A DNA stretch of 64,000 nt, taken from NCBI RefSeq assembly GCF_019972295.1, contig NZ_BLJA01000001.1, positions 2,174,158 to 2,238,157 of the forward strand, written 5' to 3'. The notes beneath the pieces were generated by a model, which was given only the letters and a program-made list of their open reading frames with translations, made no database searches and was not told where the DNA came from. The position numbers and the translations under genes were made by a program. The DNA comes from Geobacter sp. AOG2 (GTDB lineage Bacteria > Desulfobacterota > Desulfuromonadia > Geobacterales > Pseudopelobacteraceae). Within the stretch, counting starts at the first letter, position 1. Each line of letters starts with the position of its first letter. This document shows positions 1 to 64,000 of this stretch, in pieces.

Positions 1-187
1 CGTTGAGGACGTAGGTGGCGCTCGACGCCAGGCAGAAGGAGACGAACGGGAGCAGCGCGGCGGGACGGACAACGGCCGTGAAGAGCGTTCCCCCCAGGAA
101 GGGGGGAAAGAAGATCATCAGGTTTTTCAGCCATTGCGTCGGCCGAAGAAGCGTCAGGTAACAGCGAAGGGTGGTCGATAAGGGCAT
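1..187 (-). CDS. UbiA-family prenyltransferase, N-terminal fragment
   Basis: Only the first 62 codons are inside the window; the gene continues past position 1. The translation from the ATG at 187 shows the RPTQWLKN motif near residue 17 followed by a hydrophobic stretch. That is the usual N-terminus of membrane prenyltransferases of the UbiA superfamily, in particular the group resembling decaprenyl-phosphate phosphoribosyltransferase. These integral membrane enzymes move a prenyl or phosphoribosyl group using aspartate-rich motifs, which would lie beyond the window edge and cannot be checked. No strong ribosome site precedes the ATG. It lies 52 bp downstream of the HDOD gene on the same strand and may share its transcript. 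The exact substrate is unknown. Confidence 0.7.
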   Translation of the reverse strand, partial: MPLSTTLRCYLTLLRPTQWLKNLMIFFPPFLGGTLFTAVVRPAALLPFVSFCLASSATYVLN

Positions 188-239
188 GGCGTGCGGCACC
201 GTTTCAGGGACGGACGGGCAACATCCCGTCGGGCGCGGG

Positions 240-1082
240 TCAGGCAAACCCGACTTCCCGGGATTCTTCCAGCAGCGCTTCCAGTTCCGCAATCTGGAAA
301 TCGGTGAGATCCAGGACCTCGGCCTCTTTGGTCTCGATCAGCGCCAATTCGGGTTCGTGTTTCAGGCCGAGGCCGATCCGGCGGCAGGCCAGGTTGACGA
401 AGCGAACGATGGTCAGCATCTTGTTGACCACATCCCACTGTTCGATATGGTGGTCCCGGACCACATCGCAGTACATGGCCGGGAAGTTCCAGTGCACCAT
501 CAGGCGGTAGCCCTGTTCCACGTGCATGGCCTCGAAGATATCGGCGATCAGCTCTTCGTCGAACAGGGAGCTGATCACGCCGGCATCCACCAGGCGCTCG
601 ATGGCTTTCAACAGGTAAAGCTTGCCCACATCGTGCAGCAGCGCCGCCAGGTAGGTTTCGTCCGCGACCCCGCGCATGCCGCAGGCATGGGCGAGCCAGC
701 GCGCGCCCAGGGCCGATCCGTGGCTATGGAGCCAAAGCTGCTTCATGTAACGGTTAAGCGCTTCATTGTGCGAGGAATGCGTGGCGGCCTGGGACGCGGC
801 GATGGCGAGGTTGATGACCTGCTGCGCCCCCAGGCGGATGACCGCTTCCTTGATGGTGGCGACCTTGGTGCGCCCCATGTACATGGGCGAGTTGGCCATC
901 TTCAGCATCTGGGTCGCCAAAGACTGGTCCTCGATCGCCACCTGGGCCACTTCGTCCACCGTAAAGTCGTAATCGGAAAGCATCCGCTGGAGTTTGAGGG
1001 CAACGGGATGAAAGATCGGCAGCTCGATGGGCTGCGAGGCGAGCAACTTCCTGACGGTTTCCGGTATGACGACGGTGGTCAT
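240..1082 (-). CDS. HDOD domain signalling protein
   Basis: A 280-residue soluble protein made almost entirely of one HDOD domain, a degenerate relative of HD phosphohydrolases found in signalling proteins. The motif LLHDVGKL lies at about residues 149-156, so the HD pair is present, but most HDOD proteins are thought not to hydrolyse nucleotides and to act as protein-interaction or signalling modules. There is no attached EAL, GGDEF or receiver domain. I chose the ATG at 1082 because AAGGAG lies about 10 bases upstream; a TTG at 1088 would add two residues. It follows the DUF815 ATPase gene on the same strand after a gap of 183 bp that contains a GC-rich hairpin. Confidence 0.8.
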   Translation of the reverse strand: MTTVVIPETVRKLLASQPIELPIFHPVALKLQRMLSDYDFTVDEVAQVAIEDQSLATQMLKMANSPMYMGRTKVATIKEAVIRLGAQQVINLAIAASQAATHSSHNEALNRYMKQLWLHSHGSALGARWLAHACGMRGVADETYLAALLHDVGKLYLLKAIERLVDAGVISSLFDEELIADIFEAMHVEQGYRLMVHWNFPAMYCDVVRDHHIEQWDVVNKMLTIVRFVNLACRRIGLGLKHEPELALIETKEAEVLDLTDFQIAELEALLEESREVGFA

Positions 1083-1265
1083 AAACAAGCATCTCCTTCA
1101 CGGACGGGAGGTTGACAGCACGTGACGCCCGGCAAACCCGAACCGGATGCGGCGGCGGGCGGGTTATCGGACGCGGCAGGTGCGAGGTGCGACAACGTTA
1201 ACAAATACACCATAAAACCTTTTAACGCTACTACTTTCCAAGGGTTGCCCCGTCGCCGGGGCCGG

Positions 1266-2150
1266 TCAGGCGGAGGTTTTCGCCCGCTTCCCTTTCTTCG
1301 ACAGACCCAGGCGCCCCTCCAGGTCGTCCACGAACTGGCGGGCCGAACGTCCGCTGCGGCGGGCGGAATACAGCGACCACTTCAACGCCAGGGCGCACAA
1401 CTCCGCATCCTTGATCGGGAGCCCCCGGTGGGCCGCATAATAGCGGACCACGTCGAGATACTCATCCTGGTCGAGGCTGTAGAAACCGAAGGAGAGGCCG
1501 AACCGGTCGGACAATGCCAGCTTTTCGCCCACGGCCTCCTCGGGATGGATCTCCAGCTCGCCGGTGTTGTCCTCCATCCGTTCCGGCATGAGGTGGCGGC
1601 GGTTCGAGGTGGCATAGATCAGCACATTGCCGGGGCGCTCCTCGATATCGCCGTCCAGCAGGGTCTTGAGGGCGCGGAAATCCCCCTCCCCCTCGTCGAA
1701 GGAGAGATCGTCGCAGAACAGGATGAACCGGTAGGGCGCATCCCGCAACAGGGAGGTTATGTGGGGCAGGGACATGATGTCCCAGCGCTTCAGCTCGACG
1801 ATCCGCAACCCGCGGGAGGCGAACGGTTTCAGGAGCCCCTTGACCAGGGACGATTTGCCGCACCCCCGCTCGCCCCACAGAAGCACGTTGTTGGCCGGCA
1901 ACCCCTGGACGAACTGGGTCGTGTTGCGGACAACGTCTTCCTTGATGTCGTCGATGCCCACCAGGTCGTCCAGATCGTAGAGGTGGGGACGCGCCACCGG
2001 CGCCAGCCGGCCCCGCTCTCCGACACGCTCCCAGCGAAACGCCAGAAATTGTCCAAAATCGGGGGGGACCGGCGCAGCGGGCATCATCCCTTCCACAAGC
2101 CGTTCCACCCTTTCCAGCAATGCCTCGAATCTATCCGTAGTGTCTTTCAT
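1266..2150 (-). CDS. DUF815-family AAA ATPase
   Basis: A 294-residue protein with a P-loop GERGCGKS at residues 93-100 and a Walker B-like FILFCDDLSF about 55 residues later, ending in a short basic tail. The arrangement, including the LDDLVGIDDIK segment before the P-loop and the YATSNRRHL sensor-like segment, fits the DUF815 group of AAA-type ATPases. No specific role is established for this group. The ATG at 2150 begins 10 bp after the stop of the upstream small protein gene, so the two are probably co-transcribed. The ribosome site is weak, consistent with coupling. An upstream in-frame extension exists but is only a shadow of the preceding gene. Confidence 0.78.
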   Translation of the reverse strand: MKDTTDRFEALLERVERLVEGMMPAAPVPPDFGQFLAFRWERVGERGRLAPVARPHLYDLDDLVGIDDIKEDVVRNTTQFVQGLPANNVLLWGERGCGKSSLVKGLLKPFASRGLRIVELKRWDIMSLPHITSLLRDAPYRFILFCDDLSFDEGEGDFRALKTLLDGDIEERPGNVLIYATSNRRHLMPERMEDNTGELEIHPEEAVGEKLALSDRFGLSFGFYSLDQDEYLDVVRYYAAHRGLPIKDAELCALALKWSLYSARRSGRSARQFVDDLEGRLGLSKKGKRAKTSA

Positions 2151-2160
2151 AATTTTCGTT

Positions 2161-2562
2161 TCAACACCCGCACCCGCAGTTGTGGCACACCTTTCTGAAT
2201 TCGCTGGACGGTGCGATGGTTTCCGGGGCAAAGGCGACCCGGCGCACCGCAACCCCGATATCTTCCATGATATCGAGATGTTCGCTCTTGCCGATAATAT
2301 GCCCGACGCACTGGTTGGCATGGCCGTCGTCGAGCGACGAGATCTTGACGCAGTTCAGCAGGTCGGCATAGCTCGTGATCTTGATGGTTGCGTCGGGATT
2401 ACGGGCGATCCTGAGCGCCACGCCCAGCTTTTTCATATCCCGCGTCAGACTATCGCAAAAGCGTCGGAATACCTCCGCGTCAAAGTCGAAATACCACTCT
2501 TTCCTGACGTGTTCCTGAGCCAGGATCGTGACGGTCATTTCCTTCAATCGTTTACCTGCCAT
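2161..2562 (-). CDS. Uncharacterised small protein with Cys-rich C-terminal tail
   Basis: A 133-residue protein that I do not recognise. The body is mixed alpha/beta without a signal peptide or membrane segment, and the last eight residues are CHNCGCGC, holding four of the few cysteines. Such a tail could bind a metal or Fe-S cluster, or undergo thiol chemistry, but nothing else points to a function. The ATG at 2562 has AAAGGA about 10 bases upstream; an earlier in-frame start would lie in the adjacent repeat element. It is directly followed by the DUF815 ATPase gene, and its 5' region is formed by the 201-bp repeat at 2591-2791. Confidence 0.7.
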   Translation of the reverse strand: MAGKRLKEMTVTILAQEHVRKEWYFDFDAEVFRRFCDSLTRDMKKLGVALRIARNPDATIKITSYADLLNCVKISSLDDGHANQCVGHIIGKSEHLDIMEDIGVAVRRVAFAPETIAPSSEFRKVCHNCGCGC

Positions 2563-2590
2563 GGTCCCACAATCCTTTTGCACTGTAATT

Positions 2591-2791
2591 AGGTTGTTCA
2601 AAAATAGTCAGATCGTCGCACCCGCAGGAAGTCCCGCGGAGGCGTAGCAGCGCTACGCCGCACAAGGAGGCTTTCGAGGACGGCGGCGTATAATTATGCG
2701 TGAGCATAATTATCGGTGACGGAGCGATAGCGTAGTCATCCCGTTTAGCGGGACGCCGATAGGCGCTAAGATGGCTGTTTTTCAACAACCT
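2591..2791 (+). repeat. Dispersed inverted-repeat element, long form, copy A
   Basis: A 201-bp element whose ends are imperfect inverted repeats: the left end reads AGGTTGTTCAAAAATAGTC and the right end, read on the other strand, AGGTTGTTGAAAAACAGCC. Inside are several dyads, including GGCGTAGCAGCGCTACGCC and a perfect ATAATTATGC-GTGA-GCATAATTAT hairpin. The same element occurs at 15864-16064 (201 bp), and in a 121-bp form lacking a central 80-bp block at 8529-8649 and 31401-31521. It carries no plausible gene and looks like a MITE or a structured intergenic repeat. It lies between two minus-strand genes. Confidence 0.85.
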
Positions 2792-2800
2792 GGGTAGATA

Positions 2801-3307
2801 TCAGCCCCGGAGGGGGCACTCCGCCTCCCAGGCGAAGTAACCGTCGCCGACAATATTGAGAAAACTCTCGATGCGCTGGCGGTAATAGTCCTCCTGCGCC
2901 GCCTCGTCCTCCAGAAAGTTCAACTCCTCGCGGGAGATCAGGTGCTGCCCGTGCAGATAGCGGTACAACTCGCGGATGCCGGCCAGATGCCGTTCCAGGA
3001 TGCGCATCTCCGGGTCGAGGGTATGGGTGACGAACCAGGTCGCCGCAAAACGCCTGACAACACCCGGTTGCGGCCGGACCACGTTCAGACGGGCAAAGTC
3101 CACCAGAAAATCCCGCACATAGAGATCGGCGCTAAAAGCCCGTTCCGAGGCCTGCTCCGGCGTCATGCCCTTGCCGACCAGGTGGAGGTAAAAACGCTTG
3201 AGCAACTCCTGGCAGCACTCGTCCACCCGGAGTTCATCGTCGAGCGACGCACACTCGAAATCATCGTGCTCGAATTCTACCTCTGGCTGTTTCAATTCTT
3301 CACTCAT
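2801..3307 (-). CDS. Conserved-looking hypothetical protein
   Basis: A 168-residue acidic protein without signal peptide or membrane segments. It begins with an acidic stretch (about residues 8-30) and then appears mostly alpha-helical, with a run of charged residues and aromatic positions near the C-terminus. I do not recognise the family. Codon use matches the neighbours, with strong third-position GC, so it is very likely a real gene. It is the first gene upstream of the repeat element at 2591-2791 and lies about 170 bp from the aminopeptidase gene, which is on the same strand. Confidence 0.7.
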   Translation of the reverse strand: MSEELKQPEVEFEHDDFECASLDDELRVDECCQELLKRFYLHLVGKGMTPEQASERAFSADLYVRDFLVDFARLNVVRPQPGVVRRFAATWFVTHTLDPEMRILERHLAGIRELYRYLHGQHLISREELNFLEDEAAQEDYYRQRIESFLNIVGDGYFAWEAECPLRG

Positions 3308-3479
3308 ATACAGGTCACCTGAATCCGTGGCGCCTCCATGCCTTGTTTGCCCGGAAGGCCTCAGCCTTTGCTTTTAAAAATATACCGCAACCTGCCGGAG
3401 TACCGGCAGAATGAGCGGCGTGTCACAACACGGGCGGCGTGCGGGCTCCGGTCCTTCCGGTCGCTGCCGCGTTCCGGCG

Positions 3480-4577
3480 TTACGGGTTCAGTTCCAGCAG
3501 ATCCTTGTGGACGAATACGCCCTGTTTCTGGATCAGGACGCCGTCGAACCAGATCTCGCCGTCGGCGAGAATCCTCACCAGGTCCCAGTGCACGGCGGAA
3601 CGGTTGCCGTTGTCGCACTCATCGTAGGCCTGTCCCGGCGTGAAGTGGATCGAGCCGAAGATCTTCTCGTCAAAGAGGATGTTGCGCATGGGCCGACGGA
3701 TGCCGGGATTGATGCCTAACGAGAACTCGCCGATGTAGCGGGCCCCCTCGTCGGTATCGAGAATCTTGTTGAGCGCCCCGCTCATGCCGGCATTGGCCAC
3801 GGCCTTGACGATCCTGCCGTCCTTGAACTCGAAGCGCACGCCGTTGAACTCCTTGCCCTGATAGATGCTGGGGCAGTTATAGGTGATGTGCCCCTGGACC
3901 GAATCCCGGACCGGCGCGGAGAACACCTCGCCATCCGGCATGTTCAAACGCCCGTCGCACTTGATCCCCGGCAGGCCGTCGATGCTGAACGACAGGTCCG
4001 TATCCGGCGCAACGATACGCACCGCCCTGGTTTTGTCCATCAGCTTCTTGAGCTTGTCCTGTTTCTTCGACTCGGCGCGCCAGTCGATGCAGCAGGCCGA
4101 AAACAGGTAATCCTCGTATTCGTCCAGGCTCATCCTGGCTTCCTGGGCAGCGGCATGGGTCGGGTAACGGGTCACCACCCAGCGGGTATGCTTGACCCGT
4201 TGGTCGATCAGCGGCTTGGTCAGCTTCTGGTAGGCCACCATGGCCTGCTGGCGGGCGTTGGCCATGACCATGGAGTTGTCGCCGGCCGCGATGCCGATGT
4301 AGACGGTCAGGGTCTTGAAGAAATCCAGCTTGTGCTGGGGGAAATGGTCCAACTGCTGCTTGTTGGCCAGGTTGTAGAAATTGCGGTCGATCTCGGGAAC
4401 GGAAAAGGCATACTCCACATACGCCGCGCCCCGCTTGAGGCACAGGGCGTGGAGTTCCTTGACCAGGGGCAGGGCTTCGAGGCCTGCGGCGTTGATCAAC
4501 ACCACATCGCCCTTTTTCACCCGCGTCGAGTAGTCCACCAATATCTCTGCGAACTGAGTTATTCTAGGATCTTTCAT
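3480..4577 (-). CDS. M29-family metallo-aminopeptidase
   Basis: A 365-residue protein matching the thermophilic-type aminopeptidases of family M29 (AmpS/PepS). Seen in the sequence: the [11 protein letters not shown] segment that carries a metal-binding glutamate, [10 protein letters not shown] with a second glutamate, a GSIHFTPGQ segment and the SAVHWDL segment near the C-terminus with a histidine and aspartate. These are the expected places for the two-metal centre. The enzyme removes N-terminal residues from peptides in the cytoplasm. The length is close to the 370-410 residues typical of the family. The ATG at 4577 is divergent from dut, about 100 bp away, so both promoters must lie in that gap. 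Confidence 0.85.
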
Positions 4578-4681
4578 CGTTCATACGTCCTTTGCGCCGT
4601 CAGATTTTGGTTGCGCTCGGCAGCCGCTCTGGTTATGGTAACGACCAAACAAAATCATTCCGAATCACGGGAAAAACTATC

Positions 4682-5146
4682 ATGAACCGTCATAAAATTG
4701 AAACCAAAATCATGAGCCCGTTGATGGGTTCGCGCATCCCCCTTCCCACCTATGCCACCGACGGTTCGGCGGCCATGGATCTGAGGGCCTGTCTGGACGC
4801 CCCCCTGACCGTACAGCCGGGCGAAACCGTGCTCATCCCCAGCGGCATAGCCATCAGCATCCACGACCGGAACCTGGTGGCGCTCCTGGTGCCGCGCTCC
4901 GGTCTGGGCATCAAACACGGGATCGTGCTGGCGAATACCGTCGGGGTGATCGATTCGGACTACCAGGGGGAGATCGGCATCGGCATCCTCAACCGGGGCG
5001 CGGCAGCCTACACCGTGGAGCCGGGCGAACGCATCTGCCAGATGTTGTTCGTGCCGATTGTCCAGACGGAATTGAATATTGTCGGGGAGTTCAGCCAGGA
5101 CAGTTCACGCGGTGCAGGAGGTTTCGGCCACACCGGCAGGGGGTGA
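4682..5146 (+). CDS. dut: Deoxyuridine 5'-triphosphate nucleotidohydrolase
   Basis: A 154-residue trimeric-type dUTPase that splits dUTP to dUMP and pyrophosphate, keeping uracil out of DNA and supplying dUMP for thymidylate. The five family motifs are visible in order: GSAAMDLRA (28-36), PRSGLG (71-76), [11 protein letters not shown] (88-98), GERICQML (115-122) and the C-terminal [10 protein letters not shown] that closes over the substrate. I chose the ATG at 4682 because it gives the usual family length; an in-frame ATG at 4592 would add 30 residues of divergent-promoter sequence. It is convergent with the M16 peptidase gene. Confidence 0.93.
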
Positions 5147-5158
5147 ATACAAATGAGT

Positions 5159-5295
5159 ATTCAAGCGGACATCTTACCACCCCTAGCCCCTCCTAAAATA
5201 GGAGGGGGACTATAAGCTCCCCTCCTTGATAAGGAGGGGCTGGGGGTGGTCGCTTTAATGTCATCTTCTGAGTAACTTAGATTAAATGAGCGGCG
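5159..5295. repeat. GC-rich convergent-gap repeat, copy 1
   Basis: This segment fills the whole gap between the convergent dut and M16 peptidase genes. Its core (5176-5250) is a long dyad with CCACCCC at one end and GGGGTGG at the other, enclosing a second hairpin of the type CCTCC...GGAGG. A related copy occupies 10231-10385, also between convergent genes, and shares flanking sequence (ATTCAAGC at the left end, CGGCG at the right end). In both cases the right end sits flush with the stop codon of the minus-strand gene. It may act as a two-way terminator. Confidence 0.75.
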
Positions 5296-6561
5296 TCAGA
5301 AAACCAGTTGTTCCCCGGTGACATCAAGACCGGCGGTCTTGCCCATCACTTCCAGGTTCAGCCTGCTGCCGTCGAACAACCTGCCCGCCAATGCCAGGAT
5401 ATCCTCGGCGGTGACGGCGTCGAAACCGGCCAGGACCTCCTCGACCGGTTGATAACGCCGGAGGTAGATCTCGTTCTTGGCCAGGCGGGTCATCAGGCTG
5501 TCGGTGCTTTCCAACGACATGAGGATCTTCCCCTTGAGTTGCTCGCGGGAGGAATCCAGCTCGTCCGCCGGCACCGCTTCGCGCTTCAGCCGCCCCATCT
5601 CCCGCAGGGCGATATCGATGACCTCCCGGCAATGCTTCTGTTCCGTTCCGGCGTAGACCACCAGCGAACCGGAGTCGGCGTGGGAGATCACATAGGAATA
5701 GACCGAGTAGGCCAGGCCCTTCTTCTCGCGCACCTCTTCGAAGAGCCGCGAACTCATGCCGCCCCCCAGGATGGTGTTGAGCAGGTACAGGGCATAGCGG
5801 TCGGGATGGTCCTGGGGCAACGCCCGCGTTCCCAGGCAGATGAGCGACTGCTCCAGGTCGCGCTCGATCAGGTGGACGCACCGGCCGGGCGAGCTGTCGG
5901 GCTCTCCGGCAGGCGCGGCGGGAACCCAGCCCGATGAAACCCCCGAAAAGGCCTTTTCCATGAGACCGACCAACTCATTGTGGTCCACGTTGCCGGCGGC
6001 CGAGATGATGATGTCCTCGGGGCGGTAGCGGCTCTGCTTGTATGCAATAATGTCGTTGCGGGTGATCCTGCCGATGGTCTCTTCCGAGCCGAGTACCGAC
6101 AGCCCCAGCGGATGCCCCTTCCAGAAGCTTTCGTGGAAGCGGTCGTGGATGCACTCATCCGGCGCGTCGTCCCGCATCTTGATCTCCTGGAGGATGACCT
6201 TCCGCTCGCGCTCGATCTCGTCGGCCGGGAAATTCGAATGGAGAAAGATGTCGGTCAGCAGGTCCGCCGCCCTGGGGAGGAACGAAGCGAGCACCTTGGC
6301 GTAATAGCAGACGTATTCGTGGCCGGTGAAGGCATTGAGGATGCCTCCCATGGAATCGATCTCGTGGGAGATCTGCCGTGCGGTGCGCCGTTCGGTTCCC
6401 TTGAAGAGCAGATGTTCGATGAAGTGGGCGATGCCGTTATGGTCCGGGGTTTCGTGGCGCGTGCCGTTGGCCACCCAGATGCCGATGGAAACGGTATGCA
6501 TGTATTCCACACGCTGGCTGATGAGCCTGACGCCGTTGGTTAGGACTGTAGAGTTTGTCAT
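5296..6561 (-). CDS. M16-family zinc peptidase (processing-peptidase-like)
   Basis: A 421-residue protein of the pitrilysin/insulinase family. The inverted zinc motif HFIEH is at residues 46-50 and the third ligand is the glutamate near 126 in the segment KVILQEI, so the N-terminal half should be catalytic. The second half is the usual non-catalytic repeat, with the GGGMSSRLFEEVREKKGLAY region that is conserved in the bacterial YmxG/mitochondrial MPP-like branch. No signal peptide is seen. The ATG at 6561 matches the normal family start; an upstream extension to 6618 lacks similarity. Physiological substrates are not known for these bacterial members. Confidence 0.88.
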   Translation of the reverse strand: MTNSTVLTNGVRLISQRVEYMHTVSIGIWVANGTRHETPDHNGIAHFIEHLLFKGTERRTARQISHEIDSMGGILNAFTGHEYVCYYAKVLASFLPRAADLLTDIFLHSNFPADEIERERKVILQEIKMRDDAPDECIHDRFHESFWKGHPLGLSVLGSEETIGRITRNDIIAYKQSRYRPEDIIISAAGNVDHNELVGLMEKAFSGVSSGWVPAAPAGEPDSSPGRCVHLIERDLEQSLICLGTRALPQDHPDRYALYLLNTILGGGMSSRLFEEVREKKGLAYSVYSYVISHADSGSLVVYAGTEQKHCREVIDIALREMGRLKREAVPADELDSSREQLKGKILMSLESTDSLMTRLAKNEIYLRRYQPVEEVLAGFDAVTAEDILALAGRLFDGSRLNLEVMGKTAGLDVTGEQLVF

Positions 6562-6692
6562 AGCCCCATCATACCTCGCTTTTTGGAAAAAGCCACCCTG
6601 TTTGAAGGCCGGTTTCACAAAAAAGTATCTCTTGCGGGATGTTCCCGTAATTTGTTAGAAAGGTCCACCAACTCTTTTCCTGCGGGGCAGCC

Positions 6693-7238
6693 ATGAATAT
6701 CGTCACCACTACCATTCCCGAAGTCCTCATTTTCGAACCCAAGGTCTTCGGCGACGAACGCGGTTTTTTCTTCGAGAGCTTCAACGAGCGGGTCTGGCGC
6801 CAGTTGACCGGGCTTGACGTCAATTTCGTCCAGCACAACCATTCACGCTCGGCCGGCGGAGTCCTGCGCGGCCTGCACTACCAGATCCAGCAGCCCCAGG
6901 GAAAGCTGGTACGGGTCATCTCCGGCGAGGTGTTCGACGTGGCGGTGGACATCCGCCGCAGTTCGCCCACGTTCGGCGCGTGGTTCGGCGCGCACCTCTC
7001 CGCCGAAAACAAGCGGCAGATGTGGGTACCGCCGGGGTTCGCCCACGGCTTCTGCGTCACCTCGGAGTATGCCGAGTTCCTCTACCTGACCACCGACTAC
7101 TGGGCGCCGGAGCATGAGCGCTGCATCGCCTGGAACGACCCCGACCTGGCCATCACCTGGCCGCTGGCCTCCGAACCGACCGTTTCGGCCAAGGACCGCG
7201 AAGGCAAACGGTTCAGGGAAGCAGACCTGTTTCCATGA
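6693..7238 (+). CDS. rfbC: dTDP-4-dehydrorhamnose 3,5-epimerase
   Basis: A 181-residue cupin-fold epimerase of the dTDP-L-rhamnose pathway. The conserved LRGLHYQ segment with the catalytic histidine (H62) and the VPPGFAHGF segment of the family are present, with a normal length. It inverts C3 and C5 of dTDP-4-keto-6-deoxyglucose. No rfbB or rfbD is beside it, and rfbA lies about 48 kb away in the same window, so the rhamnose genes are scattered. The stop codon overlaps the start of the MFS transporter gene by four bases (ATGA), implying coupled translation with an unrelated transporter. Confidence 0.92.
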   Translation: MNIVTTTIPEVLIFEPKVFGDERGFFFESFNERVWRQLTGLDVNFVQHNHSRSAGGVLRGLHYQIQQPQGKLVRVISGEVFDVAVDIRRSSPTFGAWFGAHLSAENKRQMWVPPGFAHGFCVTSEYAEFLYLTTDYWAPEHERCIAWNDPDLAITWPLASEPTVSAKDREGKRFREADLFP

Positions 7239-8515
7239 GCAACCCGACAGGCGGCGCCGACGCAGCGCAGGAACGGGAAAACACCCGCTGGCTGCTCTCG
7301 ATCTGTCTTTGCCAGCTTTTCATCATGCTGGTATTCATCAACTATTCGGCCGTCCTCCCCACCCTGCGGCAGGAATGGGGCATCAACAATACCCGGGCCG
7401 GCATGATCTTCTCGGTCTATCAACTGGGCTACATCACCTCGGGGGTCATCCTTTCGGCCCTGACCGACCGCATCAACACCAAGCGGATCTTCATCGGCGC
7501 CGCGCTCTGGTCCGCCACGGCCAACCTGCTGTTCGCCCTGTACGCCCACGACTTCACCAGCGGCCTGATCCTGCGCGCCCTCACCGGCATCGGCATGGGC
7601 GGGACCTACATGCCGGGGCTCAAGCTGGTCGCCGAGCGTTTTGCCCCGGCCGGACGCGGGCGCGCCATCGGCATCTACGTGGGCTCGCTGATGCTGGGGT
7701 CGTCCCTGTCCCTGGCCGTCACCGGATGGTTGAGCGGCCTGTACGGCTGGCGCATCGCCTTTATCGGCTGTTCCGCCGGGGTGTTCGCCGGGGCGCTGCT
7801 CTCCTTCCGGCTCTTCCGCGGTTATCGCCCGGCCCCGCGGCCGCACAGCACCAGCAGCTACACGGCGGAAGTGGTCCGCAACCGGCCTGCCCTCCTGATG
7901 ATCTTCGCCTATGGTTCCCACATGTGGGAGATGTACGGCATGCGGAGCTGGCTGGCGCCGTTTTTCACCTCCGCCCTGATCGGCTGGGGCTACGGGCAGG
8001 GACGCGCCACCGGCCTCGCCTCGACCATTGCCGCGCTCCTGGTCGGGGTCGGCGCGTTTTCCACCGCCGTTACCGGCACCCTGTCCGACCGTTTCGGCCG
8101 CACCGCCACCATCAGCATGGTCATGCTCTCCAGCGCCCTGCTCTCTTTTACCTTCGGCTGGCTGATCAACACCAACATCTGGTTGACCTTGGCCGCCGGT
8201 CTGCTGTACGGTTATCTGGTGGTGGCGGAATCGCCGGTGTTCTCCACCGGGCTGACGGAACTGGTCGCTCCCGGCTACCTGGGGGCAGCCATGGGGCTCC
8301 AGTCGCTGATCGGCTATTCCCTGGCCACGATCTCGCCGACGGTCTTCGGCTGGGCCCTGGACACCTTCCGGGGGTGGCAGCCGTTCCCCGGCGTCAACGC
8401 CGCCTGGGGCGTGGCCTTTGCCAGCGTGGGCATCGGCGGGCTGGCCGGCCCGGTCTTCATGTGGCGGCTTCGGCGGGATCCGGAGAGTATGAAGATGGCC
8501 AACGGCAAACGCTAA
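7235..8515 (+). CDS. Major facilitator superfamily transporter
   Basis: A 426-residue integral membrane protein with about twelve hydrophobic segments and the loop 2-3 signature SALTDRINTKR near residue 75, repeated as TLSDRFGR in the second half. The overall pattern, including the GIGMGGTYMPGLKL region, resembles the cyanate/nitroimidazole-type or anion/organic acid branches of the MFS. The substrate cannot be told from sequence. The start codon overlaps the rfbC stop (ATGA). Fourteen bases after its stop begins the 121-bp repeat element at 8529-8649. Confidence 0.85.
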   Translation: MSNPTGGADAAQERENTRWLLSICLCQLFIMLVFINYSAVLPTLRQEWGINNTRAGMIFSVYQLGYITSGVILSALTDRINTKRIFIGAALWSATANLLFALYAHDFTSGLILRALTGIGMGGTYMPGLKLVAERFAPAGRGRAIGIYVGSLMLGSSLSLAVTGWLSGLYGWRIAFIGCSAGVFAGALLSFRLFRGYRPAPRPHSTSSYTAEVVRNRPALLMIFAYGSHMWEMYGMRSWLAPFFTSALIGWGYGQGRATGLASTIAALLVGVGAFSTAVTGTLSDRFGRTATISMVMLSSALLSFTFGWLINTNIWLTLAAGLLYGYLVVAESPVFSTGLTELVAPGYLGAAMGLQSLIGYSLATISPTVFGWALDTFRGWQPFPGVNAAWGVAFASVGIGGLAGPVFMWRLRRDPESMKMANGKR

Positions 8516-8528
8516 ATAGCCAGAAAGG

Positions 8529-8649
8529 AGGTTGTTGAAAAACAGCCATCTCGCCGCCATCCTCGAAAGCCCTCTTGTGCGGCGTAGCGCTGCTACGCCT
8601 CCGCGGGGCTTTCTCCGGGTGCGACGATCTGACTATTTTTGAACAACCT
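8529..8649 (-). repeat. Dispersed inverted-repeat element, short form, copy B
   Basis: A 121-bp short version in reverse orientation to copies A and C. Both terminal inverted repeats and the GGCGTAGCGCTGCTACGCC dyad are retained, but the central 80-bp block holding the ATAATTATGC hairpin is missing. It lies between the MFS transporter and the nucleotidase gene, both on the plus strand, just after the transporter stop codon. Confidence 0.85.
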
Positions 8650-8687
8650 GAATTTTTCATAGCCTGAGAAAAATCCTCATTACTGCC

Positions 8688-9377
8688 ATGATCATTGATT
8701 GGAACACCATAGACACCGTACTGCTGGACATGGACGGGACCCTGCTGGACCGGCACTTCGACGACCATTTCTGGCTGGAGCACGTTCCCGAGCGCTGGGC
8801 CGCCAAGAACGGCGCCAGTGTGGAGCATGCCCGGACGCACCTGCACGCCCTGTTCAAATCCCAGGAACAGACCCTCAACTGGACCGACCTGGACTACTGG
8901 TCGGAACGCCTGAAGCTCGATATCCCCCAGCTCAAACGGGAGGTGGAGCACCTGATCGCCGTCCACCCCTTTGTGGTGGAGTTCCTGCTGTTTCTGCGAC
9001 AGCACCGGAAAAACATCTGGCTGGTGACCAACGCCCACTCCAAGACCCTGGACCTGAAGATGAAAACCACCCGTATCGGGTCATACTTCGACGGGATCGT
9101 CTCGGCGCACCAGGTGGGCCTGCCCAAGGAGGACCCCGGTTTCTGGGAGGCCCTCCAGAGGTTCGTCAGCTACGACCCCGCCCGGACCCTCCTGGGGGAA
9201 GACAGCGAAACCAACCTTGCCACGGCGGCGCAGTACGGCATCGGGTACCCGGTGTATATCAGCCGCTTCAGCTCCAGGGTCCATCCGAAACCGTCGACCG
9301 CTTTCGCCTCCATCGAGTATTTCAGCGCCCTGATCCCCGGCGACGGCGAAACGGCCATAACCATCTCAAAAGGCTAA
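8688..9377 (+). CDS. yrfG: HAD-superfamily nucleotidase, YrfG-like
   Basis: A 229-residue haloacid-dehalogenase-type phosphatase. The nucleophile motif DMDGT lies at residues 14-18, motif II is LVTNAH, and motifs III/IV are PKEDPGFW and GEDSETN. The N-terminal segment (DTVLLDMDGTLLD...FW...VPERWAAKNG) and the NW..LDYWSE segment match what I know of Escherichia coli YrfG, a GMP/IMP 5'-nucleotidase. That makes a purine mononucleotide the best guess for substrate, though this is inferred. The ribosome site is weak. The next gene starts five bases after the stop and is probably co-transcribed. Confidence 0.8.
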   Translation: MIIDWNTIDTVLLDMDGTLLDRHFDDHFWLEHVPERWAAKNGASVEHARTHLHALFKSQEQTLNWTDLDYWSERLKLDIPQLKREVEHLIAVHPFVVEFLLFLRQHRKNIWLVTNAHSKTLDLKMKTTRIGSYFDGIVSAHQVGLPKEDPGFWEALQRFVSYDPARTLLGEDSETNLATAAQYGIGYPVYISRFSSRVHPKPSTAFASIEYFSALIPGDGETAITISKG

Positions 9378-9382
9378 ATAAC

Positions 9383-10219
9383 ATGTTCCCCTACCTGACG
9401 ATGTACCCCACCCTCATCATGGCTTCTCTCCTGACCTGCCTGCCCGCCCTGGCGGCCGAGCCGGAATTGCGCGTCGGCAAGTTCAGTTCGGCGGACCTCA
9501 CCGGCTGGAAGGAACAAACCTATTTCGGCTCGAAGAAATCCACCTACGCCTTTGCCCAGGACAACGGGAAAACCGTTCTGGTGGGGAAGAGCAACGACGC
9601 GGCTTCCGGGCTGCTCTACAAGATCGATATCGACCCCAAGGCCTATCCGGTGATCAAGTGGTCATGGAAGATCGACCACACGATCAAGAAGGCCAACGAG
9701 AGGACCAAGGACGGCAACGACTTCGCGGCCCGTCTCTATGTGGTATTCCCCAGGGGATTTTTTTCCAGGATGCGGGCGATCGAGTATGTGTGGGGCAACA
9801 GCCTGCACAAGGGGGAGAGCATGCGCAGCCCTTACTCGAAGAGCGCCGCCGTGATTGCGGTGGATAGCGGTGAGGAGCAGGCGGGGCACTGGGTCGTTCA
9901 CCGGCGCAATTTTGCCGAGGACTACCGCGCGGCCTTTGGCGAGGAGGCCCCGAAAGCCGGTGCAATCGTCATTATGACCGATAGCGACAACACCCACGGG
10001 TCGGCGACAGGCTACTACGGCGACATAACCCTGCTCCCGGCGGCCAAAGAGGAGGGTCAGAAAGCGAACGAAGCGAAACCGAAGGAGGCGCAGCCCAAAG
10101 AGCCGCCGGCCAAAGAGCAGCAGGCCCCACCGCACCCGGTAAAGCAGAAAGAGCAGCCGAACGGCGGCGGTTCTCATTCGCCCTCACCGGCTGCCCCCTC
10201 ACCTACCCTAAACCAGTAA
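9383..10219 (+). CDS. DUF3047-type secreted protein
   Basis: A 278-residue exported protein with a signal peptide (hydrophobic core about residues 10-23, cleavage likely after ALA near 25). The central part, with KWSWKID, DFAARLYVVFP and ITLLP segments, resembles the DUF3047 family, a beta-sandwich protein of unknown role. The last 45 residues are a low-complexity tail rich in Pro, Lys, Glu and Gln, unlike the rest. An in-frame ATG a few codons downstream is an alternative start. It overlaps nothing and directly follows the YrfG-like gene. Confidence 0.78.
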   Translation: MFPYLTMYPTLIMASLLTCLPALAAEPELRVGKFSSADLTGWKEQTYFGSKKSTYAFAQDNGKTVLVGKSNDAASGLLYKIDIDPKAYPVIKWSWKIDHTIKKANERTKDGNDFAARLYVVFPRGFFSRMRAIEYVWGNSLHKGESMRSPYSKSAAVIAVDSGEEQAGHWVVHRRNFAEDYRAAFGEEAPKAGAIVIMTDSDNTHGSATGYYGDITLLPAAKEEGQKANEAKPKEAQPKEPPAKEQQAPPHPVKQKEQPNGGGSHSPSPAAPSPTLNQ

Positions 10220-10230
10220 TTCCAAAAAAC

Positions 10231-10385
10231 ATTCAAGCTGATATCTGACCACCCCTGACCCCTCCTGAATCAGGAGGGGGACTATAGGCTCCCCTCCTTG
10301 ATAAGGAGGACCCTCTGGGGCCTAAAGGGCTGGGGGTGGCTGATAGTAGCGCCATCTTGATTGCTACTTGGAATAATAAACGGCG
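10231..10385. repeat. GC-rich convergent-gap repeat, copy 2
   Basis: Second copy of the element at 5159-5295, sharing the ATTCAAGC start, the CCACCCC/GGGGGTGG outer arms, the internal CTCCTTGATAAGGAG hairpin and the CGGCG end. It is about 18 bp longer because of an inserted stretch before the right arm. It fills the gap between the DUF3047 gene and the convergent YtxH gene and ends exactly at the latter's stop codon. Confidence 0.75.
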
Positions 10386-10727
10386 CTACATCCGGCTCAG
10401 CTTGGTGCGAAACTTCTCCAGCCGCGAGGCGCCCTCCTCGATCAAGTGGATCAGGTCCTTGCGGGCGCCGCCGGCCACATCCTTGCCTTTTTCGACCAGA
10501 TCATCGGTCTTCTCACCGATGGTTTCAACCAGGTCTTTGATGTTGGTCGTAATATCCTCCACCGCCTCATCGGCCCGGCCCTTGGCGCGCTTGGCATAAC
10601 GAGAGATGTCCCGGCGGGTGCGCCGGCCGGACTGGGGCGCCCACAGCAGCGCAAACCCGGCCCCCAGTATCCCGCCCGCCATGATCAGCAATGCCGCGGC
10701 AGCAACCTTATTATCTCTATCTCCCAT
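10386..10727 (-). CDS. YtxH-domain small membrane protein
   Basis: A 113-residue protein with one hydrophobic segment (about residues 8-28, rich in Ala and Gly) followed by the short basic SGRRTRRDI segment and a long amphipathic, probably coiled-coil helix rich in Lys and Asp/Glu. This is the layout of YtxH (gas-vesicle GvpP-like) proteins, often linked to stress. The ATG at 10727 has an ideal AAAGGAGGATTATC ribosome site upstream, which decides the start against longer alternatives. It is divergent from the flavoprotein gene. Confidence 0.83.
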   Translation of the reverse strand: MGDRDNKVAAAALLIMAGGILGAGFALLWAPQSGRRTRRDISRYAKRAKGRADEAVEDITTNIKDLVETIGEKTDDLVEKGKDVAGGARKDLIHLIEEGASRLEKFRTKLSRM

Positions 10728-10900
10728 GATAATCCTCCTTTGTTCGTAGTAAGTATCATTGTACCCTACTGTGGGAAAAAAGCCACTCATGCCGGAATAC
10801 CCCCCCTGCGCGCACATTTTTTCCGAATGGCTTTATATTAGCGGTAAGTCATGTTATAAAAATTTCGTACGATATCTCATCACGAGACAGAGGACACTCC

Positions 10901-12004
10901 ATGAGCTCACTATACGATGTTCTCATCGTCGGCGGCGGGCCGGCCGGCCTGGCCACCGCCTATCTGTGCCACAAACACGGCCTTTCCTACCTGGTGCTGG
11001 AATCGGGCAAGGCGGTATTCCAGGGGATCGCCAATACCTATCCCGAAGGCAAGCATGTGTATGCCTCCAAACCCAAGGACGCCCCGGAGCCGTTCCTGGT
11101 GGACGAGTTGCGTCCGCCCGACAAGCCGGTCACGGTGGAGAGTTACATCCAGTACGTGCAGCATTTCGTGCAGCATGAGAATATCAAGGTTGAAACCGAC
11201 GTCGCTTTCGAGGACATCCGGGAAGAACGGGACGTGCTCTCCGTCGTCACCAGCAAACGCGTGTTCCGCGGACGCAAGGTCGTGCTCGCCTTCGGGAGCA
11301 GCATCCCCCGCGAGCTGTCGGTGTACGGCGACGCCAAGATGGTGGCCAAGAACCTGGAGGACGCCAGCAAGTTCGTCGGCATCAAGACGTTGGTCATCGG
11401 CGGCGGCAACACGGCGGCCGACGTGGTCATCGCCATACTCAAGGCCAAGCGCGAGAAAAACGACAACCAGCCGGTCTATTGGTCCCACACGTCGGGAAAA
11501 TTCGACGTCAACAAGGAGACGGCCCAGCGCCTGGGCGAAGAGATCCTGCTGGGGGGCAATATCCGCCTGTATCCCGGCGCCACGCCGCGCATCGGCGAGG
11601 TGGACGCGGAGGGGGTCGACCGCCTGGTCATCCGCATCAACGAATTCAAGCAGGCGGACGGCATCGACCTGTACCACGCCCTGAGCTTCCCCATGGAGAA
11701 CGTGATCGCCTGCATCGGTTCCCAGGGGCCGATGCCCATCTTCGACAAGCTCGGCATCCAGATGATCGCCTGCGCGGCCGGGGTCTGCAAGATCGCCCGG
11801 GAGGGAGACCGCCTGGTGCTTTTGACCGCCGAATTCGAATCCACCCGCAAGGGGGTCTACGTCATCGGCGGCGCCATCTCCCCTTCCTACATGAAGATCA
11901 AGGAGGGGGCCATTGCCGAGGAGAAGCACCCGAACCTGATCTACACCGCCATCAACGACGCCTATCACGTGGTGGAGGCCATCAGGAAGAAGTTGAAAGG
12001 CTAG
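10901..12004 (+). CDS. YpdA-like FAD/NAD(P)-dependent oxidoreductase
   Basis: A 367-residue flavoprotein with an N-terminal FAD-binding GGGPAG motif at residues 11-16 and a second dinucleotide site VIGGGNTAAD near residue 166. There is no CxxC redox pair between them, so it is not a classical thioredoxin reductase. The overall pattern resembles YpdA, which is proposed to reduce bacillithiol disulfide in Firmicutes. Whether the thiol partner here is bacillithiol or another compound is unknown. It is followed by a palindromic repeat and then htpG on the same strand. Confidence 0.8.
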   Translation: MSSLYDVLIVGGGPAGLATAYLCHKHGLSYLVLESGKAVFQGIANTYPEGKHVYASKPKDAPEPFLVDELRPPDKPVTVESYIQYVQHFVQHENIKVETDVAFEDIREERDVLSVVTSKRVFRGRKVVLAFGSSIPRELSVYGDAKMVAKNLEDASKFVGIKTLVIGGGNTAADVVIAILKAKREKNDNQPVYWSHTSGKFDVNKETAQRLGEEILLGGNIRLYPGATPRIGEVDAEGVDRLVIRINEFKQADGIDLYHALSFPMENVIACIGSQGPMPIFDKLGIQMIACAAGVCKIAREGDRLVLLTAEFESTRKGVYVIGGAISPSYMKIKEGAIAEEKHPNLIYTAINDAYHVVEAIRKKLKG

Positions 12005-12028
12005 TGTACCCCGGTTAGTCGTCAAAGT

Positions 12029-12130
12029 CCCCCTCATCCGCCCCTCCGGGGCACCCTCTCCCGTGGAGAGAAGGGATATGCATCAACCCCTCTCCCAGCG
12101 GGAGAGGATGGCCGGAGGCCGGGTGAGGGG
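12029..12130. repeat. Nested palindromic repeat before htpG
   Basis: The gap between the flavoprotein gene and htpG contains a nested dyad. The outer arms are CCCCCTCATCCG and CGGGTGAGGGG, with inner hairpins CCTCTCC...GGAGAG and CCTCTCCCAGCGGGAGAGG. This resembles the widespread CTCTCCC/GGGAGAG intergenic palindromes seen in many proteobacteria. Only one copy is in the window. Its role, possibly transcript termination or RNA stabilisation, is unknown. Confidence 0.6.
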
Positions 12131-12219
12131 AAAGGTTGTCCCTCCCCCTTGAAAAATTCCCCTGCGATGATTAGGTTGTTCCCGTATCCATTCCATCCCA
12201 CAAAGGAGAGTATATACGC

Positions 12220-14157
12220 ATGTCCAAGACCACCAAGCAGTTCCAGACCGAGGTCCAGCAGCTTCTCGACCTGGTCATCCACTCCCTCTATTCCAACCGC
12301 GACATCTTTCTGCGGGAGCTGATCTCCAACGCATCGGACGCCATCGACAAGATCCGCTTCGAGGCCCACTCCAACGAAACCATACTGGAAGGCAACAGCG
12401 ACTGGAAGATCAAACTCATCCCCGATAAGGACGCAGGCACCCTCACCATCCGCGACAACGGCATCGGCATGACCATGGCCGAGGTCGAGGAGAACATCGG
12501 CACCATCGCCCGCTCCGGCACCAAGGCCTTCATGCAGACCCTCAAGGAGAAGGCGTCCAGCGACAACCCGGAACTGATCGGCCAGTTCGGCGTCGGCTTT
12601 TACGCCTCGTTCATGGTTGCGGACAAGGTCACGCTCTTCACGCGCACGGCCGGGTCCATCGAGGCGGGATGCTGCTGGGAGTCCACCGGCGACGGTTCCT
12701 ATACCATCGAGGAATGCAGCCGGGAGCGGCGCGGCACCGAGATCATCCTGCATCTGAAAGAAGAATTCAAAGAATACCTGGACGAGTGGAAGATCCGCTC
12801 CATCGTGAAGAAATATTCGGATTACATCCAGTACCCCGTGGTGATGGACGTCACCCGCACCGAAGTGCCCAAGGGGGTGGACGGCAAGGAGATCGAAGGG
12901 GCCGGCACCATCGAGAAGACGGAGGAGGAAACCCTCAACTCCATGAAGGCCATCTGGGCGCGTTCCAAGAGCGATGTGACCGAAGAGGAGTACAACGAGT
13001 TCTACAAACATATCTCCCACGACTTCGACGCCCCCTTCCGCACCATCCACTTCTCGGCCGAGGGCACCAGCGAGTTCAAGGCCCTGGTATACCTGCCGGC
13101 CCGCAAGCCGTTCGACATGTTCTTCGCCGACCGCAAAAAGGGGCTGCAACTCTATGTCAAACGGGTGTTCATCACCGACAAGTGCGAAGAGCTGATCCCC
13201 GACTACCTGCGCTTCGTCAAAGGGGTGGTGGATTCCTCCGACCTGCCGCTCAACGTCTCCCGCGAACTCCTGCAGGAGGACGCCCAGATCAGGCGCATCC
13301 AGAAGAACCTGGTCGGCAAGATCCTCTCCACCCTGGCCGAGGTGAAGGAGAAAAACGCCGAAGAGTATGTGACGTTCTGGAAGGAATTCGGCCAGGTCAT
13401 CAAGGAAGGGGTCCATTTCGATTTTGCCAATAAGGAAAAACTCCAGGATCTGATCCTGTTCGAAAGCACCGGGACCGAAAACGGCTCCTTCGTGTCGCTG
13501 AAAGAGTATGTGGCGCGCATGCCCGAGGCCCAGAAGGAGATCTACTTCATCACCGGCACCAGTCGCGAGGCCCTGGAGCAGTCTCCGCACCTGGAGGTGT
13601 TCCGGTCAAAGGGTTTCGAGGTTCTTTTCATGACCGACCCGGTGGACGAGTGGGTGGTGCAGGCGCTTACCGAGTACGACGGCAAACAGCTCAAAGCGGT
13701 GGACCGGGGCGACATCAGCATCGACAGCGAAGAGGAGAAGAAAGAGAAGGAGAAAAAACGGGAAGAGGCCCAAAAGGAGTTCTCCGACCTGATCTCGCTC
13801 ATGACGGAACGGCTGAAGGACAAGGTCAAGGAGGTGCGCTTTTCCAACCGCCTGACCGACAGCGCCTGCTGCCTGGTTGCCGACGAACACGGCATGAACG
13901 CCAATATGGAACGCATCATGAAGGCCCTCAACCAGAGTGTGCCCGAATCCAAACGCATCCTGGAACTGAACCCGGACCACCCGATCCTCAAGGTCATGGC
14001 CGACCTCCACACGGCCGACAAGGACGCCCCGGCCCTTGGCGATTATGCGGACCTGCTCTACGATCAAGCCCTCCTGACCGAGGGTTCGCCCATCAAGGAC
14101 CCGTTGCGTTTCACCAGGATGGTCAGCGAGTTGATGGTCAAAGCTGCCGCGAAATAA
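12220..14157 (+). CDS. htpG: Molecular chaperone HtpG (Hsp90)
   Basis: A 645-residue bacterial Hsp90. The GHKL ATPase motifs are in the expected N-terminal places: [12 protein letters not shown] near residue 34, IRDNGIGM near 83, and GQFGVGFYA near 126. The middle domain holds the VKRVFITD and LPLNVSRE segments, and a lysine/glutamate-rich linker near residue 510 precedes the C-terminal dimerisation domain. It is a cytoplasmic ATP-dependent folding factor. An ATG preceded by AAAGGAGAG marks the start. No heat-shock operator is recognisable in the upstream gap. A strong hairpin follows at 14167-14191. Confidence 0.96.
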
Positions 14158-14164
14158 CCGACTC

Positions 14165-14202
14165 AAACTCCCCCGGCCCTGCCGGGGGAGTCCTGCCTTT
14201 TC
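14165..14202 (+). terminator. Terminator-like hairpin after htpG
   Basis: A perfect 10-bp stem, ACTCCCCCGG and CCGGGGGAGT, with a 5-base loop begins nine bases after the htpG stop. The following tract is CCTGCCTTTT, so the T run is short and offset. It is probably the end of the htpG transcript, though not a textbook intrinsic terminator. Confidence 0.65.
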
Positions 14203-14365
14203 CCCGCCCCCGCAATTAAAAGTGCAAATATTTCTACAATTGTGAGACCATTGTGCCGATATTAATTAAAGGAACGATCGCTTCCTGAAATTCCCGGCCG
14301 CAGCTACGAGAAAACGTTTACACGTCAAATAACCGGAAGTCACTCTAGCGAACGGAGTCACATTC

Positions 14366-15802
14366 ATGATGGGCGACGCGTCTTCAGGCGAAGAGGTGAA
14401 GGAAAGCATCCCGGGCAAGGAGTTCAAGAAGCTCGGCTATAGTCTGTTCATTGCCGTAGCCGCCGACAAGCTGGATTGCCGGTGCAGCTATGTGCCCCGC
14501 CAGCAGGGCGCCATGATGACCAGGGACGAGCTCAACGGCTATCTTGCCGCAGCCGGGGTGAAGGAGGGCCTTGACGAAGACGCCGTCACCACCTTTGCGG
14601 TCAATGCCGCAGCCGGCCAATCGTTGAGCAACGTGGTGGTGGCAACCGGCACTCCGGCAGTCAACGGCATCGACGCCTGGCTCTCCTATACGGCGCAACC
14701 ATCCGTCCTGGTTCAGGCAGAGGGCGACGATGACGCCGACATCGACCTGCACCAGGTTCAGACCTTCATCAACGTCGACGCGGGGGACGAAATAGCCCGC
14801 ATCGTCCCTCCCAAACCGGGCGTCTCCGGCAGGGGGGTGACCGGCGAAACCCTTCCCGCCCAGCCCGGCAAGCCCCTATCCCTCAAGATCGGCAAAAACA
14901 TCACCATCGAAGATAATGGAGAGCGGCTTGCCGCCACTGCCGCGGGCAGGGTGTGCCTGGCCTCCGGGGAGATCTCCGTCGAGGAAGAGTACGTCGTGTC
15001 CGGCGATGTCAATTTCAGGGTCGGTTCGATCGTCTTCAACGGCGTGGTGGAGGTGCGGGGCGACGTGCTGGACGATTTCAGCGTCAGCGCCACCAAGGGG
15101 CTGCGCGTCAACGGGAATATCGGGAACTGCACCATAACCAGCGGCGGAGACATTACCTTGTGCGGCATGGACGGCCAGGGCAAGGGGTCCATCGTGTGCG
15201 GCGGCAGCATCAGGGCGCAGTTTCTCCATGACTGCACCATCGAATGCGCAGGCGATGTCATCGTCGAGGTGGAGATGCATAACTGCACCGTCAGGACGCT
15301 GGGCCGGATCGTGGTCAACAAAGGGGCCATTGCCGGAGGTTCATGCATTGCGCTGGGGGGGATTGAGGCCAAAAAGATCGGATCGCTGGCCTCGGTCAGG
15401 ACAAAGCTCACCGTTGGCGTCGATTATCGCGACGCCGAGGAACTGGAACGGTTGATGGACGAACTGGCCGACAACCACCAGAAGATCGGCCAGACATCAT
15501 CGCTCAAGGAGATCGAGGAGCTGCGGCAAACCCGCGCAACCCTGACCGACCGGGTCATGGCCCTCCGCTCGAAGGTCGATGAACGGGCCAACCCCAAGGT
15601 CAATGTCAAGGGAACGCTCTACGACAACACCCTCCTGGTCATCGGGTCCCAGAACGAAGAGGTCAAGGACCCCCATGACGGACCGCTCAGCGCGAGCGAA
15701 AACACCATTGAGGGGGGTCTTCGCTATCTTTCCCTGACCAGCCTGGATGTCAAGGCCGCCGATATCGAGAAGGCCTTTATTCTCGAATATCAGAAAGGAT
15801 AG
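14366..15802 (+). CDS. FapA-family (DUF342) polymer-like protein
   Basis: A 478-residue protein of the DUF342 family, now called flagellar assembly protein A or FapA. The centre (about residues 195-340) is a run of short beta repeats with alternating Gly, Ile and Val, as expected of a right-handed beta-helix. After it comes a predicted coiled coil (about 350-420) rich in Glu, Leu and Arg. The KPGVSGRGVTGE segment before the helix is typical. No signal peptide is seen. The family is linked to surface structures or polar proteins but its function is unproven. Start at one of two adjacent ATG codons with GGAG upstream. Confidence 0.8.
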   Translation: MMGDASSGEEVKESIPGKEFKKLGYSLFIAVAADKLDCRCSYVPRQQGAMMTRDELNGYLAAAGVKEGLDEDAVTTFAVNAAAGQSLSNVVVATGTPAVNGIDAWLSYTAQPSVLVQAEGDDDADIDLHQVQTFINVDAGDEIARIVPPKPGVSGRGVTGETLPAQPGKPLSLKIGKNITIEDNGERLAATAAGRVCLASGEISVEEEYVVSGDVNFRVGSIVFNGVVEVRGDVLDDFSVSATKGLRVNGNIGNCTITSGGDITLCGMDGQGKGSIVCGGSIRAQFLHDCTIECAGDVIVEVEMHNCTVRTLGRIVVNKGAIAGGSCIALGGIEAKKIGSLASVRTKLTVGVDYRDAEELERLMDELADNHQKIGQTSSLKEIEELRQTRATLTDRVMALRSKVDERANPKVNVKGTLYDNTLLVIGSQNEEVKDPHDGPLSASENTIEGGLRYLSLTSLDVKAADIEKAFILEYQKG

Positions 15803-15863
15803 CTGCCAGCTAGAACGAGGCGGATCGCCACGAACAATCTTCTAGCAGGTTGTTCAAAATTTC

Positions 15864-16064
15864 AGGTTGTTCAAAAATAGTCAGATCGGCGCACCCGGAG
15901 AAGGCCCTGAGGAGGCGTAGCAGCGCTACGTCGCACGAAAGGGACTTCGAGGAAGGCGGCGTATAATTATGCGTGAGCATAATTATCGGTGACGGAGCGA
16001 CAGCGTAGTCATCCCGTTTAGCGGGACGCCGATAGGCGCTAAGATGGCTGTTTTTCAACGACCT
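15864..16064 (+). repeat. Dispersed inverted-repeat element, long form, copy C
   Basis: Second 201-bp full-length copy, same orientation and length as copy A. A 17-bp partial duplicate of the left end (AGGTTGTTCAAAATTTC) sits directly before it at 15847-15863. Its right end lies one base from the stop codon of the truncated redoxin-TPR gene at 16066. The ATAATTATGC hairpin and the CCCGTTTAGCGGG hairpin of the 80-bp central block are preserved. Confidence 0.85.
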
Positions 16065-16065
16065 G

Positions 16066-17199
16066 CTAATGGATCTGTAAAATGGTTTCCAACGCCTTCC
16101 TATAGGCGGCCGCGGCCTCCGGCAACCTCTTCCGCTCTTCGAACACCCGCCCCTTGTACACATACAGGTTATAGTCCAGCGGGTTGATCTTCTCCGCCTC
16201 GTCGAACATCTTCAACGCCTGATCCAGCTTATCCTGCCTGCCGTAGGCAAAACCGGCATAATAGTAACACGGCGTGTAGGATTCATCCGCCTTGAAGGCG
16301 CTCTCCAGCAAGCTCTGACCCTCCGCCAGACGATTGTCCTCGAACAATAAAAGCGCCGATTCGCACAGGGCGATCACATGGGTCGGCTCCTTCGCGAGGG
16401 CTTCCCGGAACTGCTCCCCGGCCAGCGCCTTGTCGCCCCGCTGCACATAGAACCTGCCCAGGCTGATATGGGGCAGGACGAAGTTCGGGTCGGCCTCGAT
16501 GGCCTTTTTGAACCACATCTCCGCGGTCTCGGCCATGCGCCCCGACTTCAGGGTGTTCCGGCCCATATTGTAAAACCGCAGCGCGCTCTTGGCGGGCTGG
16601 TACCCCTTCTTCTCCGCCATGGCCGGTTTCGTGCCCTCGATGGAGGCGGTCAGAAAGTCTGCCATCTCCTCGGCACCCACCAGGGGATACCCCGAAAGCT
16701 CGTACTTTATGACCCGCTCCCGGTCCACGATGACCGTCGAAGGCAGGGCAATGATGCCCACATCGTGAAAGTAGTCGAGGCCGTTGTCCACGAGAACGGG
16801 ATAGGTCAGCTTGAGCCGCTCGACCGTCGAACGGATCCTGGCCAGGTCGGCGTCCGAAATCTTCTGGCCGTCCGCATTGATGGCCACCACCGCCAACCCC
16901 TTGTCCCGGTACTTTTGATACAGGGTCTGCATCCGGGCCAGGGCCTTTTCCGATTTCCGGTCCCAGGTGGACCAGACCAGGAGCACGGTCAACTTATCCC
17001 CTTTCAGGTCGGCAAACGATTTATTTTCGCCGGAGACGAGCGGCAGGGAGAAGCCGGGGGCCTCCATGCCGACCTGAAGCTGCTGCAACGTGGCGGCCGC
17101 CGGGGTGAACAGGAAAATGCCGTAGGCGGTAAAAAGCACCGCCAGCAGTGCGGTTCTTTGCGAAAATCGAGACCATAACGAGACTTTTTTTCGGGACAT
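16066..17199 (-). CDS. Redoxin-like TPR protein lacking catalytic cysteines, shortened copy
   Basis: A 377-residue exported protein: an N-terminal signal segment (about 1-35), a TlpA/AhpC-type thioredoxin fold (about 40-185), then at least three TPR units. In the usual WCxxC active site the sequence reads WSTWDRKSEK, so both cysteines are replaced (D80, S83), while the cis-proline segment ALPSTVIVD is kept. It is therefore unlikely to be a thiol oxidoreductase. From about residue 35 to 365 it is almost identical to the protein encoded at 17255-18625, but it ends early in ILQIH, next to a 201-bp repeat. GGAAGG precedes the ATG. Confidence 0.85.
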   Translation of the reverse strand: MSRKKVSLWSRFSQRTALLAVLFTAYGIFLFTPAAATLQQLQVGMEAPGFSLPLVSGENKSFADLKGDKLTVLLVWSTWDRKSEKALARMQTLYQKYRDKGLAVVAINADGQKISDADLARIRSTVERLKLTYPVLVDNGLDYFHDVGIIALPSTVIVDRERVIKYELSGYPLVGAEEMADFLTASIEGTKPAMAEKKGYQPAKSALRFYNMGRNTLKSGRMAETAEMWFKKAIEADPNFVLPHISLGRFYVQRGDKALAGEQFREALAKEPTHVIALCESALLLFEDNRLAEGQSLLESAFKADESYTPCYYYAGFAYGRQDKLDQALKMFDEAEKINPLDYNLYVYKGRVFEERKRLPEAAAAYRKALETILQIH

Positions 17200-17254
17200 T
17201 ATACCTTCCAGTATGCGACCGGCGCATGAGTGTTATGACGACGCAGGGCCGACG

Positions 17255-18625
17255 TTACCGTCTCCCCTGCCGGTACTTGGCGATCCCCTCTTTATACTCG
17301 GCCAGCGCCTCTTCGAGCCGGCCCGATCTTTCGTACACACGTCCCAGTTCATGGTGGGCCATGACCGGATTGGGATTGCCGGCCAGGGCCGCCCGCAGTG
17401 CCTGTTCGGCCCCCGTGAGGTTCCCGGCGCGGGCCAGGACGATCCCCTCTTCCGTCCTGCCGTCGGGAACGCGCTGTTTGCGCTTCAAGGTTTCGTCGGT
17501 CTGGAAGACGGTTTCCAACGCCTTCCCATAGGCGGCCGCGGCCTCCGGCAACCTCTTCCGCTCTTCGAACACCCGCCCCTTGTACACATACAGGTTATAG
17601 TCCAGCGGGTTGATCTTCTCCGCCTCGTCGAACATCTTCAACGCCTGATCGAGCTTATCCTGCCTGCCGTAGGCAAAACCGGCATAATAGTAACACGGCG
17701 TGTAGGATTCATCCGCCTTGAAGGCGCTCTCCAGCAAGCTCTGACCTTCCGCCAGACGATTGTCCTCGAACAATAAAAGCGCCGATTCGCACAGGGCGAT
17801 CACATGGGTCGGCTCCTTCGCGAGGGCTTCCCGGAACTGCTCCCCGGCCAGCGCCTTGTCGCCCCGCTGCACATAGAACCTGCCCAGGCTGATATGGGGC
17901 AGGACGAAGTTCGGGTCGGCCTCGATGGCCTTTTTGAACCACATCTCCGCGGTCTCGGCCATGCGCCCCGACTTCAGGGTGTTCCGGCCCATATTGTAAA
18001 ACCGCAGCGCGCTCTTGGCGGGCTGATACCCCTTCTTCTCCGCCATGGCCGGTTTCGTGCCCTCGATGGAGGCGGTCAGAAAGTCCGCCATCTCCTCGGC
18101 ACCCACCAGGGGATACCCCGAAAGCTCGTACTTTATGACCCGCTCCCGGTCCACGATGACCGTCGAAGGCAGGGCAATGATGCCCACATCGTGAAAGTAG
18201 CTAAGGCCGTTGTCCACGAGAACGGGATAGGTCAGCTTGAGCCGCTCCACCGTCGAACGGATCCTGGCCAGGTCGGCGTCGGCGTTTCCCTGCACATCCG
18301 CCTCGATGGCCACCACCGCCAGCCCCTTGTCCCGGTACGTTTGATACAGGGTCTGCATCCGGGCCAGGGCCTTTTCCGATTTCCGGTCCCAGGTGGACCA
18401 GACCAGGAGCACGGTCAGCTTATCCCCTTTCAGGTCGGCAAACGATTTCCGTTCGCCGGAGACGAGCGGCAGGGAGAAGCCGGGGGCCTCCATGCCGACC
18501 TGAAGCTGCTGCAACGTGGCGTCGGCCGAGGTGAACGGAAAAACGCCCAAGAGTGCGAGCAGAGCGCCCAGGAGCGCGGTCCTTCTCGAGAACATCCGGG
18601 AAAATGGGGAAATATGCCTGGTCAT
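17255..18625 (-). CDS. Redoxin-like TPR protein lacking catalytic cysteines, full-length copy
   Basis: A 456-residue paralogue of the protein at 16066-17199, with the same cysteine-free thioredoxin fold (WSTWDRKS at 76-83) and a full TPR tail including a final EEGIVLARAGNL...ALAEYKEGIAKYRQGRR-type unit. That tail is shared with the small TPR protein encoded just upstream. The signal peptides of the two redoxin copies differ strongly while the bodies are nearly identical, suggesting recent duplication or gene conversion. The ATG at 18625 has AGAAGGA upstream; a TTG at 18640 would place the ribosome site inside the gene. It is probably periplasmic and part of the cytochrome operon. Confidence 0.85.
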   Translation of the reverse strand: MTRHISPFSRMFSRRTALLGALLALLGVFPFTSADATLQQLQVGMEAPGFSLPLVSGERKSFADLKGDKLTVLLVWSTWDRKSEKALARMQTLYQTYRDKGLAVVAIEADVQGNADADLARIRSTVERLKLTYPVLVDNGLSYFHDVGIIALPSTVIVDRERVIKYELSGYPLVGAEEMADFLTASIEGTKPAMAEKKGYQPAKSALRFYNMGRNTLKSGRMAETAEMWFKKAIEADPNFVLPHISLGRFYVQRGDKALAGEQFREALAKEPTHVIALCESALLLFEDNRLAEGQSLLESAFKADESYTPCYYYAGFAYGRQDKLDQALKMFDEAEKINPLDYNLYVYKGRVFEERKRLPEAAAAYGKALETVFQTDETLKRKQRVPDGRTEEGIVLARAGNLTGAEQALRAALAGNPNPVMAHHELGRVYERSGRLEEALAEYKEGIAKYRQGRR

Positions 18626-18674
18626 CGTTCCTTCTAACAATCGTCGTGGCGGGAGGGAGCGGCGGGATCGGACG

Positions 18675-19241
18675 TTACTTTCTTCCCTGCTGATGTTTGG
18701 CTATCCCCTCTTTATACTCGGCCAGGGCCTTCTCGAGATCGCCGGATTTTTCGTACACAAACCCCAGCTCATAGTGTGTTCTGACCGGATTCGGATTACG
18801 GGCGAGGGCCGTTTTCAACACCTGTTCGGCCTCCTTGAGGTTCCCGGTGCGGGCCAGGACGATCCCCTCCCCCGTCATGGCGGCATGGGAGTAGGGGTTG
18901 CGTTTCAGGGCATCGTCGAAGGCGGCTTTCGCCTCCGTCAGCGCCCCGGCGTTCAGGTACAGATACCCGAGGCGCACATACAGGAGGGAATCGTCCGGGG
19001 CCTGCGCGATCTGCTCGCGCAGGCCCCGGATCTCCTTCTCTTCCGGGTTTGCGGCGGCCGGAGCGGACACGGGAGCCGGCTGCTTTTCCGGGACGGCCGC
19101 CTGGGGGGCCTCCCCGTCCGCCGCCCATGATGCGGGGCAGGCGAGCACGGCGCTCATACCGGCCAGCGCGCACCAAAGCACGGCCGTGCGCAAACGGGAT
19201 ACGGCCGGTGCCGTCATGGCGTCGATACGGCCCGCCGCCAT
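18675..19241 (-). CDS. Exported TPR-repeat protein
   Basis: A 188-residue protein with a signal peptide ending near ASWAA, a Pro/Ala-rich linker, then two to three TPR units (LGYLYLNAGALTEAKAAFDDAL, GEGIVLARTGNLKEAEQVL, LGFVYEKSGDLEKALAEY in pieces). The last units are closely related to the C-terminus of the redoxin-TPR protein encoded next. Its start overlaps the cytochrome stop in the form TAATG, so it is translationally coupled to the cytochrome. A likely role is scaffolding in the periplasm, possibly around the cytochrome, but this is inferred from position only. A second ATG at 19217 is an alternative start. Confidence 0.82.
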   Translation of the reverse strand: MAAGRIDAMTAPAVSRLRTAVLWCALAGMSAVLACPASWAADGEAPQAAVPEKQPAPVSAPAAANPEEKEIRGLREQIAQAPDDSLLYVRLGYLYLNAGALTEAKAAFDDALKRNPYSHAAMTGEGIVLARTGNLKEAEQVLKTALARNPNPVRTHYELGFVYEKSGDLEKALAEYKEGIAKHQQGRK

Positions 19242-20599
19242 TACTGATTCTTTACCGCATGGTTCCGGTTATAGGAAAACTGCTTGTGGCACCCCGGCAG
19301 ACAACTGCCGCCGTCGCTGGTCTTCACGAAGCCGACCGGCAGCTTCCAGGCGTTGAAGGGAACCGCATCCCGGATATGGCGCGGATTGTTCGTCGCGTGG
19401 GCATCGTGGCAGGCCCGGCAGGTGCGACCCTTTACCGTCTTGTTGACATGGACGAAATGCAGATTCTGATCCCCGTTCCTGAAGGCGGTCAATTTCGTCG
19501 TATGTTCGTCCTCGGCTAGGGACTTTTCGTGGCACATGAAGCACAGCTTGTAGTTTTCCGCGTTGTAGCCGGCATAAAAAACCGCGGGGAAATTTTCGCG
19601 CAGGATCCTGAAATTCTTGGAGCCGTGGGTATTATGGCATCCCGAGCAATCCTTTTGCTTGATGGGGCCATGATATTCGGTATTGCTATCCAGCACGGCT
19701 TTCATATTTGCCACGCGCGTGGCGCCGGCCCCATACTCCTTGTTATGGCAGCTCAGGCACAGGTCCGCCGGTTGCATGGTCAACTGCTTGACGTAATTGG
19801 ACGCGTGGGGATCATGGCAGGCAAGGCATTTCTTCTCCGTCGCCAGCCCCTTGTGTTTCACGGTGGCCGAGTTGATCTCCATCTGTTTTTCCTTGTGACA
19901 GGTAAGGCAGAGATCCTCCGAGCCGTCGGCTTTCAGGTTGTACCGGTATTCGCCGTTATGGGGGTCGTGACACTCGGTGCAGGACTTCTGGACCGGAGCG
20001 TGGGTGAACTTCTTGCTCTTGAACGCCTCGGCCTTGTCGGCATGGCATTCGAAACAGACCTGGTTGACGGGCGCCCGCAACAACCGGGGGTAATCCCCCT
20101 GATGCACGGCGTGGCAGGTGGTGCAGCTCCCCACGGCGACAGGGCCGTGGACGAACTTGCCCTTCATGATGGACCGGTCATGGCACTTGAAGCAGAGTTC
20201 CGCACCGGCTGCGCGCAACTGATACTTGTTGGGGGACTGGTGGGAATCGTGGCAGGTGAAGCATTTCCCCTGCTTGACCGGCGCATGGACATATTTATGG
20301 GTATCGAGCCGTTCGTGGCACTCGGCGCACAGCTTGCCCGTGTCCCGTATCGCTTCGAACGAATGCTTTCCCGTGGGCTTGTGGCAGAAGGTGCAGTCGC
20401 CGGTGGCCGCGGGACCGTGCACGTACTTCTCGGTACCCATCTTGCCGTGGCAGTCGGCGGTAACGCAGGACGCTTTCAGGGGGGACGATTGACCGGATAA
20501 GGCAAAGGCGTTACCGGCGGAGCCGGAAAACGAAAGAAGTTGCATACCGGCGGCGATTACAAACAGAACTAGAGCAACACATGGCATTTTCCCGTGCAC
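19241..20599 (-). CDS. Periplasmic multihaem c-type cytochrome (about 15 haem sites)
   Basis: A 452-residue exported protein with 13 CxxCH haem-attachment motifs plus a CVTADCH (CX4CH) site near the N-terminus and a CLPGCH (CX3CH) site at the C-terminus. The motifs come mainly in pairs separated by 15-25 residues, as in doubled-CXXCH cytochromes of metal-reducing bacteria. Additional histidines in HxP-type segments (KYVHGP, KYVHAP, KFVHGP, KFTHAP) recur and could be distal ligands. The GTG at 20599 has GAGGGGGG about nine bases upstream and gives a normal signal peptide. The electron-transfer partner is unknown. The cytochrome leads an operon with TPR and redoxin-like genes. Confidence 0.92.
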   Translation of the reverse strand: MHGKMPCVALVLFVIAAGMQLLSFSGSAGNAFALSGQSSPLKASCVTADCHGKMGTEKYVHGPAATGDCTFCHKPTGKHSFEAIRDTGKLCAECHERLDTHKYVHAPVKQGKCFTCHDSHQSPNKYQLRAAGAELCFKCHDRSIMKGKFVHGPVAVGSCTTCHAVHQGDYPRLLRAPVNQVCFECHADKAEAFKSKKFTHAPVQKSCTECHDPHNGEYRYNLKADGSEDLCLTCHKEKQMEINSATVKHKGLATEKKCLACHDPHASNYVKQLTMQPADLCLSCHNKEYGAGATRVANMKAVLDSNTEYHGPIKQKDCSGCHNTHGSKNFRILRENFPAVFYAGYNAENYKLCFMCHEKSLAEDEHTTKLTAFRNGDQNLHFVHVNKTVKGRTCRACHDAHATNNPRHIRDAVPFNAWKLPVGFVKTSDGGSCLPGCHKQFSYNRNHAVKNQ

Positions 20600-20650
20600 G
20601 GTACAAGCCCCCCTCAAAAAAATACAAAATCATAATATTGCTACACGGTT

Positions 20651-20679
20651 TTCAAACCATGTATACGGCGATTTGTCAA
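20651..20679 (-). promoter_or_regulatory. Putative promoter of the cytochrome operon
   Basis: On the minus strand TTGACA (20674-20679) is followed after 17 bases by TTTGAA (20651-20656), a perfect -35 with a weak -10. The -10 region lies inside a palindrome-like CACGGTTTTCAAACCATG (20644-20661), and a related CCGGTTTTTTAAACCA sits upstream at 20695-20710. Regulator binding over the -10 and upstream of the -35 is plausible. Confidence 0.45.
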
Positions 20680-20759
20680 GCGTTTTCGTACAATCCGGTT
20701 TTTTAAACCATTATAATATAGAACAAATTTCCGAGCGAACCGGTTCCCGGCCCTGTCGA

Positions 20760-21377
20760 TCAATAGGCATAAAGGACCGACATGTTTGCACGTTCTACGG
20801 CATTCGTCTCTTTTTGCGCCTGCACCTCCATGCGGTACACATAGGGAATGTGCTGCGGGGTGATGACGGACAGGGATTCGGCAACGCCGGCGCCTTCCAG
20901 CTGAAGTCCGCTGGTGTCCGTATTGCCGAAGACGGTATCCACGATTTGCGAGTACACCGTATATCTTTGCCCCCCCGTCGCCTGAAGCTGCATGGTCATG
21001 TCCGGCGTCGACTTGGGGTCCGGGTACCGGCTACAGGCGGGATCCCAGTCCGAGGTGCCCTTGCTCAGTTTGTCTTGCAGACATGTCTGTGTCGCCCTGA
21101 CCTCGAGGTTGACTCCGGCAAAACTGGATTGGAGGTCAGTGACAAGAGTGGCGGATGCATAGTTTTTGAGGACCGTGGGCAAAATCTCCTTCATGACGAT
21201 GTCCGTGCCGCCGTACGACGCCTCCAACGCCGTTTTATAGCGCTTCGACGACCCGGTTTGCTGGATGTTCTGGCTAATCATGTACATGACCGCCATGACG
21301 ATGGTCAGTGAAATCAAGGTCATGAAAAGGGCTGTGACCAAAGCGATCCCGTCTTGTTTTGCGAGCAAGCGATTCAT
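20760..21377 (-). CDS. pilX: PilX-like type IV pilus accessory protein
   Basis: A 205-residue protein with the N-terminus KQDGIALVTALFMTLISLTIV, which is the pattern of PilX proteins (a hydrophobic helix starting GIALV...ALF). The helix is followed by a globular domain with two cysteines. PilX-type minor pilins are thought to prime pilus assembly together with PilV, PilW and FimT. It lies 18 bp after pilW on the same strand, with GGGGAAA before its ATG, and is the last gene of the cluster. A perfect GAACCGGTTC palindrome follows near 20740. Confidence 0.8.
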   Translation of the reverse strand: MNRLLAKQDGIALVTALFMTLISLTIVMAVMYMISQNIQQTGSSKRYKTALEASYGGTDIVMKEILPTVLKNYASATLVTDLQSSFAGVNLEVRATQTCLQDKLSKGTSDWDPACSRYPDPKSTPDMTMQLQATGGQRYTVYSQIVDTVFGNTDTSGLQLEGAGVAESLSVITPQHIPYVYRMEVQAQKETNAVERANMSVLYAY

Positions 21378-21395
21378 GAAATTTCCCCGTGAATG

Positions 21396-22679
21396 CTACT
21401 GATTCGTCAAAAGGTTTTTCGGGCGCACGATCAGCCGGTAAACCTTCCAGTGGTAGTTGCGCATCGCGGCGCTGAGGGTGAACGTTTTGGAAATGGAATT
21501 GTCCAACGTGGGGTCGCCGATTTCAAAGGTGGCGGGGCTTTGGTAGTTGGCGTCACGGCGCCCCACCTGGGCCAGCACGTAGACCTTGACGACCTTCAGG
21601 CTGTTGCGCAGCTTTTCGGGGTCCGCCAGCGCGCTCGTGACGCGGCCCATATTGCCGGCAGGCGAGACGGTGATCGCCCCGCCGCTGGCCAGCGGTGTCG
21701 AAAAGGTCTCGACAACGCCGTCCTGCCCTTCGCTGCCCTGGCCGTCGTCCACGTCCCAACCGAAGACGACCTGCATGTCCGCGACGCAATCCAACAGGGG
21801 AATGTACGTCAGATGACCGCCCGGAGCGCTTGACGAATGATTCAGCGAACCTTTGTACAGGATGCCGGTGGTCGGAACGCCCCCGCTGTCGGGCGAGCAG
21901 TACGAAGGTTTCTTCGTGGAATCTGCCGGCGAGGCGACGAAATAATCCGCGCGATTGAACGGCATGCCGACATTGTCGTCTGCCGAGATGCCATAGATAT
22001 AGTACATTTCCTCCGGAAGCGTCGGATTGAAGGATGTATCGGCAAAGCCGCCACTGTTGTAGTTTGCCCAGTATGTCTCGGGATGGGCGGTATTGAAGAT
22101 GAGTTGGTTCGTGTACGTACTTCCGGAAAACGTTTTCTTCAACACGATCACCCGGTCCGTATTGGCCAGGTTGTCCTTCTGCCAGATTCGCGGTTTCTTT
22201 TTGCCGGTAATACCGCTGCTGTAGGGCATATAGGTCCAGTTCTGGGCGGCCTTGGTCAGACCGAGCGTCGCACCCTTCAGCGCCAGATAGTCGGTTCCGG
22301 CAAGGATATTATAGCTGTCCGTGCCGTCCGAGGCCGTGGTTGCGGCAAGGGTGTCGCCGGCAACGATGGCGCGGGGAACGCCGCTGGCGGTGGTGCCGGT
22401 GCCGTCGTTATAAGCGCTGGCGGGGGCATAGCCCGCTTCATAGTAGGTTATCGGGGCGAGATAGGAAAAGGGGAGTCCGTAACCGGCTTGCTGCAGGTCG
22501 TGACGAAACATCTCCAGCCCCAGGACGCCTTCGATGTTGCTCTCCTCGGATTTGGTGATTTTACCCATCTGGTTGAGAATCGTCTTGAAGGAATCCCCCG
22601 CGATCATGATGACCACGGTGAATACCGCCATGACGACTATCAGCTCTACCAAGGTAAAACCCTTGCGGGAATTCAGCAT
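21396..22679 (-). CDS. pilW: PilW-like minor pilin
   Basis: A 427-residue prepilin with an unusually short leader, MLNSRKG, and the class III methylation/cleavage motif G|FTLVELIVVMAVF, so it is a substrate for prepilin peptidase (pilD at 33040). The rest is a large, Ser/Thr/Tyr-rich extracellular domain. The length exceeds the 200-350 residues common for PilW and suggests extra domain content. The ATG at 22679 has GGAGG seven bases upstream. It follows pilV by 24 bp and precedes pilX. Confidence 0.82.
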   Translation of the reverse strand: MLNSRKGFTLVELIVVMAVFTVVIMIAGDSFKTILNQMGKITKSEESNIEGVLGLEMFRHDLQQAGYGLPFSYLAPITYYEAGYAPASAYNDGTGTTASGVPRAIVAGDTLAATTASDGTDSYNILAGTDYLALKGATLGLTKAAQNWTYMPYSSGITGKKKPRIWQKDNLANTDRVIVLKKTFSGSTYTNQLIFNTAHPETYWANYNSGGFADTSFNPTLPEEMYYIYGISADDNVGMPFNRADYFVASPADSTKKPSYCSPDSGGVPTTGILYKGSLNHSSSAPGGHLTYIPLLDCVADMQVVFGWDVDDGQGSEGQDGVVETFSTPLASGGAITVSPAGNMGRVTSALADPEKLRNSLKVVKVYVLAQVGRRDANYQSPATFEIGDPTLDNSISKTFTLSAAMRNYHWKVYRLIVRPKNLLTNQ

Positions 22680-22703
22680 GAACACGCCTCCGGTAAATTC
22701 CTG

Positions 22704-23108
22704 CTAGTAGTTGGACACGAGCGACATGATCGAGTGTACAAACCGCGTACGCTGGTAACGCCAGCTCACCTGAAGATCTATGCTTTTTGTCTTCGAGGTT
22801 ACATCCGCGTTGGTCTTGACGACCGAATAGCTGCGAAATGCGCCATTAACCACGCGTGAAACCACCGTCGACTGGACATGGGGAGACGGGGAACTGGAGA
22901 TCAAATCGAACGGTTTCGCCTTCTCCAGGTTCATGCTTTCGTCGGCCACCAACAGCGCCCCCTGCCTCAGTTGGTTGCCCATGTTGTAGTGGATGGCGTA
23001 ATTCACCGTCTGGAGCAGGCCCAAAAGCCCCACCATCAGAATCACAATGGCCACCAGGAACTCGATCAGGGTGAAACCCTTCGTATCAGTAGACACACTT
23101 ATTGCCAT
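22704..23108 (-). CDS. pilV: PilV-like minor pilin
   Basis: A 134-residue prepilin with the leader MAISVSTDTKG and the cleavage motif G|FTLIEFLVAIVILMVGLLGL, typical of PilV/GspI-type minor pilins. The start overlaps the end of the fimT-like gene by 23 bases, and GGGGAAG lies just before the ATG. A longer reading frame upstream runs in another frame of the fimT-like gene and is not used. It probably joins PilW, PilX and FimT in the pilus-tip complex with the PilY1-like protein. Confidence 0.85.
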   Translation of the reverse strand: MAISVSTDTKGFTLIEFLVAIVILMVGLLGLLQTVNYAIHYNMGNQLRQGALLVADESMNLEKAKPFDLISSSPSPHVQSTVVSRVVNGAFRSYSVVKTNADVTSKTKSIDLQVSWRYQRTRFVHSIMSLVSNY

Positions 23109-23571
23109 TGATCTTCCCCATGTTGACCCGGGCGCGCTGGACAACCAGACAGTCGTACGCGGGGTTCCCCAAACCGATCCCCACCGCAATGGTAAGCAGG
23201 TCCGAGGTGTAACCCCGTTCATCGACCGTAATGGTTGTGTTGCTGAAATTAGACAGCGTGCCGGAGTCGGAAAACTGTTGAATTGGGTACTTCGTTTGCT
23301 TATTGAAAACCCGGGTGTCGCTTGCGACAGATTCACCGGTGTAACGCCAGAACGCATATGACGTGGGGTTCAGAATTATCCTGTGTTCCCTTTTGGTCTG
23401 GATGGCCATTAACCGCGCCCCGGTCAAATCCGCCAGCATCTCCTTCACCTGGGCTTCGATGTTGTACTTGGTCTGCCAGGAATTGAAGTTCAGGGCGGCG
23501 ATCGCGACGAGTATCCCTATCAGGGACATCACGACTATCAACTCTATCAATGAAAAACCACGACGGTTCAT
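23086..23571 (-). CDS. fimT: FimT/GspH-like pseudopilin
   Basis: A 161-residue prepilin with the very short leader MNRRG and the motif G|FSLIELIVVMSLIGILVAIA, followed by a beta-rich domain in the style of GspH/FimT. The ATG at 23571 has GAGGAA directly upstream. It begins 35 bp after the stop of the PilY1-like gene and overlaps pilV at its end. In other species FimT is a minor pilin and can bind DNA for uptake; whether that is so here is unknown. Confidence 0.85.
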   Translation of the reverse strand: MNRRGFSLIELIVVMSLIGILVAIAALNFNSWQTKYNIEAQVKEMLADLTGARLMAIQTKREHRIILNPTSYAFWRYTGESVASDTRVFNKQTKYPIQQFSDSGTLSNFSNTTITVDERGYTSDLLTIAVGIGLGNPAYDCLVVQRARVNMGKINGNKCVY

Positions 23572-23606
23572 AAGCTGTTCCTCGTCAAACGCATGCTCCC
23601 GGAGGT

Positions 23607-26600
23607 TTACTTTTCCTGGATATGGATAATCTTCTTGACCGGCTTCGGGTTCGTCAGAAGCGAAAGGCCCTGGGCTTTCGGCGGCACCCCCTGGATCGCG
23701 CTGGTGGAGCGCCGGTTGTCCTTGGCCGTGAAGCCGGAAGACATGGAAACCTCTGCGAAGGCCCCGGTCGAGACCTGAACCATCAGCTTGCCTTTCATGG
23801 CATTGGTTGCCGGCGTCGAGCCGGTGGCGTAATTGACCGCCCAGATGTAGGAGTTGCCCCCGTAACCGCACACATCCCCCGTGGGCCGGAAGGTGGTGAA
23901 AAAGACGACCCCGTTCGTCGACGCCACCGGGTCCGTTATCACCCGTTCCGATGCATAGCCGTCGTTCAGGGCCGAGGTATCCAGGTTAATGTACCATCCC
24001 TTATAGGTCGACGCCAGGGTCGACGTCGGCGTGGTCGTCTGATCCAGCAACTGGGCGGTAGACAGGGATGTTGTGCAGGTTGGGGAAATCTTCACTGCGG
24101 CGGCGTCGTAACATGGTTCCTGGATTCCGTAAATACGGCGGCCATTGTCCTCATCGTCGATTTCCGTGGCGTTTTTGTAAAAATACCGGCCGGTGCCGAA
24201 ATAGAGCCATAATTTGCCGTTGCCCCTGTCCTGCAACTTGGTGACGGCCGTGGTGACGGGGCCGACGCCACTGATCACGGAGCTCCACGTCCATGGTTTG
24301 CTGGCGTCGTTAGGGTCAATGCTCTCGTTGGTCACCAGGCGGATAACCCCGCCGCTTGTCCAATGGGTCGAATCGGTCTTCTGCACATAACCGATATACG
24401 CGGCGTCGTCCTGATAAAAGCCGCTCTTGTTCGGAAATGAACGGTCGTTGTCGATCGCCCCGTTGGACACGGATCCGGCAAAGGCATTGGCTATGCCCGT
24501 GTCGATGGTCTTCACGAGAGCCCCCGTGGCCACATCGACGATGAACAGGCGGAGAGGTTGATCGGAACGCCCCAGAAACTGGTGATTGGTCGCATCGATC
24601 GTTCCGGTAGGCCCGGACGCAAAGACCGCGAACCAGCGACCGTTCTTGGTTGCTCCCCCGACACGGACAATCACCGGGCCGGTCGTGGCGAAGCCGAGGT
24701 TGCCGCCCTTCAGGGCGGCGGTGGCGCCAGCCGTCGGGTCGCCGTGAAACTCCCACATATACTTCGGCTCTTTGGGGTTTGTGACATCCAGGGCGAAGTA
24801 ACTCGAGTACCCCAGATCGGCCATGGGCGTCTTGACGCAATCCGAGCCGGCGCCGTAGCAGGCCCCGGCGCCCCCCCTGTTCCGGCTCGCGCCTCCCAGC
24901 CCGGTGCTGCCGATCAAAACAGTCTTCCAACTGGTGTTGGCGACATCGAGGTTTTTGGTCTGGACGCCGGAAACCGTGGTGTACCTGGTCTGTTTGGCGC
25001 AGTCCCAGTAATTGGCCGTACCGGCACTGGCGCACTCCGTGTGTTTATTGACGGCCACATCCACGATCAGGGGGGTGCCGTCCACATAAAACAGGTGCGG
25101 GTAATCGGCATCGCTCAGGAATTTCAGGTACGGCAATGCCTGCCTCGGGACGTAGGCCCATTCCTCGCGGCCGATGTTATCCGCTGCATCCGCCCTGATA
25201 TTGGCATTGGCCCCCTGGTTCGCTCCGGAGGTAACAACCGTATAATCGTTGATTTGAGACTTATCGGCGGCACAGGTAGCCTGGTTTGCCCCACTCTGGC
25301 GGCACGGATCGGTCAGCTCCTGCAGAACCCCCATCCTGAATGCGTGCAACATGCCGTCGTTGGCCCCCACATAGGCCATGCCGCGATTGGTGTAGTCGTT
25401 GGACTTGATGAACTGGCTGTAGGAACTGTCGGTATAGCCGGTCGGTATGTCCTGGTGGTAGGAGTTGAGCCCCACGTTGCCCTCTATCTTGGGGGTCGAA
25501 CTTATGATGTCCCCCAGGCGCCATGTTCCCGCGGCACCCGCTATGGTGGCCGCGCGCGTGCGATAGCCCGACTGGTCGCTTCCCCGTATGTAGGAAATAA
25601 GCTTATTGGCCTCCGTCGCGTTGGCGGCGCGCAGATAACTCTGGACGGAGAGGTCGTTCTTCAGTGCGGAGCTGAAGCTCGCCAAACCCGTGGCATCCCC
25701 CCCCGAGTTGACGACCGTGTCGTAGGCGGCCAACCCCGTGTGGGTGTAGATGGTGCGATTATCGCTTGTAAGATCACGGGACCAGAGCAGCTTTCCCGCC
25801 CGCCACAGGCTCTTGACGTTGGTGGCGTCGTCGGGGCTGTACGTCCCCAGGTCAACGGTCGTGGTTCCCGTGCCGTTCACATCTTTCGACAGGCGCACCA
25901 GGGTCTGGTTTGTGGAGGAATCGAAATAAAACTGGGCAATGTTATCGTCCAGAAGGCTCAGTTTATAGTCGGAGACCGTATCGACCCTGATCGAACTCAG
26001 TTGCAGATAAGGATCGAGGTAGTACCAGAGGTTCTGCAGCTCCCCGACCCAGGTGACCTCCGTGCCGCTGTCGAAGGCCTTCTTGGGATAGAACACCGCC
26101 TGCAGCAGGCTGGCGCCGCTCCCCTCGCTGTTGTTCAGGATCGAGGCGGCCGTCCCGGAGGAAACGCGGGTCAGGATGTCGTTAAAGGCCGACGTCAGGG
26201 CATCCTGAAGCTGGCTTCCCTGGTTGGCTTCATAATAGGTGTCGGGAACGCCGTCGCCGTTTTTATCCCACTCGGTGCATTTTGCATTCGGCGACGCCGT
26301 GCCGCAGGTACTATCGGTATATGGCTTGCCGTTCCCGTCGCGGTCATCATACCCGCCATATTTTGAAGCAAGCTGGAGCAGCTTTCTTCCTACGGCGGAA
26401 TCGTCAAAGGCAAAGACCGTGTACGTTATCAGGTTCTGCGTGCCGCTAATCGCCCCGTTTCCGACCGTTGAGCTGCGCAGATCGGTATTGTGCGCATAAT
26501 AGGCAACGCCGGCCAGATAATACGACCCATTGGAGCCGGGGTCCGTGCTGTAGAGACTGGTCGTGCCCTCGTTGGTGCCGATGGCGTCCATCCAGGTCTT

Positions 26601-28628
26601 GATGTTGAACCCATAGCTGTCGGTCACCTGATTGCTCTTGGTGCCGGCCTTATTGTTAAACGAGCCACCCGGCAGGTTCTGGTCCTTCGTCGCTTCCCCG
26701 TCCGTCAGGATCAGCATGAAGTTCCGCTGGCAGGAACTGGTGATGGGGTCCTTGCCCGAATAGGTGCCGCCGTTATAGGCGCTGGTCGTGGCCTCGAAGT
26801 ACCGAACCCCCTCGTAGAACGATTCGGCCAGCGGCGTCCAGGTGGACGGATCGGTATTCTCGATCTGGGTGATGAGATTGGTTCCGGTGGAGCCGATGTC
26901 CACGGCCACATTGCCGCCGTCGCGGTCCGAGTTGCTGCCGTCCTCGTAACGCGAGCCGTCGTCATTGAAGAACATGATGCCGAAACGGATGCGGTCCGAA
27001 TAACGCAACACCAGACCATCCTGGGGAGGTTGATCCCCCACATACACTTTTGTATTGTATGTCGTTGAAAAACTGGAACATGAGGAAGACGAACACACCT
27101 TGACGGTGGGGCCGTCGTCAATCTTGTAATAAACGCCGCCATAGGCCTTATAGTAGTCCCTGTCGGTGTTCTCGAGAGGGATCAGATAGTTGGCGGTATT
27201 GGCGGAACGCGGGGTGGTCTTGCCCCCCACCAGGACCTTGCGCACGACGTCGGTTCGCCGCATGGTCAGCCAGTTGAGCATGTTGCCGGACCAGAAACTC
27301 GTAAGGGACAGGGTTTTCGTACTGTCCACCTCGAAAAAGCCGCCCGACGTGGAGGTGTATTTATACATCTGCGTGGAATCGAAGTAGCCGTAATAGGTAG
27401 TAGTCGGATCATAGCTGCTATCGGCGCTGGTGCCCGACCCACCGCCCTTGCCCTTGGTTTTGTAGGCAAACTCCATCATGCTGCCGGAGTTGTCGATCGT
27501 AAGCAGCACGTTCGGCTGCACGCCGGTGCCGGCGATGAAAGGCGGCACCTGGCAGTATTCGTTCACGTCCGGGGGCGTGACATTCTGCCCGGTGGTGAAG
27601 GTCCAGACCCGCGAGGCCTGCAGGGCGTTCCCCGCCAGGTCCTTGACCCCGGTCGACACCGTAGCGGTGTAATCGGTGCCGTAATTCAGGCTGGACGACG
27701 GCGTAAAGGTTGCCGTGTTGGTGCCGCTGTCGTAGCTCACCGTCCCGCTCACACCGGCCACGGTAATGGTGCCTGTGGTGATGGTGCTGGGATCCATGGA
27801 CTCGGAAAAGACAATGGTTATGGCCGAGGTGACCGCGACGGAGGTGGCGCCGCTGACCGGCGACGTGGAAAGAACGGTGGGGGGCGTCGTATCCGGAATC
27901 AGGGTGGTAAACTGCCAGGTCTTGTTCGCAGCCATGTGGTTGCCGGCCAGGTCGGTTACCGCGGTCGTAACGGTTGCGGTGTAGGTCGTGCCGCCGGCAA
28001 GGGCTGAACTCGGGGTAAACGTCGCCGTATTGTTGGTGGAATCGTAGACGACCGTCCCGCTTACGCCGTTATTCAAGGTAAAGGAGCTGGTCGTGACGCT
28101 CGTGGAAGTCATGGGTTCGCTGAACTGGGCAACGATCGTGGAATTCAGCGGGACATTGGTCGCTCCGTCGGCGGGGGAACTCGGCGTCACGGTGGGGGGC
28201 ACCGTATCGGGGGCGGATTCCGTGGTGAAATAAAAGGTATAGGTATTGCTGTTGTTACCCATACTCTCGTTGGTGTAGACGCTCTTTATGCGATAATTGA
28301 CGACCACCCGGTATTTTGTCGAAAACTTGAGCGCCGTTGTCGGCGTCAGGGTATACCTGGTGCTGTCCGAGGTCGGCGAATAGGTAAGTGCGGTGAACGG
28401 CGTGTTGGGGGCATCCTCGAATACGGTAATACGGTACGAACCGTTATTGTAGACCGTGGTCCACTTGACCGCTTCGCTGAAGTTGATGACAATGGGATCG
28501 CTGACGCTGACGCCGGTCGCATTGTTCGCGGGGGTCGTCGAACTGACGTACGGCACCCCGGCGCTGGCGCCGCTTGCCAGGATGGAGACCAAGAACATGG
28601 CTACCAGCAGGTGTCTGAAGATGTTCAT
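23607..28628 (-). CDS. pilY1: PilY1/PilC-like pilus tip protein with Ig-like repeats
   Basis: A 1673-residue secreted protein, the largest in the window. In order: a signal peptide (about 1-23), three SbsA-type Ig-like domains (about 25-137, 143-242, 248-346) with repeated TPPTV, GATSV and FTPSS segments, a von Willebrand A-like domain opening with TIDNSGSM (377-384, a MIDAS motif), then a C-terminal PilY1 beta-propeller containing GDIISSTP and YVGANDGMLHAFR. Calcium-loop-like segments (DRDGNGKPYTD, DKNGDGVPDT) are present. PilY1 proteins sit at the pilus tip and act in adhesion, surface sensing and control of retraction. Its start overlaps the upstream small gene by four bases. Confidence 0.9.
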   Translation of the reverse strand: MNIFRHLLVAMFLVSILASGASAGVPYVSSTTPANNATGVSVSDPIVINFSEAVKWTTVYNNGSYRITVFEDAPNTPFTALTYSPTSDSTRYTLTPTTALKFSTKYRVVVNYRIKSVYTNESMGNNSNTYTFYFTTESAPDTVPPTVTPSSPADGATNVPLNSTIVAQFSEPMTSTSVTTSSFTLNNGVSGTVVYDSTNNTATFTPSSALAGGTTYTATVTTAVTDLAGNHMAANKTWQFTTLIPDTTPPTVLSTSPVSGATSVAVTSAITIVFSESMDPSTITTGTITVAGVSGTVSYDSGTNTATFTPSSSLNYGTDYTATVSTGVKDLAGNALQASRVWTFTTGQNVTPPDVNEYCQVPPFIAGTGVQPNVLLTIDNSGSMMEFAYKTKGKGGGSGTSADSSYDPTTTYYGYFDSTQMYKYTSTSGGFFEVDSTKTLSLTSFWSGNMLNWLTMRRTDVVRKVLVGGKTTPRSANTANYLIPLENTDRDYYKAYGGVYYKIDDGPTVKVCSSSSCSSFSTTYNTKVYVGDQPPQDGLVLRYSDRIRFGIMFFNDDGSRYEDGSNSDRDGGNVAVDIGSTGTNLITQIENTDPSTWTPLAESFYEGVRYFEATTSAYNGGTYSGKDPITSSCQRNFMLILTDGEATKDQNLPGGSFNNKAGTKSNQVTDSYGFNIKTWMDAIGTNEGTTSLYSTDPGSNGSYYLAGVAYYAHNTDLRSSTVGNGAISGTQNLITYTVFAFDDSAVGRKLLQLASKYGGYDDRDGNGKPYTDSTCGTASPNAKCTEWDKNGDGVPDTYYEANQGSQLQDALTSAFNDILTRVSSGTAASILNNSEGSGASLLQAVFYPKKAFDSGTEVTWVGELQNLWYYLDPYLQLSSIRVDTVSDYKLSLLDDNIAQFYFDSSTNQTLVRLSKDVNGTGTTTVDLGTYSPDDATNVKSLWRAGKLLWSRDLTSDNRTIYTHTGLAAYDTVVNSGGDATGLASFSSALKNDLSVQSYLRAANATEANKLISYIRGSDQSGYRTRAATIAGAAGTWRLGDIISSTPKIEGNVGLNSYHQDIPTGYTDSSYSQFIKSNDYTNRGMAYVGANDGMLHAFRMGVLQELTDPCRQSGANQATCAADKSQINDYTVVTSGANQGANANIRADAADNIGREEWAYVPRQALPYLKFLSDADYPHLFYVDGTPLIVDVAVNKHTECASAGTANYWDCAKQTRYTTVSGVQTKNLDVANTSWKTVLIGSTGLGGASRNRGGAGACYGAGSDCVKTPMADLGYSSYFALDVTNPKEPKYMWEFHGDPTAGATAALKGGNLGFATTGPVIVRVGGATKNGRWFAVFASGPTGTIDATNHQFLGRSDQPLRLFIVDVATGALVKTIDTGIANAFAGSVSNGAIDNDRSFPNKSGFYQDDAAYIGYVQKTDSTHWTSGGVIRLVTNESIDPNDASKPWTWSSVISGVGPVTTAVTKLQDRGNGKLWLYFGTGRYFYKNATEIDDEDNGRRIYGIQEPCYDAAAVKISPTCTTSLSTAQLLDQTTTPTSTLASTYKGWYINLDTSALNDGYASERVITDPVASTNGVVFFTTFRPTGDVCGYGGNSYIWAVNYATGSTPATNAMKGKLMVQVSTGAFAEVSMSSGFTAKDNRRSTSAIQGVPPKAQGLSLLTNPKPVKKIIHIQEK

Positions 28629-28924
28629 TTCGGCACCTCCTCCACGACGATCGTGGTAACCTCGCCGCCGTTGAGCGACAGGAGCAGGGTGGAATTCCTG
28701 ACGATCTTCCCGGCCTCCGTGGTCGCCTTCTCCCGGGAAACGACCACGACCTTCCGGCTCAGCCTGACCTCCCGCTGAGTCCCGCTGGTGGTCCTCACCA
28801 CCAGATAATCGCCTTTATTCTTCAGCAATTTGGCACGGAACATCTCATCGGCGCCAAGGGCGGAACCAGCCGTGAGAACGATGCCGAGACTCGTGAGAAG
28901 CAACCAGTTTCGCGTGTTTTTCAT
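28625..28924 (-). CDS. Small exported protein leading the pilY1 operon
   Basis: A 99-residue protein with a signal peptide (cleavage near ALGADE, residue 24) and a short beta-rich domain with basic segments (RAKLLKNKGDYLVV, REVRLSRKVVVVSR in pieces). I do not recognise the family. The ATG at 28924 is preceded by GGAGGT eight bases upstream. The stop overlaps the pilY1 start as ATGA, so production of the giant protein is probably coupled to this one. A chaperone- or export-related role for PilY1 is possible but unsupported by sequence. Confidence 0.7.
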   Translation of the reverse strand: MKNTRNWLLLTSLGIVLTAGSALGADEMFRAKLLKNKGDYLVVRTTSGTQREVRLSRKVVVVSREKATTEAGKIVRNSTLLLSLNGGEVTTIVVEEVPK

Positions 28925-29055
28925 TATTCGACCTCCGAACTCCACAATGCCCACAGCCAATGTTGTATTGGGACCCAAGCAGACAAGTCCGCCCAACCGC
29001 ACGCCAAACATCTGTCAACGGCCTTCCGGCCCAAGATAACGCTTTGGCAGCAAAC

Positions 29056-29844
29056 CTATTTCTCTTCCAGCATCTTCTTCAGCGTCTCCGCATCCCTGCC
29101 CCCGACCACGATCTTGCCGTCCGGCATGACCATCGTGGGGGTGCCCGAAATGCCGTTGGCATTGCCGAACTTGATGTTGGCGTCGATCCGGGCCTTGCTG
29201 GCGTCCTGCGTCGGTTTGGGCACTTCCTTGCCTGCAAAGGCCTTGTCCAGCACGTCCTGACTCTGGGTTTCCAGGATCGCCCGCGCCTTGTCGTAGGCGC
29301 CGGGATGCATGGCCAGCGGGAACGGTATGATGTAGATCGCCACATCAGGCGCGGTTTTGGCCAGGGTCTTCAGTTCTTCATGGAATTTGCGGCAGTAGGG
29401 GCAGTCCGGGTCGGTGAACACGTACAGCTTCCTGTCGCCCTTCGGGTTGCCCATGACAATGGCGTTTTCCAAGGGAATGGTCTTGGTGTCCAGGGAGGTC
29501 GCCTGCTTTTTCTGGGGCAACTCCTCTTGCGTGTGGGCCGAAACCGGCTGCAGCGTCGTCAGATCGATAACGAACCCCTGCATGAGCCGTTTCTTGGCGT
29601 AGTCGATATAGACGAGGCCCTGCCTGCCGTCCTTTTCCACCAAAAGCTCGAACATCCCCTGTATGGGAGCCGGCTTGATGGATTTCACCGTCCCGCCGGT
29701 GACCTTGAGGAGTTCCGAGGCCTCTTTGACGGAGAGGGTGTGGCATGACGTGCAGTCGGTGCCGTGCCCCGCTTTGTCCATGGCGAATGACGGGGAACCG
29801 AAAAGCGTGATAACAGCGGCTGCGAAGAAAAGTACCTTGAGCAT
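29056..29844 (-). CDS. DsbC-like thiol:disulfide interchange protein with CxxCH site
   Basis: A 262-residue exported protein. After the signal peptide (cleavage near SFA, residue 21) comes GTDCTSCH (C31, C34, H35), a haem-attachment type motif, then a dimerisation-like domain and a thioredoxin fold with the active site DPDCPYCRKF (C148, C151) and the cis-proline GTPTM. This is the DsbC/DsbG layout used to repair or reduce disulfides in the periplasm. The added CxxCH is unusual and could bind haem c or act as a second thiol pair. The ATG at 29844 has AAAGGA upstream. Confidence 0.85.
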   Translation of the reverse strand: MLKVLFFAAAVITLFGSPSFAMDKAGHGTDCTSCHTLSVKEASELLKVTGGTVKSIKPAPIQGMFELLVEKDGRQGLVYIDYAKKRLMQGFVIDLTTLQPVSAHTQEELPQKKQATSLDTKTIPLENAIVMGNPKGDRKLYVFTDPDCPYCRKFHEELKTLAKTAPDVAIYIIPFPLAMHPGAYDKARAILETQSQDVLDKAFAGKEVPKPTQDASKARIDANIKFGNANGISGTPTMVMPDGKIVVGGRDAETLKKMLEEK

Positions 29845-29890
29845 GGATGGATTCCTTTCGAGAATATGGATGAATATCAAGCAAAATGGA

Positions 29891-29911
29891 TGCCTTTACG
29901 CAGTAAAGGCA
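29891..29911. promoter_or_regulatory. Perfect inverted repeat in the dsbC-like leader
   Basis: TGCCTTTAC-GCA-GTAAAGGCA is a 9-bp perfect dyad with a 3-base centre, 47 bases upstream of the start of the DsbC-like gene. It could be an operator or an RNA hairpin in the leader. There is no T run on either side to suggest termination. Confidence 0.5.
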
Positions 29912-30012
29912 CAACACGTTGATTCCAATGAGTTTTTTAAAGCGGGTGCCGATTGCTCCGCAATTTTTTCATACCTGGTGTACCACATGTTCGACAACCA
30001 CGCAATTTTTGC

Positions 30013-31383
30013 CTACTCGATACCGAATTCCTTGAGCTTATAGAGCAGGGAACGGTGACTGATCTCCAGGATTATGGCCGCCTTGGTGCGGTTGCCGCCG
30101 GTCTTGAGCAGCGCCTTGCGGATAAGGTCCCGCTCCAGGGCGTCTTCGGCCTTTTTGATGGAAAGGTTTTCGTCCGGCAGGTGCGCCGGGCCTGCCCCCA
30201 TTCCGCTCCTGACCCTGGGCGGCAGGCATTCGGCGGTAACGGCGCCGCCGGCGCAGAGGATCGTGGCGCGCTCGATGACGTTTTCCAGTTCGCGGATATT
30301 GCCGGGCCAATCGTATGCCGACAAGAGGCGCATGGCGTCCGGGGCGATCCTGACCGGCACGGCGCCGCCGTCGGCCGCATATTTGGCCATGAAATAGTCC
30401 GCCAGGAGGGGGATATCCTCGATACGCTCCCGCAAGGGCGGCAAGGTGATGCTGAAGACATTGAGCCGGAAGTAGAGATCCTCGCGGAAACGGCCCGAGC
30501 GCACATCCGCTTCCAGGTCCCGCGATGTGGCCGAGACGACCCGCACATTGACCTTGCGGGATGCGTCGGCCCCCACCCGGCGGATCTCCTCCTCCTGGAG
30601 CACGCGCAACAGCTTGACCTGCAGGGAAAGCGGCATCTCGCCGATCTCGTCGAGAAAAAGGGTCCCGTTGTCGGCCTGCTCGAACAGGCCGGCCTTGTCG
30701 CCAGAGGCGTCGGTGAACGCGCCGCGCACATGGCCGAACAACTCGCTTTCCAAAAGGGTCTCGGGGATGGCACCGCAATTGACCGCCACGAAGGGTTTCT
30801 TTGCCCTGGCGCCGCAGTTGTGGATGGCGCTTGCCACCAGTTCCTTGCCGGTGCCCGATTCCCCCAGGATCAGCGCGGTGGTCTTGAGGCCGGCGATCCT
30901 GCCGACCTGGGAGAAGATCTCCCGCATGGCCGGATTGCGGCTGATGATGCCGCAGAAGCCGTCCTTGCCGGCCACGACCTCCCGCAGCCGCCGGTTTTCC
31001 GACTTGAGGCGCTCCCGTTCCTCGGCCTTCCTCAACACCATCACGATCTCGTCTTTTTTAAACGGTTTGGAGATGAAGTCGTAGGCCCCCATCTTCATGC
31101 ACTCCACCGCCGTGTCCACCGTCCCGTAGGCGGACATCATGATGAACGGCGCAGCGATGCCCGCTTCCAGCGCCCGCGCCAGAAGGGTCTTGCCGTCCAT
31201 CTCCGGCATGCGGATATCGCAGAGGACGAAATCATATGTCGCCGCATTGAGGAGTTCCAGCCCCAGGACGCCGTCGGCGGCCGTATCGGCCCGGTATCCC
31301 TGGCGCGTCAGCATGACCGAGAGCATGTGGCGGAGGTTTTCCTCGTCGTCGATGATCAGGATATGTTTGGGGGAATCTGTCAT
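30013..31383 (-). CDS. Sigma-54-dependent response regulator, NtrC family
   Basis: A 456-residue three-part regulator: a receiver domain (about 5-118, acidic pair DD at 12-13, phospho-acceptor D56, lysine K106), a sigma-54 interaction AAA+ domain with Walker A GESGTGKE (174-181), the GAFTDA loop (221-226) that contacts sigma-54 (usual GAFTGA; one residue changed), and a C-terminal Fis-type helix-turn-helix ending near GGNRTKAAIILEISHRSLLYKL. It activates transcription by RpoN, whose gene lies about 8.9 kb away. The cognate kinase is encoded just upstream, separated by the 121-bp repeat at 31401-31521. Given adjacent pilD it might be PilR, but this is inferred. Confidence 0.92.
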   Translation of the reverse strand: MTDSPKHILIIDDEENLRHMLSVMLTRQGYRADTAADGVLGLELLNAATYDFVLCDIRMPEMDGKTLLARALEAGIAAPFIMMSAYGTVDTAVECMKMGAYDFISKPFKKDEIVMVLRKAEERERLKSENRRLREVVAGKDGFCGIISRNPAMREIFSQVGRIAGLKTTALILGESGTGKELVASAIHNCGARAKKPFVAVNCGAIPETLLESELFGHVRGAFTDASGDKAGLFEQADNGTLFLDEIGEMPLSLQVKLLRVLQEEEIRRVGADASRKVNVRVVSATSRDLEADVRSGRFREDLYFRLNVFSITLPPLRERIEDIPLLADYFMAKYAADGGAVPVRIAPDAMRLLSAYDWPGNIRELENVIERATILCAGGAVTAECLPPRVRSGMGAGPAHLPDENLSIKKAEDALERDLIRKALLKTGGNRTKAAIILEISHRSLLYKLKEFGIE

Positions 31384-31400
31384 GGGACCTCTCCACGAGG

Positions 31401-31521
31401 AGGTTGTTGAAAAACAGCCGTCTCTCCGCCGTCCTCGAAAGCCCTTTCGTGCGGCGTAGCGCTGCTACGCCTCCTCAGGGCCTTCTCCGGGTGCGAAGAT
31501 TCGACTATTTTTGAACAACCT
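31401..31521 (-). repeat. Dispersed inverted-repeat element, short form, copy D
   Basis: A second 121-bp short copy, in the same orientation as copy B, lying between a histidine kinase and its response regulator. An extra partial right end (TTTTTCAACAACCTGC) follows directly at 31525-31540, and the kinase reading frame runs into it: its last codons and TGA stop lie within this repeat end. Both terminal repeats and the central GGCGTAGCGCTGCTACGCC dyad are intact. Confidence 0.85.
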
Positions 31522-31528
31522 GGGTTTT

Positions 31529-33037
31529 TCAACAACCTGCTTGGGCGGGTAGCCATAAAGTGAAGCAACTTCCCGTACCCGGCACGCTCTTGACGGTAAT
31601 CCTGCCCCCGAAGGCCTCGATGATGCGCGCCGATATGGCGAGCCCCAGGCCGGTTCCCTTTCCGGGCGGCTTGGTGGTGAAAAAAGGATCGAAGATGCGC
31701 GAAAGGTCCTCTTCGGGTATCCCCCCGCCGCTGTCCATCACATCGAGGCGCAGGCAGTCGGCCGGCTGGCGAAGGAAGACCGGGCAGGCCTCCTGCCTGA
31801 CCCGCAGGGCCAGCTTGCCGCCACCCTGCATGGCGTCGCGGCTGTTGAGAATCAGATTGATCAGCACCTGTTGCAGTTGGTGGGGATCGACCAGCGCCGG
31901 CGGAAGATGATCGTCCTTCTGGGTGGTGACCTTGATATGCTTGAACACCCCCTGCTGCGCAAGCAGTTCGAGCGTCTCGGCAATGAGGCGGTCCAGGTCG
32001 CACGCCTCCACGGCGCTGCCCCTGGGCCGGGCGAAATCCAGAAGCCCCCGCACGATACGGTCGATACGGCTGCAATCGCCCGAGATGCGCCGCGCGTAAT
32101 CCTGAATGACGGGATTGTCCGGCTGTTCGCCGGAAAGCAGTTCGGCGTAGCCCATGATGGATGCCAAAGGCGTACCGACCTCGTGGGCCATGCCGGCCGC
32201 CAGAAGCCCGATGGAGGCCATCTTCTCGGTGTGAACCGCCTCTTCCCGCGCCTGATGCAACTCGGCGTTGGCCCTTTCCAGGGCCGCCACATGTTCGGTG
32301 ACCTGCTGTTCCTTGCCGAGCAGGGAACGGGACATCTCGTTGAAGGATTCGGCCAGGCGGACAAGTTCCGCGCTGCCGGAGACATGCACCTGCTGGCCGT
32401 ACTGGCCGCCGGTGATCTTTCCGGTGGCGGTCAGGAGGCGGTTGATGGGCTTTACCACGATCTGCGACAGGATATAGGAGCCGAATCCGAGAAGGAGAAT
32501 GAAGTCGATGACGAAATAGGCCATGAAGAGCTTTTGCGAACGATGCAGGCGCTCATTCTCCGCGGCGAGCGTCAGCACGATCCCCGCCCTGCCCACGGCG
32601 ACGCCGTTGCGTATCACGGGAATGACGCGGGCGATAGCCGCCCCGCCCTGCAGGACCACGCCGCGCTCCTGGGATTGGGGGGAACCGCTGAAGGGCAGGT
32701 ACACATCCGCCGACTCGTTGCCGACGGTAAAGATGATCTTCCCGTTGGCATCGAGGAGGCTCAAGCGCGCGAATGCGCCCTCATCGGCCAGTTTTTGGGC
32801 GAATACGGCCGGAGAGGACATGGGTTGGATCATTCCCTCGGGAAAGGTCGGCACCACATCGGGCAATTGGGCGGTAAAGACGCTCAGGAGCGTCCGGCCG
32901 TACTCGCCCTTCTGGGAATAGAGATCGTTGGCGGAGGTTTTGAAGGCAAGCGTGCTGAAAAGCAGCCACGCCAGGAGCAACATGCAGGTCAGAAAGGCCA
33001 GGATGGATGCCGTCAGGCTGAGCCGGACCGTAGCCAC
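31529..33037 (-). CDS. Sensor histidine kinase, NtrB-type
   Basis: A 502-residue membrane kinase: a transmembrane segment (about 7-30), a periplasmic sensing region (about 31-165), a second transmembrane segment (about 165-190), HAMP (about 190-245), a coiled coil, an H-box with MAHEVGTPLASIMGY, then the ATPase with NLILNSRDAM (N box), DSGGGI (G1) and GTGLGLAI (G2). The GTG at 33037 starts two bases after the pilD stop and has AGGGGA upstream. The final residues (AGC) and the TGA stop are encoded by the end of a repeat element, so the natural C-terminus may have been altered. It probably phosphorylates the downstream NtrC-type regulator. Confidence 0.9.
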   Translation of the reverse strand: MATVRLSLTASILAFLTCMLLLAWLLFSTLAFKTSANDLYSQKGEYGRTLLSVFTAQLPDVVPTFPEGMIQPMSSPAVFAQKLADEGAFARLSLLDANGKIIFTVGNESADVYLPFSGSPQSQERGVVLQGGAAIARVIPVIRNGVAVGRAGIVLTLAAENERLHRSQKLFMAYFVIDFILLLGFGSYILSQIVVKPINRLLTATGKITGGQYGQQVHVSGSAELVRLAESFNEMSRSLLGKEQQVTEHVAALERANAELHQAREEAVHTEKMASIGLLAAGMAHEVGTPLASIMGYAELLSGEQPDNPVIQDYARRISGDCSRIDRIVRGLLDFARPRGSAVEACDLDRLIAETLELLAQQGVFKHIKVTTQKDDHLPPALVDPHQLQQVLINLILNSRDAMQGGGKLALRVRQEACPVFLRQPADCLRLDVMDSGGGIPEEDLSRIFDPFFTTKPPGKGTGLGLAISARIIEAFGGRITVKSVPGTGSCFTLWLPAQAGC

Positions 33038-33039
33038 CG

Positions 33040-33828
33040 CTATCCCCTGGCGAAGCTGCCCATGTGGAGATACCACTGGATGAGCTGCCTGCCGTAGAAG
33101 ATATACAGTACCGCGCCAAAGGCCAGATAGGGGCCGAAAGGAATGGCCAGCTTGGAATCCTTCTTCTGGATCAGCATCATGGACACGCCGATCACCGACC
33201 CGACCAGGGAACTGGCGAAGATGATGAAGGGGATGGCTTTCCAGCCCAGAAAGGCCCCCATCATGGCCAGGAGCTTGATATCGCCCCCGCCCATGCCCTC
33301 CTTGCCGGTCAGCCACTGGTAACAGGAGGCGACCAGCAGCAGGCTGCCCCCTCCCAGGAGAATCCCCACCAGGGAGTTGAGCCAGCTCTGCCACGGCAGA
33401 AAGAAGGAGAACAGAAAGCCGATCACGATACCGGGCAGGGAGATCTGGTCCGGAATGATCTGGTGTTCCATATCGATGAAGGTGATCACCACCAGGGCGG
33501 AACAGAAGAGGAAGAGCGCCAGGAAGCTCAGGGAAAGCCCGAAACGCCAGAACAGGGCCAGGGTCAAAAGCCCGTTCAACAACTCCACCAACGGATAGAG
33601 GAGCGAGATATGCCCCCCGCAGCCGCGGCATCTGCCCCGAAGGAACAGATAGCTCAGAAGCGGGATATTGTCGTACCAGCGGATGCGGTAATTGCAGAGC
33701 GGGCAGTGGGACGGCGGAAAAACCACCGATTCGTTCCTGGGCATGCGGCTGATGCAGACGTTCAGGAACGAGCCGGTAACCAGGCCGAACGCAAGGGCAA
33801 ATAGGTCAAGGACGAGAAGGTTGGGCAT
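33040..33828 (-). CDS. pilD: Prepilin peptidase / leader peptidase
   Basis: A 262-residue membrane aspartic protease that cuts the leader from type IV prepilins and usually also methylates the new N-terminus. Seen: the cytoplasmic zinc-type loop with two CxxC pairs (C42/C45 and C67/C70), the catalytic FIDMEHQIIPD aspartate and the GGGDIKLL (GxGD-type) motif, with about eight hydrophobic segments. Its ATG overlaps the ptsI stop as TGATG, so it is translated together with the phosphotransferase genes rather than with pilus genes. Its substrates would include the minor pilins encoded at 20760-23571. Confidence 0.93.
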   Translation of the reverse strand: MPNLLVLDLFALAFGLVTGSFLNVCISRMPRNESVVFPPSHCPLCNYRIRWYDNIPLLSYLFLRGRCRGCGGHISLLYPLVELLNGLLTLALFWRFGLSLSFLALFLFCSALVVITFIDMEHQIIPDQISLPGIVIGFLFSFFLPWQSWLNSLVGILLGGGSLLLVASCYQWLTGKEGMGGGDIKLLAMMGAFLGWKAIPFIIFASSLVGSVIGVSMMLIQKKDSKLAIPFGPYLAFGAVLYIFYGRQLIQWYLHMGSFARG

Positions 33829-35570
33829 CAGCTGCGACCTGTCGAAAAGTGGATGTCTATCTGTTTTTTCAGGAACGCTTCGACCTCGCCGGCGGTGGCA
33901 AAGGCAAAACAGGCCTCCGCAATCCCGGCGGCGCGCTCCCTGCTGCAACTGCGCACCATCCGTTTGACCCGCGGGATTGAAGAGGCGTTCATGGAAAGCT
34001 CGTCGAAACCGAGCCCGAGAAGGATCGGCAGGAAGAACGGGTCCCCCGCCATCTCCCCGCACATGCAGGCCGGTATGCCCGCCTGGTGGGCCGCCTCGAC
34101 CACCTGCCGCAGCGAACGGAGCACGGCCGGGTGCAGCGGCTGGTACAGGGGCGCCAGATGTTCGTTGGAGCGGTCGATGCCGAGCGAATACTGGATCAGG
34201 TCATTGGTGCCGACACTGAAGAAATCAGCTTCCTTTGCCAGGAGGTCGGCTATGGTCACGGCCGAGGGCAACTCGACCATGATACCGACCCGGATTGCCT
34301 TGTCGAAGGCGATCCCGGCTTCCGAGAGTTCTTTTTTGGCCTCGTCCAGCAAAGCCCGGGCGCGGCGTAATTCCTCCAGCCCCGATATCATGGGGAACAT
34401 GATGCGGGTGGGACCGTTGGCGCTTACCCGCAGGATGGCGCGCAACTGTTTTTTGAACTCGTCGGGCATGGCCAGCGTCAGCCTGATGGCGCGCATCCCC
34501 ATGGCGGGGTTCTGCCCCACGCTGAACGGAATATCGGCCAGCAGTTTGTCGCTGCCGGCATCCAGGGTCCTGATGGTGAGCGGATGGGGGACAACAGCCT
34601 GCTGCATGGCGCTGTAGACCCGGTACTGCTCGTCCTCTTCAGGCATCTCGCGCCGGTTCATGAAGAGCATTTCGGTGCGGTACAGCCCGGCCCCCTCCCC
34701 TCCATGACTGAGCACGAATTGCCCCTCTTCCGGCACCTCCACGTTCCCCCTGAGTTCGAGACGATGGCCGTCGAGCGTCAGGGAGGGCAACGCGGCGCTC
34801 CTGAGCAGCGCCTGCTCGTCGTACTCGTAACGCTGCTTCAGCTTGAGGTAACGCTGAAAGGTGTCCTGGTCGGGGTGCACGATCAGATTCCCGCTCGTGC
34901 CGTCGACAATGGCCGGGGCATTGTCATAGGCCGGATCGGCAATGCCGTCGATGCCCGCCACGGCAGGCATCCGGAAGGAACGGGCGAGAATTGCCGCATG
35001 GGCGGTCCGGCCGCCCCCCTCCGTCACCATGCCGATGATACGCGTCTTGTCCATCTGCAGAATATCGGCGGGGGTGAGGTCGCGGGCAACGACGATGGTG
35101 TGCCCCTGCTCGGCCGAGATCGGCGTGTGAACCTGTCCGGTCATGGTGCGCAGGATCCGCTCGACGACCGCCTCGACGTCGTTGATACGCTCTCTCAGGT
35201 AGGCATCCTCGATGCCGGCGAATAATTCCCGGTATTTGTGGAGGGTCCGGTGCAGGGCGCCTTCGGCGTTGATACGCGAGCCTTCGATGATTGCCGCCGA
35301 TTCGGTGAACAGGCGGTCGTCGGACATGATCAGCAGGTGGGTTTCGATGAAAAAGAGGTGATCCGAGCCGGTGTCTTCCGCAAGCCGCGCCCTGATGGCT
35401 TCAAGCTCGGCGCGGGTCTGGTCGATGGCGGTCCGTAACCGCCCGATCTCGGGTTCTATGTAGTCGTGCTCGATGGGATAGGCGTCTATGGTCAGGTTCC
35501 GGCGGTCAACGACCCGCAACCTGCCGACCGCAATGCCCGGTGAGGCTGCAATGCCTGAAAACAGGCGCAT
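33828..35570 (-). CDS. ptsI: Phosphoenolpyruvate-protein phosphotransferase (enzyme I)
   Basis: A 580-residue PTS enzyme I that takes phosphate from PEP onto a histidine and passes it to HPr. The phospho-histidine loop reads GGGRTAHAAIL (H191), the PEP-binding region has GLYRTEMLFMNR and the C-terminal barrel ends with MCGEMAGD, where the cysteine is a usual catalytic residue. I chose the ATG at 35570, which gives the normal MRLFSGIAASPGIAVG start with GAAGAG upstream; another ATG at 35591 would overlap HPr more. It follows HPr directly and is coupled to pilD. Confidence 0.93.
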   Translation of the reverse strand: MRLFSGIAASPGIAVGRLRVVDRRNLTIDAYPIEHDYIEPEIGRLRTAIDQTRAELEAIRARLAEDTGSDHLFFIETHLLIMSDDRLFTESAAIIEGSRINAEGALHRTLHKYRELFAGIEDAYLRERINDVEAVVERILRTMTGQVHTPISAEQGHTIVVARDLTPADILQMDKTRIIGMVTEGGGRTAHAAILARSFRMPAVAGIDGIADPAYDNAPAIVDGTSGNLIVHPDQDTFQRYLKLKQRYEYDEQALLRSAALPSLTLDGHRLELRGNVEVPEEGQFVLSHGGEGAGLYRTEMLFMNRREMPEEDEQYRVYSAMQQAVVPHPLTIRTLDAGSDKLLADIPFSVGQNPAMGMRAIRLTLAMPDEFKKQLRAILRVSANGPTRIMFPMISGLEELRRARALLDEAKKELSEAGIAFDKAIRVGIMVELPSAVTIADLLAKEADFFSVGTNDLIQYSLGIDRSNEHLAPLYQPLHPAVLRSLRQVVEAAHQAGIPACMCGEMAGDPFFLPILLGLGFDELSMNASSIPRVKRMVRSCSRERAAGIAEACFAFATAGEVEAFLKKQIDIHFSTGRS

Positions 35571-35571
35571 G

Positions 35572-35838
35572 TCACTCTTCGCCGAAACCATTGGCGATCA
35601 GTTCTCCCATGGTTTGCAGGGCCAGGGCCTCGTCGGCGCCGTCCACGCTCAGGCGAACCGTTGCGCCCTTCGAGGCGGCCAGCATCATGATACCCATGAT
35701 GCTTTTGCCGTTAACCTCGATCCCTTCCTTTTCCAAGCGGATCTCGGAGGAAAACTGGCTGGCCGTCTTGACGAACAGCGCCGAAGCGCGGGCATGCAGG
35801 CCGAGCTTGTTGATTATGGTGAATTCCTGGTGGAGCAT
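35572..35838 (-). CDS. ptsH: Phosphocarrier protein HPr
   Basis: An 88-residue HPr. The phospho-acceptor H15 lies in LGLHARAS, and the regulatory serine S46 lies in GKSIMGIMML, so both the PEP-dependent and the HprK-dependent phosphorylation sites are present. That matches the HPr kinase gene encoded upstream. No sugar permease is nearby, so HPr probably serves regulation. The ATG at 35838 starts the normal family length. It is separated from the EIIA gene by a 219-bp gap holding an inverted repeat. Confidence 0.92.
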   Translation of the reverse strand: MLHQEFTIINKLGLHARASALFVKTASQFSSEIRLEKEGIEVNGKSIMGIMMLAASKGATVRLSVDGADEALALQTMGELIANGFGEE

Positions 35839-35902
35839 GGCGTGGTATGACCTCGTGGGAGCGCGCTGCTCCTTGGTATGAAGTATTTCGGAAAAAGCAT
35901 TC

Positions 35903-36032
35903 GCCACGGAGCCACAGAGGTCCACGGAGAACGGCAAAAAACTTTTTCGATAAAACCATTGTCAGGAATTTCGTTTTTTCCCGCCTTACTCCCGGTTTTC
36001 TCCGTGTCTCAGCGTCTCTGCGGCCTACGTGC
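35903..36032. repeat. CACGGAG-type inverted repeat
   Basis: In the gap between EIIA and HPr genes the left arm reads GCCACGGAGCCACAGAGG, and the right arm, read on the other strand, GCCGCAGAGACGCTGAGA. Both carry CACGGAGAA-type segments. This resembles the CACGGAG/CTCCGTG family of dispersed intergenic repeats that I know from several environmental bacteria. Only this pair is in the window. It splits the regulatory PTS genes into two parts and could hold a terminator or promoter. Confidence 0.5.
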
Positions 36033-36057
36033 CGTTTTTTGTTTAATCTCCGTCCTG

Positions 36058-36453
36058 TTACCTTTTCAGAAACTCTCCGGCGATAATGATCCCTTCGCGA
36101 CCGCACTGCTGAAGTTCGGCGGCCAGCTCGGGAACGCCCATCCTGTCGCGTTTCGAACAGAATTCGATGATCATGGGCAGGTTGACGCCGGTCAGCACCT
36201 CCACGGCGCCGTCTTTCAAAAACGGCATGGCCATGTTGGAGGGCGTCCCGCCAAACAGATCGGTCATGATGAGAGCGCCTTCGGCGCTTACCTTTTCCAC
36301 GGCGGCGACCACCTTGGCCATGATCTGCTCGGAACGCTCTTCAGCCGCGACCTCCACTGTTTCGCAGGCGTCGATCGGGCCGGAGATCATCTCTGCCGAA
36401 CGCAGCAGCGCCCCTGCCAACCCCGCATGTGTTACAAGAACCAATCCTGTCAT
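36058..36453 (-). CDS. PTS EIIA component, mannose type
   Basis: A 131-residue EIIA of the mannose/fructose/sorbose family, with the phospho-acceptor histidine H9 in LVTHAG and the LFGGTPSNMAM segment near residue 66. In sugar-importing systems this domain passes phosphate to EIIB, but no EIIB, EIIC or EIID gene is present here. Standalone EIIA-Man proteins next to rapZ and hprK are common in proteobacteria and act in regulation. Its start overlaps the rapZ stop by four bases (ATGA). Confidence 0.88.
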   Translation of the reverse strand: MTGLVLVTHAGLAGALLRSAEMISGPIDACETVEVAAEERSEQIMAKVVAAVEKVSAEGALIMTDLFGGTPSNMAMPFLKDGAVEVLTGVNLPMIIEFCSKRDRMGVPELAAELQQCGREGIIIAGEFLKR

Positions 36454-37313
36454 GGTTGTCCCTTTTCAATGTCTCTGTGAGTAATGCGCACGCCGGGATA
36501 ACTGCGCCGCAGGTATTCCACGGTCGCTTCGGCGACGGCGACCGAACGGTGCCGCCCTCCCGTACATCCGATGGAGATGGTCAGGTAGGCCTTCCCCTCC
36601 CGTTGATACGCCGGTATCAACATAGTTACCAGCGGAAAAAATGCATCGATGAAGGTCTTCGTTTCCGGCAGGCCCAGGACATAGTTCCGCACCTCCGGGT
36701 CAAGCCCCGACAGGTTTTTCATCTCCGGGACAAAGAACGGGTTGGGCAGAAAACGCACGTCCATGACAATGCTCGACTCCATGGGGATGCCGTAGCGGAA
36801 ACCGAAGGACTGGACCTCCACCACAAACGGGCTGCTTCCCTCCTCGCCCCTGACGATCCTCAGGACGAAATCCTTGAGTTGATGGACGTTGAACTCGGAG
36901 GTGTCGATGATCCTGGACGCCATTTGCCGCAGGCCGGAAAGCCGTTCGCGCTCGATGCGGATCCCTTCGCTGACCGAACAGTGCTCGGCGGCCGGGTGGC
37001 GCCTGCGGGTTTCGGAGAAACGCCTGATCAGGGTCTCGTCAAGGGCGTCGAAGAAAAAGATCTCCACCTTGTGACCGGCATTGCGGATCTTCTGAAAAGC
37101 GCTTTCGTAACCTTTGAGGAATTCCCGCCCGCGGATATCGGCAACCAGGACGATGCCCTTGGAGGTCTCGCCCGACTTCTCGATCAGCTCGACAAAAGGT
37201 TTGAAGAGGCGTACCGGCAGGTTGTCGATGCAATAGAAGCCCTCATCCTCCAGAGCCCTGACGGCCGTGGACTTTCCCGACCCGGACATGCCGGTTATCA
37301 CGATGATCCGCAT
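36450..37313 (-). CDS. rapZ: RapZ-type RNase adapter / nucleotide-binding protein
   Basis: A 287-residue P-loop protein of the RapZ/YvcJ family, with Walker A GMSGSGKS at residues 8-15 and the C-terminal GCTGGRHRSV segment conserved in the family. In E. coli RapZ guides RNase E to small RNAs that control glucosamine-6-phosphate synthase; the role here is inferred from family and from its usual place beside rpoN, hpf, hprK and EIIA genes. It begins three bases after the hprK stop and overlaps the EIIA gene. Confidence 0.93.
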   Translation of the reverse strand: MRIIVITGMSGSGKSTAVRALEDEGFYCIDNLPVRLFKPFVELIEKSGETSKGIVLVADIRGREFLKGYESAFQKIRNAGHKVEIFFFDALDETLIRRFSETRRRHPAAEHCSVSEGIRIERERLSGLRQMASRIIDTSEFNVHQLKDFVLRIVRGEEGSSPFVVEVQSFGFRYGIPMESSIVMDVRFLPNPFFVPEMKNLSGLDPEVRNYVLGLPETKTFIDAFFPLVTMLIPAYQREGKAYLTISIGCTGGRHRSVAVAEATVEYLRRSYPGVRITHRDIEKGQP

Positions 37314-37316
37314 GGA

Positions 37317-38282
37317 CTACTCCACCTCGTTGCCCAGGGGGCGAGCCCCGATCCGCGACATGAGCCGTTCCTGAAAGTCCCGCGCGGAATGATACCCCAT
37401 CCCTTTGAGCAGAAAGTTGCGTGCGGCGACCTCGATGATCGATCCCAGGTTGCGTCCCGGCCTGACCGGAATGCAGATATGGGGGATCTCGACCCCCAGG
37501 ATCGTTTCCCGGCGGTCATCGAGGCCGAGGCGGTCGTATTCCTGGTCGGGGTCCCATTCGACCAGCTCCAGCACCATGTCGATGATCTTCTTTTCCCGGA
37601 TGGACGAGACGCCGTAGAGGTCTTTGACGTTTATGATGCCCAGGCCGCGAATCTCCATCAGGTGCTGGATGGCCTCTTCGGCCTGGCCGACGAGCGCCGC
37701 CGGCACCTTTTTCTTGATAAAGACCATATCGTCGGCCACCAGACGATGCCCGCGGATGACCAGATCGAGGGCGCACTCGCTTTTACCGATGCCGCTTTTG
37801 CCGGTCAGCAGGATACCGACCCCCAGCACGTCCACCAGCACGCCGTGAAGGTGGGTGGTGGGCAGCAGGCGTTCCTCAAGGAATTTGGTGATCAGCGAGA
37901 TGAAGGTCGAGGACTGGTGAGGGGTGCCGAGAACCGGGATGTCGGCGTTCTCCGCCATGTCCAGCAGACACTGCGGCGGCAGCAGCCCCTTGGTGATGAT
38001 GAAACAGGAGATCGGAAACACGCACAGCGTCTTGATGCTTTCCTCGGCCAGACGGTCGTCGATCTGGTTGAGATAGGAAATTTCGGTGTTGCCGAGCACC
38101 TGAATCCGTTCGGGATGCAGGTGCTCGGTGTAACCGCTCAGGGCAAGGCCCGGTTTCTGGATACGCGGGCTGGCTATCCGGTTACCCATCCCCCGCTGAC
38201 CGGCCAGCAGCTTCAGCCCCAGGCCGTACTCACTGTCGTTCAGAATTTCCTGTATGGAAAGGCTGATTCCGTCCAATTGCAC
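37317..38282 (-). CDS. hprK: HPr kinase/phosphorylase
   Basis: A 321-residue bifunctional enzyme that phosphorylates HPr on Ser46 with ATP or pyrophosphate and removes that phosphate. Walker A GKSGIGKS lies at residues 161-168, followed by the HRLVADD segment; the HprK signature region lies near residues 200-215. The N-terminal domain is the usual DRTGG-like part. Presence of HprK with an HPr that keeps Ser46 points to catabolite- or nitrogen-style regulation. It lies 22 bp after the hpf gene. Confidence 0.93.
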   Translation of the reverse strand: MQLDGISLSIQEILNDSEYGLGLKLLAGQRGMGNRIASPRIQKPGLALSGYTEHLHPERIQVLGNTEISYLNQIDDRLAEESIKTLCVFPISCFIITKGLLPPQCLLDMAENADIPVLGTPHQSSTFISLITKFLEERLLPTTHLHGVLVDVLGVGILLTGKSGIGKSECALDLVIRGHRLVADDMVFIKKKVPAALVGQAEEAIQHLMEIRGLGIINVKDLYGVSSIREKKIIDMVLELVEWDPDQEYDRLGLDDRRETILGVEIPHICIPVRPGRNLGSIIEVAARNFLLKGMGYHSARDFQERLMSRIGARPLGNEVE

Positions 38283-38304
38283 CTCCGGCGAGCCGGTCCG
38301 GCAC

Positions 38305-38853
38305 CTACGCCTGCTGAGGTTCGATCAGGCCGAAATTGCCGTCTTTGCGACGATAGAGGACACTGATCTCGCTGCTGTTGGAGTCGGTGAAGACAATGAA
38401 ATCCTTGTGAAGCAGGTCCATCTGCATGACCGCTTCCTCAACCGACATCGGCTTGGCCGTCTCCGTCTTGGCCTTGATGACGACCGGTTCGCCGGCGCCC
38501 TCGATGCTCTCGGCCTGGAACACCTTCTTGGTCACCTGACGCCCGCGCTCGTCGCCATTGGGCTTGTGGTCCTTGATCTTTTCCTTGTAGCGCTTGAGCT
38601 GACGCTCCATCTTGTCGATCACGGCGTCGACGGCGGCGTACATGTCGTTGGTTGCCTCGGAGGCCTTGGTGCTGACCCCCTTCGCATTTATGACGATCTC
38701 CACGATGTGGCGGATCTTTTTTTCAACCGTGAAAAATACCTGGGCGGTGATCGGCTCGTCGATATATTTTGTCACCCGCTCAAGCTTTTCCTCGGCATAG
38801 GACTTGAGGGCATCGCTCTGTTCCATGTGCCTGAATGTGGTCGTTACCTGCAT
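38305..38853 (-). CDS. hpf: Ribosome hibernation promoting factor, long form
   Basis: A 182-residue protein with an N-terminal YfiA/HPF ribosome-binding domain (about 1-100, with the basic region around KRYKEKIKDHK) and a C-terminal dimerisation domain (about 125-180, with MSVEEAVMQMDLLHKDFIVF in pieces). Long-form HPF alone can dimerise 70S ribosomes into inactive 100S particles in stationary phase or starvation. It is in the usual rpoN-hpf-hprK order, 58 bp after rpoN. Confidence 0.92.
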   Translation of the reverse strand: MQVTTTFRHMEQSDALKSYAEEKLERVTKYIDEPITAQVFFTVEKKIRHIVEIVINAKGVSTKASEATNDMYAAVDAVIDKMERQLKRYKEKIKDHKPNGDERGRQVTKKVFQAESIEGAGEPVVIKAKTETAKPMSVEEAVMQMDLLHKDFIVFTDSNSSEISVLYRRKDGNFGLIEPQQA

Positions 38854-38911
38854 ACGTACCTCCTCGTGTAATATATCGTGTAGTGTGACCAGAGCCCCGG
38901 ATAAACGAGGC

Positions 38912-40351
38912 TCAGAAATGCCGCTTGCGTTCCGACGAGGAACCGATCCTCAAAATCTCCCGGTACTTGGTGACCGTGCGCCGGGCGATATTGACGGTCT
39001 GCCCGGAAAGCAACTCGGCGATCTTCTGATCCGAGAGCGGCTTGCGCGGGTCCTCCTTGTCTATAATCTCCTTGATGCGGTTCTTGACGCTTTCCGAAGC
39101 GACGAAATCGCCCTCGCTGGTGGAAAGCCCGCTGTTGAAGAAATATTTCAACTCGAAGAGCCCCTGGGGGGTCTGCATGTACTTGTTGGTCGTGACCCGG
39201 CTGATCGTGGATTCATGCATGCCGATGTCGTCCGCCACATCCCGCAGCACCAGAGGGCGCAGGCATTCGATGCCCCGGTCGAGGAACTCGCGCTGAAACC
39301 TGATGATGCTCTTGGCGACCTTGTAGATGGTGCGTTGACGCTGCTGGATGCTCTTGATCAGCCACATGGCCGAGCGGACTTTCTCGTTGATATACTCTTC
39401 GGCCCGGGAATCGACGTTGGCATTGCCCTTGACCTCGGTGTAATACGGGCTCAGCCGGAGATTGGGCAACCCCTCGTCGTTCAGCATGACCACATATTCC
39501 TCGCCCACCTTGTAGACGAAGATATCGGCCGAGATGTACTGCACGTCCTCGGAACCGTAAATCCTGCCGGGACGCGGGTCGAAGCCGGCAATGATCTTGG
39601 ACGCCATCAGAACCTGGTTGATATCGACCCCCAGGTCCCGGGCGATCTGTTTATACTTGCGGGTTTCCAGATCGTTCAGGTGGTTGAGCAGCAACCGTTC
39701 CACCACGCTTCCCTGCATCCCGAGAAAGCGGGCCTGGATCAGAAGGCACTCCTGCAGGTCGCGGGCGCCGACACCGGTGGGGTCGAACTCCTTGATGCGC
39801 TCCAGGACCGGCGCCACCTGCTCGCCATCGCAGTTGCAGGCCTGGGCGATCTCCTCCACCGCGGCGCGCAGGTAGCCGTTCTCATCGATGTTGCCGATGA
39901 TCTCCTCGCCGATCACGACCTCGGCATCCGAAAAAGGCCCCATATGAAGCTGCCACAGCAGATGGTCGATCAGGGTTCCCTTGCGGGTCAGCATGCTCTC
40001 GAAGGAAGGCCGCTCCTCGTCGCCGCTGTACTGTTCGCCGGAGCTGTAATTGTAGCCGTCCAGATAGCTGTCCCAGTCCCGCAGGGTGTCCTCGCCGGTT
40101 TCCACCTCGCGGAAGTCGTCGCCGCCCTGCTCCGGGATACTTTCCTTCTCGTCGATCTCCAGGGGCTCGGGGTCGCGGGCCTCTTCAACCTCGATGCTTT
40201 CTTCCAGGAGCGGATTTTCCTCCAACTCCAGACGCACGACATCCTGAAGCTCCAGGCGGGTCAATTGGAGCAGCTTGATGGCCTGCTGCAACTGGGGCGT
40301 CATCACCAGTTGCTGGGTCATCTTCAGTTGTTGGCGCATCTCCATTGCCAT
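38912..40351 (-). CDS. rpoN: RNA polymerase sigma-54 factor
   Basis: A 479-residue sigma-54. The N-terminal Q/L-rich activator-binding region (QQLKMTQQLVMTPQLQQA in pieces) opens the protein, an acidic linker follows (about 55-110), then the core-binding and helix-turn-helix regions, and near the C-terminus the RpoN box ARRTVTKYRE. It directs transcription from -24/-12 promoters and needs activators such as the NtrC-type protein encoded at 30013. The 148-bp space upstream, after lptB, holds an unusual array of 10-bp repeats, so it may have its own promoter or control region. Confidence 0.96.
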   Translation of the reverse strand: MAMEMRQQLKMTQQLVMTPQLQQAIKLLQLTRLELQDVVRLELEENPLLEESIEVEEARDPEPLEIDEKESIPEQGGDDFREVETGEDTLRDWDSYLDGYNYSSGEQYSGDEERPSFESMLTRKGTLIDHLLWQLHMGPFSDAEVVIGEEIIGNIDENGYLRAAVEEIAQACNCDGEQVAPVLERIKEFDPTGVGARDLQECLLIQARFLGMQGSVVERLLLNHLNDLETRKYKQIARDLGVDINQVLMASKIIAGFDPRPGRIYGSEDVQYISADIFVYKVGEEYVVMLNDEGLPNLRLSPYYTEVKGNANVDSRAEEYINEKVRSAMWLIKSIQQRQRTIYKVAKSIIRFQREFLDRGIECLRPLVLRDVADDIGMHESTISRVTTNKYMQTPQGLFELKYFFNSGLSTSEGDFVASESVKNRIKEIIDKEDPRKPLSDQKIAELLSGQTVNIARRTVTKYREILRIGSSSERKRHF

Positions 40352-40398
40352 GCTGCTGCTACCTCGAACAGGACATGATGATCGGCGTGCTCACACCG

Positions 40399-40472
40399 AA
40401 ACGTAACAAACCGTAGCAAAACGTAATATGCGAGTAACGAAACGTAACAAGAAAACGTAACAAAACGTAACC
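40399..40472 (+). repeat. Phased array of AAACGTAACA repeats upstream of rpoN
   Basis: Seven imperfect direct copies of the 10-mer AAACGTAACA begin at 40399, 40409, 40419, 40429, 40440, 40453 and 40463, so most are spaced 10-11 bp, one helical turn. Copies 1, 5 and 6 match exactly; copies 3 and 7 differ at one base; copies 2 and 4 are more changed. On the minus strand, the coding strand of rpoN, the unit reads TGTTACGTTT. The array lies 48 bases upstream of the rpoN start and could be a protein-binding or bent-DNA regulatory region. Confidence 0.7.
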
Positions 40473-40499
40473 TGAAATGACGGGTGAATGGGCCTGCCG

Positions 40500-41240
40500 T
40501 CAGAGGCGGAAATCGTCCCCCAGGTAGATCTCACGGGCCCTGCGGCTGGATGCGATGTCGTCCGGAGAGCCGAATTCCAGCACCTCGCCGCCGCTCAGGA
40601 TATAGGCTTCATCACACACCCCCAAGGTTTCGCGCACGTTGTGATCGGAGATAAGCACGCCGATATTGCGTTCCTTGAGAGATACGATCAATTGCTGGAT
40701 GTCGGCCACGGCAATGGGATCGATGCCGGCAAAGGGTTCGTCCAGCAGGATAAAAACAGGATTCGTGATCAACGCCCTGGCGATCTCAACCCGCCGGCGT
40801 TCCCCACCGGAGAGGGCATACCCTTTGGCGCCGGCGATATGGGTAATCCCGAATTCATCGAGAAGTTCTTCCATGCGGCGCTTGCGACTATCACGGTCCG
40901 GCTCGACCGTCTCCAATATCGCCAGAAAGTTGTCGGCCACGGAGAGCTTCCGGAAGACCGACGCCTCCTGGGGAAGATAGCTGATGCCCCTCCTGGCCCG
41001 TTGGTACATGGGTAGCGCGGTGATGTCGTCGTCACCCAGAAAGACCTGCCCACCGTCGGGCCGGGCAAGCCCGACCACCATATAGAATGTAGTGGTCTTG
41101 CCGGCGCCGTTCGGCCCCAACAACCCAACCACCCTGCCCGCCTGGATGGAGAGGTCAACCCCCTTCACCACCTGCCGCCCGCCGTAATTCTTGAGCAGGC
41201 CTCGGGTCCAGAGTCGGAGAGGATCAGCGTGTGCCGGCAT
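40500..41240 (-). CDS. lptB: Lipopolysaccharide export ABC ATPase LptB
   Basis: A 246-residue ABC ATPase that powers extraction of lipopolysaccharide from the inner membrane through LptFG. Walker A is GPNGAGKTT near residue 38, the ABC signature is [15 protein letters not shown] near 143, and Walker B is [12 protein letters not shown]. The C-terminal YLGDDFRL-type tail is characteristic of LptB. Its start overlaps the lptA stop by 17 bases. LptF and LptG are not encoded in this window. Confidence 0.95.
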
Positions 41241-41742
41241 TGCCTTTTTTTACCGACGGATGAATGAGCACCTCAACCGGGCGACCGGCTCCACTGGAAA
41301 CCTCGCTGCGGTCATCATCGATGAAATACGTTATGGTATTGCCTGACATGGAGTCGGTTCCCTGCGTGATCTTTGGATTGCCGGTCAGGGTAATGCGCCC
41401 CTGCTTGCTTTCGTAGACCGCGTGCGCGGCGGTTCCGATGCGGTTCTCCTGCACTATGCGTACATTGCCGTCTGCCTCGATCTTTTCGACGTCGTTCTTC
41501 TTGTCGCCGTAATTGATGGTGAGGCGATCGGCATAAATGGTGATATCCCCCTGTTTTGCAACTACCTTTCCGGTAAAGATAGCGGTCTTACCTTTGTTGT
41601 CGGCGGCCAGTTCATTGGATTTGATGGCAATGGGCAGGCTCGAACGATCCTTGTGGGCGGCGGCGAAAGCCACGGACAACGGGAGCGCCAGGCTAGCGAA
41701 AGTAATTATAACCAACAATAATTTTTTTTTCATTACCTTCAT
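41224..41742 (-). CDS. lptA: Periplasmic LPS transport protein LptA
   Basis: A 172-residue exported protein of the OstA/LptA beta-jellyroll family, with a signal peptide ending near AFAAAH (about residue 25). It forms the bridge that carries lipopolysaccharide from LptC to the outer-membrane LptDE complex. Segments such as [16 protein letters not shown] and ADRLTINY are typical. The ATG at 41742 starts one base after the lptC stop; another ATG three codons later, preceded by AAGG, is also possible. Order lptC-lptA-lptB is the usual one. Confidence 0.92.
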
Positions 41743-41743
41743 T

Positions 41744-42322
41744 TTATCGACTCTTCGAACCTGCCACGCGGGCATCAATATCCTTGTGGAATCGAGCTTT
41801 CTGACTCTTAACGTCAAATTCCATTCCTCGTGCGGTCAGCGTCAGGCGCTGCTGCCGGAACATCACCTCGTCCGACGTTCTGAACTGGGAACGCGACGCC
41901 ACATAATCGATGGCCTCGGTATCGAAACTGATGCCGGTAGTCGTTACGACATGCACCTTGCCACGTAGGGCAACATTCTGTTTCCTGCTGGAATAGGCCC
42001 CTTTTGCCGCCGTCACCGTAATGGAGCCGGCAGCAGGCGTCTTGGAAAACTCCATACGGATATCGGACAGATACGCCATCTCACCGTTCTTGTCGTACTC
42101 GGCCTTCTTGGCTACCAGCTTCCACACAGCCGTACCCTCGCGTACCTCATAAAAGCATGCGTCATGTATGGCCATGTCGATGTTCTGGGGAAGTTGCCGT
42201 GAGATCGGCTCCGGTGGGGCCGCCTGGCGTGAGCCTTTCAGGGTGATGGCGGCCACAATGCCGATAATCGCCGACGTGACAAGAACAGCCAATACAAACC
42301 TGATGTTTCCGGGCGATACCAT
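41744..42322 (-). CDS. lptC: LPS export protein LptC
   Basis: A 192-residue bitopic inner-membrane protein: one N-terminal transmembrane helix (about residues 8-27), then a periplasmic jellyroll domain. LptC receives lipopolysaccharide from LptBFG and hands it to LptA. Segment YEVREGTAVWKLVAKKAEYDK in parts fits the family, whose sequences are otherwise loosely conserved. It lies between kdsC and lptA on the same strand; the gap from kdsC is about 85 bp. Confidence 0.9.
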   Translation of the reverse strand: MVSPGNIRFVLAVLVTSAIIGIVAAITLKGSRQAAPPEPISRQLPQNIDMAIHDACFYEVREGTAVWKLVAKKAEYDKNGEMAYLSDIRMEFSKTPAAGSITVTAAKGAYSSRKQNVALRGKVHVVTTTGISFDTEAIDYVASRSQFRTSDEVMFRQQRLTLTARGMEFDVKSQKARFHKDIDARVAGSKSR

Positions 42323-42406
42323 ATCGGCGTATACTATAGCATCGGCTGGCAGGGCTGTCCAGCAAAAGGTGCGTCAAACCTGATTTTTGGCACAAAGATT
42401 GAATAA

Positions 42407-42925
42407 TCAGCACAATTCATAACGCGCCGTTACTTCGCCCCATACGCCGCGCCCCTTGAGGATCAGATCACACACCTCGCGCACCGCCCCTCGCCCGCCG
42501 TTACAGAACGCAATGTAATGAGCAGCTTTCTTTGCTTCGGAAAGCGCATCCTGCGGAGCAGCCGCAAATCCAACGCGCCGCATGACCGGCACATCAATGA
42601 TGTCATCCCCCATATATGCGATCTGACTGTCGGCAAGACCGGTCCTCAGCTTGACATCTTCGTAGCTTTCCAGTTTTCTCAGAGAGCCCTGGTAGACCAG
42701 TTCAATCCCTAACTCCTGGGCGCGAACCGTTACCACGGCGGAGGAACGTCCGGTGATGATACCCACCTCAATACCGGCGCGTTGCAGCATTTTGATGCCA
42801 TGGCCGTCCTTGACGTTGAAAACCTTGGTTTCGAGACCGTTGCCATCGTAGATGATGCCACCATCCGTCATGACGCCGTCCACATCAAGGAGCAGCAGTT
42901 GGATCGTTTTGAGCCGTTCGTCCAT
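42407..42925 (-). CDS. kdsC: 3-deoxy-D-manno-octulosonate 8-phosphate phosphatase
   Basis: A 172-residue HAD-type phosphatase that releases KDO from KDO 8-phosphate in lipopolysaccharide core synthesis. The nucleophile motif LLLDVDGVMTDGG lies near residues 10-20, then IITGRSS, and MGDDIIDVPVM is the metal-binding motif near 116. The ATG at 42925 lies one base after the kdsD stop codon, implying coupling. Lack of a fused domain matches the tetrameric C0 class. Confidence 0.95.
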   Translation of the reverse strand: MDERLKTIQLLLLDVDGVMTDGGIIYDGNGLETKVFNVKDGHGIKMLQRAGIEVGIITGRSSAVVTVRAQELGIELVYQGSLRKLESYEDVKLRTGLADSQIAYMGDDIIDVPVMRRVGFAAAPQDALSEAKKAAHYIAFCNGGRGAVREVCDLILKGRGVWGEVTARYELC

Positions 42926-42926
42926 A

Positions 42927-43904
42927 TTATGCAATACCCGCCTTGAGGATGTCGTGCAGATGTATGATGCCGCAGGGGACACTGGTCTGCTCGTCGTCAA
43001 AGACAAACAACGAGGTGATTGAACAACGCTCCATGATCTGCAATGCGGCTGCGGCCAGTTCGTGGCGCATGATGCGCTTGGGGTTCAGCTTCATGATTTC
43101 AGCAGCCCGTTTGCCGAGGATATCGTAGCCTTTTTCCAGAGCCCGGCGCAAATCGCCGTCGGTAATCACCCCTCGCAATGCCCCCCCTTCCGCGGTTACA
43201 CCGGTTACCCCCAGCCCTTTGGCCGTGATGACGAACAAGGCATCCTTCATCAGCACATTCTCGGAAACAAGCGGTATCGCCTCCCCCCCGTGCATGATAT
43301 CCTCGACCTGCAAAAGCAGCTTCTTGCCCAACGAACCGCCAGGATGAAAGATGGCGAAATCCTCGGCGCGAAAGCCCCGCTTAACCAGAAGGGCTACAGC
43401 CAGAGCGTCTCCCATGGCCAAAGTGGCGGTGGTGGATGCCGTGGGGGCAAGCCCAAGCGGGCAGGCCTCTTCTTTCACCGATACGTCCAGAAAAACGTCG
43501 CTGCTGCGCGCCAGGGCGGAAGCCGAATTGCCGCTCATGGAGATCAAACGGGCGCCAAGCCTCTTGATAACCGGCAGAATACGTAGTACCTCTTCGGTTT
43601 CCCCGCTGTTGGATATGGCGATGACTACATCTCCGGTCATAATCATCCCCAGATCGCCATGGATTCCCTCGGCGGGATGGAGAAAAAAAGCCGGTGTACC
43701 GGTTGATGCCATGGTGGACGCGATCTTTTGGCCGACCAATCCGGACTTGCCCATGCCACTGACCACTACGCGCCCCTTGCTGGACAATATCAGATCCACC
43801 GCATCCTCAAAGTCGCTGCCGATTCTCTCCGCCATAGCCAGCAGGCCTTCGGCTTCTGTCCGCAACACCCACTTGGCTTTTTCAATAATCATTTCAAACC
43901 CCAC
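42927..43904 (-). CDS. kdsD: D-arabinose 5-phosphate isomerase
   Basis: A 325-residue enzyme turning D-ribulose 5-phosphate into D-arabinose 5-phosphate for KDO synthesis. It has an N-terminal SIS sugar-isomerase domain (VVSGMGKSGLVGQKIASTMAS in parts near residue 47; ISNSGETEEV near 97) and two C-terminal CBS domains (about 205-320). It is the first gene of the kdsD-kdsC-lptC-lptA-lptB series. KdsA and KdsB, also needed for KDO, are not in the window. An in-frame ATG four codons later (MIIEKAK) is an alternative start. Confidence 0.94.
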   Translation of the reverse strand: MGFEMIIEKAKWVLRTEAEGLLAMAERIGSDFEDAVDLILSSKGRVVVSGMGKSGLVGQKIASTMASTGTPAFFLHPAEGIHGDLGMIMTGDVVIAISNSGETEEVLRILPVIKRLGARLISMSGNSASALARSSDVFLDVSVKEEACPLGLAPTASTTATLAMGDALAVALLVKRGFRAEDFAIFHPGGSLGKKLLLQVEDIMHGGEAIPLVSENVLMKDALFVITAKGLGVTGVTAEGGALRGVITDGDLRRALEKGYDILGKRAAEIMKLNPKRIMRHELAAAALQIMERCSITSLFVFDDEQTSVPCGIIHLHDILKAGIA

Positions 43905-44047
43905 TTATTAGTACATTTAAATAATCGTTCCGACCATTTCTATCAAGCGAAGCAGTACATACCTAAAAATGGGAAAAATAGCAACCATGATGACGTCCCG
44001 CGCTTTTCACTGTGTCGGTGATCTGGAGTCTACGCTCTGATTTTTCT

Positions 44048-44076
44048 TTGAACCGCCGGGCTGTTGGGGTTACAAT
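44048..44076 (+). promoter_or_regulatory. Putative sigma-70 promoter of queH
   Basis: TTGAAC (44048-44053) and TACAAT (44071-44076) are separated by 17 bases and lie 43 bases before the queH start, oriented correctly. The -10 matches the consensus in five of six positions. Confidence 0.55.
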
Positions 44077-44118
44077 AACCTTCATCAACACTACGCGACA
44101 TCAGGAAACCTTGCCATC

Positions 44119-44661
44119 ATGAATGTTCTCCTCCACACCTGTTGCGGGCCGTGTGCCCTCTATCCTTTACACAGACTGCGGGCCGTCGGCCATAGCGTCA
44201 CCGGCTTTTTCTTCAACCACAACATCCACCCGTATCAGGAGTATGCCCGCCGGTTGGAAGCTGCGCAACAGATGGCCGAAAACGAGGCACTGGCTCTCAT
44301 GGTGCGGGACGACTATGATTTGGAGGGCTTTCTGGTCAACGTCGCAGCAGACCCTGCCAAGCGGTGCGGCTACTGCTATGCCTCGCGCCTGAAGGCCGCC
44401 GCGTCTGCCGCTGCCGAGCACGCTTTTGAAGCATTTACCACATCGTTACTCTACAGCCGTTACCAACGACACGAGGAGATCAGGCTACTTGGAGAGCAAG
44501 CAGGCCAGGAGTTTGGCGTGGCCTTCCTGTATGAAGATTTCCGTAGCGGCTGGCAGGAAGGGATCAGGCTTTCGAAAGAGGCGGGGCTTTACCGTCAACA
44601 ATACTGCGGCTGCATCTACAGCGAAAAGGATAGGTATGCCCCCCGGGAGAAAAAGCCGTGA
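44119..44661 (+). CDS. queH: Epoxyqueuosine reductase QueH
   Basis: A 180-residue protein of the QueH (DUF208) family, which carries out the last step of queuosine tRNA modification without cobalamin. The conserved cysteines are all visible: HTCCGPC at residues 6-12, KRCGYCYASR near 80 and QYCGCIYSE near 160; they bind an Fe-S cluster and a further metal. It is a cytoplasmic tRNA-modifying enzyme, distinct from QueG. The last codons overlap the following small membrane protein gene as GTGA. Confidence 0.94.
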   Translation: MNVLLHTCCGPCALYPLHRLRAVGHSVTGFFFNHNIHPYQEYARRLEAAQQMAENEALALMVRDDYDLEGFLVNVAADPAKRCGYCYASRLKAAASAAAEHAFEAFTTSLLYSRYQRHEEIRLLGEQAGQEFGVAFLYEDFRSGWQEGIRLSKEAGLYRQQYCGCIYSEKDRYAPREKKP

Positions 44662-44870
44662 ACGGGATGGGACGCCCTCTGGTCATCATGGGACTTATCC
44701 TGGTGACGGCGGGTCTTCTACTGTCCATTTCCCCGCGTTTGCCGTGGCTGGGGAGACTTCCTGGAGATATCTTCATCAAACGGGAACATTTCAGCTTTTA
44801 TTTTCCCCTCGCCACCTGCATCCTGATTTCAGCCATCCTATCCCTCATCCTCTGGCTCATCAGGAGATAA
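44658..44870 (+). CDS. DUF2905 small membrane protein
   Basis: A 70-residue protein with two hydrophobic helices (about residues 7-25 and 48-68) separated by the conserved LPWLGRLPGDIFIKRE segment. This pattern is that of DUF2905 proteins, small inner-membrane proteins without known function. The GTG at 44658 overlaps the queH stop; an ATG three codons later is the alternative start. A strong terminator follows at 44909-44936. Confidence 0.85.
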   Translation: MNGMGRPLVIMGLILVTAGLLLSISPRLPWLGRLPGDIFIKREHFSFYFPLATCILISAILSLILWLIRR

Positions 44871-44908
44871 GCTCCAAAAGCAGGAAGCCGACCTTGTATA
44901 CCATAAAA

Positions 44909-44936
44909 AAAAAGCCCGTGTTGCCACGGGCTTTTT
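44909..44936. terminator. Bidirectional intrinsic terminator
   Basis: AAAAAGCCCGTG-TTGC-CACGGGCTTTTT is a perfect stem with a 4-base loop and A/T tracts on both sides, lying between the plus-strand DUF2905 gene and the minus-strand ferredoxin gene. It can end transcription in both directions. Confidence 0.92.
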
Positions 44937-44959
44937 CAGCGACCTTGCATCAATGCGGA

Positions 44960-45127
44960 TTAGGCATGGATGGCATTCACGGGACAGGTATCCACGCAAG
45001 CGCCACAGTCAATGCAGGTATCGGCGTCGATTACACGCTTGGAACCCTGCTCGCTGATGGCGTTCACCGGGCAGGAATCCTCACATGCGCCGCAATTGGT
45101 GCAATCGTCGGTAATGGTATGGGCCAC
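44960..45127 (-). CDS. 2[4Fe-4S] ferredoxin
   Basis: A 55-residue bacterial-type ferredoxin with two cluster motifs CTNCGACEDSCP and CIDCGACVDTCP (C-x2-C-x2-C-x3-C-P each), binding two [4Fe-4S] clusters. It carries low-potential electrons in the cytoplasm. The GTG at 45127 is preceded by GGAGGTGAAACC, an ideal ribosome site, which rules out longer starts. A good minus-strand promoter lies at 45176-45204, so it is a single-gene unit between promoter and terminator. Confidence 0.96.
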   Translation of the reverse strand: MAHTITDDCTNCGACEDSCPVNAISEQGSKRVIDADTCIDCGACVDTCPVNAIHA

Positions 45128-45175
45128 GGTTTCACCTCCTTGTAAGATTAGCCTTCCTCTCGGAAAACATTTTTT

Positions 45176-45204
45176 CATATACCATGTCGTTAACCCATTG
45201 TCCA
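45176..45204 (-). promoter_or_regulatory. Putative sigma-70 promoter of the ferredoxin gene
   Basis: On the minus strand TGGACA (45199-45204) and TATATG (45176-45181) are 17 bases apart and lie about 50 bases before the ferredoxin start. Confidence 0.5.
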
Positions 45205-45249
45205 GTCAAGATTACGTTACCGTCTCATCGTGGATTTTTACAAAATGTG

Positions 45250-45278
45250 TTGAATTCAAAACAGCACTACGGTATATA
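45250..45278 (+). promoter_or_regulatory. Putative sigma-70 promoter of ackA
   Basis: TTGAAT (45250-45255) and TATATA (45273-45278) with a 17-base spacer lie about 97 bases before the ackA start in an AT-rich region. Confidence 0.5.
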
Positions 45279-45374
45279 TCAAAAACAGTTTTATTTTAGC
45301 AGGTTATTTTAGTCTGAGTATTTACTTTTTATTGATATTATAAATAAATCTCTGTTTATTCGAGGGAGGATACC

Positions 45375-46640
45375 ATGATTATAATGGCGCTCAACTGCGG
45401 AAGTTCTTCGGTCAAGTATCAACTCTTCGACTGGGAACGCAAGGAGATTGTGGCTAAAGGCATGGTGGAGCGGGTCATCATCGGCGATTCGTTCATAATT
45501 CACGAAGTACCCGGTCGCGAAACCCACCATCATGAGCAGGACTGCCCCAACCACCAAGCTGCCATTGACCTTGTCATCAAGACCGTCACCGATCCCGTCC
45601 ACGGCGTACTGAAAAGCGTGGCCGAAATCTCCGCGGTTGGCCATCGCGTGGTGCATGGCGGCGAGAAGTTCACGTGCTCGGTAATGATCGACGACAAGGT
45701 CCTCGACGCCGTCAAGGAGGTTCAGCATCTGGCCCCGCTCCACAATCCACCCAACATTGAGGGGATAGAGGCGGCCCAGACGCTCATGCCGACGATCCCC
45801 CACGTGGCCATTTTCGACACCGCATTTCATCAGACCATGCCGGAGCACGCCTACATCTATCCACTTCCCTACGAATGGTATGAGAAGTACCAAGTCCGTC
45901 GATACGGCTTTCACGGTACCTCGCACCTGTACGTATCCAAACGTGCGGCCGTCCTTTTGGGGAAACCCCCAAAGGAGTGCAATATCATTACCATGCATAT
46001 CGGCAATGGTGTTTCCCATTGCGCCATCAAGAATGGGGTTTCCGTGGATACAACCATGGGGCTTACCCCACTGGAAGGCGCCGTCATGGGTACGCGTTGC
46101 GGCGACATCGACCCGGCGATCCCCGCCTTCATGATGCAAAAGGAAAACCTGTCCGCCAAGGAGATCGACAGCATTCTCAACAAAAAAAGCGGTGTAATGG
46201 GTATAACCGGGCGGTTTACCGATCGTCGTGACGTGATCGAACACGCCCAGGCCGGAGACCTTCGCTGTCAACTCTCCCTGGAAATAGAGGGATACCGTTT
46301 AAAGAAGTATATCGGCGCCTTCATGTCGGTTGTGGGGAGGTTGGATGCAGTGATATTCACCGCCGGCGTCGGTGAGATGGGTGCGCCGATCCGTGAAAAG
46401 GCCATCGAAAATCTGGAGCATCTCGGCATCAAGTTGGACAGGGAACGGAACAAAAATGCCATGACCCGCAAACGGGAATCCCTGATCACCACTGACGATT
46501 CACCGGTCAAAGTCTTTGTAATTCCCACCGACGAGGAATTGGTCTTCACCGAGGATGTGGTGGCCATTCTGAACGGTACCTATACGGACCACATGCATTT
46601 CGAGTATTCGTTCGGCAAAAAGGACTTCGTACGGAAATAG
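45375..46640 (+). CDS. ackA: Acetate kinase
   Basis: A 421-residue enzyme interconverting acetyl phosphate plus ADP and acetate plus ATP. The N-terminal NCGSSSVKYQLF and VGHRVVHGG segments, the HIGNGVSHCAIKNG motif, and GTRCGDIDPA are all standard. GAGGGAGGATACC precedes the ATG. It usually sits beside pta, but no phosphotransacetylase gene is next to it here; a strong terminator follows at once. In acetate-using relatives it links acetate activation and acetyl phosphate pools. Confidence 0.96.
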   Translation: MIIMALNCGSSSVKYQLFDWERKEIVAKGMVERVIIGDSFIIHEVPGRETHHHEQDCPNHQAAIDLVIKTVTDPVHGVLKSVAEISAVGHRVVHGGEKFTCSVMIDDKVLDAVKEVQHLAPLHNPPNIEGIEAAQTLMPTIPHVAIFDTAFHQTMPEHAYIYPLPYEWYEKYQVRRYGFHGTSHLYVSKRAAVLLGKPPKECNIITMHIGNGVSHCAIKNGVSVDTTMGLTPLEGAVMGTRCGDIDPAIPAFMMQKENLSAKEIDSILNKKSGVMGITGRFTDRRDVIEHAQAGDLRCQLSLEIEGYRLKKYIGAFMSVVGRLDAVIFTAGVGEMGAPIREKAIENLEHLGIKLDRERNKNAMTRKRESLITTDDSPVKVFVIPTDEELVFTEDVVAILNGTYTDHMHFEYSFGKKDFVRK

Positions 46641-46660
46641 CGCGACCTTTCCGCATTCCA

Positions 46661-46699
46661 GGAATAAAAAAACCGGCTTTACGCCGGCTTTTTTATTCC
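46661..46699. terminator. Bidirectional intrinsic terminator after ackA
   Basis: GGAATAAAAAA paired with TTTTTTATTCC encloses an inner CCGGC/GCCGG stem with a 5-base loop. T tracts occur on both strands, so this can end ackA transcripts and those of the convergent TPR gene. Confidence 0.9.
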
Positions 46700-46721
46700 C
46701 GTCCCAACCATGGGCGGTCTC

Positions 46722-47519
46722 TCACTCCTTTAATTCCTCCTTCAAGCCTTCGACCACCGCTCTCACCTCGGCGATCATATCCTTTGCCTGAGAAGATTTT
46801 TCGCAGGCAAGATACTGCTCAAAGTAGCGCACGGCATCCTTGGTCCGGTCCTGATCCATGCAGATCCCACCCAAGGTTAGATAAGCCATGCTGAAGCAGG
46901 GGTCCAACCGTACCGCCTCGCGGCATTCTTCCTCAGCTTCTTCCAACTCTTCCATATCGTAATACAACTCGCCCAAATTAAAGTGGGCGGATGGATCTTC
47001 CGGGTCGATCTCGATCCCCTTCCGGTAAGCCTCCACGGCGCCCTCTGCGTCCTCTTGCCCGTAGAGGGCGTCGCCCAAGGCATTCCAGGCAAAGACATTA
47101 TCCGGCTCCAGTTCAAGGGCCTGATGAAAGGCACGAACGGCATCATCGCCCCGCTCCAGACTATTGTAGACCAAACCGATGCTGACCAAAGCGTCGGCAT
47201 CCTTCGGGTCCAGTTCCAAAACACGCTGATAGCTGGCAATGGCCTCCCGATGCCGGGCCGCCTCAAAGTAGAGATCACCCAGCGTCGTCAGCGCGTCGGG
47301 GTCATCAGGCGCACATTTCAGACCTTCACGATAGTTGGCGATGGCATCGTCCAGGCAACCGTTCTCAGCCTGGGCGTCCCCGAGGCAAAACCAACCGTCA
47401 GGATCGTCCGGGTGTGTCTTCCGGTACTCATCCAGAACGGTAACCGCCCCCGGAGCGTCTCCTGACTCAAGAAGATCAATACCTTTACGCAAAAGTTCAT
47501 GAAGAAGTTTATCGGGCAT
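46722..47519 (-). CDS. TPR-repeat protein
   Basis: A 265-residue soluble protein with at least five TPR units, each 34 residues (for example the segments DPDALTTLGDLYFEAARHREAI, DADALVSIGLVYNSLERGDDAV, NVFAWNALGDALYGQEDAEGAV in parts). It is very acidic and has no signal peptide, so it is probably a cytoplasmic interaction scaffold. Partner unknown. The ATG at 47519 has CAGGAGGATAGCG upstream, which fixes the start. It is divergent from ptsP, with 200 bp between them. Confidence 0.85.
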   Translation of the reverse strand: MPDKLLHELLRKGIDLLESGDAPGAVTVLDEYRKTHPDDPDGWFCLGDAQAENGCLDDAIANYREGLKCAPDDPDALTTLGDLYFEAARHREAIASYQRVLELDPKDADALVSIGLVYNSLERGDDAVRAFHQALELEPDNVFAWNALGDALYGQEDAEGAVEAYRKGIEIDPEDPSAHFNLGELYYDMEELEEAEEECREAVRLDPCFSMAYLTLGGICMDQDRTKDAVRYFEQYLACEKSSQAKDMIAEVRAVVEGLKEELKE

Positions 47520-47719
47520 CGCTATCCTCCTGATGGATGTCGGTGAAGATGCAGGCAAGATAACAGAACTGTTACGACAGTTTCCACAAAATAGTGGTGC
47601 ACTATCCTGAAATAAGCCACAATCCGGCATTTGTTTAACGGTCCGGTTTTTGCTAACAAGGCTACTAAAGACTTTTACTTCACCGGTAAAATACCATATA
47701 CTTTTACAATTATTTTGCA

Positions 47720-50080
47720 ATGGAGCTGGATATGAAAGAGAGCCATCACTCAAACGGCCTGCGCACACTTGAAGACATCAGTGCCATCATTCTTCACTCA
47801 CATGACCTGCATGAAACCCTGGAGAATATCGTTACTATCGTGGCCAGACGCATGGGGACGGATGTCTGCTCAATCTATCTTCTGGAAAAGGATGGCGAAA
47901 CCTTGGTCCTGAAGGCCAGCAAAGGTCTCTCCAAGGCATCGGTCAACCGCGTTTCCATGAAGGTTCACGAAGGACTCACCGGTCTGACGTTCGAAAGCCG
48001 GGGCATGGTCATGACCGACAACGCCCCGGCCCATCCCCGTTACAAGTATTTCAAGGAGTCCAAAGAGGAAAAATTCCTCTCATTTCTTGGTCTTCCGCTG
48101 TTCGAGCGCAAAACCCCCATCGGCGTCATTGTCATCCAGACCCGCGAGGCGCGAAACTTCAGCGAAGACGAGATCAGCACCCTGCGCACCATCACCTTCC
48201 AGATCAGCAGTATCGTCCACAATGCCGGCCTGCTCGATTCTATCCAGCGCACCGAGCAGGAGCGCGCCTGGTTCGAGCAGGAACTGGCCAAGATAAAAAA
48301 TGGCGACACTATCAGCGTACCTGAAATGAAAAAGGGCGACAAGAAGCCGTCTTTCGTGCCGCGCATGCTTTCCGGCAGCGCGGTGTCGGCTGGATTCTGC
48401 CGCGGCAAGGTCTATATTCTCGACCGTTTCAGCGACAAAGTTATTAAAGTAGCCAAGGTCGGCACAAAGTCTGATGAAAAACGTAACTTCAGCCTAGCCT
48501 TGGAAAAAGTGAAGATCGAAACCATCTACATGGAAAAACGGGTCAGCGAGACCCTCTCTGAAGACGATGCCGCCATCTTTCACACCCACCTGATGATCCT
48601 TGAGGACAGGGGATTCTCCACTAAAGTCGGCGATCTCATCGATCAGGGCACAGGCGCAACCCGTGCCGTACATGATGTAGTCCATCATTACGTTCAGGCC
48701 TTCTCGGCCATGGAAGATCCCTACCTGCGCGAACGTTCGGCAGACATGGAAGACATTGGGCGACGCCTGATCGACGTTCTGGAGGGGAATGACAAAACAA
48801 CAGTGACGCTGAAGGAAAAACGGGTCCTGATCGCGGAAGAGATATTCCCTTCAGACCTTGCCATGCTGGATCACGAAAAGATCCTCGGCATTGTGACCGA
48901 AAACGGTAACATATACTCACATGCAGCTATCATGGCTAAATCGATGGGTATCCCATCTGTCTTTGGGGTCGCCGGACTTACGGAGGCCGCCAACGTTAAG
49001 GATGAGATCATCGTGGACGGCACATCTGGGCATGTCTATATTAACCCGGACGGCGTCATAAAGAAAGAGTATGAGCGGCTGGAGCGAGACCGGGCCGGTC
49101 GTCAGAAGGAACTTGAAGGACTGCGGGAGTTACCGGCGGTGACCCGCGATAATGTCATCATTACCCTGAATGCCAATATCGGCCTGATCTCCGACGTCCG
49201 GGTCGCCAATGCGCACGGGGCCCAAGGAGTCGGACTCTACCGCACCGAGTTCCCCTACATGACGCGCACTACTTTTCCCGACCGCCATCAACAGGCCGCT
49301 GTTTATCGCAAGATACTTGAAGCCTTCTCCGGACAAAAAGTCAACATCCGCACACTAGATATCGGCGGCGACAAGGGGTTGCCCTACTTCAGCTACCCCC
49401 ATGAGGATAACCCCTTTCTGGGATGGCGCTCCATCCGGGTCTCGCTTGAAAGGCAAGACATATTCCGGGAGCAGTTGGCCGGGATACTACTCTCCGCAAC
49501 CGCAGGCTTCCCAACAATCATGTTTCCGCTGATCTCTTCTGTGGACGAAATCCGGCAAGTGAAGAAGATCCTCACTTCCGTGCGGGAAGAGTTGAAGCAG
49601 GAGGGACACGAACTGCCCACGAACATCCCGTTGGGGATCATGATCGAAGTACCAGCCGCTGTCCTGATCATTGATCACTTGCTCAAGGAGGTTGATTACG
49701 TCAGCATCGGCACCAACGACCTCATCCAATACACCTTAGCGGCCGACCGGAACAATCCCCGAATTAAACAGTATTACGACCCTTACCACCCAGCGGTACT
49801 CTACTCCATCAAACAGGTGGCCGATGCAGCGGCAAAGGCTGGCAAAGAGGCATCCGTATGCGGTGAAATGGCGGCCGAACCGATCAATGCTCTGCTCATG
49901 ATCGGCATGGGTATACGGGAGTTCAGCCTCTCGGCCCCCAGCATCCCGGCGGTCAAGCAGGCAATCCGCTCCCATAACATCACGGAGTGCCGCACCCTGG
50001 CCCGCCAGATTCTTGCCTGTGCAAGCAGCGCCGATGTCAAAGACAGGCTGGGCAAAGCGCGAAAAAGGTTGCTGAGTTAG
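47720..50080 (+). CDS. ptsP: PTS enzyme I paralogue with GAF domain (PtsP)
   Basis: A 786-residue protein: an N-terminal GAF sensory domain (about 15-165), then the enzyme I parts: HPr-binding domain (about 215-340), phospho-histidine domain (about 350-430) and PEP-binding barrel (about 460-760) with GLYRTEFPYM and SVCGEMAAEP. The phospho-histidine loop reads GNIYSHAAIMAKS rather than the usual GGxTSHAAI; the histidine is kept. PtsP starts the nitrogen-related PTS in other bacteria, where GAF senses glutamine. With ptsI at 33828 the window holds two enzyme I genes and one HPr gene. Confidence 0.92.
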   Translation: MELDMKESHHSNGLRTLEDISAIILHSHDLHETLENIVTIVARRMGTDVCSIYLLEKDGETLVLKASKGLSKASVNRVSMKVHEGLTGLTFESRGMVMTDNAPAHPRYKYFKESKEEKFLSFLGLPLFERKTPIGVIVIQTREARNFSEDEISTLRTITFQISSIVHNAGLLDSIQRTEQERAWFEQELAKIKNGDTISVPEMKKGDKKPSFVPRMLSGSAVSAGFCRGKVYILDRFSDKVIKVAKVGTKSDEKRNFSLALEKVKIETIYMEKRVSETLSEDDAAIFHTHLMILEDRGFSTKVGDLIDQGTGATRAVHDVVHHYVQAFSAMEDPYLRERSADMEDIGRRLIDVLEGNDKTTVTLKEKRVLIAEEIFPSDLAMLDHEKILGIVTENGNIYSHAAIMAKSMGIPSVFGVAGLTEAANVKDEIIVDGTSGHVYINPDGVIKKEYERLERDRAGRQKELEGLRELPAVTRDNVIITLNANIGLISDVRVANAHGAQGVGLYRTEFPYMTRTTFPDRHQQAAVYRKILEAFSGQKVNIRTLDIGGDKGLPYFSYPHEDNPFLGWRSIRVSLERQDIFREQLAGILLSATAGFPTIMFPLISSVDEIRQVKKILTSVREELKQEGHELPTNIPLGIMIEVPAAVLIIDHLLKEVDYVSIGTNDLIQYTLAADRNNPRIKQYYDPYHPAVLYSIKQVADAAAKAGKEASVCGEMAAEPINALLMIGMGIREFSLSAPSIPAVKQAIRSHNITECRTLARQILACASSADVKDRLGKARKRLLS

Positions 50081-50099
50081 CACACCGCGCGCTCCCAAC

Positions 50100-51200
50100 T
50101 CAGAACATGAACCGTCGCATGCTGATGCTCTGCAGAATCCCGATCCCCACCATGGATGTGATCATGGACGTGCCGCCATAGGAAAAAAACGGCAACGGCA
50201 CTCCCACCACCGGAAACAAGCCGATCACCATGCCCATGTTTATGACGATGTGCCAGAAAAGCATGGCAGTCACCCCAACTGCCAACAGGCTGCCAAACCG
50301 GTCATTGCAGCGTCGGGCAATATTCAGCCCCCACAACACCAGAAGAAGATACAGGACAATCAACACCAGGCAACCGACAAACCCCCACTCTTCGGCAAAT
50401 ACCGAAAAGGCAAAGTCCGTATGTTGTTCAGGTAAAAAACGCAGCTGTGATTGGGTGCCCTTGACGAATCCTTTGCCGAAGACGCCGCCGGAGCCGACGG
50501 CAATCTTACTCTGGATGATGTGGTAGCCGCTTCCCAGGCGTGAACGTTCCGGGTTGAGAAAATCGAGGATGCGGTTTTTTTGGTAGGGTCGCAGCAATTT
50601 CGCCCATCCCAGCCAGATAGCGGGGATCGTGACCAGGCCAAAGGTTACCACCGTTGACCACCGAAGCCCCACATAGACCGACATGGAAAAAGCGATCAGG
50701 ATAACCAGAACGGCGGTTCCCAGATCGGGCTGCTTCATGATCAGAATTGTCGGCACCGCAAGAATGCCGAGCGGGAAGAGAACCTCCCTGATGCTCAATC
50801 CATTTACCGACTGCACGCCCGCAAAATATTTGGCAAACGTGGCAATGATGATGATTTTCATCAACTCCGACGGCTGAATATTGAAAAAGCCGAGACTCAG
50901 CCACCGTGTCGCGCCCATGGAGCGGCGTCCAACCACTAGGACCGCTACGAGTAGGACGATCAGAAAACCGTATAGCCAGTAGGAAAAATCTTCCATGAGG
51001 TGATAGTCGACACTACACACCGCCATGACTACCATCATCCCGAACAGCACCCAGTTGAGCTGCTTGAGATAATAGGGGGCGCCGACGATCTTGTAAGGTG
51101 TGGTTGCGCTGTAGATATTCATGATGCCCAGCAGGCAGATCACGACCACAAACCCGATCAACATCCAGTCGATGTTTGTCAGCAGGCGGCGGTCAATCAT
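50100..51200 (-). CDS. rodA: Rod shape protein RodA (peptidoglycan glycosyltransferase)
   Basis: A SEDS-family membrane protein of about 366 residues with roughly ten hydrophobic segments and the NIQPSELMKI segment, WGFVGCLVLIVLYLLLV in part, and PFFSYGGTS near the C-terminus, all typical of RodA/FtsW. It polymerises glycan strands during elongation with PBP2. I chose the ATG at 51200 (MIDRRLL, GGGGATGATAAAG upstream); another at 51215 adds five residues. It overlaps the mrdA end, as expected for a coupled pair. Confidence 0.93.
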   Translation of the reverse strand: MIDRRLLTNIDWMLIGFVVVICLLGIMNIYSATTPYKIVGAPYYLKQLNWVLFGMMVVMAVCSVDYHLMEDFSYWLYGFLIVLLVAVLVVGRRSMGATRWLSLGFFNIQPSELMKIIIIATFAKYFAGVQSVNGLSIREVLFPLGILAVPTILIMKQPDLGTAVLVILIAFSMSVYVGLRWSTVVTFGLVTIPAIWLGWAKLLRPYQKNRILDFLNPERSRLGSGYHIIQSKIAVGSGGVFGKGFVKGTQSQLRFLPEQHTDFAFSVFAEEWGFVGCLVLIVLYLLLVLWGLNIARRCNDRFGSLLAVGVTAMLFWHIVINMGMVIGLFPVVGVPLPFFSYGGTSMITSMVGIGILQSISMRRFMF

Positions 51201-53115
51201 CTTTATCATCCCCATTTTCGGTCTGTTTTTCGGCGGGAGGGACCGATGGCTCTTCGCCCGTGCCTTCTTCGTTGTTCTTCAGGCGTACCGGTTCTTTTTT
51301 AGCTGGTTTTTTACCGTCAAACCAAGCCTTCAGAATGCGTCCGGCAATCGGACCGGCCGCCGAGCCGCCATGTTCACCATGCTCCACAACAACTGCCACG
51401 GCGATCTCAGGTTTTTCATAGGGGGCAAAAGCCACAAACAAAGCGTGGTCACGATATTGGTAGGGGGTTGCCTGCTTGCTGTCGCGCAGTTTGACCACCT
51501 GGGAAGTGCCGGATTTACCCGCAACATGAACATCTGGAAGCCGCGCCGCGGCACCGGTCCCGCCCGGCTCGTTCACCACGGCGAATAACCCTTGTTTGAC
51601 CAGCTTGTATTTATCCGCTGAGACGCCGGTTATGCCCAGCAATTCCGGCTTGAACTCCTTGAGCGGTTTACCGTCGGCATCGACGATGCGCTTCACCAGA
51701 TAGGGGCGGTGTACCGTCCCCTCGTTGGCGACTGTGGCTATCATAGAGGCCAATTGAATCGGCGTCATCAACACGTAGCCTTGGCCAATGGCGACCGGCA
51801 GGGTCTCACCGTGAAACCAACGCTTTGCGAAGCGCTTCAATTTCCATTCAGCGGAGGGGATCAGCCCCCCCTTCTCGTGTGCCAGACCAATGCCCATGGG
51901 CGCGCCGAGCATGAACCTTTTTGCCATGGCAGCGATGCTGTCTACTCCCAAACGCTCGCCCAACTGATAAAAAAAGACGTCGCATGACTCGCGCAATGCC
52001 TTCCTCAGATTAGTGATGCCGTGGCCATGCCTGTTCCAGCAGTTGAAGGTCGAACTCCCCAATTTATAAGAGCCACTACAGTTTACGGTGGTATTCTCGT
52101 CTATCTTACCTTCTTCCAAGCCTGCCAGTGCGGTAATGATCTTGAAGGTCGAACCTGGGGGATACTGACCGGTCAACGCCTTATTTTCCAAGGGATGCCG
52201 TTTATCCTCCAAGTATTGCTTCCAGATATCCGCCGGCATCTTTCCGCTGAAAAGCGCAGGGTCGAACCCAGGGTTGCTGACAAAGGCCAACACCTCACCG
52301 GTGTTCACATCCATAGCGACCGCAGCGCCAGCCTGATCTCCAAAGGCCTGCTCTGCCTGTTTCTGGAGGTTCGCGTCGATGGTCAGCACCACACTGTTGC
52401 CGACTGTGGGGTATGACTCAGAGACGGTCCGCAAGACCCGGCCACGCGCATCCACTTCCAACTGCCGGCCGCCGTCATTGCCGTGCAGTTCTTTTTCCCA
52501 ACTTCGTTCGATACCGTTTTTGCCGAGATAATCGCCCGGGTTGTACTCTTCGAATCCCGTTGTGCTCAGTTCATCCTCGGATATTTCACCGATATAGCCC
52601 AGCAAATGAGCCGCCAGAGTACCATTTGCATACTCACGTACCGGCTTCATTTCGATCTCTACCCCGGGAAGGCGCAGATGGTTTTCCTCCACGATTTCCA
52701 CTTGGTCGCGACTTATGTTCGACGCCAGAATGATCGGGTAATATTTAGCCCGTCCCTTCCCCTTTTCCCAGCGCTCATTCATTTCGGCACGACCCAGGCC
52801 GAGCAGCTTTGCAAGGCGGTCGAGCAGGTCTTCCTTGTCGGTAATTTCCTGAGGTACAACCGCCAGGCTGAAGGAAGGCTGGTTGCTTACCAGCAGCGTC
52901 CCGTTGCGGTCCATGATGGCCCCGCGGGATGCGGCCACCGGCACGAAACGCAGGCGGTTGTTTTCCGACATGTTGCGGTAATCGTCGGCATTCAAGATCT
53001 GCAAGTGCCACAGGCGCAGCACCAGCAGGAAAAATATCCCCATCACCACAAATGAGAGGATCAGAATCCGTCTCTTGGACTCCGTGATCTCGCGGACGAA
53101 ACGTTGTTCTTTCAT
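51193..53115 (-). CDS. mrdA: Penicillin-binding protein 2
   Basis: A 640-residue class B PBP: one N-terminal transmembrane helix (about 17-37), a pedestal domain, and a C-terminal transpeptidase with the catalytic serine in PPGSTFKI, the SCD (SxN-type) motif in RESCDVFFYQ and KSGTS. The tail from about residue 600 is rich in Lys, Glu and Pro and extends past the transpeptidase domain. It cross-links wall peptides during elongation with RodA. The start overlaps mreD by four bases (ATGA). Confidence 0.95.
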   Translation of the reverse strand: MKEQRFVREITESKRRILILSFVVMGIFFLLVLRLWHLQILNADDYRNMSENNRLRFVPVAASRGAIMDRNGTLLVSNQPSFSLAVVPQEITDKEDLLDRLAKLLGLGRAEMNERWEKGKGRAKYYPIILASNISRDQVEIVEENHLRLPGVEIEMKPVREYANGTLAAHLLGYIGEISEDELSTTGFEEYNPGDYLGKNGIERSWEKELHGNDGGRQLEVDARGRVLRTVSESYPTVGNSVVLTIDANLQKQAEQAFGDQAGAAVAMDVNTGEVLAFVSNPGFDPALFSGKMPADIWKQYLEDKRHPLENKALTGQYPPGSTFKIITALAGLEEGKIDENTTVNCSGSYKLGSSTFNCWNRHGHGITNLRKALRESCDVFFYQLGERLGVDSIAAMAKRFMLGAPMGIGLAHEKGGLIPSAEWKLKRFAKRWFHGETLPVAIGQGYVLMTPIQLASMIATVANEGTVHRPYLVKRIVDADGKPLKEFKPELLGITGVSADKYKLVKQGLFAVVNEPGGTGAAARLPDVHVAGKSGTSQVVKLRDSKQATPYQYRDHALFVAFAPYEKPEIAVAVVVEHGEHGGSAAGPIAGRILKAWFDGKKPAKKEPVRLKNNEEGTGEEPSVPPAEKQTENGDDKDD

Positions 53116-53600
53116 GGCGTTTCCAGTAGACGGTTGAAACCGGGGATAAGGGGGACGAGCGACGCGGCGAAGGCATTAACGAGAAGATGGGGCACCAACC
53201 CAGCGCCCATTGAGTAGGCAATGCCGGGGGATGCGGTAAACATGAGCAGCAAAAGAAGATTCAGCGAGACACAACTCAAGGTGGCAACGCAGACGGTTAT
53301 GACGAAAAGAGGGGCGCTCTCGGTGTAAAGCCGATCGGAGATATTTTTGATAACCATAAAAATAAGGAGGAAAGTAAAGGCGTTAAGCCCAAGATAGAGC
53401 CCGCTGAACACGTCCTTGACAAGCCCCAACAACCAGGACAAGGGCGCTCCGGCCTTGAATGAGCCACGTAGTGCCAAGTAGACCACAAAAATCAACAACA
53501 GATCGGCCTTAAAAGGCGAAGCGATATGAACCGGCAGAACCGCAGACTGAAGCACCACAGCCGATACGATGACGATCACCGCTGCACCCAGCTTAGTCAT
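53112..53600 (-). CDS. mreD: Rod shape protein MreD
   Basis: A 162-residue membrane protein with about five hydrophobic segments and a segment (LRGSFKAGAPLSWLLGLVKDVFSG in parts) with the KDVFSG loop that occurs in MreD. It is poorly conserved but its place between mreC and mrdA is diagnostic. Its ATG overlaps the mreC stop by 8 bases. Confidence 0.92.
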   Translation of the reverse strand: MTKLGAAVIVIVSAVVLQSAVLPVHIASPFKADLLLIFVVYLALRGSFKAGAPLSWLLGLVKDVFSGLYLGLNAFTFLLIFMVIKNISDRLYTESAPLFVITVCVATLSCVSLNLLLLLMFTASPGIAYSMGAGLVPHLLVNAFAASLVPLIPGFNRLLETP

Positions 53601-54414
53601 TGCCGTTCCTCAGTACCACCAGTACATCCTCAAGATGCGAGATATTCACGGCCGGACGGATGGTCACGGTCTGGAAAATGCCGTATTCACCGCGTTTGAC
53701 CATTGTTACCTCGCCGATTGGCAGCCCTTTCATGAAAACGCCGCCGATGCCCGATGAAACAACCATGTCCCCCACCTTGACGTCTTCTTCACGGGTGGTG
53801 AATTCAAGTTGGCATAACCCATCACCCTTACCCTTGACCACCCCCCTGGCCCGGGACCGTTGGATAGTGGCAGCAATGCCGCTGGAATGATCGGTCAAAA
53901 GCAGTACCCGGCAACTGGCGGGTGCAACTTTGACCACCTGCCCAACCACCCCGTCAGCTGCCACCACAGCCATACCTTCGGTGATACCGCTTGAGCTTCC
54001 ACGATCAATGACCAGTGTCCCGAACCACGGACTCAAGTCCTCACCGATCACGGTGGCGGTAAGGGTCGGTTCCTTAATCGAATTTTTCACTCCCAGAAGC
54101 AGGCTCAGACGCTTGTTTGCCAGATTAGCCTCTTCCGCCGCAACGACCCGACTGTTGAGCACCTTGACCTCTTCCCGAAGATGCAGATTCTCCCGGCGTA
54201 CGTCTACTAGGTCGAGATAATTGTTCCAGACGTCTTCGCCAAAAGCGCTCAACCGGGAAAACGGCTTCATGATCGGGGCAAAGACGGTTAAGATCCCGCG
54301 CTCGATAATATTGGCATCTCGTTTATGAGGGATGTTGAGCGAATAGAAGATCAGGGCCGCAAGTATCCCGACGGCTGCCAGAATGAAAAGCATGTATTTT
54401 TTAAAGAAATCCAT
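53593..54414 (-). CDS. mreC: Rod shape protein MreC
   Basis: A 273-residue bitopic protein: a transmembrane helix (about 8-27), a coiled coil (about 65-110) and a beta-rich periplasmic domain with VIGEDLSPWFGTLVIDRG in parts and GVVGQVVKV, typical for MreC. It organises the elongasome with MreD and PBP2. The usual partner mreB is not upstream; rfbA is instead. Transcription probably begins in the 72-bp gap before it or further upstream. Confidence 0.93.
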   Translation of the reverse strand: MDFFKKYMLFILAAVGILAALIFYSLNIPHKRDANIIERGILTVFAPIMKPFSRLSAFGEDVWNNYLDLVDVRRENLHLREEVKVLNSRVVAAEEANLANKRLSLLLGVKNSIKEPTLTATVIGEDLSPWFGTLVIDRGSSSGITEGMAVVAADGVVGQVVKVAPASCRVLLLTDHSSGIAATIQRSRARGVVKGKGDGLCQLEFTTREEDVKVGDMVVSSGIGGVFMKGLPIGEVTMVKRGEYGIFQTVTIRPAVNISHLEDVLVVLRNGND

Positions 54415-54486
54415 AACTGTCGACTCGTGGAAAACATGGCGGCAGGTCGCCGCCCACCGCCTCCCGTTTCCATACCTGGCAGATTT

Positions 54487-55383
54487 TTAATTTCCGCCGC
54501 AGAGCTCGTTTTCGGCGTATACCCGCATAAGATAATCACGGTAGGTCGAATTGGGGGTGTCGTCAATAACCTGCTTCATGTGGACACAATCGATAAAACC
54601 CCGCCGCAAGGCAATCTCTTCCAAGCAGGCGATCTTCAGACCTTGGCGCGACTCTATGGTTTCAATGAAGATACTGGCCTCCAGAAGGCTCTTATGGGTT
54701 CCGGTGTCCAGCCAGGCGATCCCTCGCCCCAACCGCTCCACCGTCAACTCGCCGCGCCGCAGATAAGCTGTATTGACATCGGTGATCTCGAGTTCGCCAC
54801 GCGGCGAAGGTGCAATGGACTTGGCGGTATCAACCACGTGGCTATCATACAGATAGAGACCGGGGACCGCGTAGTGAGATTTGGGCTGTTTCGGCTTTTC
54901 CTCGATACTAAGCACCTTGCCTGTAGCATCGAAATCAACAACACCGTAGCGCTCGGGGTCATTGACTTGATAACCAAAGATACGCGCCCCTCCCTGAAAG
55001 TCGGCAAAGATACGATCCAGGTTCATCTTGCCGTAAAAGATGTTGTCACCTAGGATCAGACAGACTGGCTTGTCGTCGATGAATTCCTCTCCCACCAGAA
55101 ATGCTTGAGCGATCCCCTTGGGCTCGGGTTGGACCTTATAGGTGAGGGAGATGCCCCAACGGGAGCCATCTCCTAGGAGCTTTTCGAAACGGGGAAGGTC
55201 GTGGGGTGTGGAAATCAGCAGGATATCCCTGATACCGGCCGTCATCAGGGTCGCCAGGGGATAATAGATCATGGGTTTGTCGTAGACCGGCTGAAGTTGT
55301 TTGCTGGCCACCAAGGTCAGCGGAAACAGACGACTACCGGCCCCGCCGGCCAGAATGATACCTTTGGTGATGCCGAGGGTCAT
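54487..55383 (-). CDS. rfbA: Glucose-1-phosphate thymidylyltransferase
   Basis: A 298-residue nucleotidyltransferase making dTDP-glucose, the first step to dTDP-rhamnose. The [16 protein letters not shown] motif opens the protein, followed by [17 protein letters not shown] and ILGDNIFYG; the length is standard. Product would feed rfbC at 6693 and others not in the window. It lies between mreC and gmhB on the same strand. Confidence 0.95.
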
Positions 55384-55449
55384 GAGGGGGTATCCTTTTA
55401 TCAGTGAATTTACCTGAATTGTAGATATTACACACTGAGCGATAAACTG

Positions 55450-56031
55450 TCAAACCCCATCATTTTGGTGGATCAGGGTGAGAACAGCGGCCAGCAGGTC
55501 GTCACAAACCACGCTTCCCGGCCGGATGCGTACCTCTTCATCTGTACCATAGCCGGTCCGCACCAGAATCGTGCGGCACCCCGCCGCAATTCCGGCTTCC
55601 ATGTCGACCAGTTTGTCGCCAATCATGACCGACGCCGCAAGATCTATATTGTGGTGGCGGGCCGCTTCCATAAGCATACCCGGCAAGGGTTTGCGACAAC
55701 TACAGGGGAGTGAATAGCTGCCGCGTCCAGAAGGATGGTGGGGGCAATAATACCATGCGTCCACCCACGCGCCGCTTTTGGCGAGCTCAGCAGCGATGTG
55801 GCGATGCAGGATGTCAACATCTTCCTCGGTGTAATAGCCCCGGGCGACACCTGACTGGTTCGTAACGACCACCACGAGGAGGCCTGCTTCGTTCAACAGC
55901 CTGAGCGCCTCCGGCACTCTTGGAATGAACTCGAAATCCTCGGCCCGGTAGAGGTAATCCTTCTCCACATTGATGGTGCCGTCCCTATCCACGAAAACGG
56001 CTCGTTTCAGAGTACCACTTCCTAAAACCAT
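55450..56031 (-). CDS. gmhB: D-glycero-beta-D-manno-heptose 1,7-bisphosphate 7-phosphatase
   Basis: A 193-residue HAD phosphatase in ADP-heptose synthesis for the lipopolysaccharide inner core. The nucleophile motif is FVDRDGTIN near residues 13-21. The zinc loop is present (CPHHPSGRG near 107, then CSCRKP), which marks the GmhB branch of the HAD family. The last HAD motif is MIGDKLVDMEAG. Its start overlaps the end of the membrane protein gene at 56022 by 10 bases. Confidence 0.94.
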   Translation of the reverse strand: MVLGSGTLKRAVFVDRDGTINVEKDYLYRAEDFEFIPRVPEALRLLNEAGLLVVVVTNQSGVARGYYTEEDVDILHRHIAAELAKSGAWVDAWYYCPHHPSGRGSYSLPCSCRKPLPGMLMEAARHHNIDLAASVMIGDKLVDMEAGIAAGCRTILVRTGYGTDEEVRIRPGSVVCDDLLAAVLTLIHQNDGV

Positions 56032-56651
56032 GTGCTCGTACCACCCACCAACCGACGAAACTCCCTCTTCATTTCGGCAATCATCACAGGAATACGCATT
56101 TCAAACGTACTCCAGGACCTTTGGATATCCGTAATCTTCTTTTGCTCATCCTGACACGCGCCGGTTGTCGCGCCGACCGTGGCGGTAAGGTCGGCGACGG
56201 TACCTTCGTGTTCGCTCATGAAGGAATTCATGGCAGAGCAAAACTCATCGCTGAAATAGATGCCATTTTTTTGATAGACATCAAAAAACTCCCGAATGGC
56301 AGCCAGAAAATCCTGGGCAAGGGAGACGATGGCAGCCAGATTACTCTGCCCCGGTTTGGAAAGCATCCTGCCGTTTTTGGCCATATCTATCATGATGCCA
56401 TACAGTTGAACCAATGAGTCCGACCTGCCGTCCTGCATGGCGCCGAAGATCAACTTCTCCTCGGCCAAGGCGTTCCTGAACTGGTCGAGGGTGTGGCTGA
56501 CCTCCTGTTGAAGCTGTTGTTTGAATAACTCGTGCCGTTTATTGACCTCATGAACGATGACTGATTTGGTAGCCCAAGCCACCGCCACAATGAAGGAAAT
56601 AGCCACACCACCCAGAATGAGAAATTGAATGACAACATCATTTGAAAACAT
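56022..56651 (-). CDS. Membrane-anchored coiled-coil protein of unknown function
   Basis: A 209-residue protein with one N-terminal transmembrane helix (about residues 9-27) and a long helical remainder that looks coiled-coil (about 30-75 and 155-200). I do not recognise the family. The ATG at 56651 has GGGAGGG eight bases upstream; a longer frame to 56786 would be antisense to the DAHP synthase promoter region and is unlikely. It overlaps gmhB at its end, suggesting co-transcription with the heptose gene by position only. Confidence 0.68.
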   Translation of the reverse strand: MFSNDVVIQFLILGGVAISFIVAVAWATKSVIVHEVNKRHELFKQQLQQEVSHTLDQFRNALAEEKLIFGAMQDGRSDSLVQLYGIMIDMAKNGRMLSKPGQSNLAAIVSLAQDFLAAIREFFDVYQKNGIYFSDEFCSAMNSFMSEHEGTVADLTATVGATTGACQDEQKKITDIQRSWSTFEMRIPVMIAEMKREFRRLVGGTSTWF

Positions 56652-56714
56652 GGCATACCCTCCCGGATAATAACAAATGTGGCCTAAAGGCAATGCAATG
56701 ATGTAAACAACTAT

Positions 56715-56744
56715 TTGACAAACCAGCAGTAATCGTTCTATTTT
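56715..56744 (+). promoter_or_regulatory. Putative sigma-70 promoter of the DAHP synthase gene
   Basis: TTGACA (56715-56720) and TATTTT (56739-56744), 18 bases apart, lie 45 bases before the start codon at 56789. The -35 is perfect. Confidence 0.55.
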
Positions 56745-56788
56745 GCAGAGACAGCGGGCAAATTTATTTAATAGAGCGGAACCCACCC

Positions 56789-57844
56789 ATGATTAAGACC
56801 AACAACCTCAAGATTAGCGCCATCACGCCGATCATCGCCCCTGCCGAGCTTCGACAGGTATTTCCACTCTCCGATCATGATCGCGAGTTCGTCAACACCA
56901 GCCGTGAATGCATCAAGGGGATCATCCATCGCCGTGATCCCCGTCTGATGGTGGTGGTCGGCCCCTGTTCGATCCATGACCCGCTGGCTGCCGTTGAATA
57001 TGCAAAACGCCTTGCGCTCCTGTCTCGCAAGGTTGAAGACCACCTGTTTCTGGTCATGAGGACATATTTTGAGAAACCCCGCACAACCATCGGGTGGAAA
57101 GGGCTCATAAATGACCCGGATATGAACCACAGCCACCTGATTTCCAAAGGGCTCGGTATCGCGCGCGGCTTACTCCTGAAGATCACATCACTCAAGGTAC
57201 CGGTGGCCAACGAAATGCTGGACCCAATTACGCCTGAATACGTGGCCGACATGATCAGTTGGGGCGCCATCGGGGCTCGGACGACCGAGTCCCAGACCCA
57301 TCGCGAGATGTCGAGCGGCCTCTCGTTCCCGGTCGGTTTCAAAAACGGCACCGACGGCAACCTGCAAATCGCCATGGACGCCATGAAGGCGGTGCAACAT
57401 CCCCATAGCTTCCTCGGCATCAACCGAGAAGGCCGTACCTCCATCATCCAGACATGCGGAAACCCTGATGTTCACATCGTTTTACGGGGCGGCTCCCGTA
57501 AGGCCAACTACACGCCCGAAGATATTGCTGCCACTGAGGAAAGCCTGAAAAAGAACGGATTGTCTCCCTCCATCATGGTGGACTGCAGTCACGGCAATTC
57601 CAACAAGGACTACCAAAAGCAGCCCGAGGTGCTGGGAAGCGTCATCCAACAGGTTATAGACGGCAACAAAACTATCTCCGGCGTCATGATCGAAAGCAAC
57701 CTGGAGGCCGGCAGCCAGAAAATCCCTGCAGATCTCAACCAGTTGAAATACGGCGTTTCCATAACTGATGCCTGTATCGATTGGGACACGACCGAGAGGA
57801 TCATTCTCGCCGCCCACGGCCAGCTGCGTAAGGCAAAAAGGTGA
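56789..57844 (+). CDS. 3-deoxy-7-phosphoheptulonate (DAHP) synthase, class I
   Basis: A 351-residue enzyme joining PEP and erythrose 4-phosphate as the first shikimate-pathway step. Conserved segments: VVVGPCSIHD near residue 54, MRTYFEKPRTT near 91, GARTTESQTHREMSSGLS near 170 in parts, LRGG and DCSHGNSNKD. It belongs to the class I alpha (AroF/AroG/AroH) group. Which amino acid inhibits it cannot be said from sequence. An inverted repeat lies beyond the stop. Confidence 0.94.
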   Translation: MIKTNNLKISAITPIIAPAELRQVFPLSDHDREFVNTSRECIKGIIHRRDPRLMVVVGPCSIHDPLAAVEYAKRLALLSRKVEDHLFLVMRTYFEKPRTTIGWKGLINDPDMNHSHLISKGLGIARGLLLKITSLKVPVANEMLDPITPEYVADMISWGAIGARTTESQTHREMSSGLSFPVGFKNGTDGNLQIAMDAMKAVQHPHSFLGINREGRTSIIQTCGNPDVHIVLRGGSRKANYTPEDIAATEESLKKNGLSPSIMVDCSHGNSNKDYQKQPEVLGSVIQQVIDGNKTISGVMIESNLEAGSQKIPADLNQLKYGVSITDACIDWDTTERIILAAHGQLRKAKR

Positions 57845-57850
57845 AATGTC

Positions 57851-57891
57851 ACTGGTGAATAGCAAAAGAAGCATTTTTCTTATTCACCAGT
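57851..57891. terminator. Inverted repeat between convergent genes
   Basis: ACTGGTGAATA and TATTCACCAGT are perfect 11-bp arms with a 19-base spacer, in the gap between the DAHP synthase gene and convergent sppA. It probably helps end both transcripts, although long T runs are missing. Confidence 0.5.
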
Positions 57892-57921
57892 CACTTGTTT
57901 TCACGTTTCACCGTTCACACC

Positions 57922-58809
57922 CTACTCCGCCTCGTACATCAGCCGCATTCCCCCTGCAGCGTTCCTTAGGGCGCCGCTGAATCTACCTTCCATGCCGTCA
58001 ACCAGCAGATCCCAGTAGTCGATCTTCCTCGTAGGAGGCAGGATGACCTCCGGTTCGTCCTTGATACCAGCCAGACGGCCGGCCTCTTCGACGGCGTCCT
58101 GAAGCGTCCCCAGCCGGTCCACCAACTTCATCGCCTTGGCCTGTTCACCGGAGAGGACACGACCGTCGGCAATCTTGCGAACCTCCTCGACCGGCAATTT
58201 TCGTCCGGCGGCGACTGCGCGGACAAATTGCTCGTGGGTATTGTCGATGACCGCCTGCAGCATGGCTCGGTCCTCCGCCGAAAGTTTCCGTAGCGGTGAA
58301 CCAGAATCCTTGAACCTCCCGGTTTTGAGGGTGTAGGACTTGATGCCGATTTTGTCCATCAACGCTTCGATATTGGAAAGCTTGAGGATCACGCCGATAC
58401 TGGCGGTAATAGTGCCGGGGTTGGCGTAGATCAACGTGGCCGGGGCCGAGATATAATAACCTCCCGAAGCAGCCAGGCTGCCCATGGAAACGATGATCTT
58501 CTTTTTGGCGGCAAACCTTTTAACTTCTTCGTAGATTTCCTGGGACGGTGCCACCACGCCGCCGGGTGAATCAACCCGCAATACCACGGCTTTGACGCTT
58601 TCCTTCTTGAGGAAATAGCGCAGTTGGCGGATTGTATCCTTGGAGTCGAGGATCATCCCTCGCACCTCTACCAAACCGACACCTTCCTCATCCGTCAGTT
58701 TTGTCTCACTCGATCCCATAATCGTTTTGGCAATCAACATCGAAACGGTAAAGAGCACCCCAAAGGCAAAAACGGCGGCAAGGAAGATCAAAACAATTTT
58801 TTTCATCAT
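57922..58809 (-). CDS. sppA: Signal peptide peptidase SppA, short form
   Basis: A 295-residue membrane protease of the S49 family. It has an N-terminal membrane anchor (about 5-28), the catalytic serine in SMGSLAASGGYY near residue 110 and the general-base lysine expected in the LKTGRFKDSGSP segment near 161. It is the single-domain, Bacillus-like type and forms oligomers that degrade remnant signal peptides. Two adjacent ATG codons are possible starts. It is divergent from the phosphoesterase gene. Confidence 0.9.
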   Translation of the reverse strand: MMKKIVLIFLAAVFAFGVLFTVSMLIAKTIMGSSETKLTDEEGVGLVEVRGMILDSKDTIRQLRYFLKKESVKAVVLRVDSPGGVVAPSQEIYEEVKRFAAKKKIIVSMGSLAASGGYYISAPATLIYANPGTITASIGVILKLSNIEALMDKIGIKSYTLKTGRFKDSGSPLRKLSAEDRAMLQAVIDNTHEQFVRAVAAGRKLPVEEVRKIADGRVLSGEQAKAMKLVDRLGTLQDAVEEAGRLAGIKDEPEVILPPTRKIDYWDLLVDGMEGRFSGALRNAAGGMRLMYEAE

Positions 58810-58874
58810 GCTAGACCTATCTGGATTGGCAGTTTTAAGATGTCAGAGTCCCTGGTTTTTGCTACACTAAATGC

Positions 58875-59345
58875 ATGAAGATTCTGGTGGTGTCCGATAC
58901 CCACGGCAATTTCAGCCCTGCGCTGCAGGCCCATAGTCTAACGGAGCCCGTGGACGCCGTCATCCATCTTGGTGACGGCGTCGAGGATGCCAACCTGTTG
59001 CGTAGCCTGATGGATCTGAACGTCATTGCCGTGTGCGGCAATTGTGACCACGACGCCACGGTGCCGAGAGAGATACTGTGGGAATGTGAAGGCAAGCGGG
59101 TCTTCTTGGTACATGGGGACGCTTACGGCGTCAAGGGCGGATTGGAGAGATTGGAACAACGGGCGGGTGAGGTGCGGGCCGATATCGTATTGTTCGGCCA
59201 TAGTCACCGCGCCACCTGTATAACCGCATCAGGCATCCTGTTCCTCAATCCGGGCACGCTGACACGAACATCGACCAACAAAACCTTCGCTACCCTCGAA
59301 ATTTCGGAAGATAGTATTAAGGCCCGTCTGCACGACATACCATGA
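58875..59345 (+). CDS. YfcE/MJ0936-type metallophosphoesterase
   Basis: A 156-residue calcineurin-like phosphoesterase. The metal-binding motifs are seen in order: SDTHGN (7-12), HLGDG, CGNCDHD, VHGD and FGHSHRA. These proteins are small cytoplasmic phosphodiesterases of uncertain natural substrate. It is divergent from sppA with only 65 bp between, and convergent with pssA. Confidence 0.9.
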   Translation: MKILVVSDTHGNFSPALQAHSLTEPVDAVIHLGDGVEDANLLRSLMDLNVIAVCGNCDHDATVPREILWECEGKRVFLVHGDAYGVKGGLERLEQRAGEVRADIVLFGHSHRATCITASGILFLNPGTLTRTSTNKTFATLEISEDSIKARLHDIP

Positions 59346-59401
59346 CCCCTCGTCTTCTGTGCGGTCACTGCATTCCTTTCCGTGGCCAACCGCACGGGAC
59401 A

Positions 59402-60196
59402 CTAGCGACCAGCCGCCGCTCCGTGTCCCTTGTGCACCGCTTTTTCCAAGCGGCGTCGGCGCGGCCAGCCGACAATAAAGCCCACCGGCCCGGATAAGAC
59501 ATAACTAAGCATGATGGCAAAGGTCATTACCGCCGGCTCGGCGGCCACAACGATCAGCACTACCACGGCCAAAAGCAGAAAACCGAAGGGCTGGCGTTTG
59601 ATCAGAGCCGGATCCTTGAATGAGTAGTAACGGAAACTCGAAACCATCAAGAAGGCAAGGAGATAGATCAAGACAATGATTGCCAGCCGTTTATACGAGC
59701 TTGGCCACCCGAAATGATGGAACAAAAGGACGGTGGCGGCCACCGTGCTGGCTGCCGCCGGAATGGGCAACCCCACGAAACGCTTGCTCTCTACCGTATT
59801 GACCTGAACATTGAAACGCGCCAAGCGCAACGCACCGCAGACCACAAACAGGAACGCTGCCAACCAGCCAAGCCGCCCGAACGGCTTCAAAGCCCAGGCG
59901 TACATCATCAGGCCAGGCGTTACCCCGAACGACACCAGATCCGCTAGGGAGTCATACTCAACGCCGAACTTGCTGGTAGTCCCGGTGAGTCGGGCGACCT
60001 TGCCGTCCAGGCCGTCGAAAACAGCAGAGGCGAAGATCCACAGGGCAGCAACTTCGAAATTGCCGTTGAGGCTCGCCACCATACTGTAGAAGCCAGCAAA
60101 CATGCTTCCGGTCGTAAACAGGTTGGGAAGTATATAAATCCCTTTTTTGATACTTTCGGTCTTTTCGACCTTCTTGTCATTCAGTTCGGAATTCAT
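59402..60196 (-). CDS. pssA: CDP-diacylglycerol-serine O-phosphatidyltransferase
   Basis: A 264-residue integral membrane enzyme making phosphatidylserine. The CDP-alcohol phosphotransferase motif is complete: DGLDGKVARLTG...EYDSLAD near residues 63-91 in parts, giving the D-x2-D-G-x2-A-R...G-x3-D-x3-D pattern. About seven hydrophobic segments follow. It is coupled with psd, 16 bp upstream, and with ilvC before that. The ATG at 60196 fits the family start; a longer frame is not supported. Confidence 0.93.
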   Translation of the reverse strand: MNSELNDKKVEKTESIKKGIYILPNLFTTGSMFAGFYSMVASLNGNFEVAALWIFASAVFDGLDGKVARLTGTTSKFGVEYDSLADLVSFGVTPGLMMYAWALKPFGRLGWLAAFLFVVCGALRLARFNVQVNTVESKRFVGLPIPAAASTVAATVLLFHHFGWPSSYKRLAIIVLIYLLAFLMVSSFRYYSFKDPALIKRQPFGFLLLAVVVLIVVAAEPAVMTFAIMLSYVLSGPVGFIVGWPRRRRLEKAVHKGHGAAAGR

Positions 60197-60212
60197 TCCA
60201 CGCTTTCTCCGC

Positions 60213-60872
60213 CTAGCCGAGACGTCCCAACACGGTTTCGCCCGCCACGGTCGCATCTCCAACCTTTACCAGCGGCTTCACGTCAACGGGCAGATACACA
60301 TCCACCCGTGATCCGAAACGGATCAGTCCATAGCGATCTCCCCTTTTCAGCAAATCCCCGGTTCTGGCGTAACAAACAATCCGCCGCGCGATCAGTCCGG
60401 CAATCTGCACAAAGGCCAACCTTACGCCGCCGCCGGTCTCAAGGATCAGGCCGCTTCGTTCGTTTTCAAAGGAGGCCCGGCCGTCACGGGCATCAAAGAA
60501 CCTGCCGCGGTGATAAAATGAGTCAACAACCCTACCGTCAAAAGGAACGCGGTTGACATGTACATTGAAAACCGACATGAAGATGCTGATCTTGATAGCA
60601 GGAGTTCCAAGCGGTGTATCGGGGACACGCTCCGCCACGATCACCACCCCATCAGCCGGAGCCACCACTGTCCGCTCGTCGCCGGGTGGGGTGCGCTCGG
60701 GATTGCGAAAGAAGTAGAGAATAAACAGAGTCAACACGCAGGATAGCACAACGGGAACAGCCAGCACGAGGGAACAGAGTTTCCAGGCTGCCAAAACCAG
60801 CAGAAGCGTCAATCCGGCGGAAGAAAAGATGAAGGGATAGCCTTCTCTGGCAAAAGGGGTCGAGTTATTCAT
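60213..60872 (-). CDS. psd: Phosphatidylserine decarboxylase, short type
   Basis: A 219-residue decarboxylase that turns phosphatidylserine into phosphatidylethanolamine. Two N-terminal hydrophobic stretches (about 17-55) anchor it. The self-cleavage site that forms the pyruvoyl group is FGSRVDVYLP near residue 188, where the serine becomes pyruvate. This is the short archaeal/Bacteroides-like form rather than the 300-residue E. coli form. It lies 68 bp after ilvC. Confidence 0.92.
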   Translation of the reverse strand: MNNSTPFAREGYPFIFSSAGLTLLLVLAAWKLCSLVLAVPVVLSCVLTLFILYFFRNPERTPPGDERTVVAPADGVVIVAERVPDTPLGTPAIKISIFMSVFNVHVNRVPFDGRVVDSFYHRGRFFDARDGRASFENERSGLILETGGGVRLAFVQIAGLIARRIVCYARTGDLLKRGDRYGLIRFGSRVDVYLPVDVKPLVKVGDATVAGETVLGRLG

Positions 60873-60940
60873 GAGCCTGCCTGAACGCGCAGACACCCCT
60901 CTCCCAAAGGGTAAAGGGGTGTCGAATGCGCTGAGTGGTC

Positions 60941-62053
<1,113 letters not shown>

Positions 62054-62095
62054 TCAATCAATTCCACAAAAGAAACCAGAGATACATGCAAAGAT

Positions 62096-62129
62096 GACAA
62101 AAAACGCCCTCATGTTCAAAGAGGGCGTT
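62096..62129 (-). terminator. Intrinsic terminator after the receiver gene
   Basis: On the minus strand AACGCCCTC, a 9-base loop and GAGGGCGTT are followed by TTTTTTGT, a textbook terminator downstream of the gene at 62165-62584 and upstream of ilvC. Confidence 0.9.
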
Positions 62130-62164
62130 CTTGTCTACAAAAAAGTGTATTCCGTTTGTCTCTG

Positions 62165-62584
62165 TCAAACATCATCCAGCATGCCGTGTATCTTCACGAG
62201 TAGTTCCTTCGGGCTGATCGGTTTGGACATGAATTCCGGGGCGTTTACACTCCCATCGCTGACCGTCTCGAGACCATTGGGGTAGCCGCTCACCAAGATA
62301 GCCTTCAATCCGGGCTTAATTCTGCACATCATTTGATAGGCATAAAAGCCGTTCATCTTCGGCATGAGCACATCACTCACCAACAGATCAATCCGTGCGA
62401 ATTCCTTCGTAAACAGTCCGCATGCTTCCAAACCGTCCGTAGCGGTAAGCACATTAAAACCATAATCCTCAAGGCACTCCTGCAACATCTGCCGGACCAT
62501 AACCTCGTCATCAACTACCAGAATAGTTCTTTTATCCAGCAGGGTACCTTTCTCTCCATCTGTGGTCCGAAGTGACAGTGCCAT
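62165..62584 (-). CDS. Single-domain response regulator
   Basis: A 139-residue protein made of one receiver domain: acidic pair DDE near residue 26, phospho-acceptor aspartate in LLVSDVLMPKMNG near 71 and conserved lysine in EFMSKPIS near 119. No output domain is attached, so it acts through protein partners. The ATG at 62584 has CGGAG eight bases upstream; a TTG upstream lacks such a site. It is a stand-alone unit between a 386-bp AT-rich upstream region and its own terminator. Confidence 0.9.
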   Translation of the reverse strand: MALSLRTTDGEKGTLLDKRTILVVDDEVMVRQMLQECLEDYGFNVLTATDGLEACGLFTKEFARIDLLVSDVLMPKMNGFYAYQMMCRIKPGLKAILVSGYPNGLETVSDGSVNAPEFMSKPISPKELLVKIHGMLDDV

Positions 62585-62737
62585 TACTTTCTCCGTCAAG
62601 CGAGGATGGGATGCTGCTTAACCACTTAGCATACCTATCAACTCCCGTGCCATCCCGCAAAAGACACATAGTATCAGGTCATTATGTATCAGCAGATATT
62701 TGTGGCACGGCTCGGGCCGCTGTTAGACTATTAAAAA

Positions 62738-62876
62738 TGGTAATTTTTTTAACATTTTCAGAATTATGAAATCATTACAGATAGATGTAAAATGTTAACA
62801 TTTTTAACACAATCAGTAATTACCTTTAAATATCAACAGATTATCAGATCAATTAAAAGTGTAATTATTTTTAACA
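62738..62876. promoter_or_regulatory. Three copies of a 17-bp dyad TGTTAA-N5-TTAACA
   Basis: Sites at 62738-62754 (TGGTAA-N5-TTAACA), 62793-62809 (TGTTAA-N5-TTAACA, perfect) and 62860-62876 (TGTAAT-N5-TTAACA) lie in the AT-rich gap between the ABC transporter operon's terminator and the receiver gene. The gap (62585-62970) shows no gene; its base composition is strikingly AT-rich against its surroundings. The sites look like operators of an unknown regulator controlling the receiver gene. Confidence 0.6.
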
Positions 62877-62893
62877 CTCTCTTCAAATGCCAT

Positions 62894-62933
62894 AAAAAAA
62901 CCGGAAAGTATGACACCTCCCGGTTCAAAAAAA
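62894..62933 (-). terminator. Intrinsic terminator of the ABC transporter operon
   Basis: On the minus strand the hairpin AACCGGGA...TTTCCGGTT is followed by TTTTTTT, 38 bases after the ATPase gene stop. The arms contain one wobble pair. Confidence 0.8.
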
Positions 62934-62970
62934 TCTGATATATCCGGCCACAACCGGTGACCATTATCTC

Positions 62971-63747
62971 TTACAGAAGCCTGTTGAGAAAACTGCGGAT
63001 GCGTTCGTTCTCCTGACCAACGCTGAAAAACTCCTGGGGGTTACCCTGCGCCAGAAAACGGCCCGATTCCATAAAAATGACCCGGTCGGCCAATTCCCGG
63101 GCAAACCCCATGTGGTGGGTAACGATGATCATGGTCATACCTTCGTCGGCCAAGGTATGGATGGTGTCGAAAACCTCCCCCACCAGTTCCGGGTCCAGAG
63201 CCGAGGTCGGCTCGTCGAACAGCATCAACTTGGGACGCATGGCCAAGGCACGGGCAATGGCCACACGCTGCTTCTGGCCCCCGGACAGAGTTGCGGGGAA
63301 CACGTCCTGCTTATCGGACAACCCCACCTTGGTTAGCATGTCGAGAGCTACCTGGCGGGCCTCCGTGAACGGCATCTTGCGGACGGTCAGCGGTCCCTCC
63401 ATGACATTACCCACGACGGTCATGTGAGGAAACAAGTAAAAATGCTGAAACACCATGCCAATCTCGGTCCGCAGAGCGCACACCGCCTGAGGGCGTTCCA
63501 GATGGCGGCGCCCATGGTGGGTGATGTACCCCACCTCACGTCCCTGGAAGCGAATAACCCCCTCATCGATCTCTTCCAGCAGGTTGATGGAACGCAACAG
63601 CGTGGACTTGCCAGACCCCGACGGCCCGATGATGACCAACTTCTCACCTGGAAAAACATCCAGATCGACCCGGTCTACCGCCGTCAGGTTTTTGAAACGC
63701 TTGGTTATTCCCGTAAGTCTGATCAACGGCTCCCTAACGGTGTTCAT
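62971..63747 (-). CDS. Polar amino acid ABC transporter ATPase, GlnQ-like
   Basis: A 258-residue ABC ATPase with Walker A GPSGSGKST near residue 43, Q-loop FQHFYLFPHMTV, signature LSGGQKQRVAIARAL near 150 and Walker B LMLFDEPTSALDPE. The pattern is that of the GlnQ/HisP polar amino acid group; the substrate is not certain. The ATG at 63747 overlaps the permease gene end by 14 bases and is preceded by GGGGATCT. The periplasmic binding protein gene lies outside the window. Confidence 0.92.
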   Translation of the reverse strand: MNTVREPLIRLTGITKRFKNLTAVDRVDLDVFPGEKLVIIGPSGSGKSTLLRSINLLEEIDEGVIRFQGREVGYITHHGRRHLERPQAVCALRTEIGMVFQHFYLFPHMTVVGNVMEGPLTVRKMPFTEARQVALDMLTKVGLSDKQDVFPATLSGGQKQRVAIARALAMRPKLMLFDEPTSALDPELVGEVFDTIHTLADEGMTMIIVTHHMGFARELADRVIFMESGRFLAQGNPQEFFSVGQENERIRSFLNRLL

Positions 63748-64000
63748 AGATCCCCGCCCGGTATTCGATTTTTTCAAAGATAAATGTAAAGATGCTGGTC
63801 AGAAGGAGATAAATGGCCGCAGCCAGAGCTAGGGCAGTGATATTGAAATAGGTATTGAAAAGCTGGTCGGCCGAACGCATCAGCTCCACCATGGCGATGG
63901 TCGAAACCAGGGCCGTATCCTTTATGAGGGCGATGAACTCGTTGCCGACGGGAGGCATCAACCGCTTGTAGGTCTGAGGTATGATGACGCGCCTCATTGC
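63734..64000 (-). CDS. Amino acid ABC transporter permease, C-terminal part
   Basis: The last 88 residues of an inner-membrane permease; the gene continues past the window end. The EAA-loop end (AMRRVIIPQTYKRLMPP) typical of His/Glu/Gln/Arg-type permeases is followed by two hydrophobic helices. It overlaps the ATPase gene, showing a joint operon. The start lies outside. Confidence 0.9.
   Translation of the reverse strand, partial: AMRRVIIPQTYKRLMPPVGNEFIALIKDTALVSTIAMVELMRSADQLFNTYFNITALALAAAIYLLLTSIFTFIFEKIEYRAGIYEHR

Follow-up and report, generated by a model that had tools for sequence, protein, structure and literature searches.

The locus analyzed here raises the question of how two adjacent genes come to be nearly identical along most of their length and different at both ends, and whether such a pair is young or old. 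In the window (the whole 64,000-nucleotide stretch of Geobacter sp. AOG2 DNA under study), gene 1 and gene 2 lie in tandem and share about 1 kb at 97% identity, just as the first-pass annotation had described; over codons 38–371 they are 97.3% identical at the DNA level, with 27 differences in 1002 nt. The reported divergence of the signal peptides and 3′ ends is equally evident, since codons 1–37 are only 59.5% identical and similarity fades past the motif KALET. From this pattern the first-pass annotation had drawn two readings, recent duplication or ongoing gene conversion, and had taken gene 1 to be cut at a repeat that marks the breakpoint. The observation is real and the conversion half of that interpretation stands, whereas truncation of gene 1, the repeat as breakpoint and the recency of the duplication fail. 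In their place we propose, with a probability of roughly 0.88, an account in which an ancestral operon underwent one duplication, followed by repeated conversion with a loop that stayed copy-specific, and by a later insertion of a MITE-like element.

Arrangement of the locus and its counterparts in relatives

The window genome is a single 3.92-Mb contig. Read along the minus strand, the locus consists of a cytochrome gene, gene 3, gene 2 and gene 1, beyond which lie a 226-bp repeat and, at 14366–15802, a convergent gene of the FapA family (Table 1). The first-pass annotation had missed a further repeat unit, in which the end of gene 2 (17251–17462) matches the end of gene 3 (18671–18882) at 80%. 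No RNA family reached the gathering threshold within 14000–21000, and no account of this gene pair, or of such a repeat in Geobacter or Oryzomonas, stood out in the portions of the literature available to us.

Table 1. Features of the locus, in window coordinates.
Feature	Coordinates	Strand	Remarks
Gene 1, redoxin (ResA-like)-TPR protein, 377 aa	16066–17199	-	Ends in ETILQIH and stop; ending matched in O. japonica, G002, G004, the palsa MAG and G005
Gene 2, redoxin-TPR/gene 3 chimera, 456 aa	17255–18625	-	ATG at 18625; alternative upstream TTG at 18640 possible
Gene 3, TPR protein, 188 aa	18675–19241	-	3′ part is the source of the gene 2 tail
Gene 2 tail, codons 377–456	17258–17497	-	Gene 3-derived; only in the four pair-bearing genomes
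Gene 3 segment, about residues 109–188	18678–18917	-	Source of the gene 2 tail
Gene 1 signal peptide, codons 1–35	17095–17199	-	Copy-specific, not homogenised
Gene 2 signal peptide, codons 1–35	18521–18625	-	Copy-specific, not homogenised
Gene 1 N-terminal tract, codons 36–107	16879–17094	-	Homogenised with gene 2
Gene 2 N-terminal tract, codons 36–107	18305–18520	-	Homogenised with gene 1
Gene 1 island, codons 108–123	16831–16878	-	Ancestral-type loop NADGQKISDADLARIR; strong constraint
Gene 2 island, codons 108–123	18257–18304	-	Diverged loop; differences in the window only in codons 108–115
Gene 1 C-terminal tract, codons 124–371	16087–16830	-	Homogenised with gene 2
Gene 2 C-terminal tract, codons 124–371	17513–18256	-	Homogenised with gene 1
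MITE-like repeat, 226 bp	15843–16068		TA at both ends; imperfect inverted ends (by eye); in the TA of the gene 1 TAG stop
Multihaem c-type cytochrome, 13 CXXCH	19241–20617	-	Paired CXXCH family; conserved upstream neighbour

We compared the locus across a genus sample of six genomes, made up of the window genome and five relatives: O. japonica, G002, G004, G005 and a palsa MAG. The order seen in the window (cytochrome, gene 3, long copy, short copy, FapA) recurs in O. japonica, G002 and G004. The palsa MAG contains gene 3 and a single short copy; in G005 the contig ends within the gene, and an orthologue of the cytochrome was not found in that genome. A single short copy following gene 3 and the cytochrome is likewise present at loci L044–L049, in G006 and on one G029 contig (63), where it should be noted that G011 and L045 are the same contig. 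Family-wide, 18 of 76 genomes match at E ≤ 1e-60, and an adjacent pair is found in four of the 76, all of them in the Oryzomonas-group genus; G029 has two copies as well, on separate contigs. Copy number in relatives, a comparison already suggested at first pass, is two in three other genomes of the genus and one in the palsa MAG and the outgroup loci. In a species tree whose columns are filled to only 20–21% for the outgroups and to about half for G005, the palsa MAG and G005 fall outside the four pair-bearing genomes (89/91), so that the single copy of the palsa MAG is more simply read as ancestral; it could also reflect assembly collapse or loss.

Some variants of the locus were seen along the way. 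A second, more distant redoxin-TPR gene lies at L099 (G029 contig 144), with no match to the cytochrome or to gene 3 in the 6 kb there, and the same genome also carries the standard locus. At L045 and the Desulfobulbales-type loci (L045–L049), a further multihaem cytochrome directly follows the redoxin-TPR gene, which is thus flanked by cytochromes on both sides. At residues 184–185, the long copy of G002 (L054) contains an ambiguous codon and is one codon short, possibly because of an assembly gap between near-identical copies.

Ancestral length of gene 1, the chimeric copy and the inserted repeat

In all six genus members, window included, gene 1 or its single-copy homologue ends in KALETIL(Q/G/R)IH, and the distant single copies at L044–L049 are 369–377 aa long with the same alignment end point. 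Since the ending of gene 1 is kept in the relatives but for one residue, the length of gene 1 is ancestral. A long copy, extended by a gene 3-like tail, occurs in the four genomes that also have the short form.

Past the body, gene 2 continues with gene 3-homologous sequence that runs from approximately DEALKR as far as GRK. The tail of the upstream neighbour is thus joined to the body at the spacing of the duplicated unit, as judged by offsets of 1426 bp for the body repeat and 1420 bp for the tail repeat. Gene 2 is the derived copy, composed of the body and the last ~80 codons of gene 3 and best explained by one tandem duplication, and the duplication breakpoint lies where the body of gene 2 gives way to the gene 3 tail. 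The last 65 codons of the gene 2 tail are 79.0% identical to gene 3 in the window, where no homogenisation between the two tails is seen. The corresponding tails in G004 are 92.8% alike, so some exchange between gene 2 and gene 3 is possible in that genome. The tail tree is mostly unresolved, with the tails of O. japonica and G002 grouping by paralogue, and a clade of all gene 2 tails is disfavoured (p = 0.014).

The repeat reported next to gene 1 is real and multi-copy, but its ends, as set from other copies with TA at both, are 15843 and 16068 and not 15864 and 16064. It gives 57 match rows in the window genome (40 of 157 candidates scored), and members of the family occur in all six genus genomes. 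The stop codon of gene 1, previously placed one base before the element, actually lies on the terminal TA of the element. With the element removed in silico, the junction reads CCAT-TAG-AAG, which agrees with the CAC-TAG-AA of O. japonica and G002; both of these have the empty site TAG-AA. Because removal restores the empty site of the relatives, the element must have entered the TA of the gene 1 stop, and the next base of the element remade TAG. What the joined flanks reproduce is hence an undisturbed stop codon, not the breakpoint that had been assigned to the repeat, and the element is later than, and unrelated to, the duplication. Correia-like MITEs duplicate a TA target. The element resembles them in being short, multi-copy and too short for a transposase, with inverted ends (by eye) and terminal TA on both sides, and relatives show a clean empty site for the window copy.

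Thirty copies of the repeat were examined (L001–L010 and L124–L143; L141 is wrongly anchored and was kept in n), and their extrapolated ends carry TA on both sides in 11, on one side in 16 and on neither in 3. Frames of at least 60 codons, counted as open frames and not as annotated genes, stop on the terminal TA in 13 of the 30 copies, against a rough expectation of 8.7% for TA stops, although any TA that falls in frame becomes a stop through the base that follows it in the element; at 4 more copies they stop on a TGA two bases further. At L137 the gene frame has 218 codons in six of six genomes, so its stop is natural, and two other frames at repeat copies reach the last query residue in 6/6 and 5/6 genomes, their own included. 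The repeat is modular, as seen at L101–L120: a 146-bp form is without query positions 120–199 and others are without 67–113, and L102 resembles a nested or tandem pair of copies. Two further copies lie in the window, at about 2591–2792 and 31426–31541.

With these data in hand, two alternative accounts of the pair can be judged. Highly identical bodies are what one gene assembled twice would yield; misassembly is nevertheless very unlikely, as the ends differ, 18 of the 334 codons in 38–371 differ between genes 1 and 2 in the window, the same layout with differences of its own is present in three other genomes, and two of the assemblies (the window genome and G004) are single-contig. The idea that gene 1 was once long and was truncated by insertion of the repeat, which would then be the breakpoint, draws on the way in which gene 1 ends just at the border of the element, with its stop codon overlapping the terminal TA. 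We give it practically no credence: gene 1 has the same length in the three pair-bearing relatives, the palsa MAG and G005 end alike, and the element is at none of these five sites.

Homogenised tracts and the parts that escaped

The duplication predates the species split, as gene order, the chimeric tail and the copy-specific signal peptide are common to the four genomes. Counting synonymous differences along the copies, as had been suggested at first pass, shows that paralogues are closer than orthologues in all four pair-bearing genomes: over codons 117–371, dS is 0.03–0.08 within each genome versus 0.22–0.80 in ten between-genome comparisons. In the body tree, gene 1 and gene 2 of each genome pair up with a bootstrap of 100 in four of four cases, and AU tests reject both a clade of all gene 1 bodies (p = 5.4e-54) and one of all gene 2 bodies (p = 3.2e-46), whereas flank trees group by paralogue. 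The body, N-terminal-tract, signal-peptide and island trees contain 10 rows, namely the eight paired copies, the palsa copy and L044; the partial copy of G005 and the copies of G006, G011, G029 and L045–L049 were left out. There are 203 sites at which gene 1 equals gene 2 in every genome while the genomes differ, and 196 of them lie in codons 38–107 and 124–371. The results bear out the suggestion of ongoing gene conversion: the body is homogenised by concerted evolution, with gene conversion as the most likely mechanism. The duplication cannot be called recent, given that the pair is common to four genomes and that the tail, copied in the same event, is only 79% identical to its source, and the tail is consequently a better guide to the age of the pair than the body. 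What looks like a fresh duplicate can thus be an old pair whose age is legible only in the segments that conversion spared (here 79% identity for the tail and 97% for the body).

Homogenisation begins at codons 35–36, adjoining what we take, from an AxA motif, to be the likely signal-peptidase site. In the tree of the N-terminal tract (codons 38–107), the copies group by genome in the window genome (99/95), O. japonica (89/93) and G002 (89/91), with the O. japonica tract less alike (93.5% over codons 38–99). The same tree joins the palsa copy to the window pair (83/86), against the species tree, and support for palsa outside the pairs drops to 74/69 in the refined body tree.

At thirteen sites, gene 1 and gene 2 show a fixed difference in every one of the four genomes; eight of these sites are in the signal peptide, four in codons 108–123, one at codon 377 and none in the body. 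A dense run of differences begins at codon 108 in four of four genomes and ends at codon 115 in the window and at 121–123 in the others, with scattered differences nearby, including single ones at codons 100–102 in three of the four; in G004, 214 identical nt stand directly before the run. Out of 20000 permutations, 11 equalled the densest 16-codon span of differences for the window, and none did for O. japonica, G002 or G004. The island stands out least in the window, with 6 of 16 differing codons as opposed to 11–14 of 16 elsewhere; the densest 16-codon span of the window pair is 100–115, and the AU test on islands against a clade of the two window genes is weaker (p = 0.0198) than in the other three genomes. 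The island tree, built on 48 nt, has modest support, and several island and signal-peptide branches are under 80. Among orthologues, pN/pS of the loop is 0.04 for gene 1 and 0.56 for gene 2 (body, 0.19 and 0.21), which indicates that gene 1 retains the ancestral loop and that drift or adaptation has changed the loop of gene 2.

Based on these observations, we propose the following course of events. The ancestral operon would have comprised the cytochrome gene, a TPR gene (gene 3) and a redoxin-TPR gene (X). One tandem duplication, starting inside gene 3 and reaching the final codons of X, would have created the layout that the relatives share, with three products: (i) gene 3, (ii) the in-frame chimera gene 2, made of the X body and the gene 3 tail, and (iii) X itself, which is gene 1. 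Recombination, presumably gene conversion, has since repeatedly overwritten one body with the other, separately in four lineages, as the pattern of identity shows; the signal peptide and a loop that spans at most 16 codons escaped and stayed copy-specific, selection against overwriting being the likelier reason for the escape of the loop. Later, in the window lineage, the 226-bp element entered the TA of the gene 1 stop, its end restoring TAG, as the empty site of the relatives shows.

The bodies could also be kept alike by repeated unequal crossing-over, that is, triplication and contraction of the array, instead of non-reciprocal conversion. A direct tandem at a spacing of ~1.42 kb favours unequal exchange, and the single copy of the palsa MAG, which one partial tree puts beside the window pair, is as contraction would give. 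We nonetheless consider this improbable, because the copy number is two in all four pair-bearing genomes, the palsa MAG lies outside the four in the species tree with its single copy more simply ancestral, and codons 108–123 are copy-specific between homogenised sides in every one of the four, which would require more than one exchange each time. Homogenisation on both sides of the island favours non-reciprocal transfer, an exchange that we infer from its outcome. The island itself may be a neutral relic that had diverged far enough for heterology to stop the conversion tracts at its edges, with selection playing no part. The weak constraint on the gene 2 loop compared with that of gene 1 fits such a relic, as does the shortening of conversion tracts by active mismatch repair in the Salmonella tuf genes, described in the accessible part of PMC5485169. 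On the other hand, both sides of the island were homogenised separately in four lineages, with the dense run starting from codon 108 in each, G004 included, and the fitted processivity of 0.998 per nt for the tuf system (PMC5485169, same part) corresponds by arithmetic to ~500 nt, so tracts should often cross 48 bp. The relic is a possible but somewhat doubtful explanation. Our own preference, itself tentative, is that selection removes converted recombinants and so holds the loop (up to 16 codons) and the signal peptide apart, giving one scaffold body with two binding edges.

Predicted proteins and comparison with known systems

Both proteins look exported. The predicted fold consists of a thioredoxin-like domain and a TPR superhelix, in a model of mean pLDDT 79.0 and pTM 0.60 with values under 50 at residues 142–151 and 195–198. 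For the N-terminal domain there is a match to ResA (4nmu, E = 4.1e-17) in which WDRKS stands opposite WCKPC, and Foldseek gives TMt values of 0.70–0.75 for the ResA chains listed; the second structural comparison concerns mainly the TPR part. The curated cut-off of the ResA family NF002854 (170 bits) is missed by both gene 1 (84.8) and gene 2 (70.5). No CXXC occurs in the 10 redoxin-domain sequences that were pattern-tested, and cysteine positions reveal no cysteine pair in the redoxin domain of L045–L049. A single one of 15 sequences has any redoxin-domain cysteine (O. japonica gene 2, residue 115, within the loop).

In the alignment, codons 108–123 sit where ResA is five to six residues shorter, and in the predicted fold the loop comes after strand 102–108. 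Thioredoxin folds carry their active site at the edge where the loop after that strand lies. The loop would accordingly be located near the former active site, a placement that, given the middling structure model, is suggested by fold topology and the ResA alignment. A CXXC-less ResA-like domain, the TPRs and the adjoining cytochrome gene hint at a role in cytochrome maturation, and, judging from domains and neighbours, genes 1 and 2 probably encode non-redox TPR chaperones or scaffolds for this process. If selection does keep the copies apart, the pair would represent two cytochrome-maturation factors of different specificity whose shared part is kept common by conversion. The loop points to the protein region in which the distinction between the two copies may lie. 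With its four species, single-copy relative, chimeric partner and sharply delimited copy-specific loop, the set offers a compact natural test of the balance between selection and conversion in bacteria.

Three known systems bear comparison with the locus. The ResA/TlpA thiol-disulfide oxidoreductases are similar to the N-terminal domain in fold and sequence, but the domain here has neither of the CXXC cysteines, D and S standing in their places in the window, and leads into a TPR array. At the junction of a head-to-tail duplication, two neighbouring reading frames may be fused into a chimeric gene. Gene 2 is of this general kind, in that a head-to-tail junction joins neighbouring frames, and differs from it in that the fusion is common to four genomes and joins TPR repeats in frame. 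With respect to concerted evolution, the locus is a clear, well-bounded instance of something already known, and its puzzling part is the protected loop. The accessible part of PMC6053082 gives 26 recurrent cases of prokaryotic duplicates under concerted evolution. As in these and in the tuf genes, to the extent that the accessible parts of the two sources describe them (PMC5485169, PMC6053082), paralogues within a genome are repeatedly closer than orthologues and conversion tracts can be recognized; unlike them, the pair described here is a direct tandem in which one copy is chimeric and each copy keeps its own version of an internal loop (up to 16 codons).
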